Positions 1-64,000 of a stretch of 64,000 nt of DNA are shown piece by piece; within the stretch, counting starts at the first letter, position 1, and the number at the start of each line of letters is the position of its first letter. The translations under genes were made by a program, and so were the position numbers. Origin of the DNA: Pseudomonas hydrolytica. GTDB taxonomy: Bacteria; Pseudomonadota; Gammaproteobacteria; Pseudomonadales; Pseudomonadaceae. Under the pieces are notes generated by a model that saw only the letters and a list, made by a program, of their open reading frames with translations, searched no databases and had not been told where the DNA came from. The DNA lies in assembly GCF_021495345.1 (NCBI RefSeq), contig NZ_CP099397.1, forward strand, positions 4,030,001 through 4,094,000, read 5' to 3'.

Positions 1-1229
1 CTGCCGCGCTCGGCCCGCAGCAGCACACGACTCCAGCGCACGGCCTGCTCGCAGCGTTGGCGAAAATCCACCGACAGCCGCCGTTCGGCCTGGGTCAGCA
101 CCTGGAGCTCGCTGCGCTGGCGCTCTTCGGCCTGCTCCGACACCCACTCGAATTCGCCCTGCAGCAACCGCTCCAGGCGTTCGCGCAGGACCTGGCGCAG
201 GCTCTGGCCATCGCCCTCGAGCACGCCGTCGCGCAGGCCGAAATCTTCGCGCAGCTTGTGCGCGATCACTCGCACCGCCTGGGCGCTGCGGCTGACCAGC
301 AGCACGCTCTCGCCCTGCAGGTAGCGATCCAGGGCCAGGGCCGCCAGGCTGTAGCTCTTGCCGGTACCGGGCGGCCCGGAAATCTGGCTCAGCGGATAGC
401 GCGCGGCATTGGCCAGCGCCTGGCACTGGGCCGCGCTGAGCTGCGCCGGCAGGCGCTGCGGCGTACTGGTCGAGCCTGCCTTCTGCGTGGCCGGCCTCTC
501 GCCGAGCAATTGCAGCAAGGCGGGCGACAGCCGCTCGGCGTCCTGCAGCAGCTGCAGCTCATGGGCGATACCCCGGCTGCCGCTGCCGCGCGGCACCAGC
601 GCCACGCAGGCCCCGGGCATCAGCGACAGGCTGCGGCGGCGCTGTGCCCTGGCCAGCTCCTCGGCCTCGGCCAATAGCGGGAAGGCCGCCGCCTCGCCGA
701 CTTCGCGAACCTGGGTGTTGCGCTGCACCCATGCCAGCAGCTGGCCCAACGTGACGGCATCCAGTGCGGCCTCCGGCAGCGGCAAGCCATCGAGACTGCC
801 TGCGCCACTCTCGTCGAACAGACGGCGCAGCAGGCGCCAGTTGCCGTGTGCCCGCTGCAGATCGATGGCAAGCAACTGGCTCTGCCCGTCCGCCGTCGGT
901 TGCAGGCTGGCCTCGTAGTAGAACAACGGCCCGCAGACCGTTTGCGCGCCACCGCTTTCCAGCTGCAGCGGGCCACAGATCGGCAGCACGCCGTAGACCA
1001 GTTGCAGTTCGCGCTGGTACAGATTCTGCGCCTCGGCCAGTACCCGCCCCAGGTCGGTCGCCAGCGGCAGCAGCGTCAGCGCACCGCTGGCCAGCTCCTC
1101 GCGCCCGTCGAGCCAGGCCCAGCGATTAGCGGGCAGCTTGCCGAGGTTGTCCAGATCCAGGTCGCGACTGTCGGCCAGGTAGCAGCTGCGATAGAAGCCG
1201 AGGAGCTGGCGAGCGTGAGGGTGATTCAT
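1..1229 (-). CDS. Superfamily 1 DNA/RNA helicase (AAA_11/DNA2-NAM7 type), 3' part outside window
   Basis: Reading the minus strand from ATG at 1229 gives about 409 residues without a stop, running off the left edge. A Walker A motif GPPGTGKS is centred on K291, preceded by an N-terminal region of about 270 residues without a recognised domain. This layout is typical of UPF1/DNA2-like SF1 helicases that place a variable domain ahead of the motor. The helicase motifs after motif I lie outside the window, so polarity and completeness cannot be judged. The start ATG overlaps the stop of the upstream phospholipase-D-like gene (TGATG), so it is probably translationally coupled and is the last visible member of the pspA/flotillin operon. 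The substrate is unknown. Confidence 0.75.
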   Translation of the reverse strand, partial: MNHPHARQLLGFYRSCYLADSRDLDLDNLGKLPANRWAWLDGREELASGALTLLPLATDLGRVLAEAQNLYQRELQLVYGVLPICGPLQLESGGAQTVCGPLFYYEASLQPTADGQSQLLAIDLQRAHGNWRLLRRLFDESGAGSLDGLPLPEAALDAVTLGQLLAWVQRNTQVREVGEAAAFPLLAEAEELARAQRRRSLSLMPGACVALVPRGSGSRGIAHELQLLQDAERLSPALLQLLGERPATQKAGSTSTPQRLPAQLSAAQCQALANAARYPLSQISGPPGTGKSYSLAALALDRYLQGESVLLVSRSAQAVRVIAHKLREDFGLRDGVLEGDGQSLRQVLRERLERLLQGEFEWVSEQAEERQRSELQVLTQAERRLSVDFRQRCEQAVRWSRVLLRAERG

Positions 1230-1918
1230 CAGTTACCTGCGTAGCGGGCCCAGAGCTTGTCGAACTCGCGCGTATAGGCGGCCACCAGCTGCGTATGGTC
1301 GATCACCAGCAGGTTTTCCTCGTTGCTGGTGGTGGCGCTGCGCGTCCAGTTGAAGCTGCCGTTGAGCAGCAGGCGGCCGTCGAACAGGGCGAACTTGTGG
1401 TGCATGTGGAAAGGCCCGGCGTCGATGCGCAGCGGCACGCCCTTGTCGCGCAGCCACTGGATATCGCTGCCCTCGTCGAACTGCTTTTCGTTGTCGGTGA
1501 TCACCCGCACGGCGATGCCGCGCTGATGGCAGGCGAGGACTTCCTCGCTGAGCTGATCGTCGGAGATGGTGTAGACGCAGATATCCACGCTCTTGCGCGC
1601 CTGGCGGCACAGCTCGCGAATCTTGCGCCGACAGCTCTCGCCCGGGCTGAAATGGGCGCTGGCATGCTCCACGCGCGGCGCGCTGCCGACGCTGTCGAGG
1701 GTCTTGATCACCTGCTCCAGCCACTTCAGCGCCGGCTCGACGTTCTCCGGCTCGCGCATCAGCTCGCGGGCAAGCCCGAAGGCGCGGTTGCGCATAAAGC
1801 GCACCTGATCCTGATTCAGCTCGCTGCCCAGCTGGCGCAGCTCGTCGCGCTCCTCGTTGCTCAGGCGCAGGTCGGCCAGGCTGTCGCGCAGTTGCTGGTC
1901 GAGGCGGTTGAAGTCCAT
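1229..1918 (-). CDS. Phospholipase D-fold protein with a single HKD motif
   Basis: This 229-residue protein has an alpha-helical, charged N-terminal half (about residues 1-90) and a PLD-like domain after it. The catalytic motif is visible as H173-x-K175-x4-D180 followed by a G-S-x-N-W segment, the usual PLDc_2 layout. Members of this family with one HKD motif work as dimers and act on phospholipids or as nucleases (Nuc/mitoPLD type). There is no signal peptide, so a cytosolic role is likely. Its stop overlaps the start of the helicase gene, and 16 bases separate it from the rhomboid gene upstream. Whether the target is lipid or nucleic acid cannot be decided from sequence. Membrane-stress neighbours suggest the former and the helicase suggests the latter. 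Confidence 0.8.
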   Translation of the reverse strand: MDFNRLDQQLRDSLADLRLSNEERDELRQLGSELNQDQVRFMRNRAFGLARELMREPENVEPALKWLEQVIKTLDSVGSAPRVEHASAHFSPGESCRRKIRELCRQARKSVDICVYTISDDQLSEEVLACHQRGIAVRVITDNEKQFDEGSDIQWLRDKGVPLRIDAGPFHMHHKFALFDGRLLLNGSFNWTRSATTSNEENLLVIDHTQLVAAYTREFDKLWARYAGN

Positions 1919-1934
1919 ATGAAATCCCTTTTCG

Positions 1935-2483
1935 TCATTGAATGCGGCGACGGCTTAGCGCGGCATACAGAACACCGCAGAAAGCTCCAGCCAGATGGTA
2001 CTCGAAGGAGACGCCGGCGCTCGGCAGCAGGCCGAAGAACCAGCCGCCGTAGAGGAAGAACACCAGCGCGGCCAGCAGCAGGTCGAGCAGGCTGCGCTCG
2101 AACCAGGCGCGCGCCAGGAGCAGCCCCCAGAAGCCGAACAGCCAGCCGCTGGCGCCGATATGGAGGCCGGTGCGGCCGAACAGCCAGACCAGCGCCCCGC
2201 TGCCGAGGATGATGAAGGCGCTGGCGAACCAGAAGTCGCGGCGCGAGCGCAGCAGCAACAGGCTGCCAAGCACCAGCAGGCCACTGAGATTGCTCAGCAG
2301 ATGCGCCCAGCTGCCATGCAGCCAGGGCGCGAGGAGAATGCCGGGCAGCGCCTCGACGTGCCGGGGCACCAGGCCCCAGACGTTGAGGGCACCAGCGAAG
2401 ATGCCATTGACCAGCTGCACCAGCAGCATGCCGCCGGCGATCAGCGCCAGCGGCTGCAGCTCCGCCAGCCGACCTCGTCTCAC
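1935..2483 (-). CDS. Rhomboid-family intramembrane serine protease
   Basis: This 182-residue integral membrane protein has about six hydrophobic segments. The rhomboid signature is complete. H61 and N65 lie in the HGSWAHLLSN segment (oxyanion-site helix), the nucleophile S112 lies in GASG, and H163 lies in the last helix (EYHLAG). Rhomboids cleave transmembrane segments within the lipid bilayer. The start is a GTG that overlaps the TGA of the upstream ATPase gene (GTGA), so it is translationally coupled to it. A rhomboid in an operon with PspA and flotillin fits membrane quality control. No substrate can be named. Confidence 0.88.
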   Translation of the reverse strand: MRRGRLAELQPLALIAGGMLLVQLVNGIFAGALNVWGLVPRHVEALPGILLAPWLHGSWAHLLSNLSGLLVLGSLLLLRSRRDFWFASAFIILGSGALVWLFGRTGLHIGASGWLFGFWGLLLARAWFERSLLDLLLAALVFFLYGGWFFGLLPSAGVSFEYHLAGAFCGVLYAALSRRRIQ

Positions 2484-5400
2484 GGCGCCTCATCGTCCGC
2501 AACGTCAGTACGCTGCTGTTGCCCCAGGTGCGCGCTGAGATCGCGCAGCTGGGTGGAAATTTCCAGCATGCGGTTGTGCGTACGCAGATCGATGTCGATC
2601 TTCTTGTCCATCGCCCTGATCAACGGCAGGAAGCTGTTTTCCAGACTGTCGGCCAGGCTTTCCAGCAGTTTCTGCGTACCCGGCTGCGGCGGTGCGACCA
2701 CCTCCACCTGCGGGCGCAGCCTGCCGAGATTGTCCAGGCCGGCCAGCAACTGCTCCCAGGGTACGCTCGGCGCCTCGCTGGCCGGCTTGCCCACGGCCAG
2801 GCCGCGCACGCTCTCCACCAGGTCGTTGAGCTGGGCCACCACGCGACCGCCGACATCGCTGTCGCTGCCGCCCATGGCCTTGTTGCGCATGAAATCGCGC
2901 TTGATCTGCGCCCAGCGGGCACGCTGTTCTTCGGTCATATTGCCGCGCAGCTCGGCGAGCTTGAGCAGGTTTTCCTCGGCGCCGCTGGTAAGCAGTTGCG
3001 ATTCGCCCTGGTAATGGTCGGCGATCAGTTGCATCAGCTCGGCGTCGTTCATCACCGAACTGATCTTTTCCGCCATCTTGTTCATGTTGCGGTAGCTGCC
3101 CTGCAGCTTGAACGGCGGCTCGGTGCGGTACTGGTCGGCCTGCGCAGCGCTGACGATGTACTGCTGGTTGACCCGCCCGACCACGTCGCGAATCTGCATC
3201 AGGCGCTGCAGGGTCGCGGTGATCTCGTTGATCTCCGCGGCGCTGTAGGTGTGGCTCAGTTCGTTGGCCGAGAACGGCTTGCCCTCGGCCTTGGCGACGA
3301 AGCGGTAGACGTCGGCCATGTCGCGGGTGGCCAGCGGCGCCAGCACCGGGTTGGAGGTCAGGCTGTTCTCGATATAGGACAGGGCGAAAGCCTCCTGCAT
3401 GCCGCCCAGGGTGTCGCCCAGGTTGTAGATGTCGGCACGGTTGGCCAGCATGTCGGGGATCTTGAACAGCTCACCGGACTCGGTATAGGGGTTGCCGGAC
3501 ATGATCACGCAGAACTTCTTGCCGCGCATGTCGTAGGTCTTGGTGCGGCCCTTCCACACGCCCTCGATGCGCCGCGTTCCATCGCAGAGCGAGATGAACT
3601 TCTGCAGGAACTCGGGGTGGGTGTGCTGGATGTCGTCGACATAGAGCATCACGTTGTTGCCCATCTCCAGCGCCAGGTTGAGCTTTTCCAGCTCCTGGCG
3701 CGAGGTGGCGTCGGGGGCCTGCGCCGGGTCCACCGAGCGCACCTCGTGGCCCAGCGCCGGGCCGTTGATCTTCATGAAGATCAGCCCCAGACGATGCGCC
3801 ACATATTCCATCAACGTCGTCTTGCCGTAGCCGGGCGGCGAGATGAGCATCAACAGGCCCATCAGGTCGGTACGCTTGTTCTCCCCGGCGGTGCCCATCT
3901 GCTTGGCCAGGTTGTCGCCGATAAAGCCCAGGTAGACGTCGTTGATCAGCTTGTTGCGCACAAAGGACGACAGCGGCCGCGGCTTGAATTCGGCCAGGCG
4001 CAGCGCCTCGCGCTCGCGGTTGATCACTTCCTGGCGCAGCGCCTGGTAGCGGGCCAGGTTGGGCAGGAAGTGCCGGCGATGCAGCCCCAGGCGAGCGAAG
4101 TAGTCGTCCAGAGCCAGCTGCAGACGCTGCTCGGCGATGCGCGGGTGATCGCCCATCAGCCCCTCGACGGCAAAGCGCAGGTCGACCTCGGTGACGCGGT
4201 GCTTCACCGCTTCGGGCAACAGCGCCAGGGCCACGGCCTCGGCGATGTAGCCACTCAGTTCGACCTGCTCGCCCTGGCTGCACAGGCCCTGCAGCCAGTT
4301 GTCCACCAGCGCCCACTGCGCCGCGGGGCGATCCTGCAGGCGCGCCAGGGTCTGCTGGTAGCCATCCCACACCCGCGCCGTTTCCAGACGCGTCTGCAGC
4401 GCTGCGAGCAGCTCGCGGGCGTATTTGCTGAAGGTGAATTCGATGCGCTCGGCGGCCAGTTCCTGCACCAGGTACTCGGCGGCCTCGTTCAGGGTGTCGC
4501 CCTGCTGCGCCAGCTGCTGGGCCTCGGCGAAGCTGGCCATGGCCGCTGCGATTTCCGCCTGCAGCTGCTCCAGGCCTTCACGACGGCCGAACAGCTGCTG
4601 GATATGCAGGCTGGTACGCGCGCGCTCCGGCCACTGCGCTGCCGCATCCAGGGCGTGCACCTGGCCCCAGAAGAAGCAGGCGAAGCCACGTGCCTGCGGG
4701 CGGTGGTAAAGCAGGCCGGCACTTTCGCGCAGGGGCAGCAGGCGGGCGAGGATCAGCGCCGCGTCATGGTCGTGGATGCCCTTCTCGTAACCTTCCTTGT
4801 AGCGCGGCGCGGCGAAATCGCGAATGCGCCGGGTCAGCGCCTCGGGGTCGGCCAGCAGTTGCTTGAGGCCATCCAGGCTCAGTTCGTCGCGACCGGCTTC
4901 GGCGGCCGCCAGTACTTCACCGGCCAGGTATTCGGCGCGGTAGAGCTGCGCAGACTCCGACTCCAGCGACACCTGCCAGTAGTCGCGCAGGCTTTCCAGC
5001 TCGGCATTGGCCAGCGGTTCGAGGAAATCCGTGCCGGTCAGGTGCAGGTAGAGCTGATCGCCGCGCGGCAGCAGGGTCAGATCCAGTTCCTGGGTGTTGA
5101 CGCTGAAGCGATGGCGCGGGCCGAGCTTGATGACGTTGCCGCCGTCTTCGAACAGCTCGCTCTTGTCGCGCTGGGCACGCACCGCCTGATCACGGGCGCC
5201 CTTCAAACGCGCCTCGATGTCGTCGGCCTTGACGCTGTCCTTGAGCTCGCGCAGGCGCTCGGCCATCTCGCGCAGCTTGAGGATCAGCGGGTCGGCGGCG
5301 AAGAAGGCGTTGAGTTCCTCCATCTGGTTCAGCCGCGCGGTGCGCCGCCCCAGGCTTTCGAGAATGCGCAGGGCGGCGTCGAACAGGCCCTGGGCGCGGC

Positions 5401-7714
5401 GCTGGCGCTCGTCGAGCAGGCTCTGCTTGTGCGCCTCGAAGGTCTCCAGCAGCTCCTCGCGCTTGCTCAGGATGTCGCCGAGAAACGCTTCATGATCGCC
5501 GAACTGGCTTTCCAGCTCTTCGAGCTGCACCAGCAGGCGCGACAGCTGCTCGTCGCACTTCTCCGGGTCCTGGACCAGCGCCAGGGCGTTGGTGATGCCC
5601 TGGCTGAACAGTTTGAACTGGGCGCCGAATTGCGCCACGGTCTCGGCCGAGCCCAGGCCCTTGCGCCGCTGCTCGGCACGGGCCTTGGCCTGGTTGAGAC
5701 GGGCATAGACCTCGGAGATCGACTCGACGATACGGGTGCGCTGGGTGGCGTCGTCGATGGCCAGCGAGGCCATCAGGCTGGAGAGCATGTCGAGGTTGCC
5801 GGCCATGTCCTGCATCTCGACCAGCGGCTCGTTCAACTGGGTGACGGTCTCGGCCTTCTGCGCCAGGCCGTCCAGCTCGCCCAGGCGCTGCACGTAGGGC
5901 TGCAGCGCGGCGTCGCTGGCGAGGAAGGCGGAGGTGGCAGCCGCCACACGTTCCTGCGCCTCGAGCAGCTCGGTCTCCATGGCGTCGATGCGCGCCACGT
6001 CGATGTAACGATAGTCGCGGATGGTCAGCAGCTGGCCGCGCTGGGCGGTGATGGCATTGAGGGCGTCGACGAACAGGCGCACTTCGTCCCAGCTGTCCAC
6101 CAGCAGGCTCGACAGCAGGCCCTTCTGCCGCGTCTCGGCCTCGGCCATGGCACGGGCCGACTGCTGGCGGATGCTTTCGACCTTCTCGAACTCGTCGAGC
6201 ACCAGCTCGCCCGTGGCGGCGATCTCGCGCAGCAGCGGCGCCAGCTCGGCGCACTGGGCATCGCCCAGCCAGTGATAGACGTCGAACAGACGGCGGGTGT
6301 TCTGGCACAGCTGGGTGTAGCGCGTCACCGACACTTCGCGGCTGTCGATCTCGCGACTGAGATTGAGCAGATCAGACACGCCGCGCACCAGCTCGGCATT
6401 GCCGATACGGCCGAAGAAGCCGCTGCGCGCCGGCTGGCGGGCAGCGTAGTCGTCGCTCTCGAACGGCGTCTGCCAGATCTGCATGGGGTGGATGCGCGTC
6501 GGCTCGCTACCCTCGGCGGCGAAGATCACCATGCGCCCGTCCTCCAGGCGCGCATAGCCGTGGCCGAAGATCGGGTTGTGCAACTGGCGGTTGATCATGT
6601 TGTAGGTGAACAGCGCCGAACGGCCTTCTTCCGGGTGGTAGAAGATGTACTGCACGTCCTCGCCGTTGGGCGAGCGCACCGAGCGCTTGAAGCGCATGCC
6701 GCCCATGGGCTGCTCGAAGGTCTTGTACTCGCCGCTCTGCAGGTAGTAGCCGCCGGGGAAGATGATGCCGTGGTCTTCCGGCAGCTGCACGCAGGCCAGG
6801 CCGATGGCGTCGATGCGCTCGACCTTGTTGGTCAGGCTGTTGAACACCAGGTAGCGCCACTGCTCCTCGCGGTACGGCAGGATCTTGAGCAGGATCAGGC
6901 TGCCCAGGCGGGCGTACTCGACCTGCGCGTCGTCCAGCGACTGGGTCTTGTCCACCACCGGCTCGCGGTAGATGCCCTGGCCGTCCTGGGTATTGTTCTC
7001 GACCTTGATGGTCAGGTCGCCGCCGACGGTTTCGACGAACACCGTGTCGAGGATGTTCAGATGCGGATGGCGGCCCATGACCACCATTTCGCGGGAGGTT
7101 TTCTGCCATTCGAAATCGAACGGCGCCGGCAGCGCGATATCGCGCTCGCCGCGGTTGTCGATATAGCGCACTTCGCGCCCATCGACCGAGATCGACCAGC
7201 GGAACACGCGGATGTCGCTGACCCGCTCGCCGATCTGGAAACTCGCCAGCAGCTTGCCATCGCGGATGGCCAGCTGCAGCAGACGGGTGTTCTTGTAGTA
7301 GGTGTAGAGCTCGTTGAAATCGGCGGCGAAACTGGCCTGGGCCAGGAAACTGCCCTCCAGCGGCACCGGTTCGGCGTCATAGCCTTCGGGGGTTTCCACC
7401 AGGCGATAGAGGGAAAACACGTCGGCGACGCCGGTTTCCTTCTTCAGGCCGATAAACACGTTGTAGCCGAACAGCAGGCACTCGCCGACCTGGACGATAT
7501 CGCGGGCGATGCAGTTGTGCTCGGTGCGGATGCGCACCCGGCCGATGGCCTCCATCGCGCTGCTGCCGAATTCGGCCAGGCGCTGGCCATTGAGCGCCTC
7601 GGTCAGAGCGCGCAGGCGCTGGCCCTGCTCCTGCAGGCGCCGGTGCAGCACCTCGTAGGCGCCACCTTCGGCAACGGCCTTGTCCAATACGTCCTGTGTT
7701 TGTGCGTCCGACAT
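2480..7714 (-). CDS. Large AAA+ ATPase of the 'DNA repair ATPase' family
   Basis: This 1744-residue protein has a beta-rich N-terminal region (about 1-450), long coiled-coil stretches (about 470-900, with many Arg/Glu/Leu-rich heptads) and a C-terminal AAA+ module. Walker A is GYGKTT with K1298. Walker B is the LYVDD stretch about 55 residues later, and a sensor-like MSGNPY segment follows. Database names for this family mention DNA repair, but I know of no firm biochemical function. The start ATG at 7714 is 178 bases from the flotillin gene, with a hairpin and a REP pair between. It is coupled downstream to the rhomboid. Its position between flotillin and rhomboid suggests remodelling of membrane-associated complexes (inference). 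Confidence 0.8.
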   Translation of the reverse strand: MSDAQTQDVLDKAVAEGGAYEVLHRRLQEQGQRLRALTEALNGQRLAEFGSSAMEAIGRVRIRTEHNCIARDIVQVGECLLFGYNVFIGLKKETGVADVFSLYRLVETPEGYDAEPVPLEGSFLAQASFAADFNELYTYYKNTRLLQLAIRDGKLLASFQIGERVSDIRVFRWSISVDGREVRYIDNRGERDIALPAPFDFEWQKTSREMVVMGRHPHLNILDTVFVETVGGDLTIKVENNTQDGQGIYREPVVDKTQSLDDAQVEYARLGSLILLKILPYREEQWRYLVFNSLTNKVERIDAIGLACVQLPEDHGIIFPGGYYLQSGEYKTFEQPMGGMRFKRSVRSPNGEDVQYIFYHPEEGRSALFTYNMINRQLHNPIFGHGYARLEDGRMVIFAAEGSEPTRIHPMQIWQTPFESDDYAARQPARSGFFGRIGNAELVRGVSDLLNLSREIDSREVSVTRYTQLCQNTRRLFDVYHWLGDAQCAELAPLLREIAATGELVLDEFEKVESIRQQSARAMAEAETRQKGLLSSLLVDSWDEVRLFVDALNAITAQRGQLLTIRDYRYIDVARIDAMETELLEAQERVAAATSAFLASDAALQPYVQRLGELDGLAQKAETVTQLNEPLVEMQDMAGNLDMLSSLMASLAIDDATQRTRIVESISEVYARLNQAKARAEQRRKGLGSAETVAQFGAQFKLFSQGITNALALVQDPEKCDEQLSRLLVQLEELESQFGDHEAFLGDILSKREELLETFEAHKQSLLDERQRRAQGLFDAALRILESLGRRTARLNQMEELNAFFAADPLILKLREMAERLRELKDSVKADDIEARLKGARDQAVRAQRDKSELFEDGGNVIKLGPRHRFSVNTQELDLTLLPRGDQLYLHLTGTDFLEPLANAELESLRDYWQVSLESESAQLYRAEYLAGEVLAAAEAGRDELSLDGLKQLLADPEALTRRIRDFAAPRYKEGYEKGIHDHDAALILARLLPLRESAGLLYHRPQARGFACFFWGQVHALDAAAQWPERARTSLHIQQLFGRREGLEQLQAEIAAAMASFAEAQQLAQQGDTLNEAAEYLVQELAAERIEFTFSKYARELLAALQTRLETARVWDGYQQTLARLQDRPAAQWALVDNWLQGLCSQGEQVELSGYIAEAVALALLPEAVKHRVTEVDLRFAVEGLMGDHPRIAEQRLQLALDDYFARLGLHRRHFLPNLARYQALRQEVINREREALRLAEFKPRPLSSFVRNKLINDVYLGFIGDNLAKQMGTAGENKRTDLMGLLMLISPPGYGKTTLMEYVAHRLGLIFMKINGPALGHEVRSVDPAQAPDATSRQELEKLNLALEMGNNVMLYVDDIQHTHPEFLQKFISLCDGTRRIEGVWKGRTKTYDMRGKKFCVIMSGNPYTESGELFKIPDMLANRADIYNLGDTLGGMQEAFALSYIENSLTSNPVLAPLATRDMADVYRFVAKAEGKPFSANELSHTYSAAEINEITATLQRLMQIRDVVGRVNQQYIVSAAQADQYRTEPPFKLQGSYRNMNKMAEKISSVMNDAELMQLIADHYQGESQLLTSGAEENLLKLAELRGNMTEEQRARWAQIKRDFMRNKAMGGSDSDVGGRVVAQLNDLVESVRGLAVGKPASEAPSVPWEQLLAGLDNLGRLRPQVEVVAPPQPGTQKLLESLADSLENSFLPLIRAMDKKIDIDLRTHNRMLEISTQLRDLSAHLGQQQRTDVADDEAP

Positions 7715-7772
7715 CGTGTTCTTCCTGGATAGGCGGCATCAGGGCAGTCATTAGCCCATGGTCAATATGCCT

Positions 7773-7830
7773 GCAGGAGCCAGCTCGCTGGCGATCCTCA
7801 CCCTCCGATCGCCAGCAAGCTGGCTCCTAC
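7773..7830. repeat. REP doublet (REPIN-like inverted pair)
   Basis: Two 24-base copies of a Pseudomonas-type REP sequence (core AGGAGCCAGC.CGCTGGCGATC) face each other, 7773-7796 and 7807-7830, with 10 bases between. The left copy differs at few positions from the complement of the right one. The pair can fold as one long hairpin. It sits between the flotillin gene and the ATPase gene and may trim expression of the downstream part of the operon. Confidence 0.75.
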
Positions 7831-7863
7831 ACAAGCATTGAGCGCGGTTCGAATGGTTCGTGC

Positions 7864-7886
7864 CTCCCCCGGCAATACCGGGGGAG
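7864..7886 (-). terminator. Hairpin after the flotillin gene
   Basis: A perfect 9-bp stem, CTCCCCCGG/CCGGGGGAG with a 5-base loop, lies six bases past the flotillin stop codon. There is no clear T-run, so it could be an attenuator or an mRNA-stabilising structure rather than a full terminator. Confidence 0.55.
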
Positions 7887-7892
7887 TCAAGG

Positions 7893-9938
7893 TCAGGCCT
7901 CGCCCACGCCATTACCCGTGCTGACAGGCGCCTGAGGCGCGGCCGCCTTGCCAGCCAGCAGACGGGAAATCACGTCCTGCACCACCGGGCTCTTGCCCAC
8001 CACGCCTTCGATGGCCTTGCCCACCGACAGCGACTTGGCGAAGGAGTTGAAGAAGTCGCCTTCGCCGCCGACGATCTCGATCTTCGCCTTGGCCATGGCC
8101 GCGGCCAGCACTTCGGCCTGGTCCTTGGCGATGTCCTTGTTCGCGGCGATGGCGGCCATGGCTTCCTCGAAGCTCTTCTCCAGCTGCATGCGGAACTCTT
8201 CGTGAGCTCGGGCCGCGTCGCTGAGCGAATCCAGCGCGCCGAACTTCTTGCCCAGACCTTCGGCTTCGGCGCTCAGGCGCTCCAGCAGGATCGACGCTTC
8301 GGCCGAGCCCTGCTCCTTGGTCGCCTTGGCCTTGGCCAAGCCCAGCTGCTCCTCGCCACGTGCCTGGGCGGTGAGTTTCTCTTCCAGCACCTTAGCCTCG
8401 GCCAGGCCGTCTTTCTCCTTGGCGGAGGCCTGGGCTTCGAGAATACGCGCCTCGGCCAGGCCTTTCTCCTGCTCGCCCTTGGCTTCGGCGATCAGACGCT
8501 CGGCCTGCACGCGAGCCTCGGCCAGACCTTCCTTCTCCTTCGCCGCGGCGGTGACTTCACGCACCTTGGCGTCGGCCAGACCCGGTGCAGCACGCTCGGC
8601 CTCGATCCCTTCGGCCAGCTTCTTCTTGGCCTCGGCGCTCTTGGCAGCCGCTTCCAGTTCGGCCTGGGCCAGGGTGTTGATTTCCACGGCCTTGTGCTTG
8701 GAACGCGCCTCGTCGGCTTCGGCCTGCTTGACCTGGCGCACCAGCTCCTGCTCGGCTTCGGCCTGGGCGTTGAGCACTACCACCTGCTTCATGCGCTCGG
8801 CCTCGGACACCTCGCGCACTTCCTTGATGCGCTCCTCTTCCTGGGCGACGGTTTTCTCCACCGCCACGCGCTCGCGGATCACTCCGGCGATGTTCTTGCG
8901 CTCTTCTTCCAGCGCCTTTTCCTTCTCGATGCGCTGCAGCTCGACCTCGCGCTCGCGGGCGACCACTTCCAGGTCCTTGGCCCGGGTAACCTTCTCCACC
9001 TCGATGACCACGGCGCGCTGGCGGTTCTGCTGCGCAACCTCCACCTCGCGCTGGTGGTTCTCGGCGCGGATGTCCAGCTCCTGCTGGGTCTGGATGCGCG
9101 CCTGCTCGGCCTTCAGCCGCTCTTCCTCGCGCACCTTGAGGGTCTCGGCTTCCTCGCGGGCACGGATGGTCTCGATCTCGCGCTTCTGCCGCGCCTCGGC
9201 ATCGGCCTGCTGGCGCTCCAGGGCCAGGGTCGCCTCGCGGGTCTCGACGTTCTTCTTCTTGATCGCCAGCTCCTCGTTGCGCTCCAGTTCGTTGGTGATG
9301 ACGTTCTGCGCGGCGGTCAGCTCGGTGATCTTGCGGATACCCTCGGCGTCGAGGATGTTGCTCGGGTCCAGCGACACCTTGGAGGTCTGCTCCAGGTAGT
9401 CGATGGCCACGTCTTCCAGCACATAGCCGTTGAGGTCGTTGCCGATCACCTCGACGATGCGGTCGCGAAATTCCTGACGGTTCTCGAACAGCTGGACGAA
9501 GTCGAACTGCTTGCCGACGGTCTTCAGCGCCTCGGAGAACTTGGCGTTGAACAGCTCGTTGACCGCACCGCGGTCGGAGGCGCGCTCCACGCCGATGGCC
9601 TTGGCCACCTTGAGCACGTCTTCCTGGGTCTCGTTGACGCGCAGGTAGAAGGCCACGGTGATGTCGGCGCGCAGGTTGTCACGGCAGATCAGGCCGTCCT
9701 TGCCGCGGCGGTCGACTTCCAGGGTGATCAGGGAGATCTTCATGAACTCCTTGAGGTGGATGACCGGATACACCAGGGAGCCGGTGAAATGCACCTTGGG
9801 CGTCGAACTCATGTCGTTGACGATCAGCGCAGTGCCCTGCGGAACCTTGATATAGAAAGCCTTGAACAGTGCGATCAGGGCGATCACGAAGAGGACGACC
9901 AGCCCTGCTCCGACGAGGAAGGGAATGACGTTTTCCAT
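7893..9938 (-). CDS. Flotillin-family protein (YqiK-like), SPFH domain plus long coiled coil
   Basis: This 681-residue protein has an N-terminal membrane segment (about residues 5-28) and then an SPFH/band-7 domain (about 30-210). A very long Ala/Glu/Lys/Arg coiled coil (about 210-590) follows, containing repeated EAK..GLAEA-type units, and then a C-terminal flotillin tail. Flotillins oligomerise at the inner membrane and organise lipid microdomains. E. coli YqiK is the nearest named relative I can cite, and there too the upstream gene (yqiJ) encodes an NfeD/OB-fold membrane protein, as here. The gap to that upstream gene is 91 bases. The PspA-like gene further upstream points to envelope stress. 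Confidence 0.9.
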   Translation of the reverse strand: MENVIPFLVGAGLVVLFVIALIALFKAFYIKVPQGTALIVNDMSSTPKVHFTGSLVYPVIHLKEFMKISLITLEVDRRGKDGLICRDNLRADITVAFYLRVNETQEDVLKVAKAIGVERASDRGAVNELFNAKFSEALKTVGKQFDFVQLFENRQEFRDRIVEVIGNDLNGYVLEDVAIDYLEQTSKVSLDPSNILDAEGIRKITELTAAQNVITNELERNEELAIKKKNVETREATLALERQQADAEARQKREIETIRAREEAETLKVREEERLKAEQARIQTQQELDIRAENHQREVEVAQQNRQRAVVIEVEKVTRAKDLEVVAREREVELQRIEKEKALEEERKNIAGVIRERVAVEKTVAQEEERIKEVREVSEAERMKQVVVLNAQAEAEQELVRQVKQAEADEARSKHKAVEINTLAQAELEAAAKSAEAKKKLAEGIEAERAAPGLADAKVREVTAAAKEKEGLAEARVQAERLIAEAKGEQEKGLAEARILEAQASAKEKDGLAEAKVLEEKLTAQARGEEQLGLAKAKATKEQGSAEASILLERLSAEAEGLGKKFGALDSLSDAARAHEEFRMQLEKSFEEAMAAIAANKDIAKDQAEVLAAAMAKAKIEIVGGEGDFFNSFAKSLSVGKAIEGVVGKSPVVQDVISRLLAGKAAAPQAPVSTGNGVGEA

Positions 9939-10029
9939 TACAGCTGTACTCCTTTGCTAAGTGTTCCAGACCGGCTCGGCGATGCCCCAGCCTGCCGGCC
10001 ATCTGTGACGTACGGATTGTCGGCAGAGG

Positions 10030-10671
10030 CTATACGCCTCGAAATTCTTCTTCTGTAATCACCCGGTAGGCGTGTTCGGCCGCCAGGTATTCGAGCAGCA
10101 CCACACGGTCGCCGCGCTTGAAGCCCAGCGCCTCGTCGGCACGCACGCGCAGGATCAGCCCGGCGCCGCCATCTTCCAGCACCGCTTCGCCATGGCTGGC
10201 GGTGACTCGGCCGCTGCGCACCACCGCTACCTGCCCCAGCACGGATTTGCTGCTGATCGCCTCGACCTTGTGAAACAGCGGACGCAGCGGCCGACAGATC
10301 GCCGCGCACAGCGGTGCGGCCACGACCAAGACACCGGCGATCACCACCAGCCCCAACGGGTAGCGCAAAATGCCCAGCGGCAGGTGGCGCAGCAGCCACA
10401 GCTCGATGAAGTAGCAGATGAACCAGCCAAAGAAGAACAGCAGCGTCAGCACCAGAGTGACCGGCACGCCGTCGAGCTTGAGTTTGTAGAGCAGGCCGGC
10501 AAGGCCTTCGGTCTGGCCGGCGCCATCCATTACCGAATCGGCCTCGACGTCGAGCAGGTCGACCTCGAGCAAGCCGGCGGCGACGACCAGCCAATAGATG
10601 ACCGCCACGCACAGCAGGAAGCTGTAGATGGCGGTGGGAAATGACAGCGCTGTCTGCAGGAAGAGTTCCAT
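10030..10671 (-). CDS. YqiJ-like inner-membrane protein with C-terminal OB fold
   Basis: This 213-residue protein has three hydrophobic segments in the first 130 residues (about 10-32, 70-92 and 105-125). A soluble C-terminal domain of about 75 residues follows, with the small beta-rich character of the NfeD/OB-fold family. Partnership of OB-fold membrane proteins with SPFH proteins is well established (NfeD-stomatin, YqiJ-YqiK), and the flotillin gene follows directly. The reading frame starts at ATG 10671. A GC-rich hairpin separates it from the pspA-like gene. Confidence 0.8.
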   Translation of the reverse strand: MELFLQTALSFPTAIYSFLLCVAVIYWLVVAAGLLEVDLLDVEADSVMDGAGQTEGLAGLLYKLKLDGVPVTLVLTLLFFFGWFICYFIELWLLRHLPLGILRYPLGLVVIAGVLVVAAPLCAAICRPLRPLFHKVEAISSKSVLGQVAVVRSGRVTASHGEAVLEDGGAGLILRVRADEALGFKRGDRVVLLEYLAAEHAYRVITEEEFRGV

Positions 10672-10696
10672 TTTTTCCTTTTCCCTGGGTTAGGGA

Positions 10697-10718
10697 AACG
10701 GGGCGCCAGCGCCCCGTT
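10697..10718 (-). terminator. Intercistronic GC-rich hairpin after the pspA-like gene
   Basis: The stem ACGGGGCGC/GCGCCCCGT has a 2-base loop and is followed on the minus strand by TTTCCC. It lies 14 bases after the PspA-family stop. It may act as a partial terminator, so that the two short upstream genes are made in larger amount than the flotillin part. Confidence 0.6.
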
Positions 10719-10731
10719 GTTTACGCATCGC

Positions 10732-11427
10732 TCAGGACTTGGCCTTGTCCTTCAGCCTGGCCAGCACGCTGTCGGCACTGGCGCTGTCGGCCTTGATGCC
10801 GGCGGCGCGCAGCTTGGCTTCCAGCGAATCGTCCGGCGCACTGGTAGCGGCCAGCTCGGCCGAGGCTTCCATCTTCGCAGCACGCTCGGCCTGCTTCTGT
10901 TTGATGCGCTCGAGCGACTCGACCGCGGTCTGCAGCTTGGCTTGCGAGCCGCCGTAACGCTGAGCCACGGCCATCTGCGCCTTCTGCACGCTCTCGGTGG
11001 CCTTGACCGTGTCCACCTGCTGCTTGAGGCGCTTGATGTTGCCTTCGGCCTGGGTCACGGCCTTGCGCAGCTGCGCCACGCTGGCGGCGAAACCTTCGGC
11101 CTGCTCGCGCTCGCTGGCCAGTTCGATCTCCAGGTTGGCGATCTTCTCGGCCACTTCCTTGGCTAAGGTCTCGTTGCCGGCTTCCAGCGCCTTGAGTGCG
11201 TACTGCTCGTATTCGGCGATGCTCGCCGCACTCTTGCTCACCTTGTCGCTGGCCAGCTTGTGCTTGGCCATGATCTCGGCCAGCGCTTCCTTGGAGCGAC
11301 GCAGCTCGGTGTCGGCGTCGCGGATTTCCTGATCGAGAATGCGCAGGGCCTGGCTGTCCACCACGGCCTCGCCCACTTCATTGGCGCCGCCGCGCAGCGC
11401 CGTCAGCAGTTTGCTCCAGACGTTCAT
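10732..11427 (-). CDS. PspA/IM30 family membrane-stress protein (YjfJ-like)
   Basis: This 231-residue protein is almost entirely alpha-helical with long coiled coils, as in PspA/IM30/Vipp1. These ESCRT-III-like proteins form rods and rings that bind and stabilise damaged inner membrane. I chose ATG 11427 because AAAGGAG lies seven bases upstream; an in-frame start at 11448 has no such site and would overlap the preceding gene. The gene directly upstream encodes a DUF2170 protein, the same pairing as E. coli yjfI-yjfJ. No PspBC or PspF homologue is present in the window, so control differs from the classical Psp response. Confidence 0.88.
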   Translation of the reverse strand: MNVWSKLLTALRGGANEVGEAVVDSQALRILDQEIRDADTELRRSKEALAEIMAKHKLASDKVSKSAASIAEYEQYALKALEAGNETLAKEVAEKIANLEIELASEREQAEGFAASVAQLRKAVTQAEGNIKRLKQQVDTVKATESVQKAQMAVAQRYGGSQAKLQTAVESLERIKQKQAERAAKMEASAELAATSAPDDSLEAKLRAAGIKADSASADSVLARLKDKAKS

Positions 11428-11440
11428 CGCACTTCTCCTT

Positions 11441-12061
11441 TCAGGCACTGGCCGTGAGGAAGCCCTCGTAGGCTTCGGTGGCCTTGATCACGTTGTCCGC
11501 CAGCAGCTCGATCTCGAACACCACATCGGACAGGGTCGAGGATGAGCTGAGCGCGCCGAACATGGTGTAACAATCGCGCCCGTCGACCATCTTCTCCAGG
11601 CCGATGGACGACAGCGGGAACAGCTTGTGGGTGCGCAGCACTTCTTCGTTGAAGGCGTTGGCGTCCTTGACGTCCGTTGCGGGCCATAGCAGCGCCTCGA
11701 CGATGATCTGCTCGCCGAACACGGCGATGAATAGCGGCAGGTCACCGTATTCGCGCATGGTCACGTGCAAGCTGGCGTCGGCGCCCTGGATCAGCTCGAT
11801 GCCGGCCTGCCCGCTGTGGAACAGCTCCGTCGCCGCCAGCGCGTCATACAGCGCCTGGGCGGTCCAAACCTGCGGCATGCTCATACCTTCCTCCTTCTCC
11901 ATCGAAGCCAGCGTCGACTGAGGCTGGCGCAGTTTGCGTTCGAACGCGACCAGCAGCGGCGCGTGCTCGGGCAGTATCCAGACTTCCTTCTTGACCAGAC
12001 CCTGCTCGCGCAGGCGCTGACGGTAAAGACGCTGGTAGTGGGCTGATGATTTGTTGTCCAT
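11441..12061 (-). CDS. DUF2170 protein (YjfI-like), first gene of the PspA/flotillin operon
   Basis: This 206-residue soluble protein starts with a basic helical segment of about 45 residues that resembles a small DNA- or membrane-binding region. An acidic DUF2170 domain (about 55-206) follows. E. coli YjfI has the same pairing with a PspA paralogue, and its role is not well defined. Its stop is 13 bases from the PspA-family start. The upstream region carries two CACATGTG palindromes that are likely to control the whole row of genes. The Shine-Dalgarno sequence before ATG 12061 is weak. Confidence 0.8.
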   Translation of the reverse strand: MDNKSSAHYQRLYRQRLREQGLVKKEVWILPEHAPLLVAFERKLRQPQSTLASMEKEEGMSMPQVWTAQALYDALAATELFHSGQAGIELIQGADASLHVTMREYGDLPLFIAVFGEQIIVEALLWPATDVKDANAFNEEVLRTHKLFPLSSIGLEKMVDGRDCYTMFGALSSSSTLSDVVFEIELLADNVIKATEAYEGFLTASA

Positions 12062-12078
12062 GGAAACTAGCCTAGACC

Positions 12079-12112
12079 TTCACATGTGATATCGCAATAC
12101 ATCACATGTGAT
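12079..12112. promoter_or_regulatory. Double palindromic operator upstream of the DUF2170/PspA operon
   Basis: Two near-identical 12-base palindromes, TTCACATGTGAT (12079-12090) and ATCACATGTGAT (12101-12112), are centred 22 bases apart, about two helix turns. They lie 18 to 51 bases upstream of the DUF2170 start codon, in the promoter zone. Repeated dyads with whole-turn spacing are typical of a dimeric regulator that binds cooperatively. No regulator gene is next to them. Confidence 0.7.
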
Positions 12113-12396
12113 ACTTTTCGCACCGCTCGTCGAGCGGACAGGCGGACGCCGTCAACGACCAGATACGGCCGGCGACACGAGAGACTTCAAGGAAAGATCA
12201 GGAAGGGGAAAACATCCATGAGAACTTGCCAAGCGCTTCCATTCGCCAGCGGGAATTAAACCGCAGCCCCTATCAGGATGCACGCGCAAAAGCGCCAACC
12301 TCTTCGCACTTGCGGCAATTGGCCAGCAAGCTCGCACATGGTCACGCCGGCGGCAATGCAATAGGCTTGCGCACCTGAGCAACCACAGGAGCCACC

Positions 12397-13596
12397 ATGA
12401 GCGCCCCCAGCCAACCTCTTGCCGGCCTGAAAGTGATCGAACTCGGCAGCCTGATCGCAGGACCGTTCGCCGCGCGCATCTGCGCCGAGTTCGGCGCCGA
12501 GGTGATCAAGGTCGAGTCGCCCGATGGCGGCGACCCGCTGCGCAAGTGGCGCAAGCTGTACGAAGGCACTTCGCTGTGGTGGTTCGTTCAGGCACGCAAC
12601 AAGCGCTCGATCACCCTCAACCTCAAGCACGAGGCCGGCCGCGACGTGCTGCGCAAGCTGTTGGCGGAGGCCGACATCCTGATCGAGAACTTTCGCCCCG
12701 GCGTGCTGGAAAAGCTTGGCCTGGGCTGGGACGCCCTCCACGCACTGAACCCCAGACTGGTGATGGTGCGCCTGTCCGGCTTCGGCCAGAGCGGCCCGAT
12801 GAAGGATCAGCCGGGGTTCGGCGCAGTCGGCGAATCCATGGGCGGGCTGCGCTACATCACCGGTTTCGAGGATCGCCCGCCAGTGCGCACCGGCATCAGC
12901 ATCGGCGACTCCATCGCCGCGCTATGGGGCGTGATCGGCGCGCTGATGGCGCTGCGCCAACGCGAAGTCAACGGCGGCAGCGGCCAGGTGGTGGACGTGG
13001 CGCTGTACGAGGCGGTGTTCGCCATGATGGAGTCGATGGTGCCGGAGTTCGACGTGTTCGGCTTTATCCGCGAGCGCAGTGGCAACATCATGCCGGGCAT
13101 CACCCCCTCCTCCATCCACACCACCGCGGACAACAAGCACATCCAGATCGGCGCCAACGGCGACGCCATCTTCAGGCGCTTCATGCTGGCCATCGGGCGC
13201 GAGGATCTGGCGAACGACCCTGATCTGGCCAGCAACGATGGCCGCGACGCACGACGCGGCGAACTGTACGAGGTGATCGACCGCTGGACCGCCAGCCTGC
13301 CCCTGAGCGAGGTGGAAGCGACACTCAGAGGCGCCGAGGTGCCGGCCAGTCGCATCTACTCGGCCGAAGACATGCTCAAGGATCCGCAGTTTCTCGCCCG
13401 CGAGATGTTTCTTTCCGCGCAACTTCCGGACGGCAAGGCGTTCAAGATGCCAGGCATAGTGCCCAAGCTCTCCGACACCCCCGGCGCGGTGCACTGGACG
13501 GGGCCGGCCCTGGGCGAACACAACGCCGAGGTATTGAGCAGCCTCGGCTATGACGCCCAGCAGATTGAAGAGCTGCGCAACCAGGGAGCGATCTGA
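12397..13596 (+). CDS. CaiB/BaiF family CoA-transferase
   Basis: This 399-residue protein has the family III CoA-transferase fold. The N-terminal segment GLKVIELGSLIAGPFAAR carries the nucleotide-binding-like motif typical of CaiB/BaiF. The catalytic aspartate that forms the acyl anhydride is probably D171 in the GISIGDS segment. Related enzymes move CoA between carboxylic acids (formyl-CoA/oxalate, carnitine, succinate). The CoA donor and acceptor cannot be inferred here. It is the first gene on the plus strand after the divergent stress operon, and its stop is one base from the start of a small membrane-protein gene. Confidence 0.9.
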   Translation: MSAPSQPLAGLKVIELGSLIAGPFAARICAEFGAEVIKVESPDGGDPLRKWRKLYEGTSLWWFVQARNKRSITLNLKHEAGRDVLRKLLAEADILIENFRPGVLEKLGLGWDALHALNPRLVMVRLSGFGQSGPMKDQPGFGAVGESMGGLRYITGFEDRPPVRTGISIGDSIAALWGVIGALMALRQREVNGGSGQVVDVALYEAVFAMMESMVPEFDVFGFIRERSGNIMPGITPSSIHTTADNKHIQIGANGDAIFRRFMLAIGREDLANDPDLASNDGRDARRGELYEVIDRWTASLPLSEVEATLRGAEVPASRIYSAEDMLKDPQFLAREMFLSAQLPDGKAFKMPGIVPKLSDTPGAVHWTGPALGEHNAEVLSSLGYDAQQIEELRNQGAI

Positions 13597-13597
13597 C

Positions 13598-13849
13598 ATG
13601 AACGAGTTACCGCAGGAGGTGCGCCGCCTGCTGCAGCAAGGTCAGCGCCGGGCCGCCATCGAGCTGCTTTGTCTGCATCAGAGGCTGAGCGAGGAGGAGG
13701 CGACTCGACGCATCGATCAGCACCTCGAGGACAACCCGCCACTTCGCCCACGCGGCGCCGCGGTTCTGCTCGCCAGCAAACTCAATTTCCTGGTCTGGCT
13801 GATCCTGATCGGCCTGATGGTCCTGGTCGCCTTGTTCCTCAGCCGCTGA
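13598..13849 (+). CDS. Small C-terminally membrane-anchored protein, unknown function
   Basis: This 83-residue protein starts at ATG 13598, one base after the CoA-transferase stop, so it is co-transcribed. Residues 1-50 are polar and helical, rich in Arg, Gln and Glu (an LLQQGQRRAAIELL-type helix, then an EEATRRIDQHL segment). Residues 58-82 form one hydrophobic transmembrane helix. The soluble part recalls the short helical hairpin seen in ribosomal L7/L12 C-terminal-like small proteins of pseudomonads, but I cannot assign a function. Confidence 0.7.
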   Translation: MNELPQEVRRLLQQGQRRAAIELLCLHQRLSEEEATRRIDQHLEDNPPLRPRGAAVLLASKLNFLVWLILIGLMVLVALFLSR

Positions 13850-13856
13850 AACGAAA

Positions 13857-13877
13857 CCGGCGCCACAAGGGCGCCGG
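13857..13877. terminator. Bidirectional hairpin between the small membrane protein and thrC
   Basis: The perfect stem CCGGCGCC/GGCGCCGG with a 5-base loop sits in the 49-base gap between two convergent genes. It serves as a plausible end for both transcripts. Confidence 0.75.
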
Positions 13878-13898
13878 CTTGCATTCACAGACCGGAAT

Positions 13899-15308
13899 TC
13901 AGAGCGGCTTGCCGCGATTGCCGTGAGCGGCGACGAACTGCTGCACGGTGCGCAGGTCGTTGGCCAATACCGTGCAACGCTCCTCGCGCTGGAACAGATC
14001 GGCCAGGTGCGCCGGCAAGGCCGGAGCCGCATCGATACCAGCCTTCTCCACCGCCTCGGGGAACTTGACCGGATGCGCCGTACCCAGCACCACCATGGGG
14101 GTCGCCAGGCTGCGGCGGCATTCGCGCGCAGCGCGCACGCCGATGGCAGTGTGCGGGTCGAGCAGCTCGCCGCACTCCTGATACACATCGGTGATGGTCT
14201 CGCAGGTCTGCTCGTCGTTCACCGCCAGCGAATCGAACAGCTTGCGCGCCTCGGTCCAGCGATCTTCCTCGACACTGAAACCGCCGCCCTGCTTGAAGCT
14301 GTCCATCAGGCTGGCAATGGCGGCGCCATTGCGGCCATGCAGGTCGAACAGCAGGCGCTCGAAGTTGGACGAGACCATGATGTCCATCGACGGCGACAGG
14401 GTCGGGTGCAGGGTGTCCTTGACGTACTGATTGCCGCTCATGAAGCGGTGCAGGATGTCGTTGCGGTTGGTGGCGACGATCAGCTGGCTGACCGGCAGGC
14501 CCATGTTGCGCGCCAGGTACCCGGCGAAGATGTCGCCGAAGTTGCCGGTCGGCACCGAGAAGGCGACGGAGCGAGCCGGCGCGCCGAGCTGCAGTGCAGC
14601 GTGGAAGTAGTAGACGATCTGGGCCATGATCCGCGCCCAGTTGATCGAGTTGACCGCCACCAGACGCGTGCCCTTGAGGAAGCCCTGGTCGGCGAAGCTG
14701 GCCTTGACCATCTCCTGGCAGTCGTCGAAGTTGCCTTCGATGGCGATGTTGTGGATGTTGTCGCCGAGGATGGTGGTCATCTGCCGGCGCTGCACCTCGG
14801 ACACGCGGTTGTGCGGGTGCATGATGAAGATGTCGACGTTGTCGCAGGCCTTGCAGCCTTCGATGGCCGCCGAGCCGGTGTCGCCGCTGGTGGCGCCCAT
14901 GATCACCACGCGCTCGCCGCGCTTGGCCAGCACATGGTCGAGCAGACGACCGAGCAGCTGCAGGGCGAAGTCCTTGAACGCCAGGGTCGGGCCGTGGAAC
15001 AGCTCCAGCACCCACTCGTTGCCGTTGAGCTGACGCAGCGGCGCCACGGCGTTGTGGGCGAACACGCCGTAGGTTTCCTCGAGAATCTTCTTGAAGTCGG
15101 CGTCAGCGATGGAGCCGGCAACGAACGGGCGCATCACCCGGAAGGCCAGCTCGTGATAGGGCAGGCCGGCCCAGGAAGCGATTTCCTCGACGGTGAAACG
15201 CGGCAGATTCTCCGGCACGTAGAGGCCGCCGTCGCTGGCCAGACCAGCCAGCAGCACGTCTTCGAAATTCAGGGCCGGCGCCTGGCCGCGGGTACTGATA
15301 TAGCGCAT
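13899..15308 (-). CDS. thrC: Threonine synthase
   Basis: This 469-residue, PLP-dependent enzyme converts O-phosphohomoserine to threonine. The N-terminus MRYISTRGQAP.L.FEDVLLAGLASDGGL is typical. The PLP lysine is in the LAFKDFALQ segment and the phosphate-binding GATSGDTGSAA loop is intact. I chose ATG 15308 because it matches the conserved N-terminus; an upstream in-frame start would add 12 unrelated residues. It lies 57 bases downstream of hom, the standard pseudomonad hom-thrC arrangement, with a hairpin between the two genes. Confidence 0.97.
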   Translation of the reverse strand: MRYISTRGQAPALNFEDVLLAGLASDGGLYVPENLPRFTVEEIASWAGLPYHELAFRVMRPFVAGSIADADFKKILEETYGVFAHNAVAPLRQLNGNEWVLELFHGPTLAFKDFALQLLGRLLDHVLAKRGERVVIMGATSGDTGSAAIEGCKACDNVDIFIMHPHNRVSEVQRRQMTTILGDNIHNIAIEGNFDDCQEMVKASFADQGFLKGTRLVAVNSINWARIMAQIVYYFHAALQLGAPARSVAFSVPTGNFGDIFAGYLARNMGLPVSQLIVATNRNDILHRFMSGNQYVKDTLHPTLSPSMDIMVSSNFERLLFDLHGRNGAAIASLMDSFKQGGGFSVEEDRWTEARKLFDSLAVNDEQTCETITDVYQECGELLDPHTAIGVRAARECRRSLATPMVVLGTAHPVKFPEAVEKAGIDAAPALPAHLADLFQREERCTVLANDLRTVQQFVAAHGNRGKPL

Positions 15309-15332
15309 GGGATAAACCTTCGTTCTGCTGCA

Positions 15333-15354
15333 CCCGCAGGCCAAGACCTGCGGG
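15333..15354. other. Intercistronic hairpin between hom and thrC
   Basis: The perfect 8-bp stem CCCGCAGG/CCTGCGGG with a 6-base loop lies in the 57-base gap. No T-run follows in the minus direction, so it is more likely an mRNA-stability or processing element than a terminator. Confidence 0.5.
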
Positions 15355-15365
15355 CGGACACATGA

Positions 15366-16670
15366 TTAATTGAGCTGTTCCACGCGGATACGGACGATGG
15401 GCGCAGCCACGCCATCCAGCGTTTCCATGGCGGAGATGGCATCGAGGATACGCGCCTCGACCACCCGGTGGGTAACCAGGATCATCGGCACCAGGCCGTC
15501 CTGCTCCTCGGCTTCCTTCTGCATGATCGACTCGATGTTGATGCCGCGTTCGGAGAGGATGCTCGCCACCTGTGCCAGCACGCCCGGGTGGTCCTTGGCC
15601 TGGATGCGCAGGTAGTAGGCGCTTTCGCACTGTTCGATGGGCAGGATCGGGTGATCGGACAGCGAATCCGGCTGGAAGGCCAGGTGCGGCACACGGTTGG
15701 TCGGGTCGGTGGTCAGCGCACGCACCACGTCAACCAGGTCGGCCACCACCGCCGAGGCAGTCGGCTCCATGCCGGCGCCGGCACCGTAGTACAGGGTGCT
15801 GCCGACGGCATCGCCATTGACCATCACCGCGTTCATCACGCCGTTGACGTTGGCGATCAGGCGGTCGGCCGGGATCAGCGTCGGGTGCACGCGCAGTTCG
15901 AACCCGGCCTCGGTGCGCCGGGCCACGCCCAGGTGCTTGATGCGATAGCCCAGCGCCTCGGCGTAGTTGACGTCGGCCGTGGTCAGGCGGGTGATGCCTT
16001 CGGTGTAGGCCTTGTCGAACTGCAGCGGGATGCCGAAGGCGATGGAGGCGAGGATGGTCAGCTTGTGCGCGGCGTCGATGCCCTCGACGTCGAAGGTCGG
16101 GTCGGCCTCGGCATAGCCCAGCGCCTGCGCTTCCTTGAGCACGTCGTCGAAGGCACGCCCCTTCTCGCGCATTTCGGTCAGGATGAAGTTGCCGGTGCCG
16201 TTGATGATGCCGGCCAGCCAGTTGATGCGATTAGCCGCAAGGCCTTCGCGGATCGCCTTGATCACCGGGATACCCCCGGCCACGGCGGCCTCGAAGGCGA
16301 CGATCACGCCCTTCTCGCGCGCCTTGGCGAAGATCTCGTTGCCGTGCACGGCGATCAGCGCCTTGTTGGCGGTGACCACGTGCTTGCCGTTGTCGATGGC
16401 CTTGAGCACCAGATCGCGGGCCAGGGTGTAGCCACCGATCAGCTCGATGACGATATCGATCTCGGGATTGCTCGCGACGGCGAACACGTCATTGGTCGTG
16501 GCGATGCCGGTAATGTCGTACTGCGGCTTGGGCGAGCGAATGGCGATCTGGGCAATCTCGATGCCGCGACCGGCGCGCCGAGTAATCTCCTCGGCATTGC
16601 GCTTGAGTACATTCAAAGTACCGCCACCGACGGTGCCCAATCCACAGATGCCCACTTTGACCGGCTTCAC
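15366..16670 (-). CDS. hom: Homoserine dehydrogenase
   Basis: This 434-residue enzyme makes homoserine from aspartate semialdehyde, the branch-point step to threonine and methionine. An N-terminal NAD(P)-binding GLGTVGGG motif is followed by the catalytic domain, and a C-terminal ACT domain (about 350-425, KDHPGVLAQVASIL) senses threonine. I place the start at GTG 16670, giving MKPVKVGICGLG as in other pseudomonads; a TTG two codons upstream is less likely. The thrC gene follows. Confidence 0.96.
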   Translation of the reverse strand: MKPVKVGICGLGTVGGGTLNVLKRNAEEITRRAGRGIEIAQIAIRSPKPQYDITGIATTNDVFAVASNPEIDIVIELIGGYTLARDLVLKAIDNGKHVVTANKALIAVHGNEIFAKAREKGVIVAFEAAVAGGIPVIKAIREGLAANRINWLAGIINGTGNFILTEMREKGRAFDDVLKEAQALGYAEADPTFDVEGIDAAHKLTILASIAFGIPLQFDKAYTEGITRLTTADVNYAEALGYRIKHLGVARRTEAGFELRVHPTLIPADRLIANVNGVMNAVMVNGDAVGSTLYYGAGAGMEPTASAVVADLVDVVRALTTDPTNRVPHLAFQPDSLSDHPILPIEQCESAYYLRIQAKDHPGVLAQVASILSERGINIESIMQKEAEEQDGLVPMILVTHRVVEARILDAISAMETLDGVAAPIVRIRVEQLN

Positions 16671-16816
16671 ACTCAATTCCCCATCAGCACTGCACGAAAC
16701 GGCCGGAGCATGCCCCGGCCGCGGATAAAGAGCCGCACCTTACGAAGCGGCTGTTTGTTAGTCAATCCACCGCTCACAGAACCTGATCACGAGCTCGCGA
16801 GCTAGAGCTATGCAAG

Positions 16817-16880
16817 GCAAAAACAGGCGAGGAAGCGCAGTTTACGAGTTGTAAATGAGCATTCCGAGCCTGTTTTTAAC
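16817..16880. repeat. Long imperfect hairpin, probably a dispersed intergenic repeat
   Basis: The 178-base gap between hom and dsbC contains a long imperfect inverted repeat. Outer arms are GCAAAAACAGGC (16817-16828) and GCCTGTTTTTAAC (16868-16880). Inner arms GGAAGCGCAGTTTAC and GTAAATGAGCATTCC surround a GAGTT loop. The flanks (GAGCTAGAGCTATGCAAGG..., ...GCAGAGCCGACGC) look familiar to me from other intergenic sites in this Pseudomonas group, so I suspect a repeated element. It could also end the dsbC transcript. Confidence 0.55.
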
Positions 16881-16918
16881 GCAGCAGAGCCGACGCACAG
16901 CAGCTCGTGGGCAGGTTC

Positions 16919-17644
16919 TTAGTTCGACTCCAGCGCAATTTTGGCCAGCTGCGGCGCCGGCTGATAACCCGGAATCATCTTGCCGTTGGCCAGCACGATG
17001 GCCGGCGTGCCGTTGACCCCGATCATCTGGCCCAGCTGGTACTGCTTGGCCACCGGATTGTCACAGGTCGCATCGGCTACGCTCTGGCGAGTCTTGGCGC
17101 GGTTCATGGCGTCCTGCTGATCCTTGGCGCACCAGACGTTGACCAGTTCCTTGGCTGCCGGGCTGTTCAGACCCTGGCGCGGGAAGGCGAGATAACGCAC
17201 CTCGACGCCCAGGCGATTGAGCTCCGGCACTTCGCTGTGCAGCTTCTGGCAATAACCGCAGTCGGTGTCGGTGAAGACGGTGATATGGGTTTTCGGCGCC
17301 TTGGGCGCGAACACCACCATCTCCTTGGCCGGAATGGAATTGATCTGCTTGGCCACCGCACGGCTCTCTTCGATCTCGGTGAGATTGACCGCCTGGCCAT
17401 CCTTGACCTGGAACAGGTAACCCTGGATCAGGAACTGGCCGTCGGCGCTGGTGTAGAGCTGGCGCCCACCCTTGAGCTGAACCTGATAGATGCCCGGCAT
17501 CGGGCTCTCGGCGATGGCCTCGATCGGCAGGCTGGCATCCAGCGAAGTCAGGCTCTGGCGGATGGCCTGATCGGGATCGGCAGCCAGGGTGATACCGCTG
17601 CCCAGCAGCAGGGCCAGGGCAACGGGAATACGGGTCAGGGACAT
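16919..17644 (-). CDS. dsbC: Thiol:disulfide interchange protein DsbC
   Basis: This 241-residue periplasmic protein has a clear signal peptide (MSLTRIPVALALLLGSGITLAA). The dimerisation domain (about 25-90) is followed by a thioredoxin-like domain with the CGYC active site in the TDTDCGYCQ segment and a cis-Pro loop near VNGTPAIVL. DsbC reshuffles wrong disulfides and is kept reduced by DsbD. I chose ATG 17644 because the signal peptide begins there; an upstream ATG would add 13 unrelated residues. It is 90 bases from xerD in the same direction, as in other pseudomonads. Confidence 0.95.
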   Translation of the reverse strand: MSLTRIPVALALLLGSGITLAADPDQAIRQSLTSLDASLPIEAIAESPMPGIYQVQLKGGRQLYTSADGQFLIQGYLFQVKDGQAVNLTEIEESRAVAKQINSIPAKEMVVFAPKAPKTHITVFTDTDCGYCQKLHSEVPELNRLGVEVRYLAFPRQGLNSPAAKELVNVWCAKDQQDAMNRAKTRQSVADATCDNPVAKQYQLGQMIGVNGTPAIVLANGKMIPGYQPAPQLAKIALESN

Positions 17645-17734
17645 GAACACTCCTGTCGAACGAGGGACGGCAAATATCGGCACAGCCTACCACAGATGAC
17701 CGCCAGGCAGCCGGCAGGCGACCGGACGGCGCAG

Positions 17735-18631
17735 TCAACCGCGCGGATGGTGCTTGGCATGCAGCTCCTGCAACCTCGCCCGAGCGATATGGGTGTAGAT
17801 CTGCGTGGTGGACAGGTCGCTGTGGCCCAGCAGCATCTGCACCACGCGCAGGTCGGCGCCATGGTTGAGCAGATGGGTAGCGAAGGCATGACGCAGGGTA
17901 TGCGGCGACAGGGACTTGCTGATGCCGGCCACTTTCGCCTGATGCTTGATCCGATGCCAGAAGGTCTGCCGGGTCATCTGCTCGCCACGCAGGCTGGGAA
18001 ACAGGACGTCGCTCGGCTTGCCACCCAGCAGCAGCGGCCGCGCCTCGCGACTGTAGCGCTCGATCCAGGCGATGGCCTCCTCGCCCAGCGGCACCAGCCG
18101 CTCCTTGCTGCCCTTGCCAAACACACGCAGGACGCCCTGGCGCAGGTTGACCTGCTCCAGAGTCAAGCCGACCAGTTCGCTGACGCGCAGCCCGCAGGCA
18201 TAGAGCACCTCGAGCATGGCGCGATCGCGCAGGCCTATGGGATCGTCCAGATCCGGAGCCTGCAGTAGCGCCTCGACATCCGCCTCGGACAGCGATTTGG
18301 GCAGCGGCCTGCCGATCTGCGGCAGCTCCACCTGCAGACTGGGATCCTCTTCGACAACCCCTTCGCGCAGCAGAAAGCGATAGAAGCCGCGCACGCCAGA
18401 GAGAAACCTTGCCGTGGAGCGCGCCTGATAGCCCTGCTCCAGGCGCCAGGCCAGGTGATCGAGAATGGCATCACGCCCGATGCACTGCAGCTGCAGACCG
18501 CGACCATCGAGCCAATGGTTGAAGTGCTCCAGATCGCTGCGATAGGCGGCACGGGTATGAGCGGACAGGCCCTTCTCGAGCCAGAGCGTCTCGAGAAATC
18601 GCTCGATCATGGGATGGGACAGAGTGGACAT
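17735..18631 (-). CDS. xerD: Site-specific tyrosine recombinase XerD
   Basis: This 298-residue protein has the full length of XerD. The N-terminal SAM-like DNA-binding domain is followed by the catalytic domain with all key positions visible: Arg in LRVSELVGL, Lys in GKGSKERLVP, His-x-x-Arg in HTLRHAFATH, His in LGHSDLSTT and the nucleophile Tyr in QIYTH. With XerC it resolves chromosome dimers at dif under FtsK control. Its placement before dsbC and hom-thrC is the usual chromosomal one, so it is not an island integrase. Confidence 0.96.
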   Translation of the reverse strand: MSTLSHPMIERFLETLWLEKGLSAHTRAAYRSDLEHFNHWLDGRGLQLQCIGRDAILDHLAWRLEQGYQARSTARFLSGVRGFYRFLLREGVVEEDPSLQVELPQIGRPLPKSLSEADVEALLQAPDLDDPIGLRDRAMLEVLYACGLRVSELVGLTLEQVNLRQGVLRVFGKGSKERLVPLGEEAIAWIERYSREARPLLLGGKPSDVLFPSLRGEQMTRQTFWHRIKHQAKVAGISKSLSPHTLRHAFATHLLNHGADLRVVQMLLGHSDLSTTQIYTHIARARLQELHAKHHPRG

Positions 18632-18848
18632 GCGGACACTTCACATACGGCAGGGGCGCTAGTGTTTCACAGGCTCGGGCAGAGGCTCCAGTCACCATCG
18701 CCGACTGTTGCCACCAATCGAAACAGGCCGCCGACTGCCACCTCGACTCATGCGACGGACGGCCAGGCAAGCCTATCCTTGGTTGGGTGACACCCCATGA
18801 GAAGAGGCCCATGATTTCAACCTGCCATCACTCATCGGTAGCCCCGCC

Positions 18849-19529
18849 ATGACCCAGCACAACCACTCACGCCTCGGCCAGATCCTGATCAGCAAGGGCC
18901 TGATCACCTCCGCACAGCTGGACGCCGCGATCAAAGTCCAGCTGATCAGCCGCAAGCGCCTGGGCGAAGTGCTGCTGGAGCAGGGCCTGCTGACCGAGAA
19001 ACAACTGAGCAGGGCGCTGAAGAAACAGAGCAACCTGCGCCTGGCCGCCACTCTGGTCGCCGCCCTGATGAGCCCATTCCAGATGGCCAGCGCCGACATC
19101 CAGCGCCTGCAGCCGCCCAGCAGCGTCAGCCGGAATGAGACGCCACGCGGCATGCAGTCGCTCAGCGACAGCGAAATGAGCTCGGTCAGCGCCCAGGGCC
19201 TGGATGACGCTTTGCAAGGCTTGCTGCTGCGCGCGGAAAATGGCGACGGCCTGGGTACGGTCAAGCAACTAGCCAAGCTGGTGATGCCGGTACTGGACAA
19301 CCTGGACGCCGAAACCGGCCTGCGCGACGTGCGCTATGACACCGGCAAGCTGCGCTCTACGCTGAACGCCGACGGCTCGTTCAACGTCAACCTGCCCAGC
19401 TCCATCGGCGAACTGCGCTTCGACAATATTCGCGTCAAAGACGCGCCGCCCGGCCAGAGCTTCGGCAGCCTGAGCCTGCACAACATCGATCTGTCGCAGG
19501 CCAGCCTGAAAGTCAGCCTGCGCCCCTGA
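18849..19529 (+). CDS. Protein with GspE N-terminal-like (MshEN) domain, unknown function
   Basis: This 226-residue protein starts with MTQHNHSRLGQILISKGLIT. It has two helical repeats of the LGQ.L...GLIT..QL..AL type (residues about 8-58), the MshEN/GspE N-terminal fold that in type II secretion and pilus ATPases binds partners or cyclic-di-GMP. A hydrophobic segment (about 63-82) and a beta-rich C-terminal part (about 120-226) follow. There is no ATPase domain, so it is not an assembly motor. It is alone between convergent or divergent housekeeping genes. Confidence 0.7.
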   Translation: MTQHNHSRLGQILISKGLITSAQLDAAIKVQLISRKRLGEVLLEQGLLTEKQLSRALKKQSNLRLAATLVAALMSPFQMASADIQRLQPPSSVSRNETPRGMQSLSDSEMSSVSAQGLDDALQGLLLRAENGDGLGTVKQLAKLVMPVLDNLDAETGLRDVRYDTGKLRSTLNADGSFNVNLPSSIGELRFDNIRVKDAPPGQSFGSLSLHNIDLSQASLKVSLRP

Positions 19530-19582
19530 TCCCGGGCATGGCGCGCCAAGAAAGGGACGCCGCAGAAGAACGCCACAGGCAT

Positions 19583-19612
19583 AAAAAAAGCAGCCCGTAG
19601 GCTGCTTTTTTT
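19583..19612. terminator. Bidirectional rho-independent terminator before rplS
   Basis: A-run, stem AGCAGCC/GGCTGCT with loop CGTA, then a T-run (AAAAAAAGCAGCCcgtaGGC... through TTTTTTT). It is symmetric, so it can end both the plus-strand gene at 18849 and the rpsP-rimM-trmD-rplS transcript. Confidence 0.95.
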
Positions 19613-19629
19613 GCGAGAAGCGTCCGAAC

Positions 19630-19980
19630 TTAGGACAGCTTTTCCTTGATGCGCGCGGCTTTGCCGGACAGGTCGCGCAGGTAGTACAGCTTGGCCTTGC
19701 GTACGTCACCGCGACGCTTGACGCTCAGGCTGTCGACCAGCGGCGAGTAGGTCTGGAAGGTACGCTCGACGCCAACACCGCTGGAGATCTTGCGCACGGT
19801 GAAAGCGCTGTTCAGGCCGCGGTTACGCTTGGCGATCACGACGCCTTCGAAGGCCTGCAGACGCTGACGGTCGCCTTCCTTCACTTTCACTTGCACGACA
19901 ACGGTGTCGCCCGGGGCGAAAGTCGGGATTTCTTTGTTCATCTGCTCGGCTTCGAGCATCTGGATAATCTTGTTGGTCAT
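19630..19980 (-). CDS. rplS: 50S ribosomal protein L19
   Basis: This 116-residue protein is the standard length for L19. The [21 protein letters not shown] and [17 protein letters not shown] stretches are characteristic. L19 lies at the 30S-50S interface. It is the last gene of the rpsP-rimM-trmD-rplS operon, 42 bases after trmD, and is followed by a strong terminator. Confidence 0.98.
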
Positions 19981-20022
19981 GCTGCGCTCCTAAGACAAGC
20001 CTCCCGGCCTGCCATCGATACG

Positions 20023-20766
20023 TTAACTATCGTCCCGCTGGCGGATGTATTCCTCCAGCAGCTTCTTCTCTTCTCCAGAAAGCGAGCGGCTATCCAGAAG
20101 ATCAGCGCGACGTTCCCAGGTCCGACCAAGGGACTGCTGCAAACGCCAGCGCCGGATGTGTTCGTGGTTGCCACTAAGCAACACTTCGGGAACACGTTTA
20201 TCCGCATACACCTCCGGGCGGGTGTAGTGCGGGCAGTCGAGCAGGCCATCCGTAAAGGAATCCTCCTCGGCCGAATCGGCATGACCCAATGCACCAGGCA
20301 AAAGGCGCGTTACCGCATCGATCAGCACCATGGCCGGCAGCTCACCGCCGGACAGGACGTAGTCGCCAATCGACCATTCCTCATCGACATGCGTCTCGAT
20401 GAAACGCTCGTCGATGCCTTCATAACGACCGGCGATCAGGATCAGTGCATGCTCCTGCGCCAGCTCGCGGACCGCAGCCTGATTCAGGCGGCGTCCCTGC
20501 GGCGACAGGTAGATCACCTTCGCCGTCTCCCCCGCGGCCTGCCTGGCGCTGGCCAGGGCATCCTCGAGAGGCTTGATCTTCATCACCATTCCCGGACCAC
20601 CGCCAAAGGGGCGGTCATCCACCGTGTGGTGACGATCCGTCGTGTAGTCCCGCGGGTTCCAGCAATTGAGCTTGAGCAGCTCCTGCTTGACCGCACGACT
20701 GGTGATGCCGTACTCGCCGATGGCGGCAAACATTTCCGGGAACAGGGTGATGACTTCTACGCGCAT
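20023..20766 (-). CDS. trmD: tRNA (guanine-N1)-methyltransferase TrmD
   Basis: This 247-residue SPOUT methyltransferase methylates G37 of tRNAs using SAM. The deep trefoil-knot segments are present: [21 protein letters not shown] and [15 protein letters not shown] chose ATG 20766 ([13 protein letters not shown]); a longer in-frame start would run into rimM. The gap to rimM is 5 bases. Confidence 0.97.
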
Positions 20767-20771
20767 GAGCC

Positions 20772-21308
20772 TTAGAAATCCGCATCCCAGTCGACCCGCA
20801 TCTCGCCAGCTGCCAGATCGATCGAAAGCACGCACTGATCCGTGTAGGGCAGCAAACGCTCGCGATCATCCAGGCTGCCTGCGCAAGCCTTGACCACCAT
20901 CACATCGTTGGCACCGGTCTCGAACAGATGGTCGACCACACCGAGCAACTGCCCCGCCTGATCGATGACCTTCAAGCCCTGCAACTGGTACCAGTAGAAC
21001 TCGCCCTCTTCCAGGTCCGGCAGCTCGCTGCGCGGCACGCAGATCTCGAAACCGGCGTAGGTACGCGCAATTTCGCGATCATCCAGACCTTTCAACTTGG
21101 CTACCAGCACCTTGCCTTGCAGGCGGCCGCTGGCCAGTTCCACTTTCTTTACCTCACCGTCACGCCTGAGCGTCCAGTGGCGGTAGTCGAGCACGTTATC
21201 GATGGGGTCGGTAAAGGAATACACCTTCACTTCACCCCTGACGCCGTGCACCGAAACAATCTTGCCGAGAACGATCAAATCCTCGGCGACGGCCGGCGTC
21301 GTACTCAT
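20772..21308 (-). CDS. rimM: Ribosome maturation factor RimM
   Basis: This 178-residue protein has an N-terminal RimM barrel ([21 protein letters not shown]) and a C-terminal PRC-barrel (about 100-175, [10 protein letters not shown]). It binds S19 and assists maturation of the 30S head. It sits between rpsP (9 bases upstream) and trmD (5 bases downstream) in the conserved operon. Confidence 0.97.
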
Positions 21309-21317
21309 AAAAGATGC

Positions 21318-21569
21318 TTAGGCAGCAGCCTTGGCAGCTTCCTTGAGCAGCTGAGCAACACGCTCAGACGGCTGAGCGCCCTGGCCCAGCCAGTAGGTCG
21401 CACGCTCTTGGTCAACAGACAGACGCACTTCGCCACCGGCAGCGATCGGGTTGAAGAAACCGATACGCTCAACGAAACGACCGTCGCGCGCGTTGCGGCT
21501 GTTGGTCACGGTCAGGTGGTAGAAGGGGCGCTTTTTGGAGCCGCCACGAGCAAGACGGATGGTTACCAT
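21318..21569 (-). CDS. rpsP: 30S ribosomal protein S16
   Basis: This 83-residue protein begins [20 protein letters not shown], the invariant S16 start. ATG 21569 was chosen for that reason over an upstream in-frame ATG. It is the first gene of the operon. A terminator-like palindrome lies 43 bases upstream and separates it from ffh. Confidence 0.98.
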
Positions 21570-21611
21570 GTGAACATCGTTCCTGTAGTCGGTGCTAACT
21601 TGAGGCACACA

Positions 21612-21645
21612 TTAAAAATGGGCCTAGGCCCGAAAGGCCGCATAT
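21612..21645 (-). terminator. Terminator between ffh and rpsP
   Basis: Reading the minus strand, GCGGCCTTTCGGGCC is followed by the palindrome GGGCCTAGGCCC and then ATTTTTAAT. It lies about 70 bases after the ffh stop and ends or attenuates ffh transcription before the ribosomal operon. Confidence 0.75.
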
Positions 21646-21711
21646 TTTAAGGATTATGCGGCGGTTTGCAAATCTCTTTTTCCGCCCGGCCATCGACCGG
21701 GGCGCAGGCCT

Positions 21712-23088
21712 TCAGAATTTCGGCATTCCGCCGCCGGGGAACATGCCACCCATGCCGCGCATCATCTTGGCCATGCCACCCTTGGCGGTGAATTTCTTCA
21801 TCATCTTCTGCATCTGCTTGTGCTGCTTGATCAGCCTGCCGATGTCCTGCACCTGAGTGCCGGAGCCCAGGGCGATGCGTCGCTTGCGCGAGCCGCTGAT
21901 GATGTCCGGGTCGCGGCGCTCGGCCGGCGTCATCGAGTTGATGATCGCCTCCATCTGCTTGAACTGCTTCTCGGCCGCGCCCTGGGCGTTGCCCATCTGC
22001 GACAGGTTGACGCCACCGATGGACGGCAGCTTGTCCATCAGGCCGCCGAGACCGCCCATGTTCTTCATCTGCTGCAGCTGATCACGGAAGTCTTCGAGAT
22101 CGAAGCCCTTGCCCTTCTTCAGCTTCTTGGTGAGTTTCTCGGCCTTTTCGCGATCGAGGGTCTGCTCGGCCTGCTCGATCAGGCTGAGCACATCGCCCAT
22201 GCCGAGGATGCGCGAGGCGATACGATCCGGATGGAAGGGCTCGAGCGCATCGCTCTTCTCGCCCATACCGATGAACTTGATCGGCTTGCCGGTGATATGG
22301 CGCACCGACAGCGCAGCACCGCCACGGGCATCGCCGTCGACCTTGGTCAGCACCACACCGGTCAGCGGCAGCGCGTCGCTGAACGCCTTGGCGGTGTTGG
22401 CGGCGTCCTGACCGGTCATGGCGTCGACCACGAACAGCGTCTCGACCGGCTTGACCGCCGCATGCAGGGCCTGGATCTCGGCCATCATCTCGGCATCCAC
22501 GGCCAGGCGACCGGCGGTATCGAGGATGACCACGTCGATGAACTTCAGCTTGGCTTCGCGGATCGCTGCGTTGGCGATGTCCACCGGCTTCTGGCTGGCA
22601 TCGGAGGGAAAGAAGTTGACGCCCAGGTCGCCGGCCAGGGTTTCCAGCTGCTTGATCGCCGCCGGGCGGTAGACGTCGGCGGACACCAGCAGCACCGACT
22701 TCTTCTTGCGCTCCTTGAGGAACTTGGCCAGCTTGCCGGCGGTGGTGGTCTTGCCCGCCCCCTGCAGGCCGGCCATCAGCACCACGGCGGGCGGCGCCGC
22801 ATTGAGCGACAGGTCTTCGTTGGCGGCGCCCATCAGCTCTTCGAGCTCGGCGCGGACGATCTTCACGAAGGCCTGGCCCGGGGTCAGGCTCTTGGACACC
22901 TCGGTGCCAACGGCACGCTCCTTGACCTTGCCGACGAAGTCCTTGACCACCGGCAGAGCCACGTCGGCCTCGAGCAGGGCCATGCGCACTTCGCGCAGCG
23001 TATCCTTGATGTTGTCTTCGGTCAGCTTGGCCTTGCCCGTGACGTTACGCAGCGTCTGGGACAGGCGATCGGTAAGATTTTCGAACAT
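21712..23088 (-). CDS. ffh: Signal recognition particle GTPase Ffh
   Basis: This 458-residue protein has an N-terminal helical bundle (about 1-85) and a GTPase G domain with GLQGAGKTTTAGKLA and VDAMTGQDA. The C-terminal M domain is methionine-rich (about 330-458, including the QMKNMGGLGGLM stretch and a Met/Gly tail). With 4.5S RNA it delivers nascent inner-membrane proteins to FtsY. I chose ATG 23088 (MFENLTDRLS); an upstream in-frame start lacks family similarity. Confidence 0.98.
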   Translation of the reverse strand: MFENLTDRLSQTLRNVTGKAKLTEDNIKDTLREVRMALLEADVALPVVKDFVGKVKERAVGTEVSKSLTPGQAFVKIVRAELEELMGAANEDLSLNAAPPAVVLMAGLQGAGKTTTAGKLAKFLKERKKKSVLLVSADVYRPAAIKQLETLAGDLGVNFFPSDASQKPVDIANAAIREAKLKFIDVVILDTAGRLAVDAEMMAEIQALHAAVKPVETLFVVDAMTGQDAANTAKAFSDALPLTGVVLTKVDGDARGGAALSVRHITGKPIKFIGMGEKSDALEPFHPDRIASRILGMGDVLSLIEQAEQTLDREKAEKLTKKLKKGKGFDLEDFRDQLQQMKNMGGLGGLMDKLPSIGGVNLSQMGNAQGAAEKQFKQMEAIINSMTPAERRDPDIISGSRKRRIALGSGTQVQDIGRLIKQHKQMQKMMKKFTAKGGMAKMMRGMGGMFPGGGMPKF

Positions 23089-23245
23089 GCGCGTTCCTTC
23101 GATAGGGGCGACCCGGCGCGCCGGGTGTGCGACAGGCGGCGGATTATAGCGAAGTCGCCGAGCGGCCGACACCGCCGGCAGTCTTTCGTGCAGACGCCCT
23201 TCTGTGCCACACTCAGCGCCTTTCGGGCTCGCCTTACACGGATTT

Positions 23246-24046
23246 ATGCACCCTTTGCTGCCCAGCCTCGCCGCCGCCCTCCTCTATGCCGGCGCCGCCG
23301 CTTACCAGGGTCTGCGCCTGACTCAGCGCAGCATTCCCGACAAACGTCTGCTCACGCTGCTCGGCGTGGCCGCGCTCTGCCTGCACGGCGTCAGCCTGTT
23401 CTACCAGCTGTACGGTGCCCATGGCCTTTATCTGGACTTCTTCAACGCCGCCAGCCTGATCGCCGGCGCGGTGATCGCGCTGATCCTTCTGGCCTGCCTG
23501 CGCATACCGGTGGAAAACCTGCTGCTGCTGCTGTTCCCACTCGGCACGCTGACCGTACTGGCAGCCGAGTTCATGCCCAGCGGCACCATCAACCCGATCA
23601 ACGAGCACCCCGGCATCCTCGCCCACATCCTGTTCTCGATCCTGGCCTACGGCATGCTCACCATCGCCGTGTTCCAGTCGATCCTGTTGCTGCTGCAGGA
23701 CCATCAGCTCAAGCACAAGCATCCGTCCGGGCTGATTCGCAACTTCCCACCGCTGCAGACCATGGAAAGCCTGCTGTTCGGCTTCCTCTTCGCCGGCTGG
23801 GCGCTGCTGTCGCTGTCGCTGCTGTCCGGCGCGCTGTACATCGATGATCTGTTCGCCCAGCACCTGGCGCACAAGACCATCCTCTCCTGCTTTGCCTGGG
23901 TGGTGTTCGCCGTGCTGCTGTGGGGTCGCCACCAGCTCGGCTGGCGCGGTCACAAGGCCATTCGCTGGACCCTGGCCGGGTTCTGCCTGCTGATGCTGGC
24001 CTACTTCGGCAGCAAGCTGGTACGCGAATTCATTCTGCACATCTGA
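23246..24046 (+). CDS. Cytochrome c assembly-type inner membrane protein (YpjD-like)
   Basis: This 266-residue protein is an eight-helix membrane protein of the CcmC/CcsA-like family. The name YpjD is used for the E. coli homologue next to ffh and corB. I chose ATG 23246 (MHPLLPSLAAALLY), 157 bases from the divergent ffh start. A CorB-like gene follows at a 10-base gap, the same order as E. coli ypjD-corB. The precise role is unknown. Confidence 0.88.
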   Translation: MHPLLPSLAAALLYAGAAAYQGLRLTQRSIPDKRLLTLLGVAALCLHGVSLFYQLYGAHGLYLDFFNAASLIAGAVIALILLACLRIPVENLLLLLFPLGTLTVLAAEFMPSGTINPINEHPGILAHILFSILAYGMLTIAVFQSILLLLQDHQLKHKHPSGLIRNFPPLQTMESLLFGFLFAGWALLSLSLLSGALYIDDLFAQHLAHKTILSCFAWVVFAVLLWGRHQLGWRGHKAIRWTLAGFCLLMLAYFGSKLVREFILHI

Positions 24047-24056
24047 GGCAGCCCTC

Positions 24057-25343
24057 GTGGACGACCTTCATTCGAGCTACCTGCTCGGCCTGCTGATCTT
24101 CCTGATTCTCTGCTCGGCGTTCTTCTCCAGCTCCGAGACCGGCATGCTCAGCCTCAACCGCTATCGGCTCAAGCATCTGGCCAAGGAAGGACACAGCGGC
24201 GCCAAGCGCGTGACCCGCCTGCTGGACCGCCCGGACCGCCTGCTGGGCACCATTCTGGTCGGCAACAACGTGGTCAACATTCTTGCCGCCTCCATCGCCA
24301 CGGTGCTGGCGGTGGACCTGTGGGGCGAGGCCGGCATCGCCATCGCCACCGCCGGCCTGACCATCGTCGTGCTGATCTTCGGCGAGATCACGCCCAAGAC
24401 CCTCGCGGCGCTGCGCCCGGAGCTGGTGGCCTTCCCCGCCAGCCGCGTACTGAGCCTGCTGCAGCGCCTGCTCTATCCGGTGGTGTGGCTTACCGGCGCG
24501 ATCAGCAATGGCCTGCTGCGCCTGATCGGCGTCGACCCCGCGCAGCGCACCAGCGACAGCCTGTCCACCGAGGAACTGCGCAGCGTGGTGCGTGAATCGG
24601 GTTCGGAGCTGCCGAAGAACCGCCAGAACATGCTGCTGGGCATTCTCGACCTGGAGCGGGTCACGGTGGACGACATCATGATCCCGCGCAACGAGGTGGC
24701 CGGCATCGACCTCGATGACGACCTGGAAAGCATCGTCGGCCAGCTGCGCAGCACCCCGCACACGCGCCTACCGGTGTTTCGCGGCGACATCAACCAGATC
24801 GAGGGCGTGGTGCACATGCGCCAGATCGCCCGCCTGCTGACGCACAACCAGCTGACCAAGGAAGCGCTGCTGGCCGCCTGCCACGAGCCCTACTTCGTGC
24901 CGGAGAACACCCCGCTGTCGACCCAGCTGATCAACTTCCAGAAGCAGAAGCGGCGTATCGGCATCGTCGTCGACGAATATGGCGAGGTGATCGGCATCGT
25001 CACCCTGGAAGACATCCTCGAAGAGATCGTCGGCGACTTCAGCAATCAGGACAGCCTGCGCAGCCCCGATATCCACCCGCAGGAAGACGGCACCCTGGTC
25101 ATCGACGGCGCCGCCTACATTCGCGAAGTGAACAAGATCCTCGGCTGGCACCTGCCCAGCGACGGCCCCAAGACCCTCAACGGCCTGATCACCGAAGCGC
25201 TGGAAAGCATTCCCGACAGCAGCGTGTGCCTGAAGATCGGCCCCTACCGCCTGGAAATTCTCCAGGCTGCGGAAAACCGCGTGAAGAGCGTGCGTGTCTG
25301 GCAGGTGGAGAAGGTCAAACCGGACGCTGCAGCGACGGAATGA
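24057..25343 (+). CDS. CNNM/CorB-type membrane protein with CBS domains
   Basis: This 428-residue protein starts at a GTG 10 bases after the YpjD-like stop. An N-terminal DUF21/CNNM membrane domain (about 1-190, four hydrophobic segments including FFSSSETGML) is followed by a CBS pair (about 205-330) and a CorC_HlyC domain (about 345-420). The family is linked to magnesium transport and resistance. E. coli CorB is the positional homologue. The last 29 bases overlap the convergent hydrolase gene. Confidence 0.9.
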   Translation: MDDLHSSYLLGLLIFLILCSAFFSSSETGMLSLNRYRLKHLAKEGHSGAKRVTRLLDRPDRLLGTILVGNNVVNILAASIATVLAVDLWGEAGIAIATAGLTIVVLIFGEITPKTLAALRPELVAFPASRVLSLLQRLLYPVVWLTGAISNGLLRLIGVDPAQRTSDSLSTEELRSVVRESGSELPKNRQNMLLGILDLERVTVDDIMIPRNEVAGIDLDDDLESIVGQLRSTPHTRLPVFRGDINQIEGVVHMRQIARLLTHNQLTKEALLAACHEPYFVPENTPLSTQLINFQKQKRRIGIVVDEYGEVIGIVTLEDILEEIVGDFSNQDSLRSPDIHPQEDGTLVIDGAAYIREVNKILGWHLPSDGPKTLNGLITEALESIPDSSVCLKIGPYRLEILQAAENRVKSVRVWQVEKVKPDAAATE

Positions 25344-26049
25344 GGCGTTCGGCCAGGCCATCGGCCCACTGCCGATAGCCCAATGCCGACGGGTGGTAAC
25401 CATCCTCGGCCAGATAAGCCGGCTCGAACGGCAGATCCAGCACGCAGTGCAGCGCACCCAGGCGTTGCGCCAGGCCCTGCAGTTCGCGATCCAGCAGGCT
25501 GGCTCGCCACCCCATCAACTGCCGCAACAGCCAGGGCAAGGCGCTGAAGTGCTGCAACGGAGGCACGGCGCTGAACGCCACACGGCAGCCCTGCCCCTCC
25601 AGTGCCTCTGCCATTCCGGCCAGCGACTGCACCCAGCGCCTGCTCGTGGTGAGGTGAGTGGTGTCGTTGACGCCAAACACCAGCAGCGCCAGATCGGCCG
25701 GCTCGGCCAGCCCCAGTGGCAACAGGCGCTCGTGCGCCTGGGCCGCGGTGATGCCGTTCTCGCCACAGGCGCGCCAGCGCACCGGACGCCGGAGGCGCTC
25801 GGCCAGTGCGCCGGCCAGACAGCTGGCCAGCGCCAGATCGACACTTTCCACACCAACGCCGGCCACGGTCGACTCGCCAATCAGCAGCAGGCGCAGCGGC
25901 TCACCCGGCAAGTCCGCTCCGGCAACGCCGACAGGCTCGCCCTGGGCGATTGGCAGACGCAGTGCAGTACGCCGGGTATGCACCGCCAGCGGCAGCGCCA
26001 ATGGCAGCAGTGGCACAGTCGCCAGCCACCACAGCGCGTGCCGGCTCAC
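25315..26049 (-). CDS. SGNH/GDSL hydrolase (lipase/esterase-like)
   Basis: This 244-residue protein has the SGNH blocks: the nucleophile region [13 protein letters not shown] (GES in place of GDS), an N in the [11 protein letters not shown] block and a D-x-x-H pair near the C-terminus (EDGYHPS). An N-terminal hydrophobic segment (about 5-25) suggests a membrane anchor or signal. Related enzymes hydrolyse lipids or acyl esters. It overlaps purT by 4 bases and is probably co-transcribed. The convergent CorB-like gene overlaps its 3' end. Confidence 0.85.
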
Positions 26050-27227
26050 AGCTGCACGCGCACCGCTTGCGCGCTGCGCAGCGCCTTGGCCCGCGCCGCC
26101 TCGATGGATTCGTCACGTGCCAGCGCCACCCCCATGCGCCGCTGGCCCTTGACCTCGGGCTTGCCGAACAGACGCAACGCGGTGTCCGCCTCGCTCAGTG
26201 CTGCGCCGAGGTTGGCGAAGCTGGTCTGCTGCGAATTGCCCTCGACCAGTATCACTGCCGAAGCCGACGGGCCCATCTGGCGGATCAGCGGAATCGGCAG
26301 GCCGAGAATGGCCCGCGCATGCAGGGCAAATTCGGACAGTTCCTGGGAAATCAGCGTCACCAGGCCGGTGTCGTGCGGACGCGGCGAGACCTCGCTGAAC
26401 CATACCTGATCGCCCCTGACGAACAGCTCGACACCGAACAGGCCACGCCCACCCAGGGCCTCGGTCACCGTCAGCGCCACGCGCTCGGATTCGGCCAAAG
26501 CCTTTGCGCTCATCGGCTGCGGCTGCCAGGACTCCTGATAGTCGCCGTTCTCCTGCCGGTGGCCGATCGGCGCGCAGAAGCTGGTGCCCCCAGCGTGGCG
26601 CACGGTCAGCAGGGTGATTTCGTAGTCGAAGTCGATGAAGCCCTCGACGATCACCCGCCCCTTGCCGGCACGGCCGCCTTCCTGGGCGTAGTCCCAGGCG
26701 CGCTGCAGATCGGCATCACTCTTCAGCACGCTCTGGCCCTTGCCGGAGGAGCTCATGATCGGCTTGACCACGCAGGGATAGCCGACGGACTTCACCGCGG
26801 CGGCGTAATCCTCGAAGGTGTCGGAGAAATGGTATGGCGAAGTGGGCAGGCCCAGCGTCTCGGCCGCCAGGCGACGAATGCCTTCGCGGTTCATGGTCAG
26901 TTGCGCGGCGCGCGCGGTCGGCACCACGTTGAAGCCTTCGGCTTCCAGCTCCACCAGGGTCGCGGTGGCGATGGCCTCGATCTCCGGGACGATATAGTGC
27001 GGCTGCTCCTGCTCAATCACCGCGCGCAGCGCCGCGCCGTCGAGCATGTCGATGACGTGGCTGCGGTGCGCCACCTGCATGGCCGGCGCATTGGCATAGC
27101 GATCCACGCCAATCACCTCGCAGCCCAGGCGCTGCAGCTCGATCACCACTTCCTTGCCGAGCTCGCCGCAACCGCACAGCAGCACACGGGTCGCCGAGGG
27201 CGACAGAGGGGTTCCAATACGGGGCAT
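26046..27227 (-). CDS. purT: Formate-dependent phosphoribosylglycinamide formyltransferase PurT
   Basis: This 393-residue ATP-grasp enzyme makes formyl-GAR from GAR, formate and ATP in purine synthesis. The N-terminus [22 protein letters not shown] and the ATP-grasp segment [15 protein letters not shown] are diagnostic. ATG 27227 begins [15 protein letters not shown], the normal start. It is preceded by the DUF1289 gene (21-base gap) and coupled to the SGNH hydrolase. Confidence 0.97.
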
Positions 27228-27248
27228 GAGTTTTCCTCGAACAGAGAA

Positions 27249-27449
27249 TCAGGAAGGCGTCAGCAGATGGCCGCAAGCACGGGCGCGCTCCAGGCAGAAC
27301 TGCAGTACCGCGCGGCGCTCGGCATTGTCCATGCGGCCCCAGCGGGTGATTTCGTCGGCCGTGCGCTGACACCCGATGCAGATGTCCTGCTCGTCCAGCG
27401 CACAAACGTGGACGCAGGGCGAACGCACCGGCTTTTCCACATCACTCAT
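27249..27449 (-). CDS. DUF1289 small cysteine-rich protein
   Basis: This 66-residue protein carries the DUF1289 signature [23 protein letters not shown] with four conserved cysteines (C-x3-C-x8-C-x2-C), likely a metal or Fe-S site. ATG 27449 overlaps the end of the gamma carbonic anhydrase gene by 8 bases. Co-transcription with purT and the carbonic anhydrase is likely. Function is unknown. Confidence 0.85.
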
Positions 27450-27966
27450 CGTCAGGCACCAGTTCGCGGGCATAGCGCTGGGCATTATGAACGTAGTGGG
27501 CGGCGCTGGCCTCGAGCATCTTCTTCTGCTGCTCGGTCAGTTCGCGCACCACCTTGCCGGGGCTGCCCATGACCAGGCTGCCATCGGGAATCACCTTGCC
27601 TTCGGGAATCAGGCTGTTGGCGCCGATGATGCAGTACTTGCCGATCTTCGCGCCGTTGAGGATCACGGCATTGATGCCGATCAGGCTGTAATCGTCCACC
27701 GTGCAGCCATGCATCATCACCTTGTGACCGACGGTGACGCCCTTGCCCAGGGTCAGCGGAAAGCCCATGTCGGTGTGCATGACGCTGCCGTCCTGCACGT
27801 TGCTGTTCTCACCGATATGGATCAGCTCATTGTCGCCACGCAGCACGGCGCCGAACCAGACGCTGGCACCGGCCTCCAGGCGCACCTTGCCGATCAGGTC
27901 GGCGCTTGGCGCGACCCAGCTGTCGGCGTGCAGTTCGACGCGGGACGATCCCAGACGGTATTTCAT
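27442..27966 (-). CDS. Gamma-class carbonic anhydrase-like protein
   Basis: This 174-residue left-handed beta-helix protein has hexapeptide repeats and the metal-binding His residues ([15 protein letters not shown]). The ligand layout matches the YrdA/CaiE-like gamma-CA family. Many members bind zinc, and catalytic activity is not certain. ATG 27966 ([15 protein letters not shown]) was preferred. The Nudix gene lies 11 bases upstream. Confidence 0.9.
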
Positions 27967-27977
27967 GACACGGACTC

Positions 27978-28583
27978 TCAACGCAGGTGAATGAAATGTT
28001 CGGGCGGCTGGTGCAGGGCAATCTGCGCATCGTCATAGAGTAGATTGACCAGCTCCACCACCATGATCGCGGTCAGCCCCCAGATGCGGAACTCGCCATA
28101 GGTGTAGGACGGCACGTACCAGCTGCGCCCGAGGTAGTCGATGCGATGGGTCAGCTCGCGTGGGTCGCTGCGAAAGAATTCCAGCGGCACGGAAAACACC
28201 GCGGCGATCTCGGCGTCATTGGCCTTGTATTCCACATAGTCGGGCACCAGCCCGACATAGGGCGTCACGTGGATGCCATGCCGCGACACCAGGCTGCTGA
28301 GCGGTCCGACCATCTCCACCAGCCCTGGCGGCAGACCGATTTCCTCCTCGGCCTCACGCAATGCGGTGTGGATCAGGTCGCGGTCTTCGGGATCGCGGCG
28401 CCCGCCCGGGAAAGCGACTTCGCCGCCATGCGTCGACAAACCGCTGGCGCGCAGGGTCAGCACCAGTTCAGGCTCGTCACTGCGGGTGATGGGGACCAGC
28501 ACCGCCGCCTCGGGAAAGCTGCGCTCGGTCTCCAGAGGGCGTGGTCGATGGCCACGCACGCGATGGAGCAACTCATCCAGCAT
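27978..28583 (-). CDS. Nudix CoA pyrophosphatase-type hydrolase
   Basis: This 201-residue protein has the Nudix box [30 protein letters not shown] and the preceding LTLRAS region of the CoA diphosphatase (NudL/YeaB) family. Such enzymes split CoA or acyl-CoA pyrophosphate bonds. I chose ATG 28583 (MLDELLH); a second ATG two codons upstream is possible but has its purine stretch too close. It heads the Nudix-carbonic anhydrase-DUF1289-purT-hydrolase row. Confidence 0.88.
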
Positions 28584-28734
28584 GGGCATACTCGGAATAT
28601 TGTTCTGCCGGGCATCATGGCATGAAAGCGCCTGGGCGCCCAACCCCGAAGACAGGACGGTCCGGCCTCGATGGCGGGCTTGCCGGCCAGAATGCCGGCC
28701 TTGCAAGATTAGACGCAGCGACAGAGGACAGGGC

Positions 28735-29289
28735 ATGAAATTCTGCAGCCAGTGCGGCAATCCGGTCAGCCGCATGATCCCGGCGGGGGACAACCGCCTG
28801 CGCCACGTGTGCGGCCACTGCGCCACCGTGCATTACGAGAATCCGCGCATCGTCGCCGGCTGTCTGCCGGTATGGGGCGAGCAGGTGCTGTTGTGTCGTC
28901 GCGCCATCGAGCCGCGCCGGGGTTACTGGACGCTGCCGGCCGGCTTCATGGAAAACGGCGAAACCGTCGAGCAGGCCGCCGCCCGCGAAACCCTGGAGGA
29001 GGCCTGCGCGCGGGTACGCGATCTCAGCCTCTATACCCTGTTCGATCTGCCGCATATCAGCCAGGTGTACATGATGTTTCGCGCCGAGCTGGTCGACCTC
29101 GATTTTGCCGTGGGCGAAGAGAGCCTGGAGGTGCGGCTGTTCACGGAGAGCGAAATCCCCTGGTCGGAGCTGGCTTTCCCCACCATAGGCCGTACCTTAG
29201 AATGTTTCTTCGCCGACCGTCGGCAGAACCTGTTCCCGGTACGCAACGAACCGCTGCAAGCCCTGCGCGCTCACTACCGACCCCGTTGA
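28735..29289 (+). CDS. Nudix hydrolase with N-terminal zinc ribbon
   Basis: This 184-residue protein begins MKFCSQCGNPVSRMIP with four cysteines (CSQC...CGHC, residues about 4-30) forming a zinc ribbon as in NudC-type pyrophosphatases. The Nudix box TLPAGFMENGETVEQAAARETLEEACA is intact. Substrates may be ADP-ribose, NADH or FAD. It is divergent from the other Nudix gene with 151 bases between. Confidence 0.9.
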   Translation: MKFCSQCGNPVSRMIPAGDNRLRHVCGHCATVHYENPRIVAGCLPVWGEQVLLCRRAIEPRRGYWTLPAGFMENGETVEQAAARETLEEACARVRDLSLYTLFDLPHISQVYMMFRAELVDLDFAVGEESLEVRLFTESEIPWSELAFPTIGRTLECFFADRRQNLFPVRNEPLQALRAHYRPR

Positions 29290-29310
29290 CCCCTTGCCGA
29301 GAAGTACCCG

Positions 29311-29814
29311 ATGCGCTGGTTGTTGCCCCTGCTCTGCCTGATCTTCAGCCTCGATGTCCTGGCCAGCACCACGCCGGTGACCAGCAGCCATGCAGTGGAC
29401 AAGGTGCTGGTCCTCAAGTCGGAACGCAAACTGCATCTGCAACGACGCGGCGAGACCATCAAGTCGTACCGCATCTCCCTGGGCAAGCAACCCAACGGCG
29501 CCAAGCAACGCGAGGGCGACCTGCGCACACCGGAAGGTTTCTACTGGATCGACTGGCGCAAGCCGAGCGACAAGTACCAGCTGTCTCTGCACATCTCCTA
29601 CCCCAACGCACGCGATCTGGCTCGGGCCAAGGAAGCCGGCGTACCGCCGGGCAGCATGATCATGATCCACGGCACGCCGCTGGACGAGGAATACCCGGAG
29701 TGGTTCTTCCATACCCTGGACTGGACCGAGGGCTGTATCGCCATGAAGAACGACGACATGCGCGAGGTGTGGAGCCTGGTCAAGGATGGCACGCTGATCG
29801 AAATCAGGCCTTGA
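29311..29814 (+). CDS. L,D-transpeptidase (YkuD domain), exported
   Basis: This 167-residue protein has a signal peptide (MRWLLPLLCLIFSLDVLAS). A YkuD catalytic domain follows, with H in the MIHGTP segment and the catalytic Cys in the TEGCIAMKN segment. It cross-links or edits peptidoglycan peptides or attaches proteins to them. It follows the Nudix gene by 21 bases and ends at a terminator. Confidence 0.92.
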   Translation: MRWLLPLLCLIFSLDVLASTTPVTSSHAVDKVLVLKSERKLHLQRRGETIKSYRISLGKQPNGAKQREGDLRTPEGFYWIDWRKPSDKYQLSLHISYPNARDLARAKEAGVPPGSMIMIHGTPLDEEYPEWFFHTLDWTEGCIAMKNDDMREVWSLVKDGTLIEIRP

Positions 29815-29825
29815 GCCGCTGCATC

Positions 29826-29851
29826 GAAAAAGGCGCCGAGGGCGCCTTTTT
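29826..29851. terminator. Bidirectional rho-independent terminator
   Basis: AAAAAGGCGCC-gag-GGCGCCTTTTT forms a perfect stem between convergent genes. It ends the L,D-transpeptidase transcript and the NIF3-like gene on the other strand. Confidence 0.92.
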
Positions 29852-29860
29852 CATATCGAT

Positions 29861-30178
29861 TCAGAACTGCAGATCGGACAAACGCCAGACGTCGAAAGCC
29901 GGCGTTTCATAAGGGTGGCTCTTCTTCAGGGCCTTGACTGCGTCGTGGATCAACTCGTCGGCGACGACCATCTCCACTTTCCATTCGGCAACCTGCTCGA
30001 TGCTGTCGACCTGGCCGATAAACGGCTGGCTACCTTCCAGAGCGCGGAACTGGCCCTGTCCGAGCACCTGCCAGCAGCAGTTGTCATAACGACCGATGCG
30101 GCCACCACCTGCGGCGAAAACCGCCTTTTTCACCGGCTCCAGGTGGGCTTCCGGTACATAGAAACACAGTTTGTACAT
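29861..30178 (-). CDS. NIF3/YqfO-type small domain protein
   Basis: This 105-residue protein starts at ATG 30178 (MYKLCFYVPE.HLEPVKKAVFAAGGG). Its fold resembles the PII/CutA-like insert of NIF3-family proteins (GRIGRYDNCCWQ, SHPYETPAFDV). Stand-alone copies are common in Pseudomonas and have no defined role. A longer in-frame start has no support. Confidence 0.8.
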   Translation of the reverse strand: MYKLCFYVPEAHLEPVKKAVFAAGGGRIGRYDNCCWQVLGQGQFRALEGSQPFIGQVDSIEQVAEWKVEMVVADELIHDAVKALKKSHPYETPAFDVWRLSDLQF

Positions 30179-30333
30179 CAAGTTCTCCGCAACGGGGCAA
30201 CCGAACAACAGACAAGCCATGACGGCAACATGATGTCACTTTGACATGGGATTGTCTTGAGATCGCCCGCACAAAACTGCACGCAGCATTCAAGGATTCG
30301 CTGCTTTCGACTCGGGCGACAGGCGTGGCGTTC

Positions 30334-30603
30334 TCAGCGGCCAGAGAAAAAGCGTCGCCATTTGTCGGCCAGGCCGGGGGCCGGCGGGCTGTGGCTACCG
30401 TCGCAGTAGGGCAGGTTCGCGGAACGGCTGCAGCGGCATAGCAGCAGACGCTGCTCGCGCTCGGGGCGCAGCCCCAGAGATTGCTGGCAGTCGGGTGTGC
30501 AGTTCGGCATCTCGGGCGAATGCCCGCAGCGGCATAGGCGATGGGTCTCACCGGGTTTCACCAGGCGGACTTCGGGAAGGATGGGGAGAGGATCATCGGC
30601 CAT
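30334..30603 (-). CDS. CDGSH iron-sulfur domain protein
   Basis: This 89-residue protein has two CDGSH-type motifs. The first, CRCGHSPEMPNC, is degenerate. The second is complete: C-x-C-x6-PYCDGSH. It likely binds a 2Fe-2S cluster through three Cys and one His. Its role in redox or iron handling is inferred from the family only. Confidence 0.88.
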   Translation of the reverse strand: MADDPLPILPEVRLVKPGETHRLCRCGHSPEMPNCTPDCQQSLGLRPEREQRLLLCRCSRSANLPYCDGSHSPPAPGLADKWRRFFSGR

Positions 30604-30696
30604 GGCTGGGCCTATGTAGCTTGGATGGAATCCGGGTTAGTGGTGTGAGGGAAACTGCCCCGGATTGTTTCCGGGCTACGGACTCCACGATCGGCT

Positions 30697-30961
30697 CCCT
30701 CTCCCATTTATTGGGGGCACGCCTAGTGGAGAGGGCTGGGGAGAGGGTTCGATATTGGCCATAACGCCCTCTCCCGCCCTACCGATATCTCCGGTGTTAT
30801 ATCTGCAAGCTCAAGCTGAATCGGAGCGCGGCTTTTGCCCTCTCCCGCCCTTCGGGCACCCCGCTCCGCGCCCCGGCCTGATCGCTTCGCGATCAGGCGC
30901 TCATCGGCGCAGGAAGCAGTGCTTCCAAAGCGCGCCTCTTCGCCTCATAAATGGGAGAGGG
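30697..30961. repeat. 265-bp element bounded by perfect 15-bp inverted repeats
   Basis: CCCTCTCCCATTTAT at 30697-30711 is the exact complement of ATAAATGGGAGAGGG at 30947-30961. Inside are more CCCTCTCCC/GGAGAGGG blocks and a perfect 9-bp hairpin CCTGATCGC-ttc-GCGATCAGG (30877-30897). There is no ORF of note and no obvious target-site duplication. It could be a non-autonomous mobile element (MITE-like) or a composite REP-type repeat in the gap between the CDGSH gene and purL. The rest of the 386-base gap holds only a small hairpin after purL (GGCCGCGTAGCGGCC region). Confidence 0.5.
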
Positions 30962-30989
30962 TCAGCAGAAGGCCGCTACGCGGCCGTTG

Positions 30990-33900
30990 TTAATCCACCC
31001 AGACGCGGGCGTTGCGGAACATGCGCATCCAGCCGCCGTCTTCCTGCCACTCGTCCGGGCGCCAGGAGTTCTGCACGGCGCGGAACACCCGCTCCGGGTG
31101 CGGCATCATGATGGTCACGCGGCCGTCGCGGCTGGTCAGGCCGGTGATCCCGCGCGGCGACCCGTTGGGGTTGGCCGGGTAGGCTTCGGTGACCTTGCCG
31201 TGGTTGTCCACGTAGCGCAGGGCCACGGTGCCGGACAGATCGGCCTCCAGCAGCGCTTCCTCGCTTTCGAACTCGGCATGGCCTTCGCCGTGGGCGATGG
31301 CGATCGGCAGGCGCGAACCGGCCATGCCCTGCAGGAAGATCGACGCCGACTCCTGGATCTGCACCATGGCCACGCGCGCTTCGAACTGCTCGGAGCGGTT
31401 GCGCACGAAGTGCGGCCAGAACTCGGTGCCCGGAATCAGCTCGTGCAGGTTGCTCATCATCTGGCAGCCGTTGCACACACCGAGGGCGAAGCTGTCCTTG
31501 CGCTCGAAGAAGGCCTGGAAGCCGTCGCGGGCACGGGCGTTGAACAGAATCGACTTGGCCCAGCCCTCACCGGCGCCGAGCACGTCGCCGTAGGAGAAGC
31601 CGCCGCAGGCCACCAGGCCCTTGAATTCTTCCAGGCTGACGCGGCCAGCCAGGATGTCGCTCATATGCACGTCGATGGCGGCGAAACCGGCGCGGTCGAA
31701 CGCGGCAGCCATTTCCACCTGACCGTTGACGCCCTGCTCACGCAGGATCGCCACCTGCGGACGCACGCCCTTCTTGATGTAGGGGGCGGCGATGTCCTGG
31801 TTGACGTCGAAGCCGAGCTTGACCGACAGACCGGGGTTGTCCTCCTCCAGCAGCAGGTCGAATTCCTGGTCGGCGCCCTGGGCGTTGTCGCGCAGGCGCT
31901 GGATGCGGTAGCTGGTTTCGGCCCACTGACGCTGCAGCAGGCGGCGCTCGCCGGCGAACACCGGCTCGCCATTGAAGCTGATGCTGACCTCGCTGTTGTT
32001 CACCGCCTGGCCGATCACGGCGACGCAGTCGTCCAGACCGGCGGCGCTGAACTGCGCCAGCACTTCCGGGGTGGCATCCTGGCGCACCTGGATCACCGCG
32101 CCCAGCTCTTCGTTGAACAGCACGGCCGGCAGCTCGGAAGCGTTATCAGCCAGCGCATCGAGATTCAGCGATAGGCCGCAGTGGCCGGCAAAGGCCATTT
32201 CCAGCACGGTGGTCAGCAGGCCGCCATCGGAACGGTCGTGGTAGGCCAGCAGGTGGCCGTCGGCGTTGAGGCCCTGGATCACGGCGAAGAAGGCCTTGAG
32301 GTCTTCGGCGTCGTCGAGGTCCGGCACCTGCTGGCCGATCTGCGCATAGACCTGCGCCAGGATCGAAGCACCCATGCGGTTCTGGCCGCGGCCCAAGTCG
32401 ATCAGGATCAGATCGGTCTCGCCCTTGTCCATGCGCAGTTGCGGGGTCAGGGTCTGGCGGATGTCCTGCACCGGAGCGAAGCCGGAGATCACCAGCGACA
32501 GCGGCGCGGTCACGCTCTTGTCGACGCCCTCTTCCTGCCAGCGGGTCTTCATGGACATGGAGTCCTTGCCCACCGGAATGGTGATGCCAAGCTGCGGGCA
32601 CAGCTCCATACCCACGGCCTTGACGGTGTCGTACAGGCGGGCGTCTTCGCCCGGGTGGCCGGCGGCAGCCATCCAGTTGGCCGACAACTTGATGTCGGAC
32701 AGCTTGCCGATACGCGCCGCGGCCAGGTTGGTGATGGTCTCACCGACGGCCATACGGCCCGACGCAGGCGCATCCAGCAGCGCCAGCGGCGTGCGCTCGC
32801 CCATGGCCATGGCTTCGCCGGTATAGACGTCGAAGCTGGTGGCGGTGACGGCGCAGTCGGCCACCGGCACCTGCCAGGGGCCGACCATCTGGTCGCGCGC
32901 CACCAGACCGGTGATGGTGCGGTCGCCGATGGTGATCAAAAAGCTCTTGCTGGCCACGGCCGGGTGACGCAGCACACGGCCCAGCGCTTCTTCGATGTCG
33001 ACGCTGGCGGCGTTGAAGTCATCGCCCTGCTCGGCTTCGCGGCTGACGCTGCGATGCATGCGCGGTGGTTTGCCCAGCAGCACCTCCAGCGGCATGTCCA
33101 CCGGAGTGTTATTGAAGTGACTGTCGGTGACGGTCAGGTGCGGTTCGGCGGTGGCCTCACCGACCACGGCGAAGGGGCAACGCTCGCGTTCGCAGATGGC
33201 CTGGAAGCGCTCGAAGTCGGCCGCATCGACGGACAGCACGTAACGCTCCTGCGACTCGTTGCACCAGATCTCGTGCGGGGCCATGCCCGGCTCGTCGTTG
33301 GGTACCTTGCGCAGCTCGAAGCGACCGCCACGACCGCCGTCGTTGATCAGCTCCGGCAGGGCGTTGGAGATGCCGCCGGCGCCAACGTCGTGGATGAACT
33401 TGATCGGGTTGGCTTCGCCCAGCTGCCAGCAGCGGTCGATGACCTCCTGGCAGCGACGTTCCATTTCCGGGTTCTCGCGCTGCACCGAGGCGAAGTCCAG
33501 GTCGGCCGAGCTGGCGCCGGTGGCCATCGAGGAAGCAGCGCCGCCGCCCAGACCGATGAGCATGGCCGGGCCGCCGAGCACGATCAGCTTGGCGCCAACC
33601 GAGATCTCGCCCTTCTGCACATGGTTTTCGCGGATGTTGCCGAGGCCGCCGGCGAGCATGATCGGCTTGTGGTAGCCGCGCACTTCTTCGCCACGCGGGC
33701 TGTTGACCGCCTGCTCGAAGGTACGGAAGTAGCCGTTGAGTGCCGGACGACCGAACTCGTTATTGAACGCGGCGCCGCCCAGCGGGCCTTCGATCATGAT
33801 GTCCAGCGCGCTGACGATGCGCTCGGGCTTGCCGTAGGGCTTTTCCCAGGGCTGGAGGAAATCGGGGATATTCAGGTTGGAAACCGAGAAACCGGTCAGA

Positions 33901-34886
33901 CCGGCCTTGGGCTTGGCGCCACGACCGGTGGCGCCTTCGTCGCGAATCTCACCGCCGGAGCCGGTGGAGGCGCCCGGGAACGGCGCGATGGCAGTCGGGT
34001 GGTTGTGCGTCTCCACCTTCATCAGGATATGCACCGGCTCCTGCACCGCGCCGTACTGGCGGGTTTCCGGATTGGGGAAGAAACGCCCGGCGGTGAAGCC
34101 TTCGATGACCGAGGCGTTGTCCTTGTAGGCGGACAGCACGCCTTCGCTGTGCATCTGGTAGGTGTTCTTGATCATGCCGAACAGCGACTTGTCCTGGCTT
34201 TCGCCATCGATGTCCCAGCTGGCATTGAAGATCTTGTGGCGGCAGTGCTCGGAGTTGGCCTGGGCAAACATCATCAGTTCGATGTCGTGCGGGTTGCGCC
34301 CCAGGTCATTGAAGCTCTTGACCAGGTAGTCGATTTCGTCCTCGGCCAGGGCCAGGCCCAAGTCCTGGTTGGCCTGCTCCAGCGCGGCGCGGCCACCGCC
34401 GAGCACGTCCACGGCGGTCAGCGGCTTGGGCTCGGCGTGGCTGAACAGCGCGGCAGCATCCTCGAGGGCACTCAGCACCAGCTGAGTCATGCGGTCATGC
34501 AGCAGAGCGGCGACGGCGGCGCTGTCGGCTTCGCTCAGCTCGCCGCTGACGTAATAGGCGATGCCGCGCTCCAGACGCTGGATCTTGCCCAGGCCGCAGT
34601 TGCGGGCAATGTCGCTGGCCTTGCTCGACCAGGGCGAGATGGTGCCGAAGCGCGGAATGGTCAGAAACAGTTTGCCGCTGGGCTCCTGCACCGGCACGCT
34701 CGGGCCGTACTTGAGCAGCCGCGCCAGCACTTGTTCCTCATCGGCGTTGAGCACGCCGGTGACGTCGGCGAAATGCGCGAACTCGGCGTACAGCCCGGTC
34801 ACGGCCGGCACCTTGCTGGTCAGTTGCTCAAGCAATTTGCCATGGCGGAAAGCGGAAAGGGCGGGAGCGCCGCGCAGAATCAACAT
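30990..34886 (-). CDS. purL: Phosphoribosylformylglycinamidine synthase (large PurL)
   Basis: This 1298-residue single-chain FGAM synthase of the gamma-proteobacterial type is complete. The N-terminal domain, two PurM-like halves and a C-terminal glutaminase are all present. The glutaminase nucleophile Cys is in [10 protein letters not shown] and the catalytic His-Glu in [10 protein letters not shown]. It converts FGAR, glutamine and ATP to FGAM. ATG 34886 begins [17 protein letters not shown], the standard start. Confidence 0.98.
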
Positions 34887-34940
34887 CGTCGGAACAGCCT
34901 CTGGGAAGGAGATGCTAGGAGGCCGTGCATTCTAGCCTAA

Positions 34941-36518
<1,578 letters not shown>

Positions 36519-36520
36519 AC

Positions 36521-36988
36521 CTACAGCAGGTTCTGATTACCCACCGCGCAGCGACTCTGCGCACGCCTGGCCGCCGGCAAGCGGGCCAGGGTCGAGGCGC
36601 ACTGCGCCTGACTGGGCATGCGCTCGACCTTGAGCTTGGCGTTCTCGTCGATCCCGATCAGATAGGGGTGCGAGTAGCGCGCACGATCATTCCAGCCACT
36701 GAAGCGCTGCGTGCTGAATACGCAGCGATAGTCCAGGTGGCCGGCAAAGCCCTGGAAGCGATCGCGCATGAAGATATGGTGATAACGCTGCCAATCGCGA
36801 TCTCGCTGCCCCACGCGCACCGCTTCCTGGCAATCCTCCAGCGTGGTGATCTGCGGCTCATGCAGGAAAATGCTCTGCGCCAGGTTGGAGCCACCCAGCT
36901 GCACGGTGGCCAAGAGATACACATCCGCCTCATCCGCCACCGCCGACGCCGCGACCATGGCCAGCAGGCCCATCATCCGTTTCATCAT
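36521..36988 (-). CDS. Hypothetical exported protein
   Basis: This 155-residue protein starts at ATG 36988 (MMKRMMGLLAMVAASAVA..) with AAGGAA upstream and a short signal peptide ending near residue 18. The mature part has four cysteines, one pair probably disulfide-linked (EDCQEAV, DYRCVFS). I do not recognise a family. Its stop is 2 bases from the convergent mltF stop, and tadA lies upstream in the same direction. Confidence 0.65.
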   Translation of the reverse strand: MMKRMMGLLAMVAASAVADEADVYLLATVQLGGSNLAQSIFLHEPQITTLEDCQEAVRVGQRDRDWQRYHHIFMRDRFQGFAGHLDYRCVFSTQRFSGWNDRARYSHPYLIGIDENAKLKVERMPSQAQCASTLARLPAARRAQSRCAVGNQNLL

Positions 36989-37008
36989 GTTCCTTTCCTT
37001 TGCGGCGC

Positions 37009-37485
37009 TCAGCCCCGCCGAGCCTTGAAGAAATCCTTGAGCAGCGCCCCGCTTTCCTCGGCCAGCAGCCCCCCCTCCACCAGCACCCGGTGGTTGAGAA
37101 AGCCCTGGTCGAAGAACTGCCCCTGACTGATCGCCACCCCGGCCCGCGGCTCGCTGGCGGCGTACACCACACGGGCGATGCGCGCATGCACGATGAGGCC
37201 GGCGCACATGCTGCAGGGTTCCAGGGTGACATACAGCGTGCTGCCGGGCAGCCGATAGTTCTGCACGCTCTGCGCCGCAGCGCGGATCGCCACCATCTCG
37301 GCATGGGCACTGGGATCGTGACGCAGAATCGGGCAATTGAAGCCCTGCCCCACCACCTCGCCGTCCTGCACCAGCACCGCACCGACCGGCACCTCGCCCT
37401 GCTCCGCGCCCAGGCGCGCCTGCGCCAGCGCCAGGCGCATGAAGTGCTCGTCACGCGAGCGGTCGATGATCTGCGGTCTTTTCAT
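37009..37485 (-). CDS. tadA: tRNA(adenine34) deaminase TadA
   Basis: This 158-residue zinc-dependent deaminase has the catalytic H-A-E in SAHAEMVAIR and the PCSMCAG zinc motif. It converts A34 to inosine in tRNA-Arg. ATG 37485 (MKRPQIIDRSRDEHFMRLAL) is the normal start. The exported protein gene follows at a 20-base gap. Confidence 0.95.
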   Translation of the reverse strand: MKRPQIIDRSRDEHFMRLALAQARLGAEQGEVPVGAVLVQDGEVVGQGFNCPILRHDPSAHAEMVAIRAAAQSVQNYRLPGSTLYVTLEPCSMCAGLIVHARIARVVYAASEPRAGVAISQGQFFDQGFLNHRVLVEGGLLAEESGALLKDFFKARRG

Positions 37486-37538
37486 GGCATCAATCCGTAG
37501 GGCGGCCAGGCGAAGCGGGCCGGAAAACGGCGCACACC

Positions 37539-38909
37539 CTACACCACTTCGATGGCCGCCATCAGCCCCGTCTCCATATGGTCGACCACATGGCAATGGA
37601 ACATCCACACCCCGGGATTATCGGCGACCAGGGCGATGCGCGCCGTTTCGTTCTTGCCCAGCAGGTAGGTGTCGGTGAAATACGGAATGATCTTGCGCCG
37701 ATCCGAACCCAGCACCTTGAAGGTCATGCCGTGCAGGTGGATCGGGTGCTGGTACTGCGCCATGTTGCGCAGCACGAAGATGTAGTGCCCGTTCTTCTTC
37801 AGCGTGGCGATGGGGCGATCTGCACAGGTCTTGTCATTGATGTCCCAGGCCTGGCCGTTGATCTGCCAGTACCTGTAGCTGCCACCACGCTCGACATCGC
37901 CGGACGGCGTCGCCGCCCACTCGAAGTTGAAACGCAGGGTCTCGGCGCGTGCCAGATCCGGCTCGGCGACGGGATTGGCCGGTAGCGGCGGCGGCCAGTC
38001 AGCCGCGCCCTCCGCGCTGGCAACGCTCCTAAACGTGGCGAGGCGCAGCGGACCATTGCGCAGGGGCAACTCCTGCCCAGGCGCCGGGACCCTGAGCGCC
38101 AGATCGATGCGCATGCCCGGCCCCAGCCAGTACTCCTTGCCCAGCGGCCGCGGCTGCACCGGATTGCCATCCAGGGCATAGATGCGCGCCTCGCCGCCCG
38201 GCAGGTTGAGACGGTAGGTGATGGTGTTGTCGACATTGATCAGGCGCAGGCGCACCACCTGCCCTGCTGGCAATTCGAGAGTCGGATTGGGCTGGCCGTT
38301 GATGGTGTTCAGCCGTCCGCGCGTACCTTCGCGCGCCGCCTGGCGCGGCACCAGAAACTCGCTGAAGGCGCCCTGCTCATCGATATGCCAGGTCTTCAGG
38401 CTCAGCGTGCGCTCATGGCGGAAGCCGGTCGGCTCGCGCTCCTCGACGATCAGCGGCCCCACCAGGCCACGCCCCAGCTGCTCGGCGCTGGCGGTATGCG
38501 GGTGGTACCAGAAGCTGCCGGCGTCATGGCAGATGAAGTCGTAGTCGAAGTATTCGCCCGGCAGTACCGGCGCCTGGGAGACGTAGGGCACGCCGTCCAT
38601 CTCCAGCGGCAGACGAATGCCGTGCCAGTGGATGGTGCTCTGCACGTCCAGCTTGTTGATGAAGCGCACCCGCAGTCGCTCGCCCTGACGGCAACGCAGC
38701 TCCAACCCCGGCGCCTGGCCGCCATAGGCCCAGGCCGGCGTCTTCTGCCCCGGCACCAGTTCCAGATCCAGCGGCGCGGCGATCAGCTCGTAATCGTGCG
38801 TGGCAATATTCTCCGGACGCCCCAGCCAATAACGCACACCACCGACGCCCAACCCGGCTACACCCAGGCCAGCCAGCCCGGCGAGCACCTGCCTGCGGGT
38901 AAACGACAT
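37539..38909 (-). CDS. Tat-exported multicopper oxidase
   Basis: This 456-residue protein begins MSFTRRQVLAGLAG, a twin-arginine signal. Copper motifs are all visible: HWHG near residue 90, HPHT in the SFWYHPHT segment, the T1 HPIHLHG block, and the C-terminal MFHCHVVDHMETGLM type-1 block. Such enzymes oxidise metals such as Cu(I) or phenolics. I chose ATG 38909 because GAGG is six bases upstream; the longer start MRMKMSF has no good site. No copper-resistance genes are adjacent. Confidence 0.92.
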   Translation of the reverse strand: MSFTRRQVLAGLAGLGVAGLGVGGVRYWLGRPENIATHDYELIAAPLDLELVPGQKTPAWAYGGQAPGLELRCRQGERLRVRFINKLDVQSTIHWHGIRLPLEMDGVPYVSQAPVLPGEYFDYDFICHDAGSFWYHPHTASAEQLGRGLVGPLIVEEREPTGFRHERTLSLKTWHIDEQGAFSEFLVPRQAAREGTRGRLNTINGQPNPTLELPAGQVVRLRLINVDNTITYRLNLPGGEARIYALDGNPVQPRPLGKEYWLGPGMRIDLALRVPAPGQELPLRNGPLRLATFRSVASAEGAADWPPPLPANPVAEPDLARAETLRFNFEWAATPSGDVERGGSYRYWQINGQAWDINDKTCADRPIATLKKNGHYIFVLRNMAQYQHPIHLHGMTFKVLGSDRRKIIPYFTDTYLLGKNETARIALVADNPGVWMFHCHVVDHMETGLMAAIEVV

Positions 38910-39088
38910 CTTCATCCTCAACTCGTGAGCATACTCAATTGCGGTATCTTCTCATTTTCATGGATAGCCAGACGAGCACCCTGACAAAGACAAATTGCCG
39001 CGGCAGATACTGCGAGATAGCGCCGATAAACGGCGGGGTTCAACAGGGTAAGATTGCCAAGGAATCAACAGGAAGCACTCATCAGGAC

Positions 39089-39559
39089 ATGGACAGTTTC
39101 TTCTTCGACGCCCCCTTGGGCATCATGATCGTGGCGATCACGCCACTGATCCTGCTTATGTGGATTGGGCTAATGGCCGCGTTCGGCGAGGCGATCTGGT
39201 CCGACTGCTACAGGCTTGGCCGGCCGCACGACATCGTGAAAGCGTCGATCATCGATCAAAAACTCGTAGAAGCACGTATCAGCGCTGGCAAAACCACGAT
39301 GGTAAGCCTCAAGTACGTCTATCGCCTGCGTTACGAGTACGAACAACGCACCTACGAAGTTGAGCATCTCGTGTCCGACAAAGAACATGTCGAGCTCAAC
39401 GAACAGGCCGGCACCTTTCTGCTTTACGTTCCCAAAGCGAACCCTGCCGATGCCACTCCCGAATCCCCAAACGCCGCATCGCCCTTCGCCGCAATGGCGC
39501 TGATGCTCATGAGCTACCTCATCTGGGAAGCTGCACCGACGCTGCTTACAGGGTACTGA
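39089..39559 (+). CDS. Membrane protein, DUF3592-like
   Basis: This 156-residue protein has a TM helix at about 8-32, a soluble beta-rich middle (about 45-122, with VSLKYVYRLRYEYEQRTYEV) and a C-terminal hydrophobic helix (about 130-152). The beta-rich middle between two helices resembles DUF3592 proteins. The start ATG 39089 is preceded by AGGAAG about 18 bases upstream and GGAC nearer. The next gene lies 2 bases on. Function is unknown. Confidence 0.7.
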   Translation: MDSFFFDAPLGIMIVAITPLILLMWIGLMAAFGEAIWSDCYRLGRPHDIVKASIIDQKLVEARISAGKTTMVSLKYVYRLRYEYEQRTYEVEHLVSDKEHVELNEQAGTFLLYVPKANPADATPESPNAASPFAAMALMLMSYLIWEAAPTLLTGY

Positions 39560-39561
39560 TC

Positions 39562-40077
39562 ATGATCGTGCTCTTCATCCTGCTCGGCGGCCTGCTGTGG
39601 CTGATCAGCCTGCTGCTATTCGCCTTTGCCGCCTGGGCCTTTTACAAGCTGGCGCAGCTGCTCTGGGAAAAAATCCGCAGAGCCTTGCTGCGTCCAGGCA
39701 CGGCGCAAATCACATCCTATGAAGTTTTCACACCCGACCTGGAAGACATTCACTTCCAGGACAGCCGCCCGCAAGTCCGCCTCGAGTTGGACTGCGAGCG
39801 ACATGGTCAGCGCTTTCAGATATCCCTCGGCCCGCTGACGTGCGAGGAGTTGTTCCCCGCACTGGATCTGCCCGCACATCATGTCGCCTGCTGGCTGAGC
39901 GATGAGGATTGGCGCCAGATGCTGGAAAATCGCTGGATCACCATCGCCTGCGACTGGCAGCAGCGCAAAGCGATACTCACCAGCCAGATTCGAGAAGACA
40001 GACGCATGCTGCTGATCGGTTTTCTGAGCCTGAGCATGTTCGCCCTCCTGGTGACGCTGTCATTGCTGCAGAGCTGA
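39562..40077 (+). CDS. Hypothetical membrane protein
   Basis: This 171-residue protein has a hydrophobic N-terminal segment (about 1-32, IVLFILLGGLLWLISLLLF), a polar central domain and a C-terminal TM helix (about 145-168). It is tightly linked to the DUF3592-like gene, so the two likely act together. I recognise no domain. Confidence 0.65.
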   Translation: MIVLFILLGGLLWLISLLLFAFAAWAFYKLAQLLWEKIRRALLRPGTAQITSYEVFTPDLEDIHFQDSRPQVRLELDCERHGQRFQISLGPLTCEELFPALDLPAHHVACWLSDEDWRQMLENRWITIACDWQQRKAILTSQIREDRRMLLIGFLSLSMFALLVTLSLLQS

Positions 40078-40138
40078 CTGTCCACGGAGCTACTCAAGGT
40101 ATTCGCGGCCCGCCATCCACCCCGGCAGAGTTCTCCGT

Positions 40139-40765
40139 TCAATCGCACTCAGGTACCTGAGCCATGGTCATGCCGCCACCGAAATTGGCAATGGGCCGCA
40201 TGACCAGACGACAACCGCCCTCTGCCTCCTGAACGCCTTGCGCCGCAAGGGATTCGCGCTTGACCCGATAATCGAAAGTCAGGGTAGTGCCGGCAGGCAC
40301 ACCGCCTTCCTCGCGCGCCGACGTGACACGCACCTCCAGTCGTACCTCAGTCGGGCTGAAAGTGCCGGAAAAGAGGAAGGTACGTCCGTCGCTGATACCG
40401 CCACCGCTGACACGCCCGTCGGCACTGATGCTCACCTGCACGTCACCCGGCTCGCTGCGCCAACCTGCATCGTCATAAAGACCTGGAATAGTGAGCTCGG
40501 TCTGCGTGGTGCTGTCCGGAACCTTGCCCCGCAGCTGCAGACTCGCCTTACCCGGCGCACTGCGCTCCAGCAATACGCTTCCCTTCCCGTAGTGGCTGTC
40601 CGGTTTGCCGGAGGGAGGTGCCACCTTGAAGTCGACTCGACCGGTGTAAGGGCGCTCGCCGAAAAGCTCAATTACATCCTGAGCCAAGCTGCAGGGAGCC
40701 ACGGCCAGCAGCAGAGCGGCCAGGAAAGTGCGCGAGCACGAGGCAGATGGCGAGTTGACGGACAT
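40139..40765 (-). CDS. Hypothetical exported protein, beta-rich
   Basis: This 208-residue protein starts at ATG 40765 with a signal peptide ending near SLAQD (residue about 29). The mature part is rich in beta-forming segments (GRVDFKVAPPSGKPDSHYGKGSV..., TFLFSGTFSPTEVRLEVRVTSA). I do not recognise a domain. It is the last gene before the island boundary and is flanked upstream by the guaA terminator. Confidence 0.65.
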   Translation of the reverse strand: MSVNSPSASCSRTFLAALLLAVAPCSLAQDVIELFGERPYTGRVDFKVAPPSGKPDSHYGKGSVLLERSAPGKASLQLRGKVPDSTTQTELTIPGLYDDAGWRSEPGDVQVSISADGRVSGGGISDGRTFLFSGTFSPTEVRLEVRVTSAREEGGVPAGTTLTFDYRVKRESLAAQGVQEAEGGCRLVMRPIANFGGGMTMAQVPECD

Positions 40766-40852
40766 GAGCGCTTCCTTTTTGCCAAGTAAAAGCCTAACCC
40801 TAGCCAAAGCGCTCGGCGGACGACAGAAAACGCGCCACATACCCCGAAAAAC

Positions 40853-40879
40853 AAAACCCCGGCAGCATGGCCGGGGTTT
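40853..40879. terminator. Hairpin terminator, probably that of guaA
   Basis: AAACCCCGGC-cagcat-GGCCGGGGTTT forms a strong stem with A- and T-rich ends. It lies just past the guaA stop remnant, where the guaA terminator would be, and before the exported protein gene. Confidence 0.75.
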
Positions 40880-40907
40880 CGTCACACGAGCTAGGCTCGG
40901 AGGGTCA

Positions 40908-40922
40908 TCATTCCCACTCGAT
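40908..40922 (-). other. guaA: 3' end of guaA (I-E-W-E-stop): candidate island attachment site
   Basis: The minus strand reads ATCGAGTGGGAATGA, which is Ile-Glu-Trp-Glu-stop, the conserved C-terminus of GMP synthetase. The codons upstream (G-G-L-L-M) do not match GuaA, so homology stops abruptly here. The guaA 3' end is a documented insertion hot spot for genomic islands using P4-type tyrosine integrases. I read this as one attachment end, with the rest of guaA displaced beyond the right edge. Confidence 0.75.
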
Positions 40923-41265
40923 CATCAACAAGCCGCCCGAACCCGCTTGGCTAAAGGGATTGGCTGAAATTGAAATGGGCCTTACCGCCACTTCTACCGT
41001 CAATCGCGCAGAGCTTTTACTGGCGCGGGAGACAGATCGATTTGCGGGGCGACGGCTCTACGACACCATCATCAATCAGCCCTCATATTATCCGTACCCT
41101 GCCACCGAGACGAGCCCGAACATGCCGTCGCCGAATCAGAGGCCGAGGCGTTACCCGTCTTCAATCTCAACTACGCCACAGTAGGTTGCCATCGTGAAAC
41201 CCTCGGGCTAGAGTGCGCCCGTCGTGGTAAGTCCCACGACCGAGCGTGACAACTCGTGGAGCAAG
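40923..41265. other. Island left end, no confident gene
   Basis: The 340 bases after the attachment site carry only short overlapping frames. One frame ends ...EALPVFNLNYATVGCHRETLGL and then stops at about 41250, which has coding character, but I recognise no family. It may be a remnant of a truncated gene. Confidence 0.35.
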
Positions 41266-41460
41266 GGCGCGGCAACGCCAAAGGTGATTAGCAGGCACGC
41301 AAGTGCTGGGCTAACGCTTTTCTATGGTGGGCCGTGCGGGGCAGGCTTTTGCCTGGCCGGTTCCCTTGGTTCCCGGTTGTCACCCCCGTGCGGTCCACCA
41401 CCAATCCGCGTGACAACGGTTGGTAGTGGCTCCTTAATCGAACCAAGGAGCATAAGGAAT
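41266..41460 (+). ncRNA. Candidate structured leader RNA upstream of two island proteins
   Basis: The segment contains AGGC-tttt-GCCT and a perfect 10-bp arm pair CCACCACCAA (41395-41404)/TTGGTAGTGG (41420-41429). It also has a GCAC-gcaa-GTGC hairpin, and ends at AAGGAG just before a short AUG. I have an impression that very similar leaders precede small genes in other Pseudomonas prophage-like islands, but I cannot verify it here. It could be a regulatory leader or a stable small RNA. Confidence 0.4.
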
Positions 41461-41537
41461 GCGCTACCCACTTTTTACCCGAGAGCTCCGCCTTGGGCTG
41501 CTGGTCTTGCTGTCCACCTCTAATCTGGAGGTGTGCC

Positions 41538-41807
41538 ATGGCTGAGTTCGAATCCTGCGTTGTACCTTTTCCACTGCAGCGAAGCCCGCTGCATGAATCC
41601 GAACGATCTCACCTAGCCTCTGAAGCTGCGGCTGAACTACGCGGCGTAATGCTCGGCAATCTGCTCGATCAACTGGCTGAACCTGACGGGCTGCAGCCGG
41701 CAGATCTACGTGTACGGATCGCTGCATATTCAGCCTTGGATCTGCTCGATGAGATGGTGGTGCTCTATCGCCGAGCCCTCTCCGAAGTACGAGGAGGTGC
41801 CAGATGA
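41538..41807 (+). CDS. Small island protein, unknown
   Basis: This 89-residue helical protein starts at ATG 41538 with GGAGG nearby (CTGGAGGTGTGCC). It has no signal or TM segment. It overlaps the next gene by 4 bases (ATGA). Sequence is helical throughout (ASEAAAELRGVMLGNLL, AYSALDLLDEMVVLY). I recognise no domain with confidence. Confidence 0.65.
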   Translation: MAEFESCVVPFPLQRSPLHESERSHLASEAAAELRGVMLGNLLDQLAEPDGLQPADLRVRIAAYSALDLLDEMVVLYRRALSEVRGGAR

Positions 41808-42100
41808 GCAAGGGCGTCATGACGTGCCTGCCACCTCACGATGGCCACCCAGGTGTAGAAATCATCTGGGCTGCCGACTGTAGGGAGGCGTTCAACCAGG
41901 GTGTGAAGCTGGCCCAGACCTGGCTCGACAACGCCCGCAGTGGATGGCTCTGGGCAGTGATGATCGCCGAGCGCGACTTACTGCCATGCGCGATAGAACG
42001 GAGAGCCTTCGAAGTGGGCTTCCTCAGCCGCGTCCACCAGCGCATATGCTCACACAGATGCTGTGGCCCGTCGGCCAACCCCCTTTCCCTGGAGCTGTAA
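41804..42100 (+). CDS. Small island protein, possibly QslA-like
   Basis: This 98-residue protein has a WAADCREAFNQGVKLAQTWL helix followed by GWLWAVMIAERD and a FEVGFLSRVHQRI helix. The pattern resembles, from memory, the LasR anti-activator QslA family common in Pseudomonas. I would need a profile search to confirm. It is translationally coupled to the 41538 gene. Confidence 0.55.
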   Translation: MSKGVMTCLPPHDGHPGVEIIWAADCREAFNQGVKLAQTWLDNARSGWLWAVMIAERDLLPCAIERRAFEVGFLSRVHQRICSHRCCGPSANPLSLEL

Positions 42101-42111
42101 AGCAGACGTAC

Positions 42112-42134
42112 GTAAGCCGGCCTTGCCGGCTTAC
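42112..42134. terminator. Hairpin after the small gene pair
   Basis: Perfect 10-bp stem GTAAGCCGGC/GCCGGCTTAC with a 3-base loop, just past the stop at 42100. No T-run follows. It lies before the convergent large NTPase gene. Confidence 0.6.
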
Positions 42135-42265
42135 GCTAACAATAATATGCCAGCAAACTACAGGGAGAGCCCCACTGTACGGGGGCCAGATACAGGCCGA
42201 GAACGGCCAATAGCAGTCCATCCTTAACAAATGCCGTAAGAAGACTTAATCTATATCACGCACTG

Positions 42266-45200
42266 TTAGATCATGAGGTGTTTGCCCAAAGAAAGTTTCT
42301 TTTTATCTCCATATCCCGTGATAAAAATCCCTTCCGGAGTCTCTTGCCCCAGAAGAGTCTTCTCTCTGTTTTTGCCCTGCGCCTTAATGGCCTCACTTCT
42401 AACACTTCTTAGAAGAGGCGCGTAAGGCACCCACCTAGTGCCCTGTATCAGTTCAGTGGTTGTCCGTGCATCCATGCAAGTTTGAGCAATTATGAGACAA
42501 CGCCAGAACTCCTCGGGAGAATGTGCACCGCACATATCTTTCACCCACTTTCGTCCCCATTGATCTGCTTCGTGTGCTGCCTTTGCTTTTTTTGCAGCCT
42601 CGCCGGTAATACCGCTGTCACCCATATGGCTCTCGATAACGCCAAGTAGCTGCTCAGATTGTAGAGAGAACCCGGCAACGGTAATCGCGTATGCCTGATC
42701 AAGCGTCGATGCGCTACGCGAATGCTGTTCAACAAAAGACCTAATGAAATTCATAGCACCAAACCGCTCAGCTGCGAGTACCTCTTGGGCAAGAATCTTG
42801 TCGTTGCCACATTGAAGAAGACGATCACGCCATAGCAACTCTATTTTTTGTGACGGTGCGCTTGACCAGATCGCTTCATGCTCAAGTGTCAAATCGTCTC
42901 CACGGTCATGGGCCACAACGCCCTGAACAGCTAAAGCTCGCTGGAAAAGAGCGATAGCCCTTTCGGAGGCGATTGTCGAAGCTATGTTAGCAACGATGAG
43001 CGCGACGCCTCTTAGCCATGAAAGCTCAGTGGCGCTCGCACACTCAAAGATATCGAGCATACGAAACAAGACCGTCGGATCTGCTCGGATTAGCAAATTT
43101 ATGTCGTTAATGGTCAAGTTCTGGATAATGAGCTGAGCATCCGTATTGTTCAGCTTCTCCAAAAAAGTATTGGCGATTGCACGAAGCCGAGCTCGGTCCT
43201 TTTCGAAGCTCTCAATCCCTAGCATCCCTGAAGGCTCTTTCTGACGTGGAAATCGACTGTTGAGACGCTCTGTTTCATCGATAGAAAGTAAAGGAAACAT
43301 ACCAGAATCAACCGAGACAATAAAGTCAACAGCAGGAGGTTCAAGGCTCTGGGCTGCCCTCACTGCTCCTCGTAGACGATTTAAGAATGATTCAACCAGG
43401 GGCTTAAGCATCTCATCACCTACCCGCTCGGCAGCAATGAACCACGTTTCCGGGCTTATGCGCTTCAGTAGTGCATTATAAGGCAACTCCTTTCTGGCGG
43501 CGGCTTCCACAAGCAGGACAGAACCGAACCAACTCTCATACTTCGTAATGTCGGCTTCAAGCGCGGACCAACCACTTTGAGCATGGAAATCTCTAAGCTT
43601 CTTGAGGTTGTACTCAATTGTCATTTCAAAAGAAAGCGCCCGAATCACTGATGACTCTGATCTTTCGCAGCAAAGTAAAAGAGACTCTAGTTTCGGTGTG
43701 ATTGGTGTATTACCGTGGCGCGCTGCAGCCAGAGTGCCGTAAATAGCGGCATCATCATGTGTATCTAACGCCGCCTGCAATACATTGCAAATTGCTTCAG
43801 CCGGCTGCGGCTTTAGGCTGGGAATAATTTTGAGAAGGTAGTCTGTCCCGAATGCAGGGTCAGTCATACAATCAAGTTGCTCTGATGATATGAGCTGGGG
43901 TGCGGCATAGCAGAATAGGCACATCCGCATAAAATCTCGCTCCCTCTCTGGGAGCTCTTCAAAAATGTCAGCACCAACTTCGGTCACTCTTGAAACTACC
44001 CGAAGTGCTAAGTCGCGGGTCATCAAAGGGGAAAACCTGGTGCCATTTAAGATCAATTGACGAAGTGGAAATGCAGCCCTAGTGAGCAGCCCAGATAGAA
44101 TTTCACGTGCTTTGTCGGTAGCAATTCTTGGCTCAAACCGGCATACCACTGGGAGCAACTCTCGTAGATCGTAGTCTTCCGAGCTTTGCCCCATCGACAG
44201 CATGACCTTTTCGGGACTAATAGCGCGAAAAAGCTCTAAGCCCGCATTCATATCTGTTGGCTTGTTAGCGCCAGGATTAGCTACGTGCAGTTTACGCCAC
44301 CCATCAAGCTCAGGCCAAATCCAGTGGGGACTCTCCTTACGTAGTTTTTCTACAATGGTGCTGGCCTCTATTGCAGCTGCTTCATCTCCAGTTGCATAGA
44401 GCATGCGTACAACCGTCCATTGACCAGACCTGGAGGTTTCTGGCGTTCGAAGCGGCTCAATTGCTTTGATGTACGCTGACTTAGCTGCGTCTCGATCTAC
44501 GCTATTAAAAATAGTCAACTGTTGAAAAGCCTTGCGGGCGGATGCAACATCTCTATCAAGAGCAAAACCGAGGCCTAGCGCTATAAAGCTGTTTGAAAAC
44601 CCAGCAAGCGGTCGTCCAGCAAGAAGATGAATCGCAAGGGTGAAAAGATTATTCACCTCACCAGAAACCTCAGTCATCTTCTCTAACAGGGTACTTTCGA
44701 ACGGTGACAAGGTTAATAGTACGCTTTGAATTTCTCCCTGTGTCTTTTGGAGACGTTCCAAATCCTTATCATTATTTTGATTTGGGTAACGGTTCGTCTG
44801 CTCGACAGCGTCCTTGTTATAGCAATGCATCCAGCGGTGAATGAATAGCTCCGTTACTGGCCAGCCGTCATCTGAGCTGGCAATCTCAAATGCGGCATGA
44901 GTAAACCAGTCTTGGTTCAGGCGCCGCCCTCGCTCGAGGGTAATCACGCCCAGTGTTTTAAAGAACTCCGCTGGCTGGTTTTTGGAGATCTCGACAAACT
45001 CCTCGAAGCGTTGATCGCTAACGTTCTGGAGATGGGAAAATGCGTCGAGGAGTACGGAGAATATGGCTTCATCGAAACGAATCGGGTCTAGGGCGCAGAC
45101 CATCAGTGCAGCGAACATGACATCCACGGTTCGATCCATCGCATGTATTGGATCAATTAGGTGAGTCATACGCTCACTAAGGGCTAAACCAGAGCCCTGT

Positions 45201-46828
45201 GCCTTCCACAGCTGATCAATCAATGTGTAACCGAGAGCGAGAGTCAACCCTTCCATGCGGAGCTCGTATGTGTCACCTGGACCTGGAAGACTTCTAAAGA
45301 ACCGTGTTTCGATTACCGCAGTCGAGTCCACCTCAAATCTCAGCGGTGGCTCGCTTGGTGATGCTCTGACTCGCTCCAGTACTTCCTTGGCATGGTTACT
45401 GAGGCGCTTGGTTAGCTCAGATAGCGTCTCTGGTTCGAAGTTTTCTCGCTGCGAAGCCCGAAGGTGCTCCATGAGAATCCTGTCGGGAGTGAGACCTTTC
45501 CATGCAGTAGAACTATGATGAGGCAGGGTCGCTACCGCAACCCCAAGTAGGCGGGGGTTGAGAAGAGTTTCTAACGTAGCCTCATCAAGCCAATCAAGGC
45601 TGATGCCGTAATGGCCTAGCAATTGGTCGCGCTCATCCGGCGACCACACCGGCACATCAATTAACTTAGGTCGGAAGGCCAATCCGGGAGCAACGATCTT
45701 ATGCCAAAACTGGGGCCGTACAGAGACGATTAAGCGTCCACCAATAGCCTGTAGCCGCTCCTGTAAACTGTTGAGAATTCTATCCCACCGCAATCTGTCT
45801 CGTTGGTTTATGCCATCGACAATGACAAGCACAGGAGATGAGGGGGGCTGGCTCTTCCAAGCAACAAGCCGGTGGCGCCATCTACGGCGGACTGCCTCAT
45901 CAGACATACCACCGGTCTGTTGGATCAAGAGTTCAATGAGACTCTTGTCGAGTTCATTGGGCGCAATGCCCTCAAACTGCTCCGCGCTCGCAAAGATAGC
46001 TAGCCCCTCATGGTCACAGCAAATTTGCGCAGCAAGCCACGATTTGCCATGCCCCTCTCCCCCAGAAAGAATGACGCTCTGACCGCATTGCAAATACTCT
46101 TTCACCTGATTCCGCTGGGTTGCACGCAATGGCAGAAGCGTTGGTTGGGCGGTCACTGCAAGTGCCTGCCCCAAACGCTCCCTGGCAGTGTGCCCGGAGC
46201 TGAAAGAGCTTCTTCTCCACTCCTTGTTCGCCTCAGTTGAGCGCGCAGTAGCCAGGGTCGAAACGTTCAAGTCCGACCGGAGCTTCTGCAGCAGACAGCC
46301 AAACTCGGGGTGCTCCGATATTTCTTTGATCGATTTAGCGAGCTCGTGACGGTCAGGCTGGGGAACGCAATGCGTTAGCATAAAATCTATCGCAGACTCA
46401 CCAGCGGCAGCGGTAGCGACAGCCAAAAGTGGTATGGGTTCAGCAGTCCAATCGAGTATCAGGGTCGAGATCGCGTTTTGATCACCGACCTCTTCCACGG
46501 CAGTCACCAATTGTGCGCCTACCTCAACTGTTGCACCAAGAATCCAAAGTCGATCAGCGGCACCGCTTTTTCGAGCAAGATCTACGATCTTTGTCAGTAC
46601 TTCATTGCGGGGAATCGTCCCTGAGTATCGCTTGGCCTCGAAACTCACGGCGTCGCCTCGCAACGCTGAGTCACCATCCATCCCCCCCTGCAAGCCACTT
46701 ACAGCTAGCCGAAAAGGAATGCCCGTCAAGCGAGTAAGAACAACTCTAAGGAACCCCTCAAAACCATCGGCACCTGCAGCTTTGAGAGCCCAAAGGGTGC
46801 TCTTAAGATTTGTTAGTGAGTCACTCAT
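42266..46828 (-). CDS. Avs-like STAND NTPase with N-terminal PD-(D/E)xK nuclease
   Basis: This 1520-residue protein starts at ATG 46828 (MSDSLTNLKSTL, GAGG upstream). Residues 1-110 form a Mrr-like nuclease: GGMD (D51) and E64-A-K66 in VSFEAKRY. A P-loop GGEGHGKSW (K262) and a Walker B VLVIVDGINQ follow, the layout of STAND/NACHT NTPases. The C-terminal 1000 residues are helical repeats without a clear hit. This is the plan of Avs anti-phage proteins (nuclease effector, STAND switch, C-terminal sensor). The 80-base gap to the HNH gene leaves co-transcription with the Septu pair open. Base composition is AT-richer than the core. Confidence 0.75.
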   Translation of the reverse strand: MSDSLTNLKSTLWALKAAGADGFEGFLRVVLTRLTGIPFRLAVSGLQGGMDGDSALRGDAVSFEAKRYSGTIPRNEVLTKIVDLARKSGAADRLWILGATVEVGAQLVTAVEEVGDQNAISTLILDWTAEPIPLLAVATAAAGESAIDFMLTHCVPQPDRHELAKSIKEISEHPEFGCLLQKLRSDLNVSTLATARSTEANKEWRRSSFSSGHTARERLGQALAVTAQPTLLPLRATQRNQVKEYLQCGQSVILSGGEGHGKSWLAAQICCDHEGLAIFASAEQFEGIAPNELDKSLIELLIQQTGGMSDEAVRRRWRHRLVAWKSQPPSSPVLVIVDGINQRDRLRWDRILNSLQERLQAIGGRLIVSVRPQFWHKIVAPGLAFRPKLIDVPVWSPDERDQLLGHYGISLDWLDEATLETLLNPRLLGVAVATLPHHSSTAWKGLTPDRILMEHLRASQRENFEPETLSELTKRLSNHAKEVLERVRASPSEPPLRFEVDSTAVIETRFFRSLPGPGDTYELRMEGLTLALGYTLIDQLWKAQGSGLALSERMTHLIDPIHAMDRTVDVMFAALMVCALDPIRFDEAIFSVLLDAFSHLQNVSDQRFEEFVEISKNQPAEFFKTLGVITLERGRRLNQDWFTHAAFEIASSDDGWPVTELFIHRWMHCYNKDAVEQTNRYPNQNNDKDLERLQKTQGEIQSVLLTLSPFESTLLEKMTEVSGEVNNLFTLAIHLLAGRPLAGFSNSFIALGLGFALDRDVASARKAFQQLTIFNSVDRDAAKSAYIKAIEPLRTPETSRSGQWTVVRMLYATGDEAAAIEASTIVEKLRKESPHWIWPELDGWRKLHVANPGANKPTDMNAGLELFRAISPEKVMLSMGQSSEDYDLRELLPVVCRFEPRIATDKAREILSGLLTRAAFPLRQLILNGTRFSPLMTRDLALRVVSRVTEVGADIFEELPERERDFMRMCLFCYAAPQLISSEQLDCMTDPAFGTDYLLKIIPSLKPQPAEAICNVLQAALDTHDDAAIYGTLAAARHGNTPITPKLESLLLCCERSESSVIRALSFEMTIEYNLKKLRDFHAQSGWSALEADITKYESWFGSVLLVEAAARKELPYNALLKRISPETWFIAAERVGDEMLKPLVESFLNRLRGAVRAAQSLEPPAVDFIVSVDSGMFPLLSIDETERLNSRFPRQKEPSGMLGIESFEKDRARLRAIANTFLEKLNNTDAQLIIQNLTINDINLLIRADPTVLFRMLDIFECASATELSWLRGVALIVANIASTIASERAIALFQRALAVQGVVAHDRGDDLTLEHEAIWSSAPSQKIELLWRDRLLQCGNDKILAQEVLAAERFGAMNFIRSFVEQHSRSASTLDQAYAITVAGFSLQSEQLLGVIESHMGDSGITGEAAKKAKAAHEADQWGRKWVKDMCGAHSPEEFWRCLIIAQTCMDARTTTELIQGTRWVPYAPLLRSVRSEAIKAQGKNREKTLLGQETPEGIFITGYGDKKKLSLGKHLMI

Positions 46829-46909
46829 CACGTCCTCGGCATAGTTAAATCTAGCCTTTGAAACCTTCAGATCCCGCACGACATGCCCTGCTAAGGACGC
46901 CCAGAGCGC

Positions 46910-47638
46910 TTAAACTTCGTCCTTTAGTGCGCCTAATATTTCCCTCGCCGGTTGAAAGTTGTGTTCATCTACCAACCCATTAAGAACCTCTAGGTACTTG
47001 ATTTTCCATCCGCGACTTTTTACCCGAAATAGCCCCTCAAGTGCTTGCTGAACAGTTTTGTGATCAGCCGGAAGGAAGTAGTCAGCTAGACGGGCGGCGT
47101 TTAGATAATGAATTCCGCATACTTCTATCGTTTTTGCGCCCTTCATGCTTTCGTTGGCAGGAACAATTCGGCTTATCTCGTCGTGCCTGAAGTGATCACT
47201 CCACTCATCTAAGTGAGGATGAACAATTGTATAGTCGCTAGACTGTCTCGGCACTTCCGCTAGCGTCACGTTCAGCGCGAGTACTAGCTTATTTTTCTTC
47301 ACCCCATTGCACGTTCTGCAAGCCACCGACAGATTTGCTAACTCAAACATGAACTGAGGGAACTCATCTTTGTGAATGATGTGTTCGGCATCGTAGGCGG
47401 CTTTGCTTTCATCGAGCTCTTTGCTGCAATAGCAGCATCTACGTGCTTGTCTCCCCCAGTAGTAATCTTTTACCTCGGTCCTGAAGGCAGCTACTAACGG
47501 CGCATGGGCCTCATCATCAGTACTCCAAAACTTATTATCTGCAGCACCAAGCTGCTTGAGTTTTAAATGATCTTCTTGGCTGACGCTATTTAATACCGTC
47601 AGAACTTCCGCTTTTCGCCGACTCAATGGATGAAGCAC
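46910..47638 (-). CDS. HNH endonuclease, PtuB-like (Septu)
   Basis: This 242-residue protein starts at GTG 47638, one base after the PtuA stop (TAA-A-GTG) with GGAGG upstream; a TTG seven codons earlier lacks a site. The HNH core has C68-x2-C71, the D-A-E-H (E85 H86) and C107-x2-C110-N111. The HNH lies in the first half, with a helical C-terminal part. Paired with an ABC-type ATPase directly upstream it matches the Septu (PtuA-PtuB) layout. Confidence 0.8.
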   Translation of the reverse strand: MLHPLSRRKAEVLTVLNSVSQEDHLKLKQLGAADNKFWSTDDEAHAPLVAAFRTEVKDYYWGRQARRCCYCSKELDESKAAYDAEHIIHKDEFPQFMFELANLSVACRTCNGVKKNKLVLALNVTLAEVPRQSSDYTIVHPHLDEWSDHFRHDEISRIVPANESMKGAKTIEVCGIHYLNAARLADYFLPADHKTVQQALEGLFRVKSRGWKIKYLEVLNGLVDEHNFQPAREILGALKDEV

Positions 47639-47639
47639 T

Positions 47640-49025
47640 TTATCTTCCCTCCGACTCAAGGAGGTCTATGGCCTGGCGAATAAGGCGAAGTGTCTTACTG
47701 CTATCTATTGGCGAATTGGAATAAATATTTGCTAACCGCTGTAGCTCTTGACGAGAGTTTATTTTTTCTCTTTCTCCACCCTCCTCGGCTTTAGTAACTG
47801 CGGAAAATATCTGATTGGCTAGATATACGCTGTCGGATACGGGAGTATCGAATACGTTCAGGAGCGCTCCTTCTACGGATGTAGATGGTGCTGGAACAAT
47901 GTGATCATCCGTTCCGAGCTGAATCACACCGACACCAGACTGCAGACCGCGCTGCACAACTAGTGGTGAGTGTGTCGCAACCAAAACATGGCAGCCTCTG
48001 AAAGGCTCAAGAGCTGCATGCAAGTTGTCAAGATACATCTGTTGCCACTGAGGGTGAAGGCTAAGCTCCGGTTCATCAATGAGGACGAGCGTGTCATTTT
48101 CTAAAGAGGACGCCAATTCCATGATGGAGCAAATCATTTGCTGCTGACCTGAACTTGCTTGAACTACGTCAAAGCTATAACCGTTAACGCTTGTCAAGTC
48201 GCATGAAACCAATCTCAACATACCAAGTTGACGAAGTAGAGATAGAGCTTGAATGATTGCGTAGTCATAGGTGCTTTTCCTACTGCGGGATCCAAATTCA
48301 GCCTGATAGTGCCGATCTCCTACTTGCAGATCACCAAGAACATTGAAAGCGACTGCCAGAAGCTCGGAAAGCTGTATTGGATCAGATCTATCGAGTTCTC
48401 TTCGCAGAGGGGAGAAAGTGCCGTAGGGCGTTAGGAAATCAAGCTCGTTGAGAATGGCACCTGCTCCTCCAGATCTATTGGCGAGAATCAGCCTATCTAT
48501 TTGTCTTTCCAGCTTGTAAATAAGGACAAATTTATCTTCAAACCCTATGTTTTGCATTACCCTGGCGATCAATGCGGCGCACTCAGGTGATTCACTGAGA
48601 TTGAAGATTGACTCCTCTAGCGCACGCTTTGATACATCATTTATATTGGGCCGACGAGTGCGCCATAAGCCAAGACAGGTGTAATACTTCCCGCGGCGAT
48701 TTCCTTCGGCGTAAACGCTTGTGAGAGAGCTCCTGGCGACGTCGGAGATCGATGGAGGGAAGCGTGAAAATGGACTGTACGTTTGCGCGATAATTTTACT
48801 GGGGGGAGCATTATCCTTTAGATATATGTGTATATCATTAGGAGCCTGCCCTCTGCGCTGCGAGGAAAACACCTTCCCGCTGAACTCTTCAGCTAAAATA
48901 CTCAGAGCTCGTGTTTTCCCCGATCCATTGGGGCCAGTTAACAAGTCAACTTTATTGGCGCTATATTTATTGCTACTTGGGAAGGCGATTTTTTGCCCAT
49001 TGATTGAAAGACCAAATATTTCCAT
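47640..49025 (-). CDS. ABC/SMC-like ATPase, PtuA-like (Septu)
   Basis: This 461-residue protein has Walker A GPNGSGKT (residues 31-38), a signature-like SSGQQQMI and a Walker B LVLIDEPELSLHPQW near residue 315, followed by a H-loop VLVATHSP. This is the overcoming-lysogenization/AAA_21-type arrangement used by PtuA. PtuA senses and gates its HNH nuclease partner. The HNH gene follows with its start one base past this stop, so the pair is co-translated. Confidence 0.82.
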   Translation of the reverse strand: MEIFGLSINGQKIAFPSSNKYSANKVDLLTGPNGSGKTRALSILAEEFSGKVFSSQRRGQAPNDIHIYLKDNAPPSKIIAQTYSPFSRFPPSISDVARSSLTSVYAEGNRRGKYYTCLGLWRTRRPNINDVSKRALEESIFNLSESPECAALIARVMQNIGFEDKFVLIYKLERQIDRLILANRSGGAGAILNELDFLTPYGTFSPLRRELDRSDPIQLSELLAVAFNVLGDLQVGDRHYQAEFGSRSRKSTYDYAIIQALSLLRQLGMLRLVSCDLTSVNGYSFDVVQASSGQQQMICSIMELASSLENDTLVLIDEPELSLHPQWQQMYLDNLHAALEPFRGCHVLVATHSPLVVQRGLQSGVGVIQLGTDDHIVPAPSTSVEGALLNVFDTPVSDSVYLANQIFSAVTKAEEGGEREKINSRQELQRLANIYSNSPIDSSKTLRLIRQAIDLLESEGR

Positions 49026-49603
49026 TTCAGCGCTCTCTTAGCTTGCCCCAGATACTACCTGGGTAGGTGGCATGAGATTTTGTATTTTTTTGGCGAGATA
49101 TATCAAGTACTAAGACGCTCTCAACGGAATCAACCTATAGCCGCACTCAGCGAGCTCACTGATGAATCTTCCCGGCGACCTCTTTAGCCAGTTATTCTGG
49201 TGCGAGTTAGAGGCGCTTATGCTAGGTGGTCGCGTCGTCTCGGTCATCACCGCTGCACCATGTGAAAGTAGAAAAGCATTGAAATAGGTCAGTGCGCTGA
49301 ACTAGGGCAATGGGCCGATAAGGGTCGGCAGACGAGTCAAGTGCCTGTTCTTGGCTGCCTCCGGCCAGTTGCCAACTGACGAGCATGTTGCTGTCACCAC
49401 CCATGGTAACGGTCCCCCTTTCCAAAGCAGGGGTTCTTGCCCCCTCAAAATCAAGAAAAATAGACGGTTTCCACCCGGCCGCTGCGCTGGGTGGATCCTC
49501 CGCGATTTTTCCTGATTTTTTCACGACCGCCTTAGTCGCCCTAGTCGGCAGGGGTTCATGCGCAGCGCAAGCGCAGAACCCTGAAGACGAAGGAGCGAAA
49601 GCC
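49026..49603. other. Non-coding stretch before ardA
   Basis: 578 bases with no supportable gene; short frames in both directions look like shadows. The part near 49450-49560 is GC-rich and just ahead of the ardA site AGGAG. The rest resembles the low-GC flank of the ptuA gene and may carry its promoter. Confidence 0.5.
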
Positions 49604-50116
49604 ATGAGCGAAGAAATCAGGATCTACGTTGCCGACCTGGCCGCCTACAACGCCGGTCACCTGCATGGCGTCTGGATCGACGCCACCCTGGAGCTGGACG
49701 ACATCCAGGAACAGGTCGACGCCATGCTGGCGGCCTCGCCGATCGAGGGGGCGGAGGAATACGCCATCCATGACTTCGAGGGCTTCAACGGCTATCGCCT
49801 CGGCGAGTACGAGGGCCTCGAAAACGCCCATGAGATTGCGTGCTTCATCGAGGAGTACCCAGAGTTCGGCGGCGCCCTGCTCGCCCATTTCAACGACCTG
49901 GAGCAGGCGCGCAAGGCAGCCGAGGAAGATTACTGTGGCTGCTACAGCTCGCTGGCTGACTACGCCCAGGAGCTGACCGAGGAAACCACCCGCATTCCGC
50001 AGCACCTTGCCATGTACATCGACTACCGCGCCATGGCCCGCGACATGGAGTACAGCGGCGACCTGTTCACCCTGGAGACCGGCTTCGAGCAGGTGCATGT
50101 GTTCTGGAATCGCTAA
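49604..50116 (+). CDS. ArdA-type antirestriction protein
   Basis: This 170-residue acidic protein has the ArdA layout: IYVADLAAYNAGHLHGVWID, then FEGFNGYRLGEY, then ENAHEIACFIEEYPE. ArdA mimics B-form DNA and inhibits type I restriction enzymes, letting mobile DNA enter a restricting host. AGGAG lies 8 bases before ATG 49604. It is on the opposite strand to the Septu genes. Confidence 0.9.
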   Translation: MSEEIRIYVADLAAYNAGHLHGVWIDATLELDDIQEQVDAMLAASPIEGAEEYAIHDFEGFNGYRLGEYEGLENAHEIACFIEEYPEFGGALLAHFNDLEQARKAAEEDYCGCYSSLADYAQELTEETTRIPQHLAMYIDYRAMARDMEYSGDLFTLETGFEQVHVFWNR

Positions 50117-50266
50117 ACCAGCAGAAGGCGCCGGGGTGACCCGGTGCCCTGTTTTTTGCGCCCCTGTCCTGCCGGCCACCCGCGCGCCCCACCCGCAAGG
50201 CTGATGCGAGGGTGCGAACATACGGTGATCAGCCCGGAGCAACCGCGTTGTGTTGCCAGTTGATTG

Positions 50267-50392
50267 AGACCGTTACGGCCTTACGGTTTTGCCCAAATCC
50301 GTCGATCCGTATCCACGGATCTACGGATCTGTGGGGAAGCGGATTTACGTTTTTACGGATTTACGGAAACCCACCGATGCGGTTGTCCGGTT
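50267..50392. repeat. Cluster of short TACGG repeats
   Basis: Within about 125 bases there are roughly eight copies of TTACGG/TACGGAT or its complement ATCCGT (for example GTTACGG, CTTACGG, CTACGGATC, TTACGGATTTACGG). The spacing is irregular. It may be a replication, partition or regulator binding region left from a plasmid or ICE. The rest of 50117-50907 shows no gene. Confidence 0.4.
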
Positions 50393-50907
50393 TTGCAGAA
50401 AGCCGTAGAACCGCACCTTCGGAGACTGCAGCCACACACGCCATATGCCGCCCGTTGGGCGAGACTGCGAGACGCGAGCTCGCACACGAACAGGCCAAGG
50501 TCTACCAGTTAGGCCCGCCTGTTCACCCTTGAGCCACGCTCAACGACAGCGACCAGAAACGCCTCCAGAGGCCCTTAGAACGCTCCAGCCGCGTTACCCC
50601 ATCTGCGCCCCTTCCCAAGTCACCTGAAGCGCCTCAACGCGCTCCTGGACCGTTTCCGGCAAACTCGCACAGGCCCGGAGGGCGATCATCGGCGCTAACT
50701 CCAGCACGAGGACGATGCGCCGCAGATCGTGACGCCTCTCCTGAGCGCAGTTATCTCGAACCTGCCCTTACCCAGCTCCGGGATCGGCGCCAACCCCAGC
50801 CTAGGAAACCGCTGAAACATCGCAGCGCTTGCCCCCCAGGCGACTGGATCTCCGGCGCGTGCCGTAGACGGCACGGGGATAACTTCGGGAAAAGCTGTGA
50901 ATGCAGT

Positions 50908-50970
50908 CGTGCTATCAGGCGCAACCGGGCACGTGCTATCAGGCGCATCACCCTCGTGCTATCAGGCGCA
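50908..50970. repeat. Three iteron-like direct repeats upstream of parA
   Basis: CGTGCTATCAGGCGCA occurs three times without mismatch at 50908-50923, 50932-50947 and 50955-50970, with starts 24 and 23 bases apart. They lie about 140 bases ahead of the parA-RHH operon. Direct repeats of this spacing typically bind a Rep or ParG-type RHH protein (operator, parS-like or origin). No rep gene is seen. Confidence 0.7.
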
Positions 50971-51111
50971 CGAACTCCGCTGCAGGCCACGGCTAGCGGG
51001 GCTTCCAGCCTCCCTTAACTTAACTAACTTAAAAGCTCTAACTTGTTATTGGGGCAGCGCCTGTGTGTGGACAGGTGCTGATCGGGGCGGTTTGGCCAGG
51101 GAGACCCGGCC

Positions 51112-51749
51112 ATGATCGTCGCCCAGCTCAACCAGAGAGGAGGAGTGGGCAAGACCACCCTCGCCACCCATATCGCTGGCGAACTGGCCCGCGTGGACAG
51201 AACGTCATCCTGCTCGATGCCGGCCCACAGTGCTCGGCACTGGACTGGACGCAGTGGCGCAGCCAGCAGGGCTTGCCCAGGCTGTTCAGCGCCGTCGGCC
51301 TGGCGCGTGAGACGCTGCACCAGGAAGCCCCGGAGCTGGCTCGTCGTGCCGATCACGTGATCATCGACGGGCCACCGCTCATCGCCGCCCTCGCCCGCTC
51401 GGCGTTGCTGGCAGCGGATCGCGTATTGATCCCGGTGCAACCCAGCCCCTACGACCTGTGGGCCAGCGCGGAGATGGTCAACCTGATCCGCGAAGCGCAG
51501 GTGTTCAGGCCCACGCTGCGCGCGGTATTTGCCATCAACCGCCGCGTCAGCACTAAGGTGATCGGCCGAGAACCACGCAGCGCCCTGGCCGACCAGCCGC
51601 TGCCAGCGCTGCAGGCCGACGTATGCCAGCGCATCGCTTTCGCCGGGAGCGTGGCAGCCGGTCGCCTGGCGTGCGAACTGGCACCGGACAGCGTCGCCGC
51701 GCGCGAGGTCAGCAGCCTGGTCGACGAGCTGCTGAAGTGGTCGCCATGA
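51112..51749 (+). pseudogene. Frameshifted ParA-type ATPase
   Basis: ATG 51112 begins MIVAQLNQRGGVGKTTLATHIAGELAR with a ParA Walker A (GGVGKTT). The frame then breaks near 51193-51200. The correct continuation GQNVILLDAGPQ... lies one frame over and runs to TGA 51749. One base seems lost in GCCCGCGTGG. The P-loop also has Arg where the deviant Walker signature normally has Lys (N-Q-R-G-G instead of N-Q-K-G-G). Unless this is a sequencing error the gene is dead. It is followed directly by an RHH partner. Confidence 0.8.
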
Positions 51750-51979
51750 GCGGCAAACGCATCGGTCTCGGTGCACATCCGCTGGCCGATCCACGGGCCG
51801 AAGTCTGGGTACGCCAGGGCGCTATCATCGACAACGGAAAGGTCGAACGCTACAGCACTCGGCTGACTCTAGACGTGACGCCAGCACTGCGCACGCGCCT
51901 CAAGCTGGCGGCCTTCGCCCCCGGCGTGACCATGGCGAAAATACTGCGCGAGGTGCTAAAGCAGCAGGCCACGTCATGA
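51746..51979 (+). CDS. Small ribbon-helix-helix-like partition partner
   Basis: This 77-residue protein overlaps the parA stop (ATGA). Its C-terminal half RLTLDVTPALRTRLKLAAFAPGVTMAKILREVLKQQ has the beta-strand and two helices of an RHH protein. Small RHH proteins serve as centromere-binding partners of short ParA proteins. It is still open although parA is broken. Confidence 0.7.
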   Translation: MSGKRIGLGAHPLADPRAEVWVRQGAIIDNGKVERYSTRLTLDVTPALRTRLKLAAFAPGVTMAKILREVLKQQATS

Positions 51980-52489
51980 CGCTGGGGACTCACCAGGCAT
52001 GGCGACCGCTGACACTGCCCGCAGGCAGCATATTCGCCATGGGTTGGGCAACGCTCACAACGCAGCCACCGCAGCTGGTCTACAACACGTCCGACAGCGT
52101 GTCTGCCGGCTTGTATCGCACTTCGCCGGCCAATGCACCGGCTCCTAGCAATCTGATGGTGGTTCACCTACCACCGGAGGCAATGCAATGGCTGCGCAAC
52201 ACGACTACCTGCTGACGAACGCACCGCTGTTGAAGACCATGGTGTCGATGGTGCCGCAACACGTGTGCATGCAAGATAGTCAGGTGCGGTGCGCATCAAT
52301 GGCGCCCTGGTCGCCAGGCGCTTGCGCAGTGATCGATAGGGTCGCGTGCCGCAAACCTGGCACATCTACCGGCTCCTGATTGACCATGAACTACTCCAAC
52401 TCAGCAGCACCAACCCGAAGTCATTCGACAATCTCAACTTCGGTCCGCTGTCTGTCGGCGCGATGATCGTTCTGGCGCAGCTCTTGTGA
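51976..52489 (+). pseudogene. Broken TraF-type conjugative signal peptidase (S26 family)
   Basis: ATG 51976 (overlapping the RHH stop) opens MTLGTHQAWRPLT... with the S26-type block YNTSDSVSAGLYR, where the catalytic Ser is expected. The frame then shifts near 52190 (MAAQHDYLLTNAPLL) and again near 52290. The C-terminal block SFDNLNFGPLSVGAMIVL ends at TGA 52489. The pieces together span one TraF peptidase with several frameshifts and stops. Confidence 0.7.
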
Positions 52490-52663
52490 TCGAGCTCATG
52501 TCGATGAGCTGTCCATTAACACGTCGATCTAGATGTCGATAGCGTGTGCTCAGCCTGCGCATTCAAGCAGCGCGGAGCTGCAGATACGTCTGCCCTCGGC
52601 TACCGCCCAGCGACTGCGAGATCCTTGGTATCCCCCAGCCTGATTACCCTGCTCAGGCGCACA

Positions 52664-52790
52664 AGGCACGGAAAAAGCGGAGGGCAAGATAAAAGGAGGC
52701 GGCACTTCGTTCGCCTGAAAAGCAGTCTGCACGGGGGGTGGAAACGGCACTCAATTATGCATAGGCGTGCCGTGCACAGCGCAAACGCCC
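52664..52790 (+). pseudogene. Trace of a conjugative relaxase N-terminus
   Basis: One short frame reads SGGQDKRRRHFVRLKSSLHGGWKRH and resembles the basic N-terminal segment I associate with relaxases encoded after traF in Tn4371-like ICEs. The rest of 52490-53150 shows no gene, only further scraps. This is a weak, memory-based call. Confidence 0.35.
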
Positions 52791-53153
52791 GCCAGTGCAG
52801 GCCTTGGCGCGTGCTTAGCCCTCCCCATTGCGATCAGCTTGGAACAGACCTCGATAACCGAACCTACAGCCGGAAACCGATGCAGATACGATTCATGTCC
52901 GGCAGTCTCTGGCCCTTGAGCCACAAAAAAGCTCTGGCTCAGCCATTTTGTAGCCCGAGAGCTATATCTCCTTGCATCACATTTTATCGATCCCCCAAGG
53001 GGTACGGGTGACCTCTCTCTAAGAGGTTTCTGAAGTACTGATACAGGCGCGTTAGCTGAGTCAGCAACCCTGATCAAGTGCGCTCATCAAGCCAGAAATC
53101 TCAGCTTGAGCATTAGACAGTGAGCTGAATAGCGGCATTATCGGCTCGCCAAA

Positions 53154-53182
53154 TGAGCCGAATAGGCTCACTAATCGGCTCA
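53154..53182. promoter_or_regulatory. Inverted repeat ahead of the fic remnant
   Basis: TGAGCCGA (53154-53161) and TCGGCTCA (53175-53182) form an inverted pair, with further GGCTCA copies between them, 17 bases before the fic start. The gene product ends in a winged helix, so an autoregulatory operator is plausible. Confidence 0.5.
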
Positions 53183-53198
53183 TAGATGAACAATCCTT

Positions 53199-54331
53199 AT
53201 GAAGGACCCGCTCTGGATCTGGCAGCTGCCCGACTGGCCACACTTCAGTTGGCAAGCCAAAGCACTTGCCTCGTTGCTGCGCGCTTGCAGTCGGGCTCAG
53301 GGGCGGTGTTGATAATGATCGGTGCTGTGGAGAGTGACACAGAGGTGCAGAGTAACCCGGATGCCATGCTGCAGAACATCGTCACCTCTTCGGCCATTGA
53401 GGGAGAGAGCAGTTGAATGTCAGCTCGCGCGACGCCTGGGGCTGCACTAAGAAGGCCGCCCCACGTCCCGCTTCGAAGACCTGGCAGAACTGCTGCTCGA
53501 TGCCATCCGAGCGCACCAACAGTGGTTAGACGAACTGCGACTATTTACCTGGCACTGCTGGCTATTCCCAGCGATGACCAACTGCTGGCTAGACCGAATA
53601 CATCGGCGCACTGCGTGGCGAAGAGCCCATGCAGGTCGTTTCCGGTCGAGTCGACCAACCGACCGTACATTTCGAAGCCCCTCCCCGCGCAGGACTGGAA
53701 GCGCAATTGGCGGACTTTATCGCCTAGCTCGAAAGCAGCCGCAAAGATGCTAGCCTTGATCCCTTTCTGCGTGCCGGCATCGCTCATTTCCGGTTCGTCA
53801 CCCTGCACCCATTCGGTGATGGGAACGGCCGCTTGACGCGCGCCATCACCGATCTGGCATTGGCCCAGGGTGAGCAGCAAGCCATCCGCTTCTACGACAT
53901 GTCCGCGAGCATCCTCGATGACCGCGCCGGTTACTACCGCATTCTCGAAGCCAGTCAGAAAGGCGGACTGCATATCACCAGCTGGCTGCAGTGGTTTCTC
54001 GCAACCTTACTCAACAGCCTGGAGCAGCCCCTCGCTCGTATCGACCGCGCTAGTCAAGGCGCGCGTCTGGCAGGCACACAGCAGACAAACACTATCAGCA
54101 GAGCAGGACAAAGTGCTTAAACACTTGCTCGATGGCGGCAAACGGGGTTTTGAGAATGGTATCAGCGCGGCGCAATATCAGGCGGTAGCGAAGGTATCCA
54201 AAGCCACCGCCACCCGCCACCTGAGTGACCTGCTGGAAAAGGGTTGTATCGAGCGACTACCCGGTGGCGGGCGCATCCTCCGTTATCAACGAGTCGGACT
54301 CATCAGCCCTTGTTGCGTCATCGCGCCATAG
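53199..54331 (+). pseudogene. Broken Fic-family protein (AMP-transferase type) with C-terminal wHTH
   Basis: The first frame starts at ATG 53199 (MKDPLWIWQLPDWPHFSWQ), the N-terminus of DUF4172-type Fic proteins. The frame shifts near 53305 (to ...NIVTSSAIEGES) and again after 53417, and a Trp codon becomes TAG near 53727. The Fic motif HPFGDGNGRL is intact near 53810, and a winged-helix tail (VAKVSKATATRHLSDLLEKG) ends near 54280. At least three frameshifts and stops; it is not functional. Confidence 0.8.
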
Positions 54332-54497
54332 GACAACGGTCGCGATCCCCTTGAGTCATTAAAAGCAATTAGCCATTATCCAGATGAGCCAGGCATCTGG
54401 ATATCGGCACACCTGCTCGCCCGTGACACGGGCGCCCACCAAGCAGCTCGGCTCAGGGAAAAAATGGACTACACCCCGTTAGTCGCCCAAGTCTGAG
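54332..54497 (+). pseudogene. Short coding remnant of unknown origin
   Basis: In one frame the segment reads ..LKAISHYPDEPGIWISAH followed by LLARDTGAHQAARLREKMDY and stops at TGA 54497, with codon-like composition. Two small hairpins (CCAGATG/CATCTGG at 54380-54400 and CGCCCGT/ACGGGCG at 54418-54434) are incidental to it. I do not recognise the family. Confidence 0.4.
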
Positions 54498-54556
54498 GGG
54501 TTCATCCCCGCAGTGCTACTGATCGGACTGCGAAAGTCGCCTGGGGATCAGGATGC

Positions 54557-54661
54557 TGAACTGTTGATGGCAGTCGGCTGGTCAACCTGATGGTGGATTA
54601 CGAGGTAGGTGTGATTTCACGCCTACTTAAGCTGCAAAGCGACTACTTTGATGAGGAATGA
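54557..54661 (+). pseudogene. Scrap of a restriction endonuclease-like C-terminus (Mrr-type?)
   Basis: One frame gives TVDGSRLVNLMVDYEVGV... ending at TGA 54661. It resembles the C-terminal end of Mrr-type restriction endonucleases (I-D-G-x-x-L-x-x-L-M-x-x-x-x-V-G-V). Only about 33 residues are left, so the call is weak. The remaining 170 bases before the RT gene show no gene. Confidence 0.4.
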
Positions 54662-54831
54662 GCAAGGAGGAAAAAAATCTATCCACATTACACTCCTCAT
54701 GCTTCTGAATGCGTTGTTGGAACTAGATCTTGCTAGGCCGCCTGCGGGCAAAAACTCTTCATCTAGGAGGACTGCCATCCTCTGCGATTATGAACAATTA
54801 GCGAAAATGCTTGCGACAGCTCGGAGGTTGC

Positions 54832-57800
54832 GTGGACGTATATGACATCAACGAAGTCTTAGACAAGGCCCCATTACACGATGTGGCCCGGTCTCTCGGC
54901 ATGGTGTTGGAGCAGCGGGGAGCGACCTTAAAGACTGTTTGTCCATTTCATCAAGACAGTAAGCCCTCGCTCAATCTATTCCCAGCGGATGCTCAAGGAC
55001 CAGCCCACTTCCACTGCTTTGCATGTGGAGCGCATGGCTTTGCAATTGATCTTGTAAAACAAGTACAAGGCACTGAATTCCTCCCGGCTGTTCAATGGCT
55101 GGCGAAAACGTTCGGAATCCAGAGCAAGCGGCAGAACGTGACTGGCCGTGCCACTGAGAAGAGTTTGACAGAGCACGCGCTTGCATTTGCTCAGAAAGCC
55201 TTCAATAAGCATCACGATTCGGTGCGATTCAAAGCATGGTGTATTGAGCGCTCCTTTGATCCTGAGTTCCTTTATCGAGAGGGCCTGCGATGCATCACCC
55301 AATCGGTATTGGTTTCAGAGCTGGACACGATGTCGCATGGTCCCCGTCTAGAAATAGTGGATGGGTTGCTGTCACTTGGCCTTCTGGTACGACTGCGTAA
55401 GCCCACCAATTCAAGCCAACTAAAGTTGACTCTCCCAGATCAGTTTCGGGATTACTTCCACGATGGAAGAGTCCTCATCCCCATTCGAAGCGGTCAAGGA
55501 GTCACATCAAAAATTGAAGGGTATGCAGGTCGAAGCCTTGAAGCAGTGCCAGCCGAAGGTGTCGCCAAATACCTCCTTAGTCCAGGTTTGCGCAAGGCAG
55601 ACCAATTGTTTAATGCACATCAAGCACTCCCAGCGACAACTAAGGAGCTCAAAGCTGGTCAAGCCACCACTCTCTACATAGTTGAGGGGTTCCTTGACGC
55701 ATTGCGCTTTCAGTCTTTGGGACTGCATGCGGTTGCACTCATGGGAACCTCCCTCAGCGACCCTCAGTTTGAACAGCTTAAACAGCTAGCGGAGAACCTT
55801 CCCACAGGGCAGGCGCAAGCTGAATTCGACGTTGTCATCATGATGGACAATGACCGAGCTGGTCTTACTGGGGCAGATCGGTTGGTGCGCCGCCTATTGG
55901 GCTGGCGTGGAGCGAGATTACGCTGGGTGGGATTCGATCAAAATGCAGTAAATAGTTTGGGTAAGGATCCAGACACCTGCCTCCAGAAGCAAACATCAGG
56001 AGCATCTGCCAAAGAGCTATTGGATAAATACACCTTGCCTGCGGTTGCAGTGCTGCTGGTGGCGGAACTCGAATGCACCGATGCGACCGAGCTACAAGGC
56101 GAAAGCTGGACAGCGATGACCTTTTCCCGGAAAGAACGTGCCTTGTTCCGGGTTGCGCGAAGTATTCGTCAACTGGCCGGACGTCAGTCCTTACATCAGC
56201 TGGAAGCATGGCTTGATGCCCATTTAAAAGGACATGCAGGAACATGGTGGCAAGATCTCCATGACCTTTTGCTAGATCAAGGGAATGCGAGAGAGAGATT
56301 TAAGGCATCCGAAGTATTCCTGAACGGTCAGGCAGAACGCCTGCGCCAAGCACGAGTGCTCGCGTATCACGGTGCACGACGCGGAGAGTTGCCTTGCGAC
56401 GAAGAAGCCTGGCTTACGCTAGACGTCAGCGCGAGGCTATTTGACCAATTAGTAACCGAACGCTTGTGGCAGCAACGTTGGGAATCAGCAGGTCTCTATG
56501 ATGCAGTGCATTTACCGCGCAAGCTAAGCGCGGATACCAAAATGCTGGATGACCCACGCCTAAAGGTCATGCCTCATCCAGCCGACCTGCATTTGCAACA
56601 GGTTCTGCTAAACGAGCTATTAACCCAGCGGCACGATCAATTGACCGCTGCAGGCAAGATGTTTTCGGAGTACGTCCCGGCGGTACGCTGGTACTCTTCC
56701 CAGCAAAAAGTTGAGGTCACTGGACACGAAGACGAACTCGTAGCTCTGGAGGGGGAGGTGCCTGCTCTCAGCTTCGGTTACCAAGTAGACATGGATGTCT
56801 TAGAAGGTCGGCGCCCTCCTTCCGATCAAGGCATGTTCAGGCCTTATGGACAGTGCTGGCGTGCGTTTATGGAGTCGCTGCACAAACAGAGCAACGCCAT
56901 TGGCAATCGCGTACATGTCTTACGCTTAGATGCGAAGCGGTATTACGACTCAATCCAACGCTATGTCGTGCGAGATGCACTACTAAACCCTGTCAAACAG
57001 GCCCTGATTGGAAACGGTACAGATTTCTTTCATACGCTGCTGGCTAGGCCGCAGACGGAAAGCCCCGAGTTAGTTGCCGAACACTTGGTAGATAGGCTGT
57101 GCGACAGCTTGTTTACCTACAGCTACCCAGATCCAGACTCTGGCGAAACCAAGTTTAGCCAAGAATCGATTGGCATACCCCAGGGGCCAGTTATATCGGC
57201 ATACATCGGCACGATCGCGCTGTTTCCAGTGGACTTGGCAGCACGCCGACTCATGCGCAAACATGTTCGCCAAGAGTCAAATCAGAGCGTCCAGCCTCGC
57301 CTAGGTTATGCCCGCTACGTCGACGACATTGTCTTGCTCTCCGATAGCGAGGAACTGTTGAGCGAACTGCGCCATACACTACAGGTAGCAGCGTCCAAAC
57401 TCGACATCACCTTGTTGCTGAAGGGTGACTCAATTGAATCCGGCACACCCGAAGAAGTTATGCAGCAACTGAACGAGGGGCGTGGGTTCGCTGCATCTTT
57501 GCCCGCCTGGGAGCCCCCATTGGTTGGGGACGGCGAATATGGATGGGGCCTTGGTGGCGACTTTCCGCAAACAGATCGCCAATGCGCTCTACGCCTACTT
57601 CGCCATCCGGGCTTGATGGATAACCCCTCAAAAATTCACGAAAAGATCAAGGAGGCAATATTGGCCCCTGATCTGAGGCCGACTGATCTTGGGCTTTGTG
57701 CGCGATGGATCTGGTGGGAGGTAGCAACTGAACTAACCGATCGAGATGCCACCCCAACGAAAATATGGGAGCGATATTGGCATCTATGGCGTTATGTTTG

Positions 57801-60800
57801 TGGAGAACATGATTGGACGTCCGAATTTGAAGCCAGAGGCTATGACTGGCTGTATGCAGTTGAAGGGCTGGACAAACTCCTTGCCCCGAACCCATGGATG
57901 GAGAACGATCAATCCCAGAGTCAGGTTCCAAAAAATCGCGCAACTCTAGTGGTACTGGCAAATGTCGTGGGTACTACGAACTTCTTCGATAAGTTGCCAT
58001 TGCACGTGGTAAATCATATTCACGTGCGCCATCGCTCGCGACTGGTAACGATGAAGGCTCGAAGGCTGGCACGACCGCAAGAAATGCCGCCTGCGTCCCC
58101 CCCTCAAGAGTCTCGCCAGCTGACTCAAATCGAATGGCTTTGTTTTGCTGCGGAGCAGCTTCGCGAACCCCACGCAAATAGCCATCCGATTAACCCCTTG
58201 GCAAAGAGACAACCTGTAGGACGCGGGAGTTCAGTTGCCCAGCAAATTTGCAATCTACTGCTGCCGGATCAAGGCCAAGACACGTCAGGAGATTTAGACA
58301 AGGCCCGAGATCTTGCCTTGGACATGGTTATTCGCAACGTACAGAGCATTAGGCTAAACGAAGTTATCAGGCATTTTGGACACCTACTGACAATTAACGG
58401 CGAAACAGACCCCATCACTATTTTGCCCAGCCTGCCGCTCAGCGCTCAGGACGCATTTTGGGGCTACTCGGGGCATCCCGAAAAATACTGGTTATATCGA
58501 TTCTCAAGAGGTACCCCAAAGAACCAAGCGAGTTTTTTTTGCGTGGAGCTTGCTGAGGAAGGGAAACCTGCTTCGATGCAGCAAACTCAGGAGCTAGAAC
58601 ACAAAAAACTAAATGAACTGCTCACTCGCAGCACTACTAGCGAAACCGTTCCGTGGAGAACATTCGACGCCGGTCAAATGAACCGTACCCGTAGAACGCA
58701 TCTCGCCGCGAATCTATTTATATCTCTCCTAGCACTGCAACGACAAAGCGAGAGTCCAGATGGGAATGTTGCTGTACCGGTAGTGCAGCATCTATTTGTA
58801 AGCACTGAGCAAAACGAACGGAAGAAACTGCACTTGCTAGCGGACCTTGTGCCACACGATGAGCTTGGTGTTAGCGCTTGGCATGGTGATTCAGACGGAC
58901 GCCTGCGTGTGGTCAATGTGCCTCATACCGGCGCAGACTTCTGGCGCGTTGGCTGGGCGGTAGCAGACGCACTTGGGTTAGCCGAAGATATGGCAGGCGA
59001 AACTGGTGTGCGGGATGAGACCCTCGGCGATACTAGGACCTCTGTTGAGCACTACGTTTTGCGACAGCAACTGAGGAAGCTACAGGGCGTCTATCTCTCA
59101 GAGTCCCAGATATGGTCCAAAGATCAAGACGGCATACCAAACACGATAAAGCGCGCTCTGGACTTACTTCTCTCATTTGACTCGAAGGCGTCACCAGCCC
59201 AACAGACTAAACAATTATTCGAAATGGAAGCCGAAACTCGTGCCATGGCACTGAGGCTCCAGCAGTTCGGAGTGGGGATCCGCCGCCAGCTGCACGAAAT
59301 ACCATTACGCGTACTAAATCGCCTGCCCTTATGGGCCTTGCAAGACCTCCGCCTATGCAAACAGGAGCCAGATTTGCGTCCAGACCTGGCTCTGATGCTA
59401 GCTCTAGCCTCTGCCATCGATTGCAAAAACGCATCGCCCACCGAGCAGGCCCAGGGAGCGGCGCACGCTTTGAGAGCGTCGCTAGCTCTGTCCGCTTCAG
59501 CCGTAGGATTGAGGGGATGCGTCGCCTCGTTGTGGGGATTATCACGAGAGAAAGGCGCGCGACGCATGCCGGATAGGCTACCAATTCCCGCGGGCTGGAA
59601 TCCTCCTGATGCGGTTCACCATGATCCTCAACCCGACTACACCGCGATACGCAAATGGTTAAATGACGGCGATTGGGCAGCCCTAACAATCGCCAGCCCG
59701 TGGCATTGGATGTTGGCGCTATTAGGCGTACTAGAAGGTACCTGCCCGCAGGCTTTTGACTTAGTGCCTTTGCAAAAAGTCTATTCGGTGCTCTTGGCCT
59801 GGCAGAGCGACCCTGCAACTGTAGGAGAGCAGGCCATATGGCCATATGACGGCCTGCCTGCACTATCGACAGAGAGCTGGACCGAGCTGCTCGAGGCCTT
59901 ACCTGTTGCGGTGAACAAGTTGGACGATCTGTTGGGCGTCCAAGTTGTGGGTGCCACAGCGCCTCAATATCGTCGCAACCCTCACACTGATGATTTCACA
60001 GATGCCCTCAGTGAGGAGTGGTCGCTCAGCAAACCGCAATATACCGGTATAGGTGCTGCAGACCGGGTGGCACGGGTCCGTAGCGGTGCTCGCAACCTGA
60101 GCGCATGGAGCGAAGTGCGAAGGAAAGGAGATAATGAGCTTCTATCCGTTCATACCCTGGATCGAAAGCTGGGCGATTGGTACGGAATGGCTACCCCTGC
60201 TGGCGAAGTCGATGAAAAGCTTGATGTACCATCTGCTACTACAGCTACGGCTGAGAACACAACTTTCCCCCGACCTGCTCCTGAAGCGCAGATAGATCCT
60301 ATTGTGGGCCACCCGGAGCCAAATAGAAAACTCGACTCAGCTCAAAACAATTCTGCCGAAAATATTTCTAGGGATAGTGAGACCAGCGATTCTGACTCAA
60401 ACTATTTCGATCGCGAGTTCCGGGAATCACAGAGAGCCTCTTGGAAAAGGCGTGGCAAGGCCAAGTCATGCGCGCAAATGCGAGTAGCGCTTTTTCAATG
60501 GAAGATAGTTGATACTTACTCCCACCCTCTTGCAGAGGCGGGCTTATCTGGGCTCGATCTGCCCCGTTGGGTAAACGATGAAATCGAAGAGAAATGTGTC
60601 GGTGATTTCAAAGAGTTGAGTGAGGCGTCCAAACAAGGCCAGGAGTCCAAGTGGAAGGAACAGCGGCTTGTTGAAAGTTGGCCAGAGCATCGACGAAGGG
60701 CCCTGCTAAAGAAAGCTCTGGAAGCTTGTACCGATCTAGGCGTTGAGCTCCTCGTTCTCCCAGAAGTATCAGTTCGAGCCGATACGGTGGAGTGGTTAAG

Positions 60801-62184
60801 GGACAAGGCATTAGCCAACCATAAGAATCTCTGGGTCTTGGCTGGCACTTATAGAAGATTCGAGCCAAACAACTCAGATAAACACCTAATGGAACCACTC
60901 ACTCTGCTGTGGCACCCATCAGAGGCCATGGCACAAAAACTTGGACTGGACGAAGTAAAAACTTTCGAATTTTCCAGAGGAAAAAAGTATCGCGCAGTCG
61001 CGGCAAAGGAATTCTTCCAACCACAGTGGGACCCACTAAAACCGCTCTACTCCAAAGAGCGGATGCTTGAAGAAGTCCTCAAGGATCAAGGATGGGCCAA
61101 CCTAGATAAAAAAACACCAGTGGACCTAAAGGCACTCTTGACCGCACTTGATGAAAAATCTCCTGCAATGCAGTACTGCATGGAGCTAATTTGCTCGGAG
61201 CTGTTTTTAATGACCAGCCCCGCCAATATTCGACCACTCCAAAACGAAGTTTTGGCTCTAATGGAGCGTTTCCCCAATACGCGCCCCGACAAAGCAAGCG
61301 AAATAGTTTGGGAGGACTTCAAGGCTTTAGGCGAATTACTCGACGTTGCCCAGCTTGATCGCCCCAGACGCTCCGTGCTCCTGGTTCCAGCTGCTACGTC
61401 TCGGACTAATGACTACTGGCATGCTGGTCAAGCAAGCGTACTAGCGTCTGGCACAGCAACAGTATTCTGCAATGCGGTTTTGGATAAAGCATTTGTAGGC
61501 GGGAGTTGCTTCATTGGTATTGATGCAGTTTCGCAAGCGACGAGACACGTGGGACAAGTAGGTGCTTTAACCCCCTACCATGGCTGGCATAAAGGTATCT
61601 ATTTGGGGCGTGCGTCCGACGCGCTTTCGACAGCAGACCAAGCATTAGTTGTGGTGGATCTAGACCCTATTCACGTCGTCAGCGGAAAACCACGTCCACA
61701 GTTACTAGCCGAACCAATGTCGATGGTGGCTTACCTACCTGTGGTAGAAGTGCTGGATCGAGACAAAAACAGCCATGGACTAGCACAATTATTGAGCGAG
61801 ACAGTGGATAGCAACTTTCGCGACCGGCTTGATGAACTCATGCGCTATGCCAGCCAGCGAACCAAGAACAATCCGGATCAATTCTTCGCTGCTCTCAGAA
61901 AATTGTTCGCCCGAAGAAATAGTCCGCTCCTAGACGTAGAGGATCTTGAGAATTTCTCAAGACTTTTCTCTGATGATTACGCCGTACGCGAGCGTCTGAT
62001 TGCATGGCAAAATGACCGTCACCAACAACCAGCTCCATTGTCATACCCTTTGGGTCTAGAGCCTGCATGGCTTGATTACCTAATCACAGATTTAACGGTA
62101 GGCGGTGAGTTGGCCAATGTGACTGTCCCGTCCTGGACCTCCGAAGATGCCGGTCACCCGGGAAATATGACGCCCGAGCTATAA
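54832..62184 (+). CDS. Giant primase (CHC2-TOPRIM)-reverse transcriptase-nitrilase fusion
   Basis: One uninterrupted 2450-residue frame from GTG 54832, preceded by GGAGG. Order: CHC2 zinc finger C37-x2-H40...C62-x2-C65; a TOPRIM domain with E285 in VEGFLD and D339-x-D341 in MMDNDRAG; a helical linker. The reverse transcriptase (about 640-900) has D700 in RLDAKRYYDS, GIPQGP from G781 and YVDD (D831, D832). A long helical region follows (about 900-1870, acidic Ser/Asp-rich at the end), then a nitrilase-like domain from about residue 1883 with E1978 in LPEV and C2121 in ICSEL. RT plus C-terminal nitrilase is the layout of UG1-type defence RTs (DRT type 1); a DnaG-like primase half in the same chain is not part of the description I know. 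Base composition is AT-richer than the core. A TTG seven codons upstream is a less likely start. Confidence 0.93.
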   Translation: MDVYDINEVLDKAPLHDVARSLGMVLEQRGATLKTVCPFHQDSKPSLNLFPADAQGPAHFHCFACGAHGFAIDLVKQVQGTEFLPAVQWLAKTFGIQSKRQNVTGRATEKSLTEHALAFAQKAFNKHHDSVRFKAWCIERSFDPEFLYREGLRCITQSVLVSELDTMSHGPRLEIVDGLLSLGLLVRLRKPTNSSQLKLTLPDQFRDYFHDGRVLIPIRSGQGVTSKIEGYAGRSLEAVPAEGVAKYLLSPGLRKADQLFNAHQALPATTKELKAGQATTLYIVEGFLDALRFQSLGLHAVALMGTSLSDPQFEQLKQLAENLPTGQAQAEFDVVIMMDNDRAGLTGADRLVRRLLGWRGARLRWVGFDQNAVNSLGKDPDTCLQKQTSGASAKELLDKYTLPAVAVLLVAELECTDATELQGESWTAMTFSRKERALFRVARSIRQLAGRQSLHQLEAWLDAHLKGHAGTWWQDLHDLLLDQGNARERFKASEVFLNGQAERLRQARVLAYHGARRGELPCDEEAWLTLDVSARLFDQLVTERLWQQRWESAGLYDAVHLPRKLSADTKMLDDPRLKVMPHPADLHLQQVLLNELLTQRHDQLTAAGKMFSEYVPAVRWYSSQQKVEVTGHEDELVALEGEVPALSFGYQVDMDVLEGRRPPSDQGMFRPYGQCWRAFMESLHKQSNAIGNRVHVLRLDAKRYYDSIQRYVVRDALLNPVKQALIGNGTDFFHTLLARPQTESPELVAEHLVDRLCDSLFTYSYPDPDSGETKFSQESIGIPQGPVISAYIGTIALFPVDLAARRLMRKHVRQESNQSVQPRLGYARYVDDIVLLSDSEELLSELRHTLQVAASKLDITLLLKGDSIESGTPEEVMQQLNEGRGFAASLPAWEPPLVGDGEYGWGLGGDFPQTDRQCALRLLRHPGLMDNPSKIHEKIKEAILAPDLRPTDLGLCARWIWWEVATELTDRDATPTKIWERYWHLWRYVCGEHDWTSEFEARGYDWLYAVEGLDKLLAPNPWMENDQSQSQVPKNRATLVVLANVVGTTNFFDKLPLHVVNHIHVRHRSRLVTMKARRLARPQEMPPASPPQESRQLTQIEWLCFAAEQLREPHANSHPINPLAKRQPVGRGSSVAQQICNLLLPDQGQDTSGDLDKARDLALDMVIRNVQSIRLNEVIRHFGHLLTINGETDPITILPSLPLSAQDAFWGYSGHPEKYWLYRFSRGTPKNQASFFCVELAEEGKPASMQQTQELEHKKLNELLTRSTTSETVPWRTFDAGQMNRTRRTHLAANLFISLLALQRQSESPDGNVAVPVVQHLFVSTEQNERKKLHLLADLVPHDELGVSAWHGDSDGRLRVVNVPHTGADFWRVGWAVADALGLAEDMAGETGVRDETLGDTRTSVEHYVLRQQLRKLQGVYLSESQIWSKDQDGIPNTIKRALDLLLSFDSKASPAQQTKQLFEMEAETRAMALRLQQFGVGIRRQLHEIPLRVLNRLPLWALQDLRLCKQEPDLRPDLALMLALASAIDCKNASPTEQAQGAAHALRASLALSASAVGLRGCVASLWGLSREKGARRMPDRLPIPAGWNPPDAVHHDPQPDYTAIRKWLNDGDWAALTIASPWHWMLALLGVLEGTCPQAFDLVPLQKVYSVLLAWQSDPATVGEQAIWPYDGLPALSTESWTELLEALPVAVNKLDDLLGVQVVGATAPQYRRNPHTDDFTDALSEEWSLSKPQYTGIGAADRVARVRSGARNLSAWSEVRRKGDNELLSVHTLDRKLGDWYGMATPAGEVDEKLDVPSATTATAENTTFPRPAPEAQIDPIVGHPEPNRKLDSAQNNSAENISRDSETSDSDSNYFDREFRESQRASWKRRGKAKSCAQMRVALFQWKIVDTYSHPLAEAGLSGLDLPRWVNDEIEEKCVGDFKELSEASKQGQESKWKEQRLVESWPEHRRRALLKKALEACTDLGVELLVLPEVSVRADTVEWLRDKALANHKNLWVLAGTYRRFEPNNSDKHLMEPLTLLWHPSEAMAQKLGLDEVKTFEFSRGKKYRAVAAKEFFQPQWDPLKPLYSKERMLEEVLKDQGWANLDKKTPVDLKALLTALDEKSPAMQYCMELICSELFLMTSPANIRPLQNEVLALMERFPNTRPDKASEIVWEDFKALGELLDVAQLDRPRRSVLLVPAATSRTNDYWHAGQASVLASGTATVFCNAVLDKAFVGGSCFIGIDAVSQATRHVGQVGALTPYHGWHKGIYLGRASDALSTADQALVVVDLDPIHVVSGKPRPQLLAEPMSMVAYLPVVEVLDRDKNSHGLAQLLSETVDSNFRDRLDELMRYASQRTKNNPDQFFAALRKLFARRNSPLLDVEDLENFSRLFSDDYAVRERLIAWQNDRHQQPAPLSYPLGLEPAWLDYLITDLTVGGELANVTVPSWTSEDAGHPGNMTPEL

Positions 62185-62225
62185 TCTGCGCTCCCATGAG
62201 TACGAGCAGCTAACAACTCATAGAC

Positions 62226-62254
62226 CTCTCCCTATGCTCAAAGCATAGGGAGAG
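62226..62254 (+). terminator. Hairpin after the RT gene
   Basis: Perfect 13-bp stem CTCTCCCTATGCT/AGCATAGGGAGAG with a 3-base loop, 42 bases after the RT stop. No T-run, but the position suits transcript termination or stabilisation. Confidence 0.75.
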
Positions 62255-62294
62255 ATTGAGTCGGGATGATCCAAATACAGACGTCATTGGGGTT

Positions 62295-62680
62295 CTACCC
62301 CATTCCCACGGACAGTTTGAAAAGGGCTGAAAACTTCAAATCTTGCCGGTCGACTCTACGACGCATTCGTGGGTTATGAAACCGCTCGATGTAGTCGAAG
62401 ATATTCGCGCGTGCTTCATCACGAGTTCGATACGACTGATGGGCAACGCGCTCCCGTTTGAGCTGACCGAAGAAGCCTTCACAGGCAGCGTTGTCGGCGC
62501 AATGCCCGACGGCACTCATGCTGCAGACTAGCGTGTTGCGATTTAGAAAGCGCTGGTAGTCAGCACTGGTGAATTGGCTACCGCGATCCAAATGCTCACT
62601 CACCAGTCACCCTGGCGTTGCCAGATCGCCATCTCCACCGCTCGAATCAACATCTGTCGATCCTGGCGGTGTTACATCGA
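62295..62680 (-). pseudogene. IS3-family transposase remnant
   Basis: On the minus strand, RQMLIRAVEMAIWQRQGDW is followed by a stop and frame slip. Then comes LDRGSQFTSADYQRFLNRNT...CEGFFGQLKRE...FHNPRMRRR, the end of an IS3/IS150-type integrase core. Only the last about 130 residues remain, and a piece is missing at the catalytic H-S-D-R-G site. No inverted repeats can be paired, so the element is immobile. It lies directly after the RT gene. Confidence 0.8.
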
Positions 62681-62848
62681 CCAAAATTGTACGCTGACGA
62701 TACAGTGCCTAGATTTTACATATTACACGCAGAGCTGTGCAGGAGCTTCAACACAGCCTGGGCCGGAAACAGTTCCTACACCAGACTACGCCACAGCAAG
62801 TTGGCTCACCTGGTATTGAAACCCACCATCTCCCCATGGAGCGTAATC

Positions 62849-63232
62849 ATGGAGATAGAGATGGATACTTCTTCGCGTACAACCGAGGTCCTCGATACCG
62901 CCTCTGATCAATCCCTACCGCTGCCGGGCACGGAAGCCTACGAGTCGCTTCCGCAGTTCCCCAAGGGCAGCCCCCTGCCCTTCCGGCGCACAATTCGCAA
63001 GCATGAGCTGAGACAGATAGTCCCTCTGGCTGAATCAACGATCTACGAAATGGAACGTCGTGGCGAGTTCCCCCGGCGCTTCAACCTGACACCACGTTGC
63101 GTGGTCTGGGATCTGGCCGAGGTGGAAGCCTGGATTGAGGAGCGCAAGCGAGCACCTCGGCTCAATATCAGCAAGCCGGATGTTTATCTAAGGAAAACCC
63201 GCCCTGTCCGGGCGGGCTCCAGCCAAGCATGA
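62849..63232 (+). CDS. AlpA-type transcriptional regulator/excisionase-like
   Basis: This 127-residue protein starts at ATG 62849 with GGAG 7 bases upstream. A disordered N-terminal part (about 1-45) precedes a winged-helix block (about 50-112): LRQIVPLAESTIYEMERRGEFPRRFNLTPRCVVWDLAEVEAWIEERKR (quoted here in parts: LRQIVPLAESTIYEMERR; FPRRFNLTPR; VVWDLAEVEAWIEERK). AlpA/Vis proteins control P4-type integrase genes and excision of islands. This supports an integrase nearby outside the window. Confidence 0.8.
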   Translation: MEIEMDTSSRTTEVLDTASDQSLPLPGTEAYESLPQFPKGSPLPFRRTIRKHELRQIVPLAESTIYEMERRGEFPRRFNLTPRCVVWDLAEVEAWIEERKRAPRLNISKPDVYLRKTRPVRAGSSQA

Positions 63233-63244
63233 AGTCTGCCGCCC

Positions 63245-63769
63245 TCATCCGACAAGGGCTTGCAGTTCCTTGGAGGCGGGGCGCGTTAGCCGCCGTTCTT
63301 CCTTGGCTAGATTGACCTGCAGGGCCACCTGAGCCACGTCCAAGACACCGCCAGGCAGCAAATAGCTGCCTTTGGCTTGCAGCCAAGTCAGCACATCCGC
63401 CAGGTGCCAGATCGAAGCACTGCCCTCATGCACCGGCGCCGGGAAACTGCTCGGATAAGCCAACATGAGCTTGCGCATGTTCTGGCGCGACACGCCGACG
63501 ATCTCCGCCACATCGGTGAGGCCGACCAGATCCGGTGCCACCTCGATCAGCCTGGCCGACGGTATGGCACTGCGCACGTCGGCCAGTGCGCTGCGCACAG
63601 CCGCTTCAGCGTTCTCCGCTTCACGGGTGAACTCCAGCGCCAGACGACCGGGCTGACCAATGCCGATCAACGCATCGTCGCAGCCGGCCTCGCCAAGGCG
63701 CTCGACCAACGCCTCCGGATCACGGTCATCGTCGGCCAGTTGGTATTTCAGTGTGAAGGTGTATTCCAT
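63245..63769 (-). CDS. HTH protein with N-terminal small domain
   Basis: This 174-residue protein starts at ATG 63769 (MEYTFTLKYQLADDDRDPE). Residues about 1-85 form a small alpha/beta domain. Residues about 90-145 (LTDVAEIVGVSRQNMRKLML) are a helix-turn-helix similar to AlpA-type DNA-binding parts. A longer in-frame start has no support. It follows the small protein at 63774 by 4 bases, so the two are co-transcribed. Confidence 0.72.
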   Translation of the reverse strand: MEYTFTLKYQLADDDRDPEALVERLGEAGCDDALIGIGQPGRLALEFTREAENAEAAVRSALADVRSAIPSARLIEVAPDLVGLTDVAEIVGVSRQNMRKLMLAYPSSFPAPVHEGSASIWHLADVLTWLQAKGSYLLPGGVLDVAQVALQVNLAKEERRLTRPASKELQALVG

Positions 63770-63773
63770 AGCG

Positions 63774-64000
63774 CTACTCCTCTGCGCCCCCAGCGGTCTG
63801 CCGCTGCTTACGGTGCGTGGTGCAGTTGTCGACGACGCGCCGAAGGGCACGCGCATGGTTGCCTGGGTTCTTCGGTGTGCTCCACACGCTGGTGATGCAG
63901 AACTCGCCGCAGCGACACTCTTCATCGTTGTAGGGACAGAAGATTCGTCCCCAAGCGTGGCTACCACCCAGCTCTATGCGCCAGCCCTGCTCTTCGGCAT
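63774..64000 (-). CDS. C-terminal part of a small protein, start outside window
   Basis: On the minus strand, the visible 75 residues read ...GWRIELGGSHAWGRIFCPY-(N-D-E-E)-CRCGEFCITSVWSTPKNPG... and end at TAG 63776. The GGSHAWG, clustered cysteines and WSTPKNPGNHARALRR layout resemble small island proteins paired with HTH genes. A HicA-like toxin is one possibility, but I cannot verify it. Confidence 0.55.
   Translation of the reverse strand, partial: AEEQGWRIELGGSHAWGRIFCPYNDEECRCGEFCITSVWSTPKNPGNHARALRRVVDNCTTHRKQRQTAGGAEE

Follow-up and report, generated by a model that had tools for sequence, protein, structure and literature searches.

The 64,000-nt stretch of Pseudomonas hydrolytica DNA analysed here (the window) carries, at 54832..62184 on the forward strand, a gene whose 2,450-aa product joins a DnaG-type primase, a reverse transcriptase (RT) with an αRep-like helical region, a long middle region and a predicted nitrilase domain, and is almost certainly a member of UG29, a group of defence-associated RTs. 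The frame is uninterrupted for 2,450 codons from the GTG at 54832 (ORF translation), and a putative ribosome-binding site noted by eye (GGAGG, 54823..54827, forward strand) lies 4 nt 5' of that start. The PADLOC profile RT_UG29 (PDLC03767 in PADLOC-DB 2.0.0, filed under DRT) aligns to residues 1-2437 over profile positions 1-2279 of 2280, scoring 2721 bits; the next PADLOC family, RTasDnaG-like, hits the primase part only (176.9 bits, best stretch 8-356). PADLOC also has stand-alone models for an RT-associated primase (this same RTasDnaG-like) and for RTasNitrilase. The open frame and the end-to-end match uphold the sequence-only reading in its claim that one frame joins primase, RT and nitrilase-like parts. 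Its identification of the parts stood, whereas it overrated their novelty in placing a primase and an RT-nitrilase in one chain outside known design, since UG29 is already catalogued. The earlier interpretation as a whole is supported in part. Catalogued though it is, the group is apparently uncharacterised: the literature searched, to which Mestre et al. 2022 on the UG/Abi groups did not belong, gave no description or bench test of UG29 and no description of the primase-RT-nitrilase combination.

Relatives were collected from 5.8 billion proteins. The first search drew its words from residues 1-500 and accepted candidates from 0.55 of the length upwards, so that split N-terminal halves would escape it; it found 190 at E<=1e-3. 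The 120 matches listed are 2,332-2,698 aa long, the closest among them (95%) is from Pseudomonas sp. MIL19, and their named sources are Pseudomonas, Xanthomonas, Stenotrophomonas, Chromobacterium and several Burkholderiales genera. A repeat search from the nitrilase half found 188, with 31 new among the 120 matches listed. The window protein and the relatives listed in either search gave an alignment of 152 proteins, and 140 of these have all six regions: zinc ribbon, TOPRIM, RT, αRep, middle and nitrilase. Among the remaining twelve, the zinc ribbon is wholly or mostly absent from four; three others are without it and also miss at least half of the TOPRIM core, and five consist of the middle and nitrilase regions alone. 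In the last two sets the absent parts may be encoded next door or be assembly losses. The five (P0123, P0129, P0134, P0137 and P0140; 1,348-1,463 aa, first aligned window residue 1075-1289) may come from genes that are naturally divided within the αRep region or immediately behind it. All 16 catalytic residues checked are unchanged in 140/140 complete proteins: C37, H40, C62, C65, E285, D289, D339, D341, D379 and D381 in the primase, D700, D831 and D832 in the RT, and E1978, K2051 and C2121 in the nitrilase.

The fusion extends to four distant relatives, each a single chain with 28-33% identity in its best segment. One is encoded on a plasmid of Sphingomonas aerolata (2,458 aa, 28%), the other three in genomes of the window's genus (2,491, 2,518 and 2,519 aa, 32-33%). 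All four keep the same catalytic residues, except that the three from the genus (loci L016, L017 and L018), a subclade within UG29, have asparagine in place of D381, the final acidic position of the DnaG type. The five proteins reduced to middle and nitrilase might suggest that an assembly or frameshift artefact has fused separate genes here; the fusion recurs in 140/152 proteins and in the four distant relatives, and dN/dS is low in every region tested, so that we consider this explanation ruled out for practical purposes. Split homologues had been named beforehand as the sign of such an artefact. Against the P. extremorientalis relative (L001), dN/dS is 0.110 for the whole gene, 0.072 for the primase, 0.059 for the RT, 0.165 for the middle (residues 1001-1860, the least constrained part) and 0.107 for the nitrilase, values which indicate that the gene is under strong purifying selection.

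The primase half begins with a CHC2/DnaG zinc ribbon (54847..55134, residues 6-101, with C37, H40, C62 and C65), followed by a DnaG RNA-polymerase core with TOPRIM (55147..56277, residues 106-482), which bears the six acidic residues E285, D289, D339, D341, D379 and D381 and the basic residues R213, R234, K246 and K255. In bacterial DnaG, the basic residues of the core matter for primer synthesis. Pfam matches above cut-off are Zn_ribbon_DnaG (6-101), Toprim_2/4 (280-356) and RVT_1 (665-860). The NCBIfam dnaG model TIGR01391 scores 134.7 bits against a cut-off of 283.6, as expected for a diverged primase core. An alignment with the 663-aa DnaG of the same genome has 109 identities in 485 aligned positions, yet all 14 zinc, basic and acidic residues checked are identical. 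The earlier identification of a DnaG-like zinc finger and a TOPRIM domain with intact acidic residues is thus well founded in the Pfam matches, the invariance in 140/140 proteins and the 14/14 agreement with the genome's own enzyme. The primase part is, by its sequence, of DnaG type and complete-looking, and is predicted to be active. DnaG has a helicase-binding C-terminal part after its RNA-polymerase core; UG29 has no counterpart of it, because the RT fold begins at about residue 497, directly after the core ends at about 482.

The RT fingers and palm occupy 56320..57504 (residues 497-891). The RT had been described as carrying an intact YVDD box, and both its motif C (Y829-V-D-D832, 57316..57327) and its motif A (D700, 56929-56931) are intact, with the aspartates present in 140/140 proteins. 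A helical αRep-like thumb is predicted at 57505..58329 (residues 892-1166), although its structural matches have Z close to what the tool regards as usual among helical folds. Structure comparison likens the RT plus helical region to the AbiK, Abi-P2, DRT4 and DRT6 polymerases, whose solved chains, at 484-599 residues, are far shorter than UG29 and so leave no room for a primase and a nitrilase. The middle region (58330..60426, residues 1167-1865), whose linker near 1790-1855 is variable, has no Pfam match at E<=0.5 and one chance-level PDB match (E 2.7).

A nitrilase-superfamily domain is predicted at about residues 1866-2291 (60427..61704), followed by a C-terminal tail in the structure model (61705..62181, residues 2292-2450) that extends beyond most nitrilase matches. 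Its candidate catalytic residues are E1978 (in LLVLPE, 60763..60765), K2051 (60982..60984) and C2121 (in ELICSE, 61192..61194); K2051 is kept in the four distant relatives as well, and the adjacent K2052 is R in the Sphingomonas one. Neither sequence profiles nor plain Foldseek at E<=0.001 detected a nitrilase, and the fold is seen by structure prediction only. The nitrilase-like domain with candidate E and C residues proposed earlier therefore stands as to the residues, which never vary among the 140, and as a prediction as to the fold. For comparison, a Drt1a profile search of 229 genomes matched in 53, nearly all over the RT stretch only; two genes had both RT and nitrilase stretches, and PADLOC assigns both to RT_UG5-nitrilase. 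From these UG5 examples 1149 relatives were found, of which 119 (the 120 matches listed minus P0153) were used. UG29 and UG5 nitrilase profiles matched with probability 8.9 when built from 7 and 2 sequences. With 156 and 119 sequences the probability rose to 65 (E 6e-5), the match spanning only 42 columns, those of the glutamate motif, and a second match of 6 columns, at the cysteine motif, fell short of significance (E 0.058).

The UG29 gene is rare, found in 4/298 genomes of the genus (own genome counted). A draw from the phylum gave matches in 3/398, namely the own genome and two weak partial matches, which we discounted as relatives. One scan of genome contigs returned a single locus (L001), and one scan of viral contigs no UG29 relative. 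Integrase or transposase genes lie near the gene in 6/7 loci, e.g. integrases at L016 and L004 and an IS66 transposase at L018, whereas the Sphingomonas plasmid locus (L005) has none in the 5 kb upstream examined; two relatives are plasmid-borne. In the window the gene is followed by an AlpA-type regulator of the presumed carrying element (62618..63232, forward strand; PF05930, E 5.8e-13), and a tyrosine integrase lies past the window end, at 64188-65384 on the window scale (L029:4189-5385; reverse strand; PF00589, E 3.5e-21). In L001 and in a genome of the window's genus (G004; L017 and L030), the UG29 gene ends the same satellite-like island (L001:17440-21509 and G004:C25). The island integrases are 73% identical, a 962-aa DUF927 protein (whose gene carries a TOPRIM-like stretch) 97%, and a 285-aa gene 90%, along with small genes; the DNA is 91% identical over 4 kb, the match starting within 90 bp of the UG29 stop. 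The UG29 proteins in this same slot are only 32-37% identical, and because the island genes reach 97%, UG29 is, as judged from these alignments, exchangeable cargo of islands. A later search added a weak AlpA-type similarity (27%) in the G004 island. Similarity between the window and L001, an 84% relative, is confined to the gene and the 55 bp in front of its start, the flanks being otherwise not conserved. Retrons of the Eco2 type encode an msr-msd RNA in cis next to the RT. Among 43 neighbour ORFs from six loci (L004 left out), only two had cross-locus matches at E<=1e-4, both common to L001 and L017. All this is most simply read as a defence gene that is self-sufficient and exchangeable.

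The nearest known designs are DRT1 (UG1, Drt1a; PDB 9YFD) and UG5-nitrilase, which have the same order of RT, helical region and nitrilase and share the RT aspartates and the E/K/C residues, the nitrilase fold being a prediction in UG29; the UG29 RT profile matches 9yfd at E 0.0025. They are shorter (1,229 aa for 9yfd and 954-1,078 aa for two UG5 examples, against 2,450), have no primase and no 700-residue middle, and their profile similarity to UG29 is weak. Assignment of the protein to DRT1 was rejected, as the Drt1a PADLOC profile reaches only the RT (34.4 bits, residues 682-842) against 2721 bits for RT_UG29. DRT1 is reported to make template-free, serine-primed DNA and to require both its RT and its nitrilase residues; ahead of infection, the DNA adducts drive the assembly of tetramers and later of dormant filaments, and T4 infection does not appreciably lengthen the adducts (PMC13275509). 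The same source reports abortive infection as the outcome and dependence on a phage ssDNA helicase, T4 Dda being necessary and not sufficient, and describes the nitrilase substrate as still unknown (PMC13275509). DRT7 (UG10) resembles UG29 in that one defence protein contains both a primase and an RT: for UG10, which co-occurs with an AE_Prim_S_like primase, a fusion of the two has been recorded and concerted priming suggested (PMC8934634). The UG10 primase is of AE_Prim_S type as against DnaG/TOPRIM in UG29, and a nitrilase is not mentioned in the passages covered. We rejected DRT7 (UG10) as an assignment too, given the DnaG type of the primase and UG10 profile scores of 23-25 bits, over the RT only.

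UG29 probably has an antiphage role, and its nitrilase is likely to be the effector. We propose a primer hand-off, for and against which the case is about evenly balanced and every step of which is inferred. Phage infection would expose single-stranded DNA, or the RT's own product would serve as template; on it the DnaG-type primase would lay a short RNA primer, which the adjoining RT/αRep polymerase would extend into DNA. The DNA product would then drive oligomerisation and enable the nitrilase as in DRT1, and the nitrilase would shut down the infected cell, giving abortive infection. Should UG29 work much as DRT1 does, the role of the DNA would be to license the nitrilase, whose release would await a later phage signal. 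We prefer this model because (i) 140 proteins retain the DnaG residue set, part of which a protein that only senses should have lost, (ii) the RT occupies the place of the DnaG helicase-binding part, and (iii) even a relative at 28% identity is fused. Doubt comes from the protein priming of several sister systems and from DRT1, in which the DNA is there before infection and keeps the enzyme dormant. As DRT1 adducts pre-exist infection in dormant filaments (PMC13275509), the switch need not be DNA synthesised during infection, and as DRT1, DRT3b and DRT7 are reported to be protein-primed, the UG29 RT may not need an RNA primer; that the primase supplies primers which the RT uses is, taken by itself, a little short of an even bet. 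More speculative, and rather unlikely as a whole, is that UG29 is an antiviral polymerase making its own RNA primers, with a DnaG primase, domesticated and freed from the replicative helicase, feeding an Abi-type RT in the same chain, whose RNA-primed DNA activates the nitrilase.

The sister systems suggest another division of labour, in which the RT/αRep part makes untemplated DNA from a residue of its own, the DnaG part primes the complementary strand and the duplex activates the nitrilase. The αRep-type RT fold of UG29 fits this, as do the protein priming of DRT1, DRT3b and, by preprint, DRT7, and the report that DRT7, an RT fused to a primase-polymerase and described there as protein-templated too, yields duplex-like poly(A)/poly(T)-rich DNA (PMC13213688, PMC13174585). 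However, the DRT1 priming serine, S402, reportedly has no conserved counterpart in the other class 3 DRTs, and no DNA complementary to the adducts was found (PMC13275509); a DnaG-type enzyme moreover makes RNA, so that a further polymerase step would be needed. We regard this as distinctly unlikely. Improbable, in our estimate, is a TOPRIM half that is no working primase and acts as an ssDNA sensor or nuclease effector, as in retron-Eco2 and OLD-type systems. Retron-Eco2 does fuse an RT to a TOPRIM effector (PMC12405507), DRT1's need for a phage ssDNA helicase (PMC13275509) is in keeping with sensing, and D381N in three distant relatives is one weak hint; but UG29 keeps the zinc ribbon, RNA-polymerase subdomain, basic residues and six acidic residues, which is probably more than a nuclease-type TOPRIM needs. 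Its primase and polymerase modules, its proximity to integrase and AlpA genes and its two plasmid-borne relatives could also belong to a protein with which the carrying mobile element replicates or transfers itself, and not to one of defence. We think this quite improbable, as the L001/G004 island has its own, nearly invariant DUF927 gene beside the divergent UG29, a nitrilase has no evident replication role, and PADLOC puts UG29 under DRT.

How defence RTs start DNA synthesis is an active question, and UG29 joins a complete-looking DnaG-type primase, an RT and a predicted nitrilase effector in one chain, so that primer hand-off, product structure and effector control are testable in one gene. 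DRT1, DRT3b and DRT9 are reported to be protein-primed, and the primer of DRT3a is described as unknown; if the more speculative reading, of a polymerase that makes its own RNA primers, is right, this would add a route to protein priming and to the 2'-5' branch of retrons, and a single protein would act as sensor, DNA writer and killer. As a highly diverged enzyme of DRT1 design, UG29 also offers an independent handle on the nitrilase substrate.

Other genes of the window deserve mention. Downstream, 63245-63967 (reverse strand) is a PDC-M06B-like candidate defence gene by PADLOC (282.5 bits, residues 67-239). Upstream, 53200-54330 (forward strand) holds broken frames that by eye resemble a decayed Fic-type gene with a winged-helix tail, its HPFGDGNGR motif being one we take to be Fic-type; these frames also have a weak, sub-threshold MarR match. 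A Septu-like pair on the reverse strand, ptuA (47640-49025) overlapping ptuB (46910-47659), lies 6 kb upstream of UG29. A 1,537-aa ORF 30 bp after the pair (whole block 42266-49025, reverse strand) has no PADLOC match and weak AAA_16/NACHT matches below cut-off (E 0.007-0.05), and the three are perhaps a Septu variant with a STAND-like NTPase. In the phage collection, among the 15 of 29 records listed, one is a UG29 fragment and the others are primase matches; the fragment, a 442-aa ORF 45.5% identical to residues 780-1187, sits on a 2.4-kb contig deposited as cyanophage AS-1 (DQ115810.1), a record that may contain bacterial DNA.
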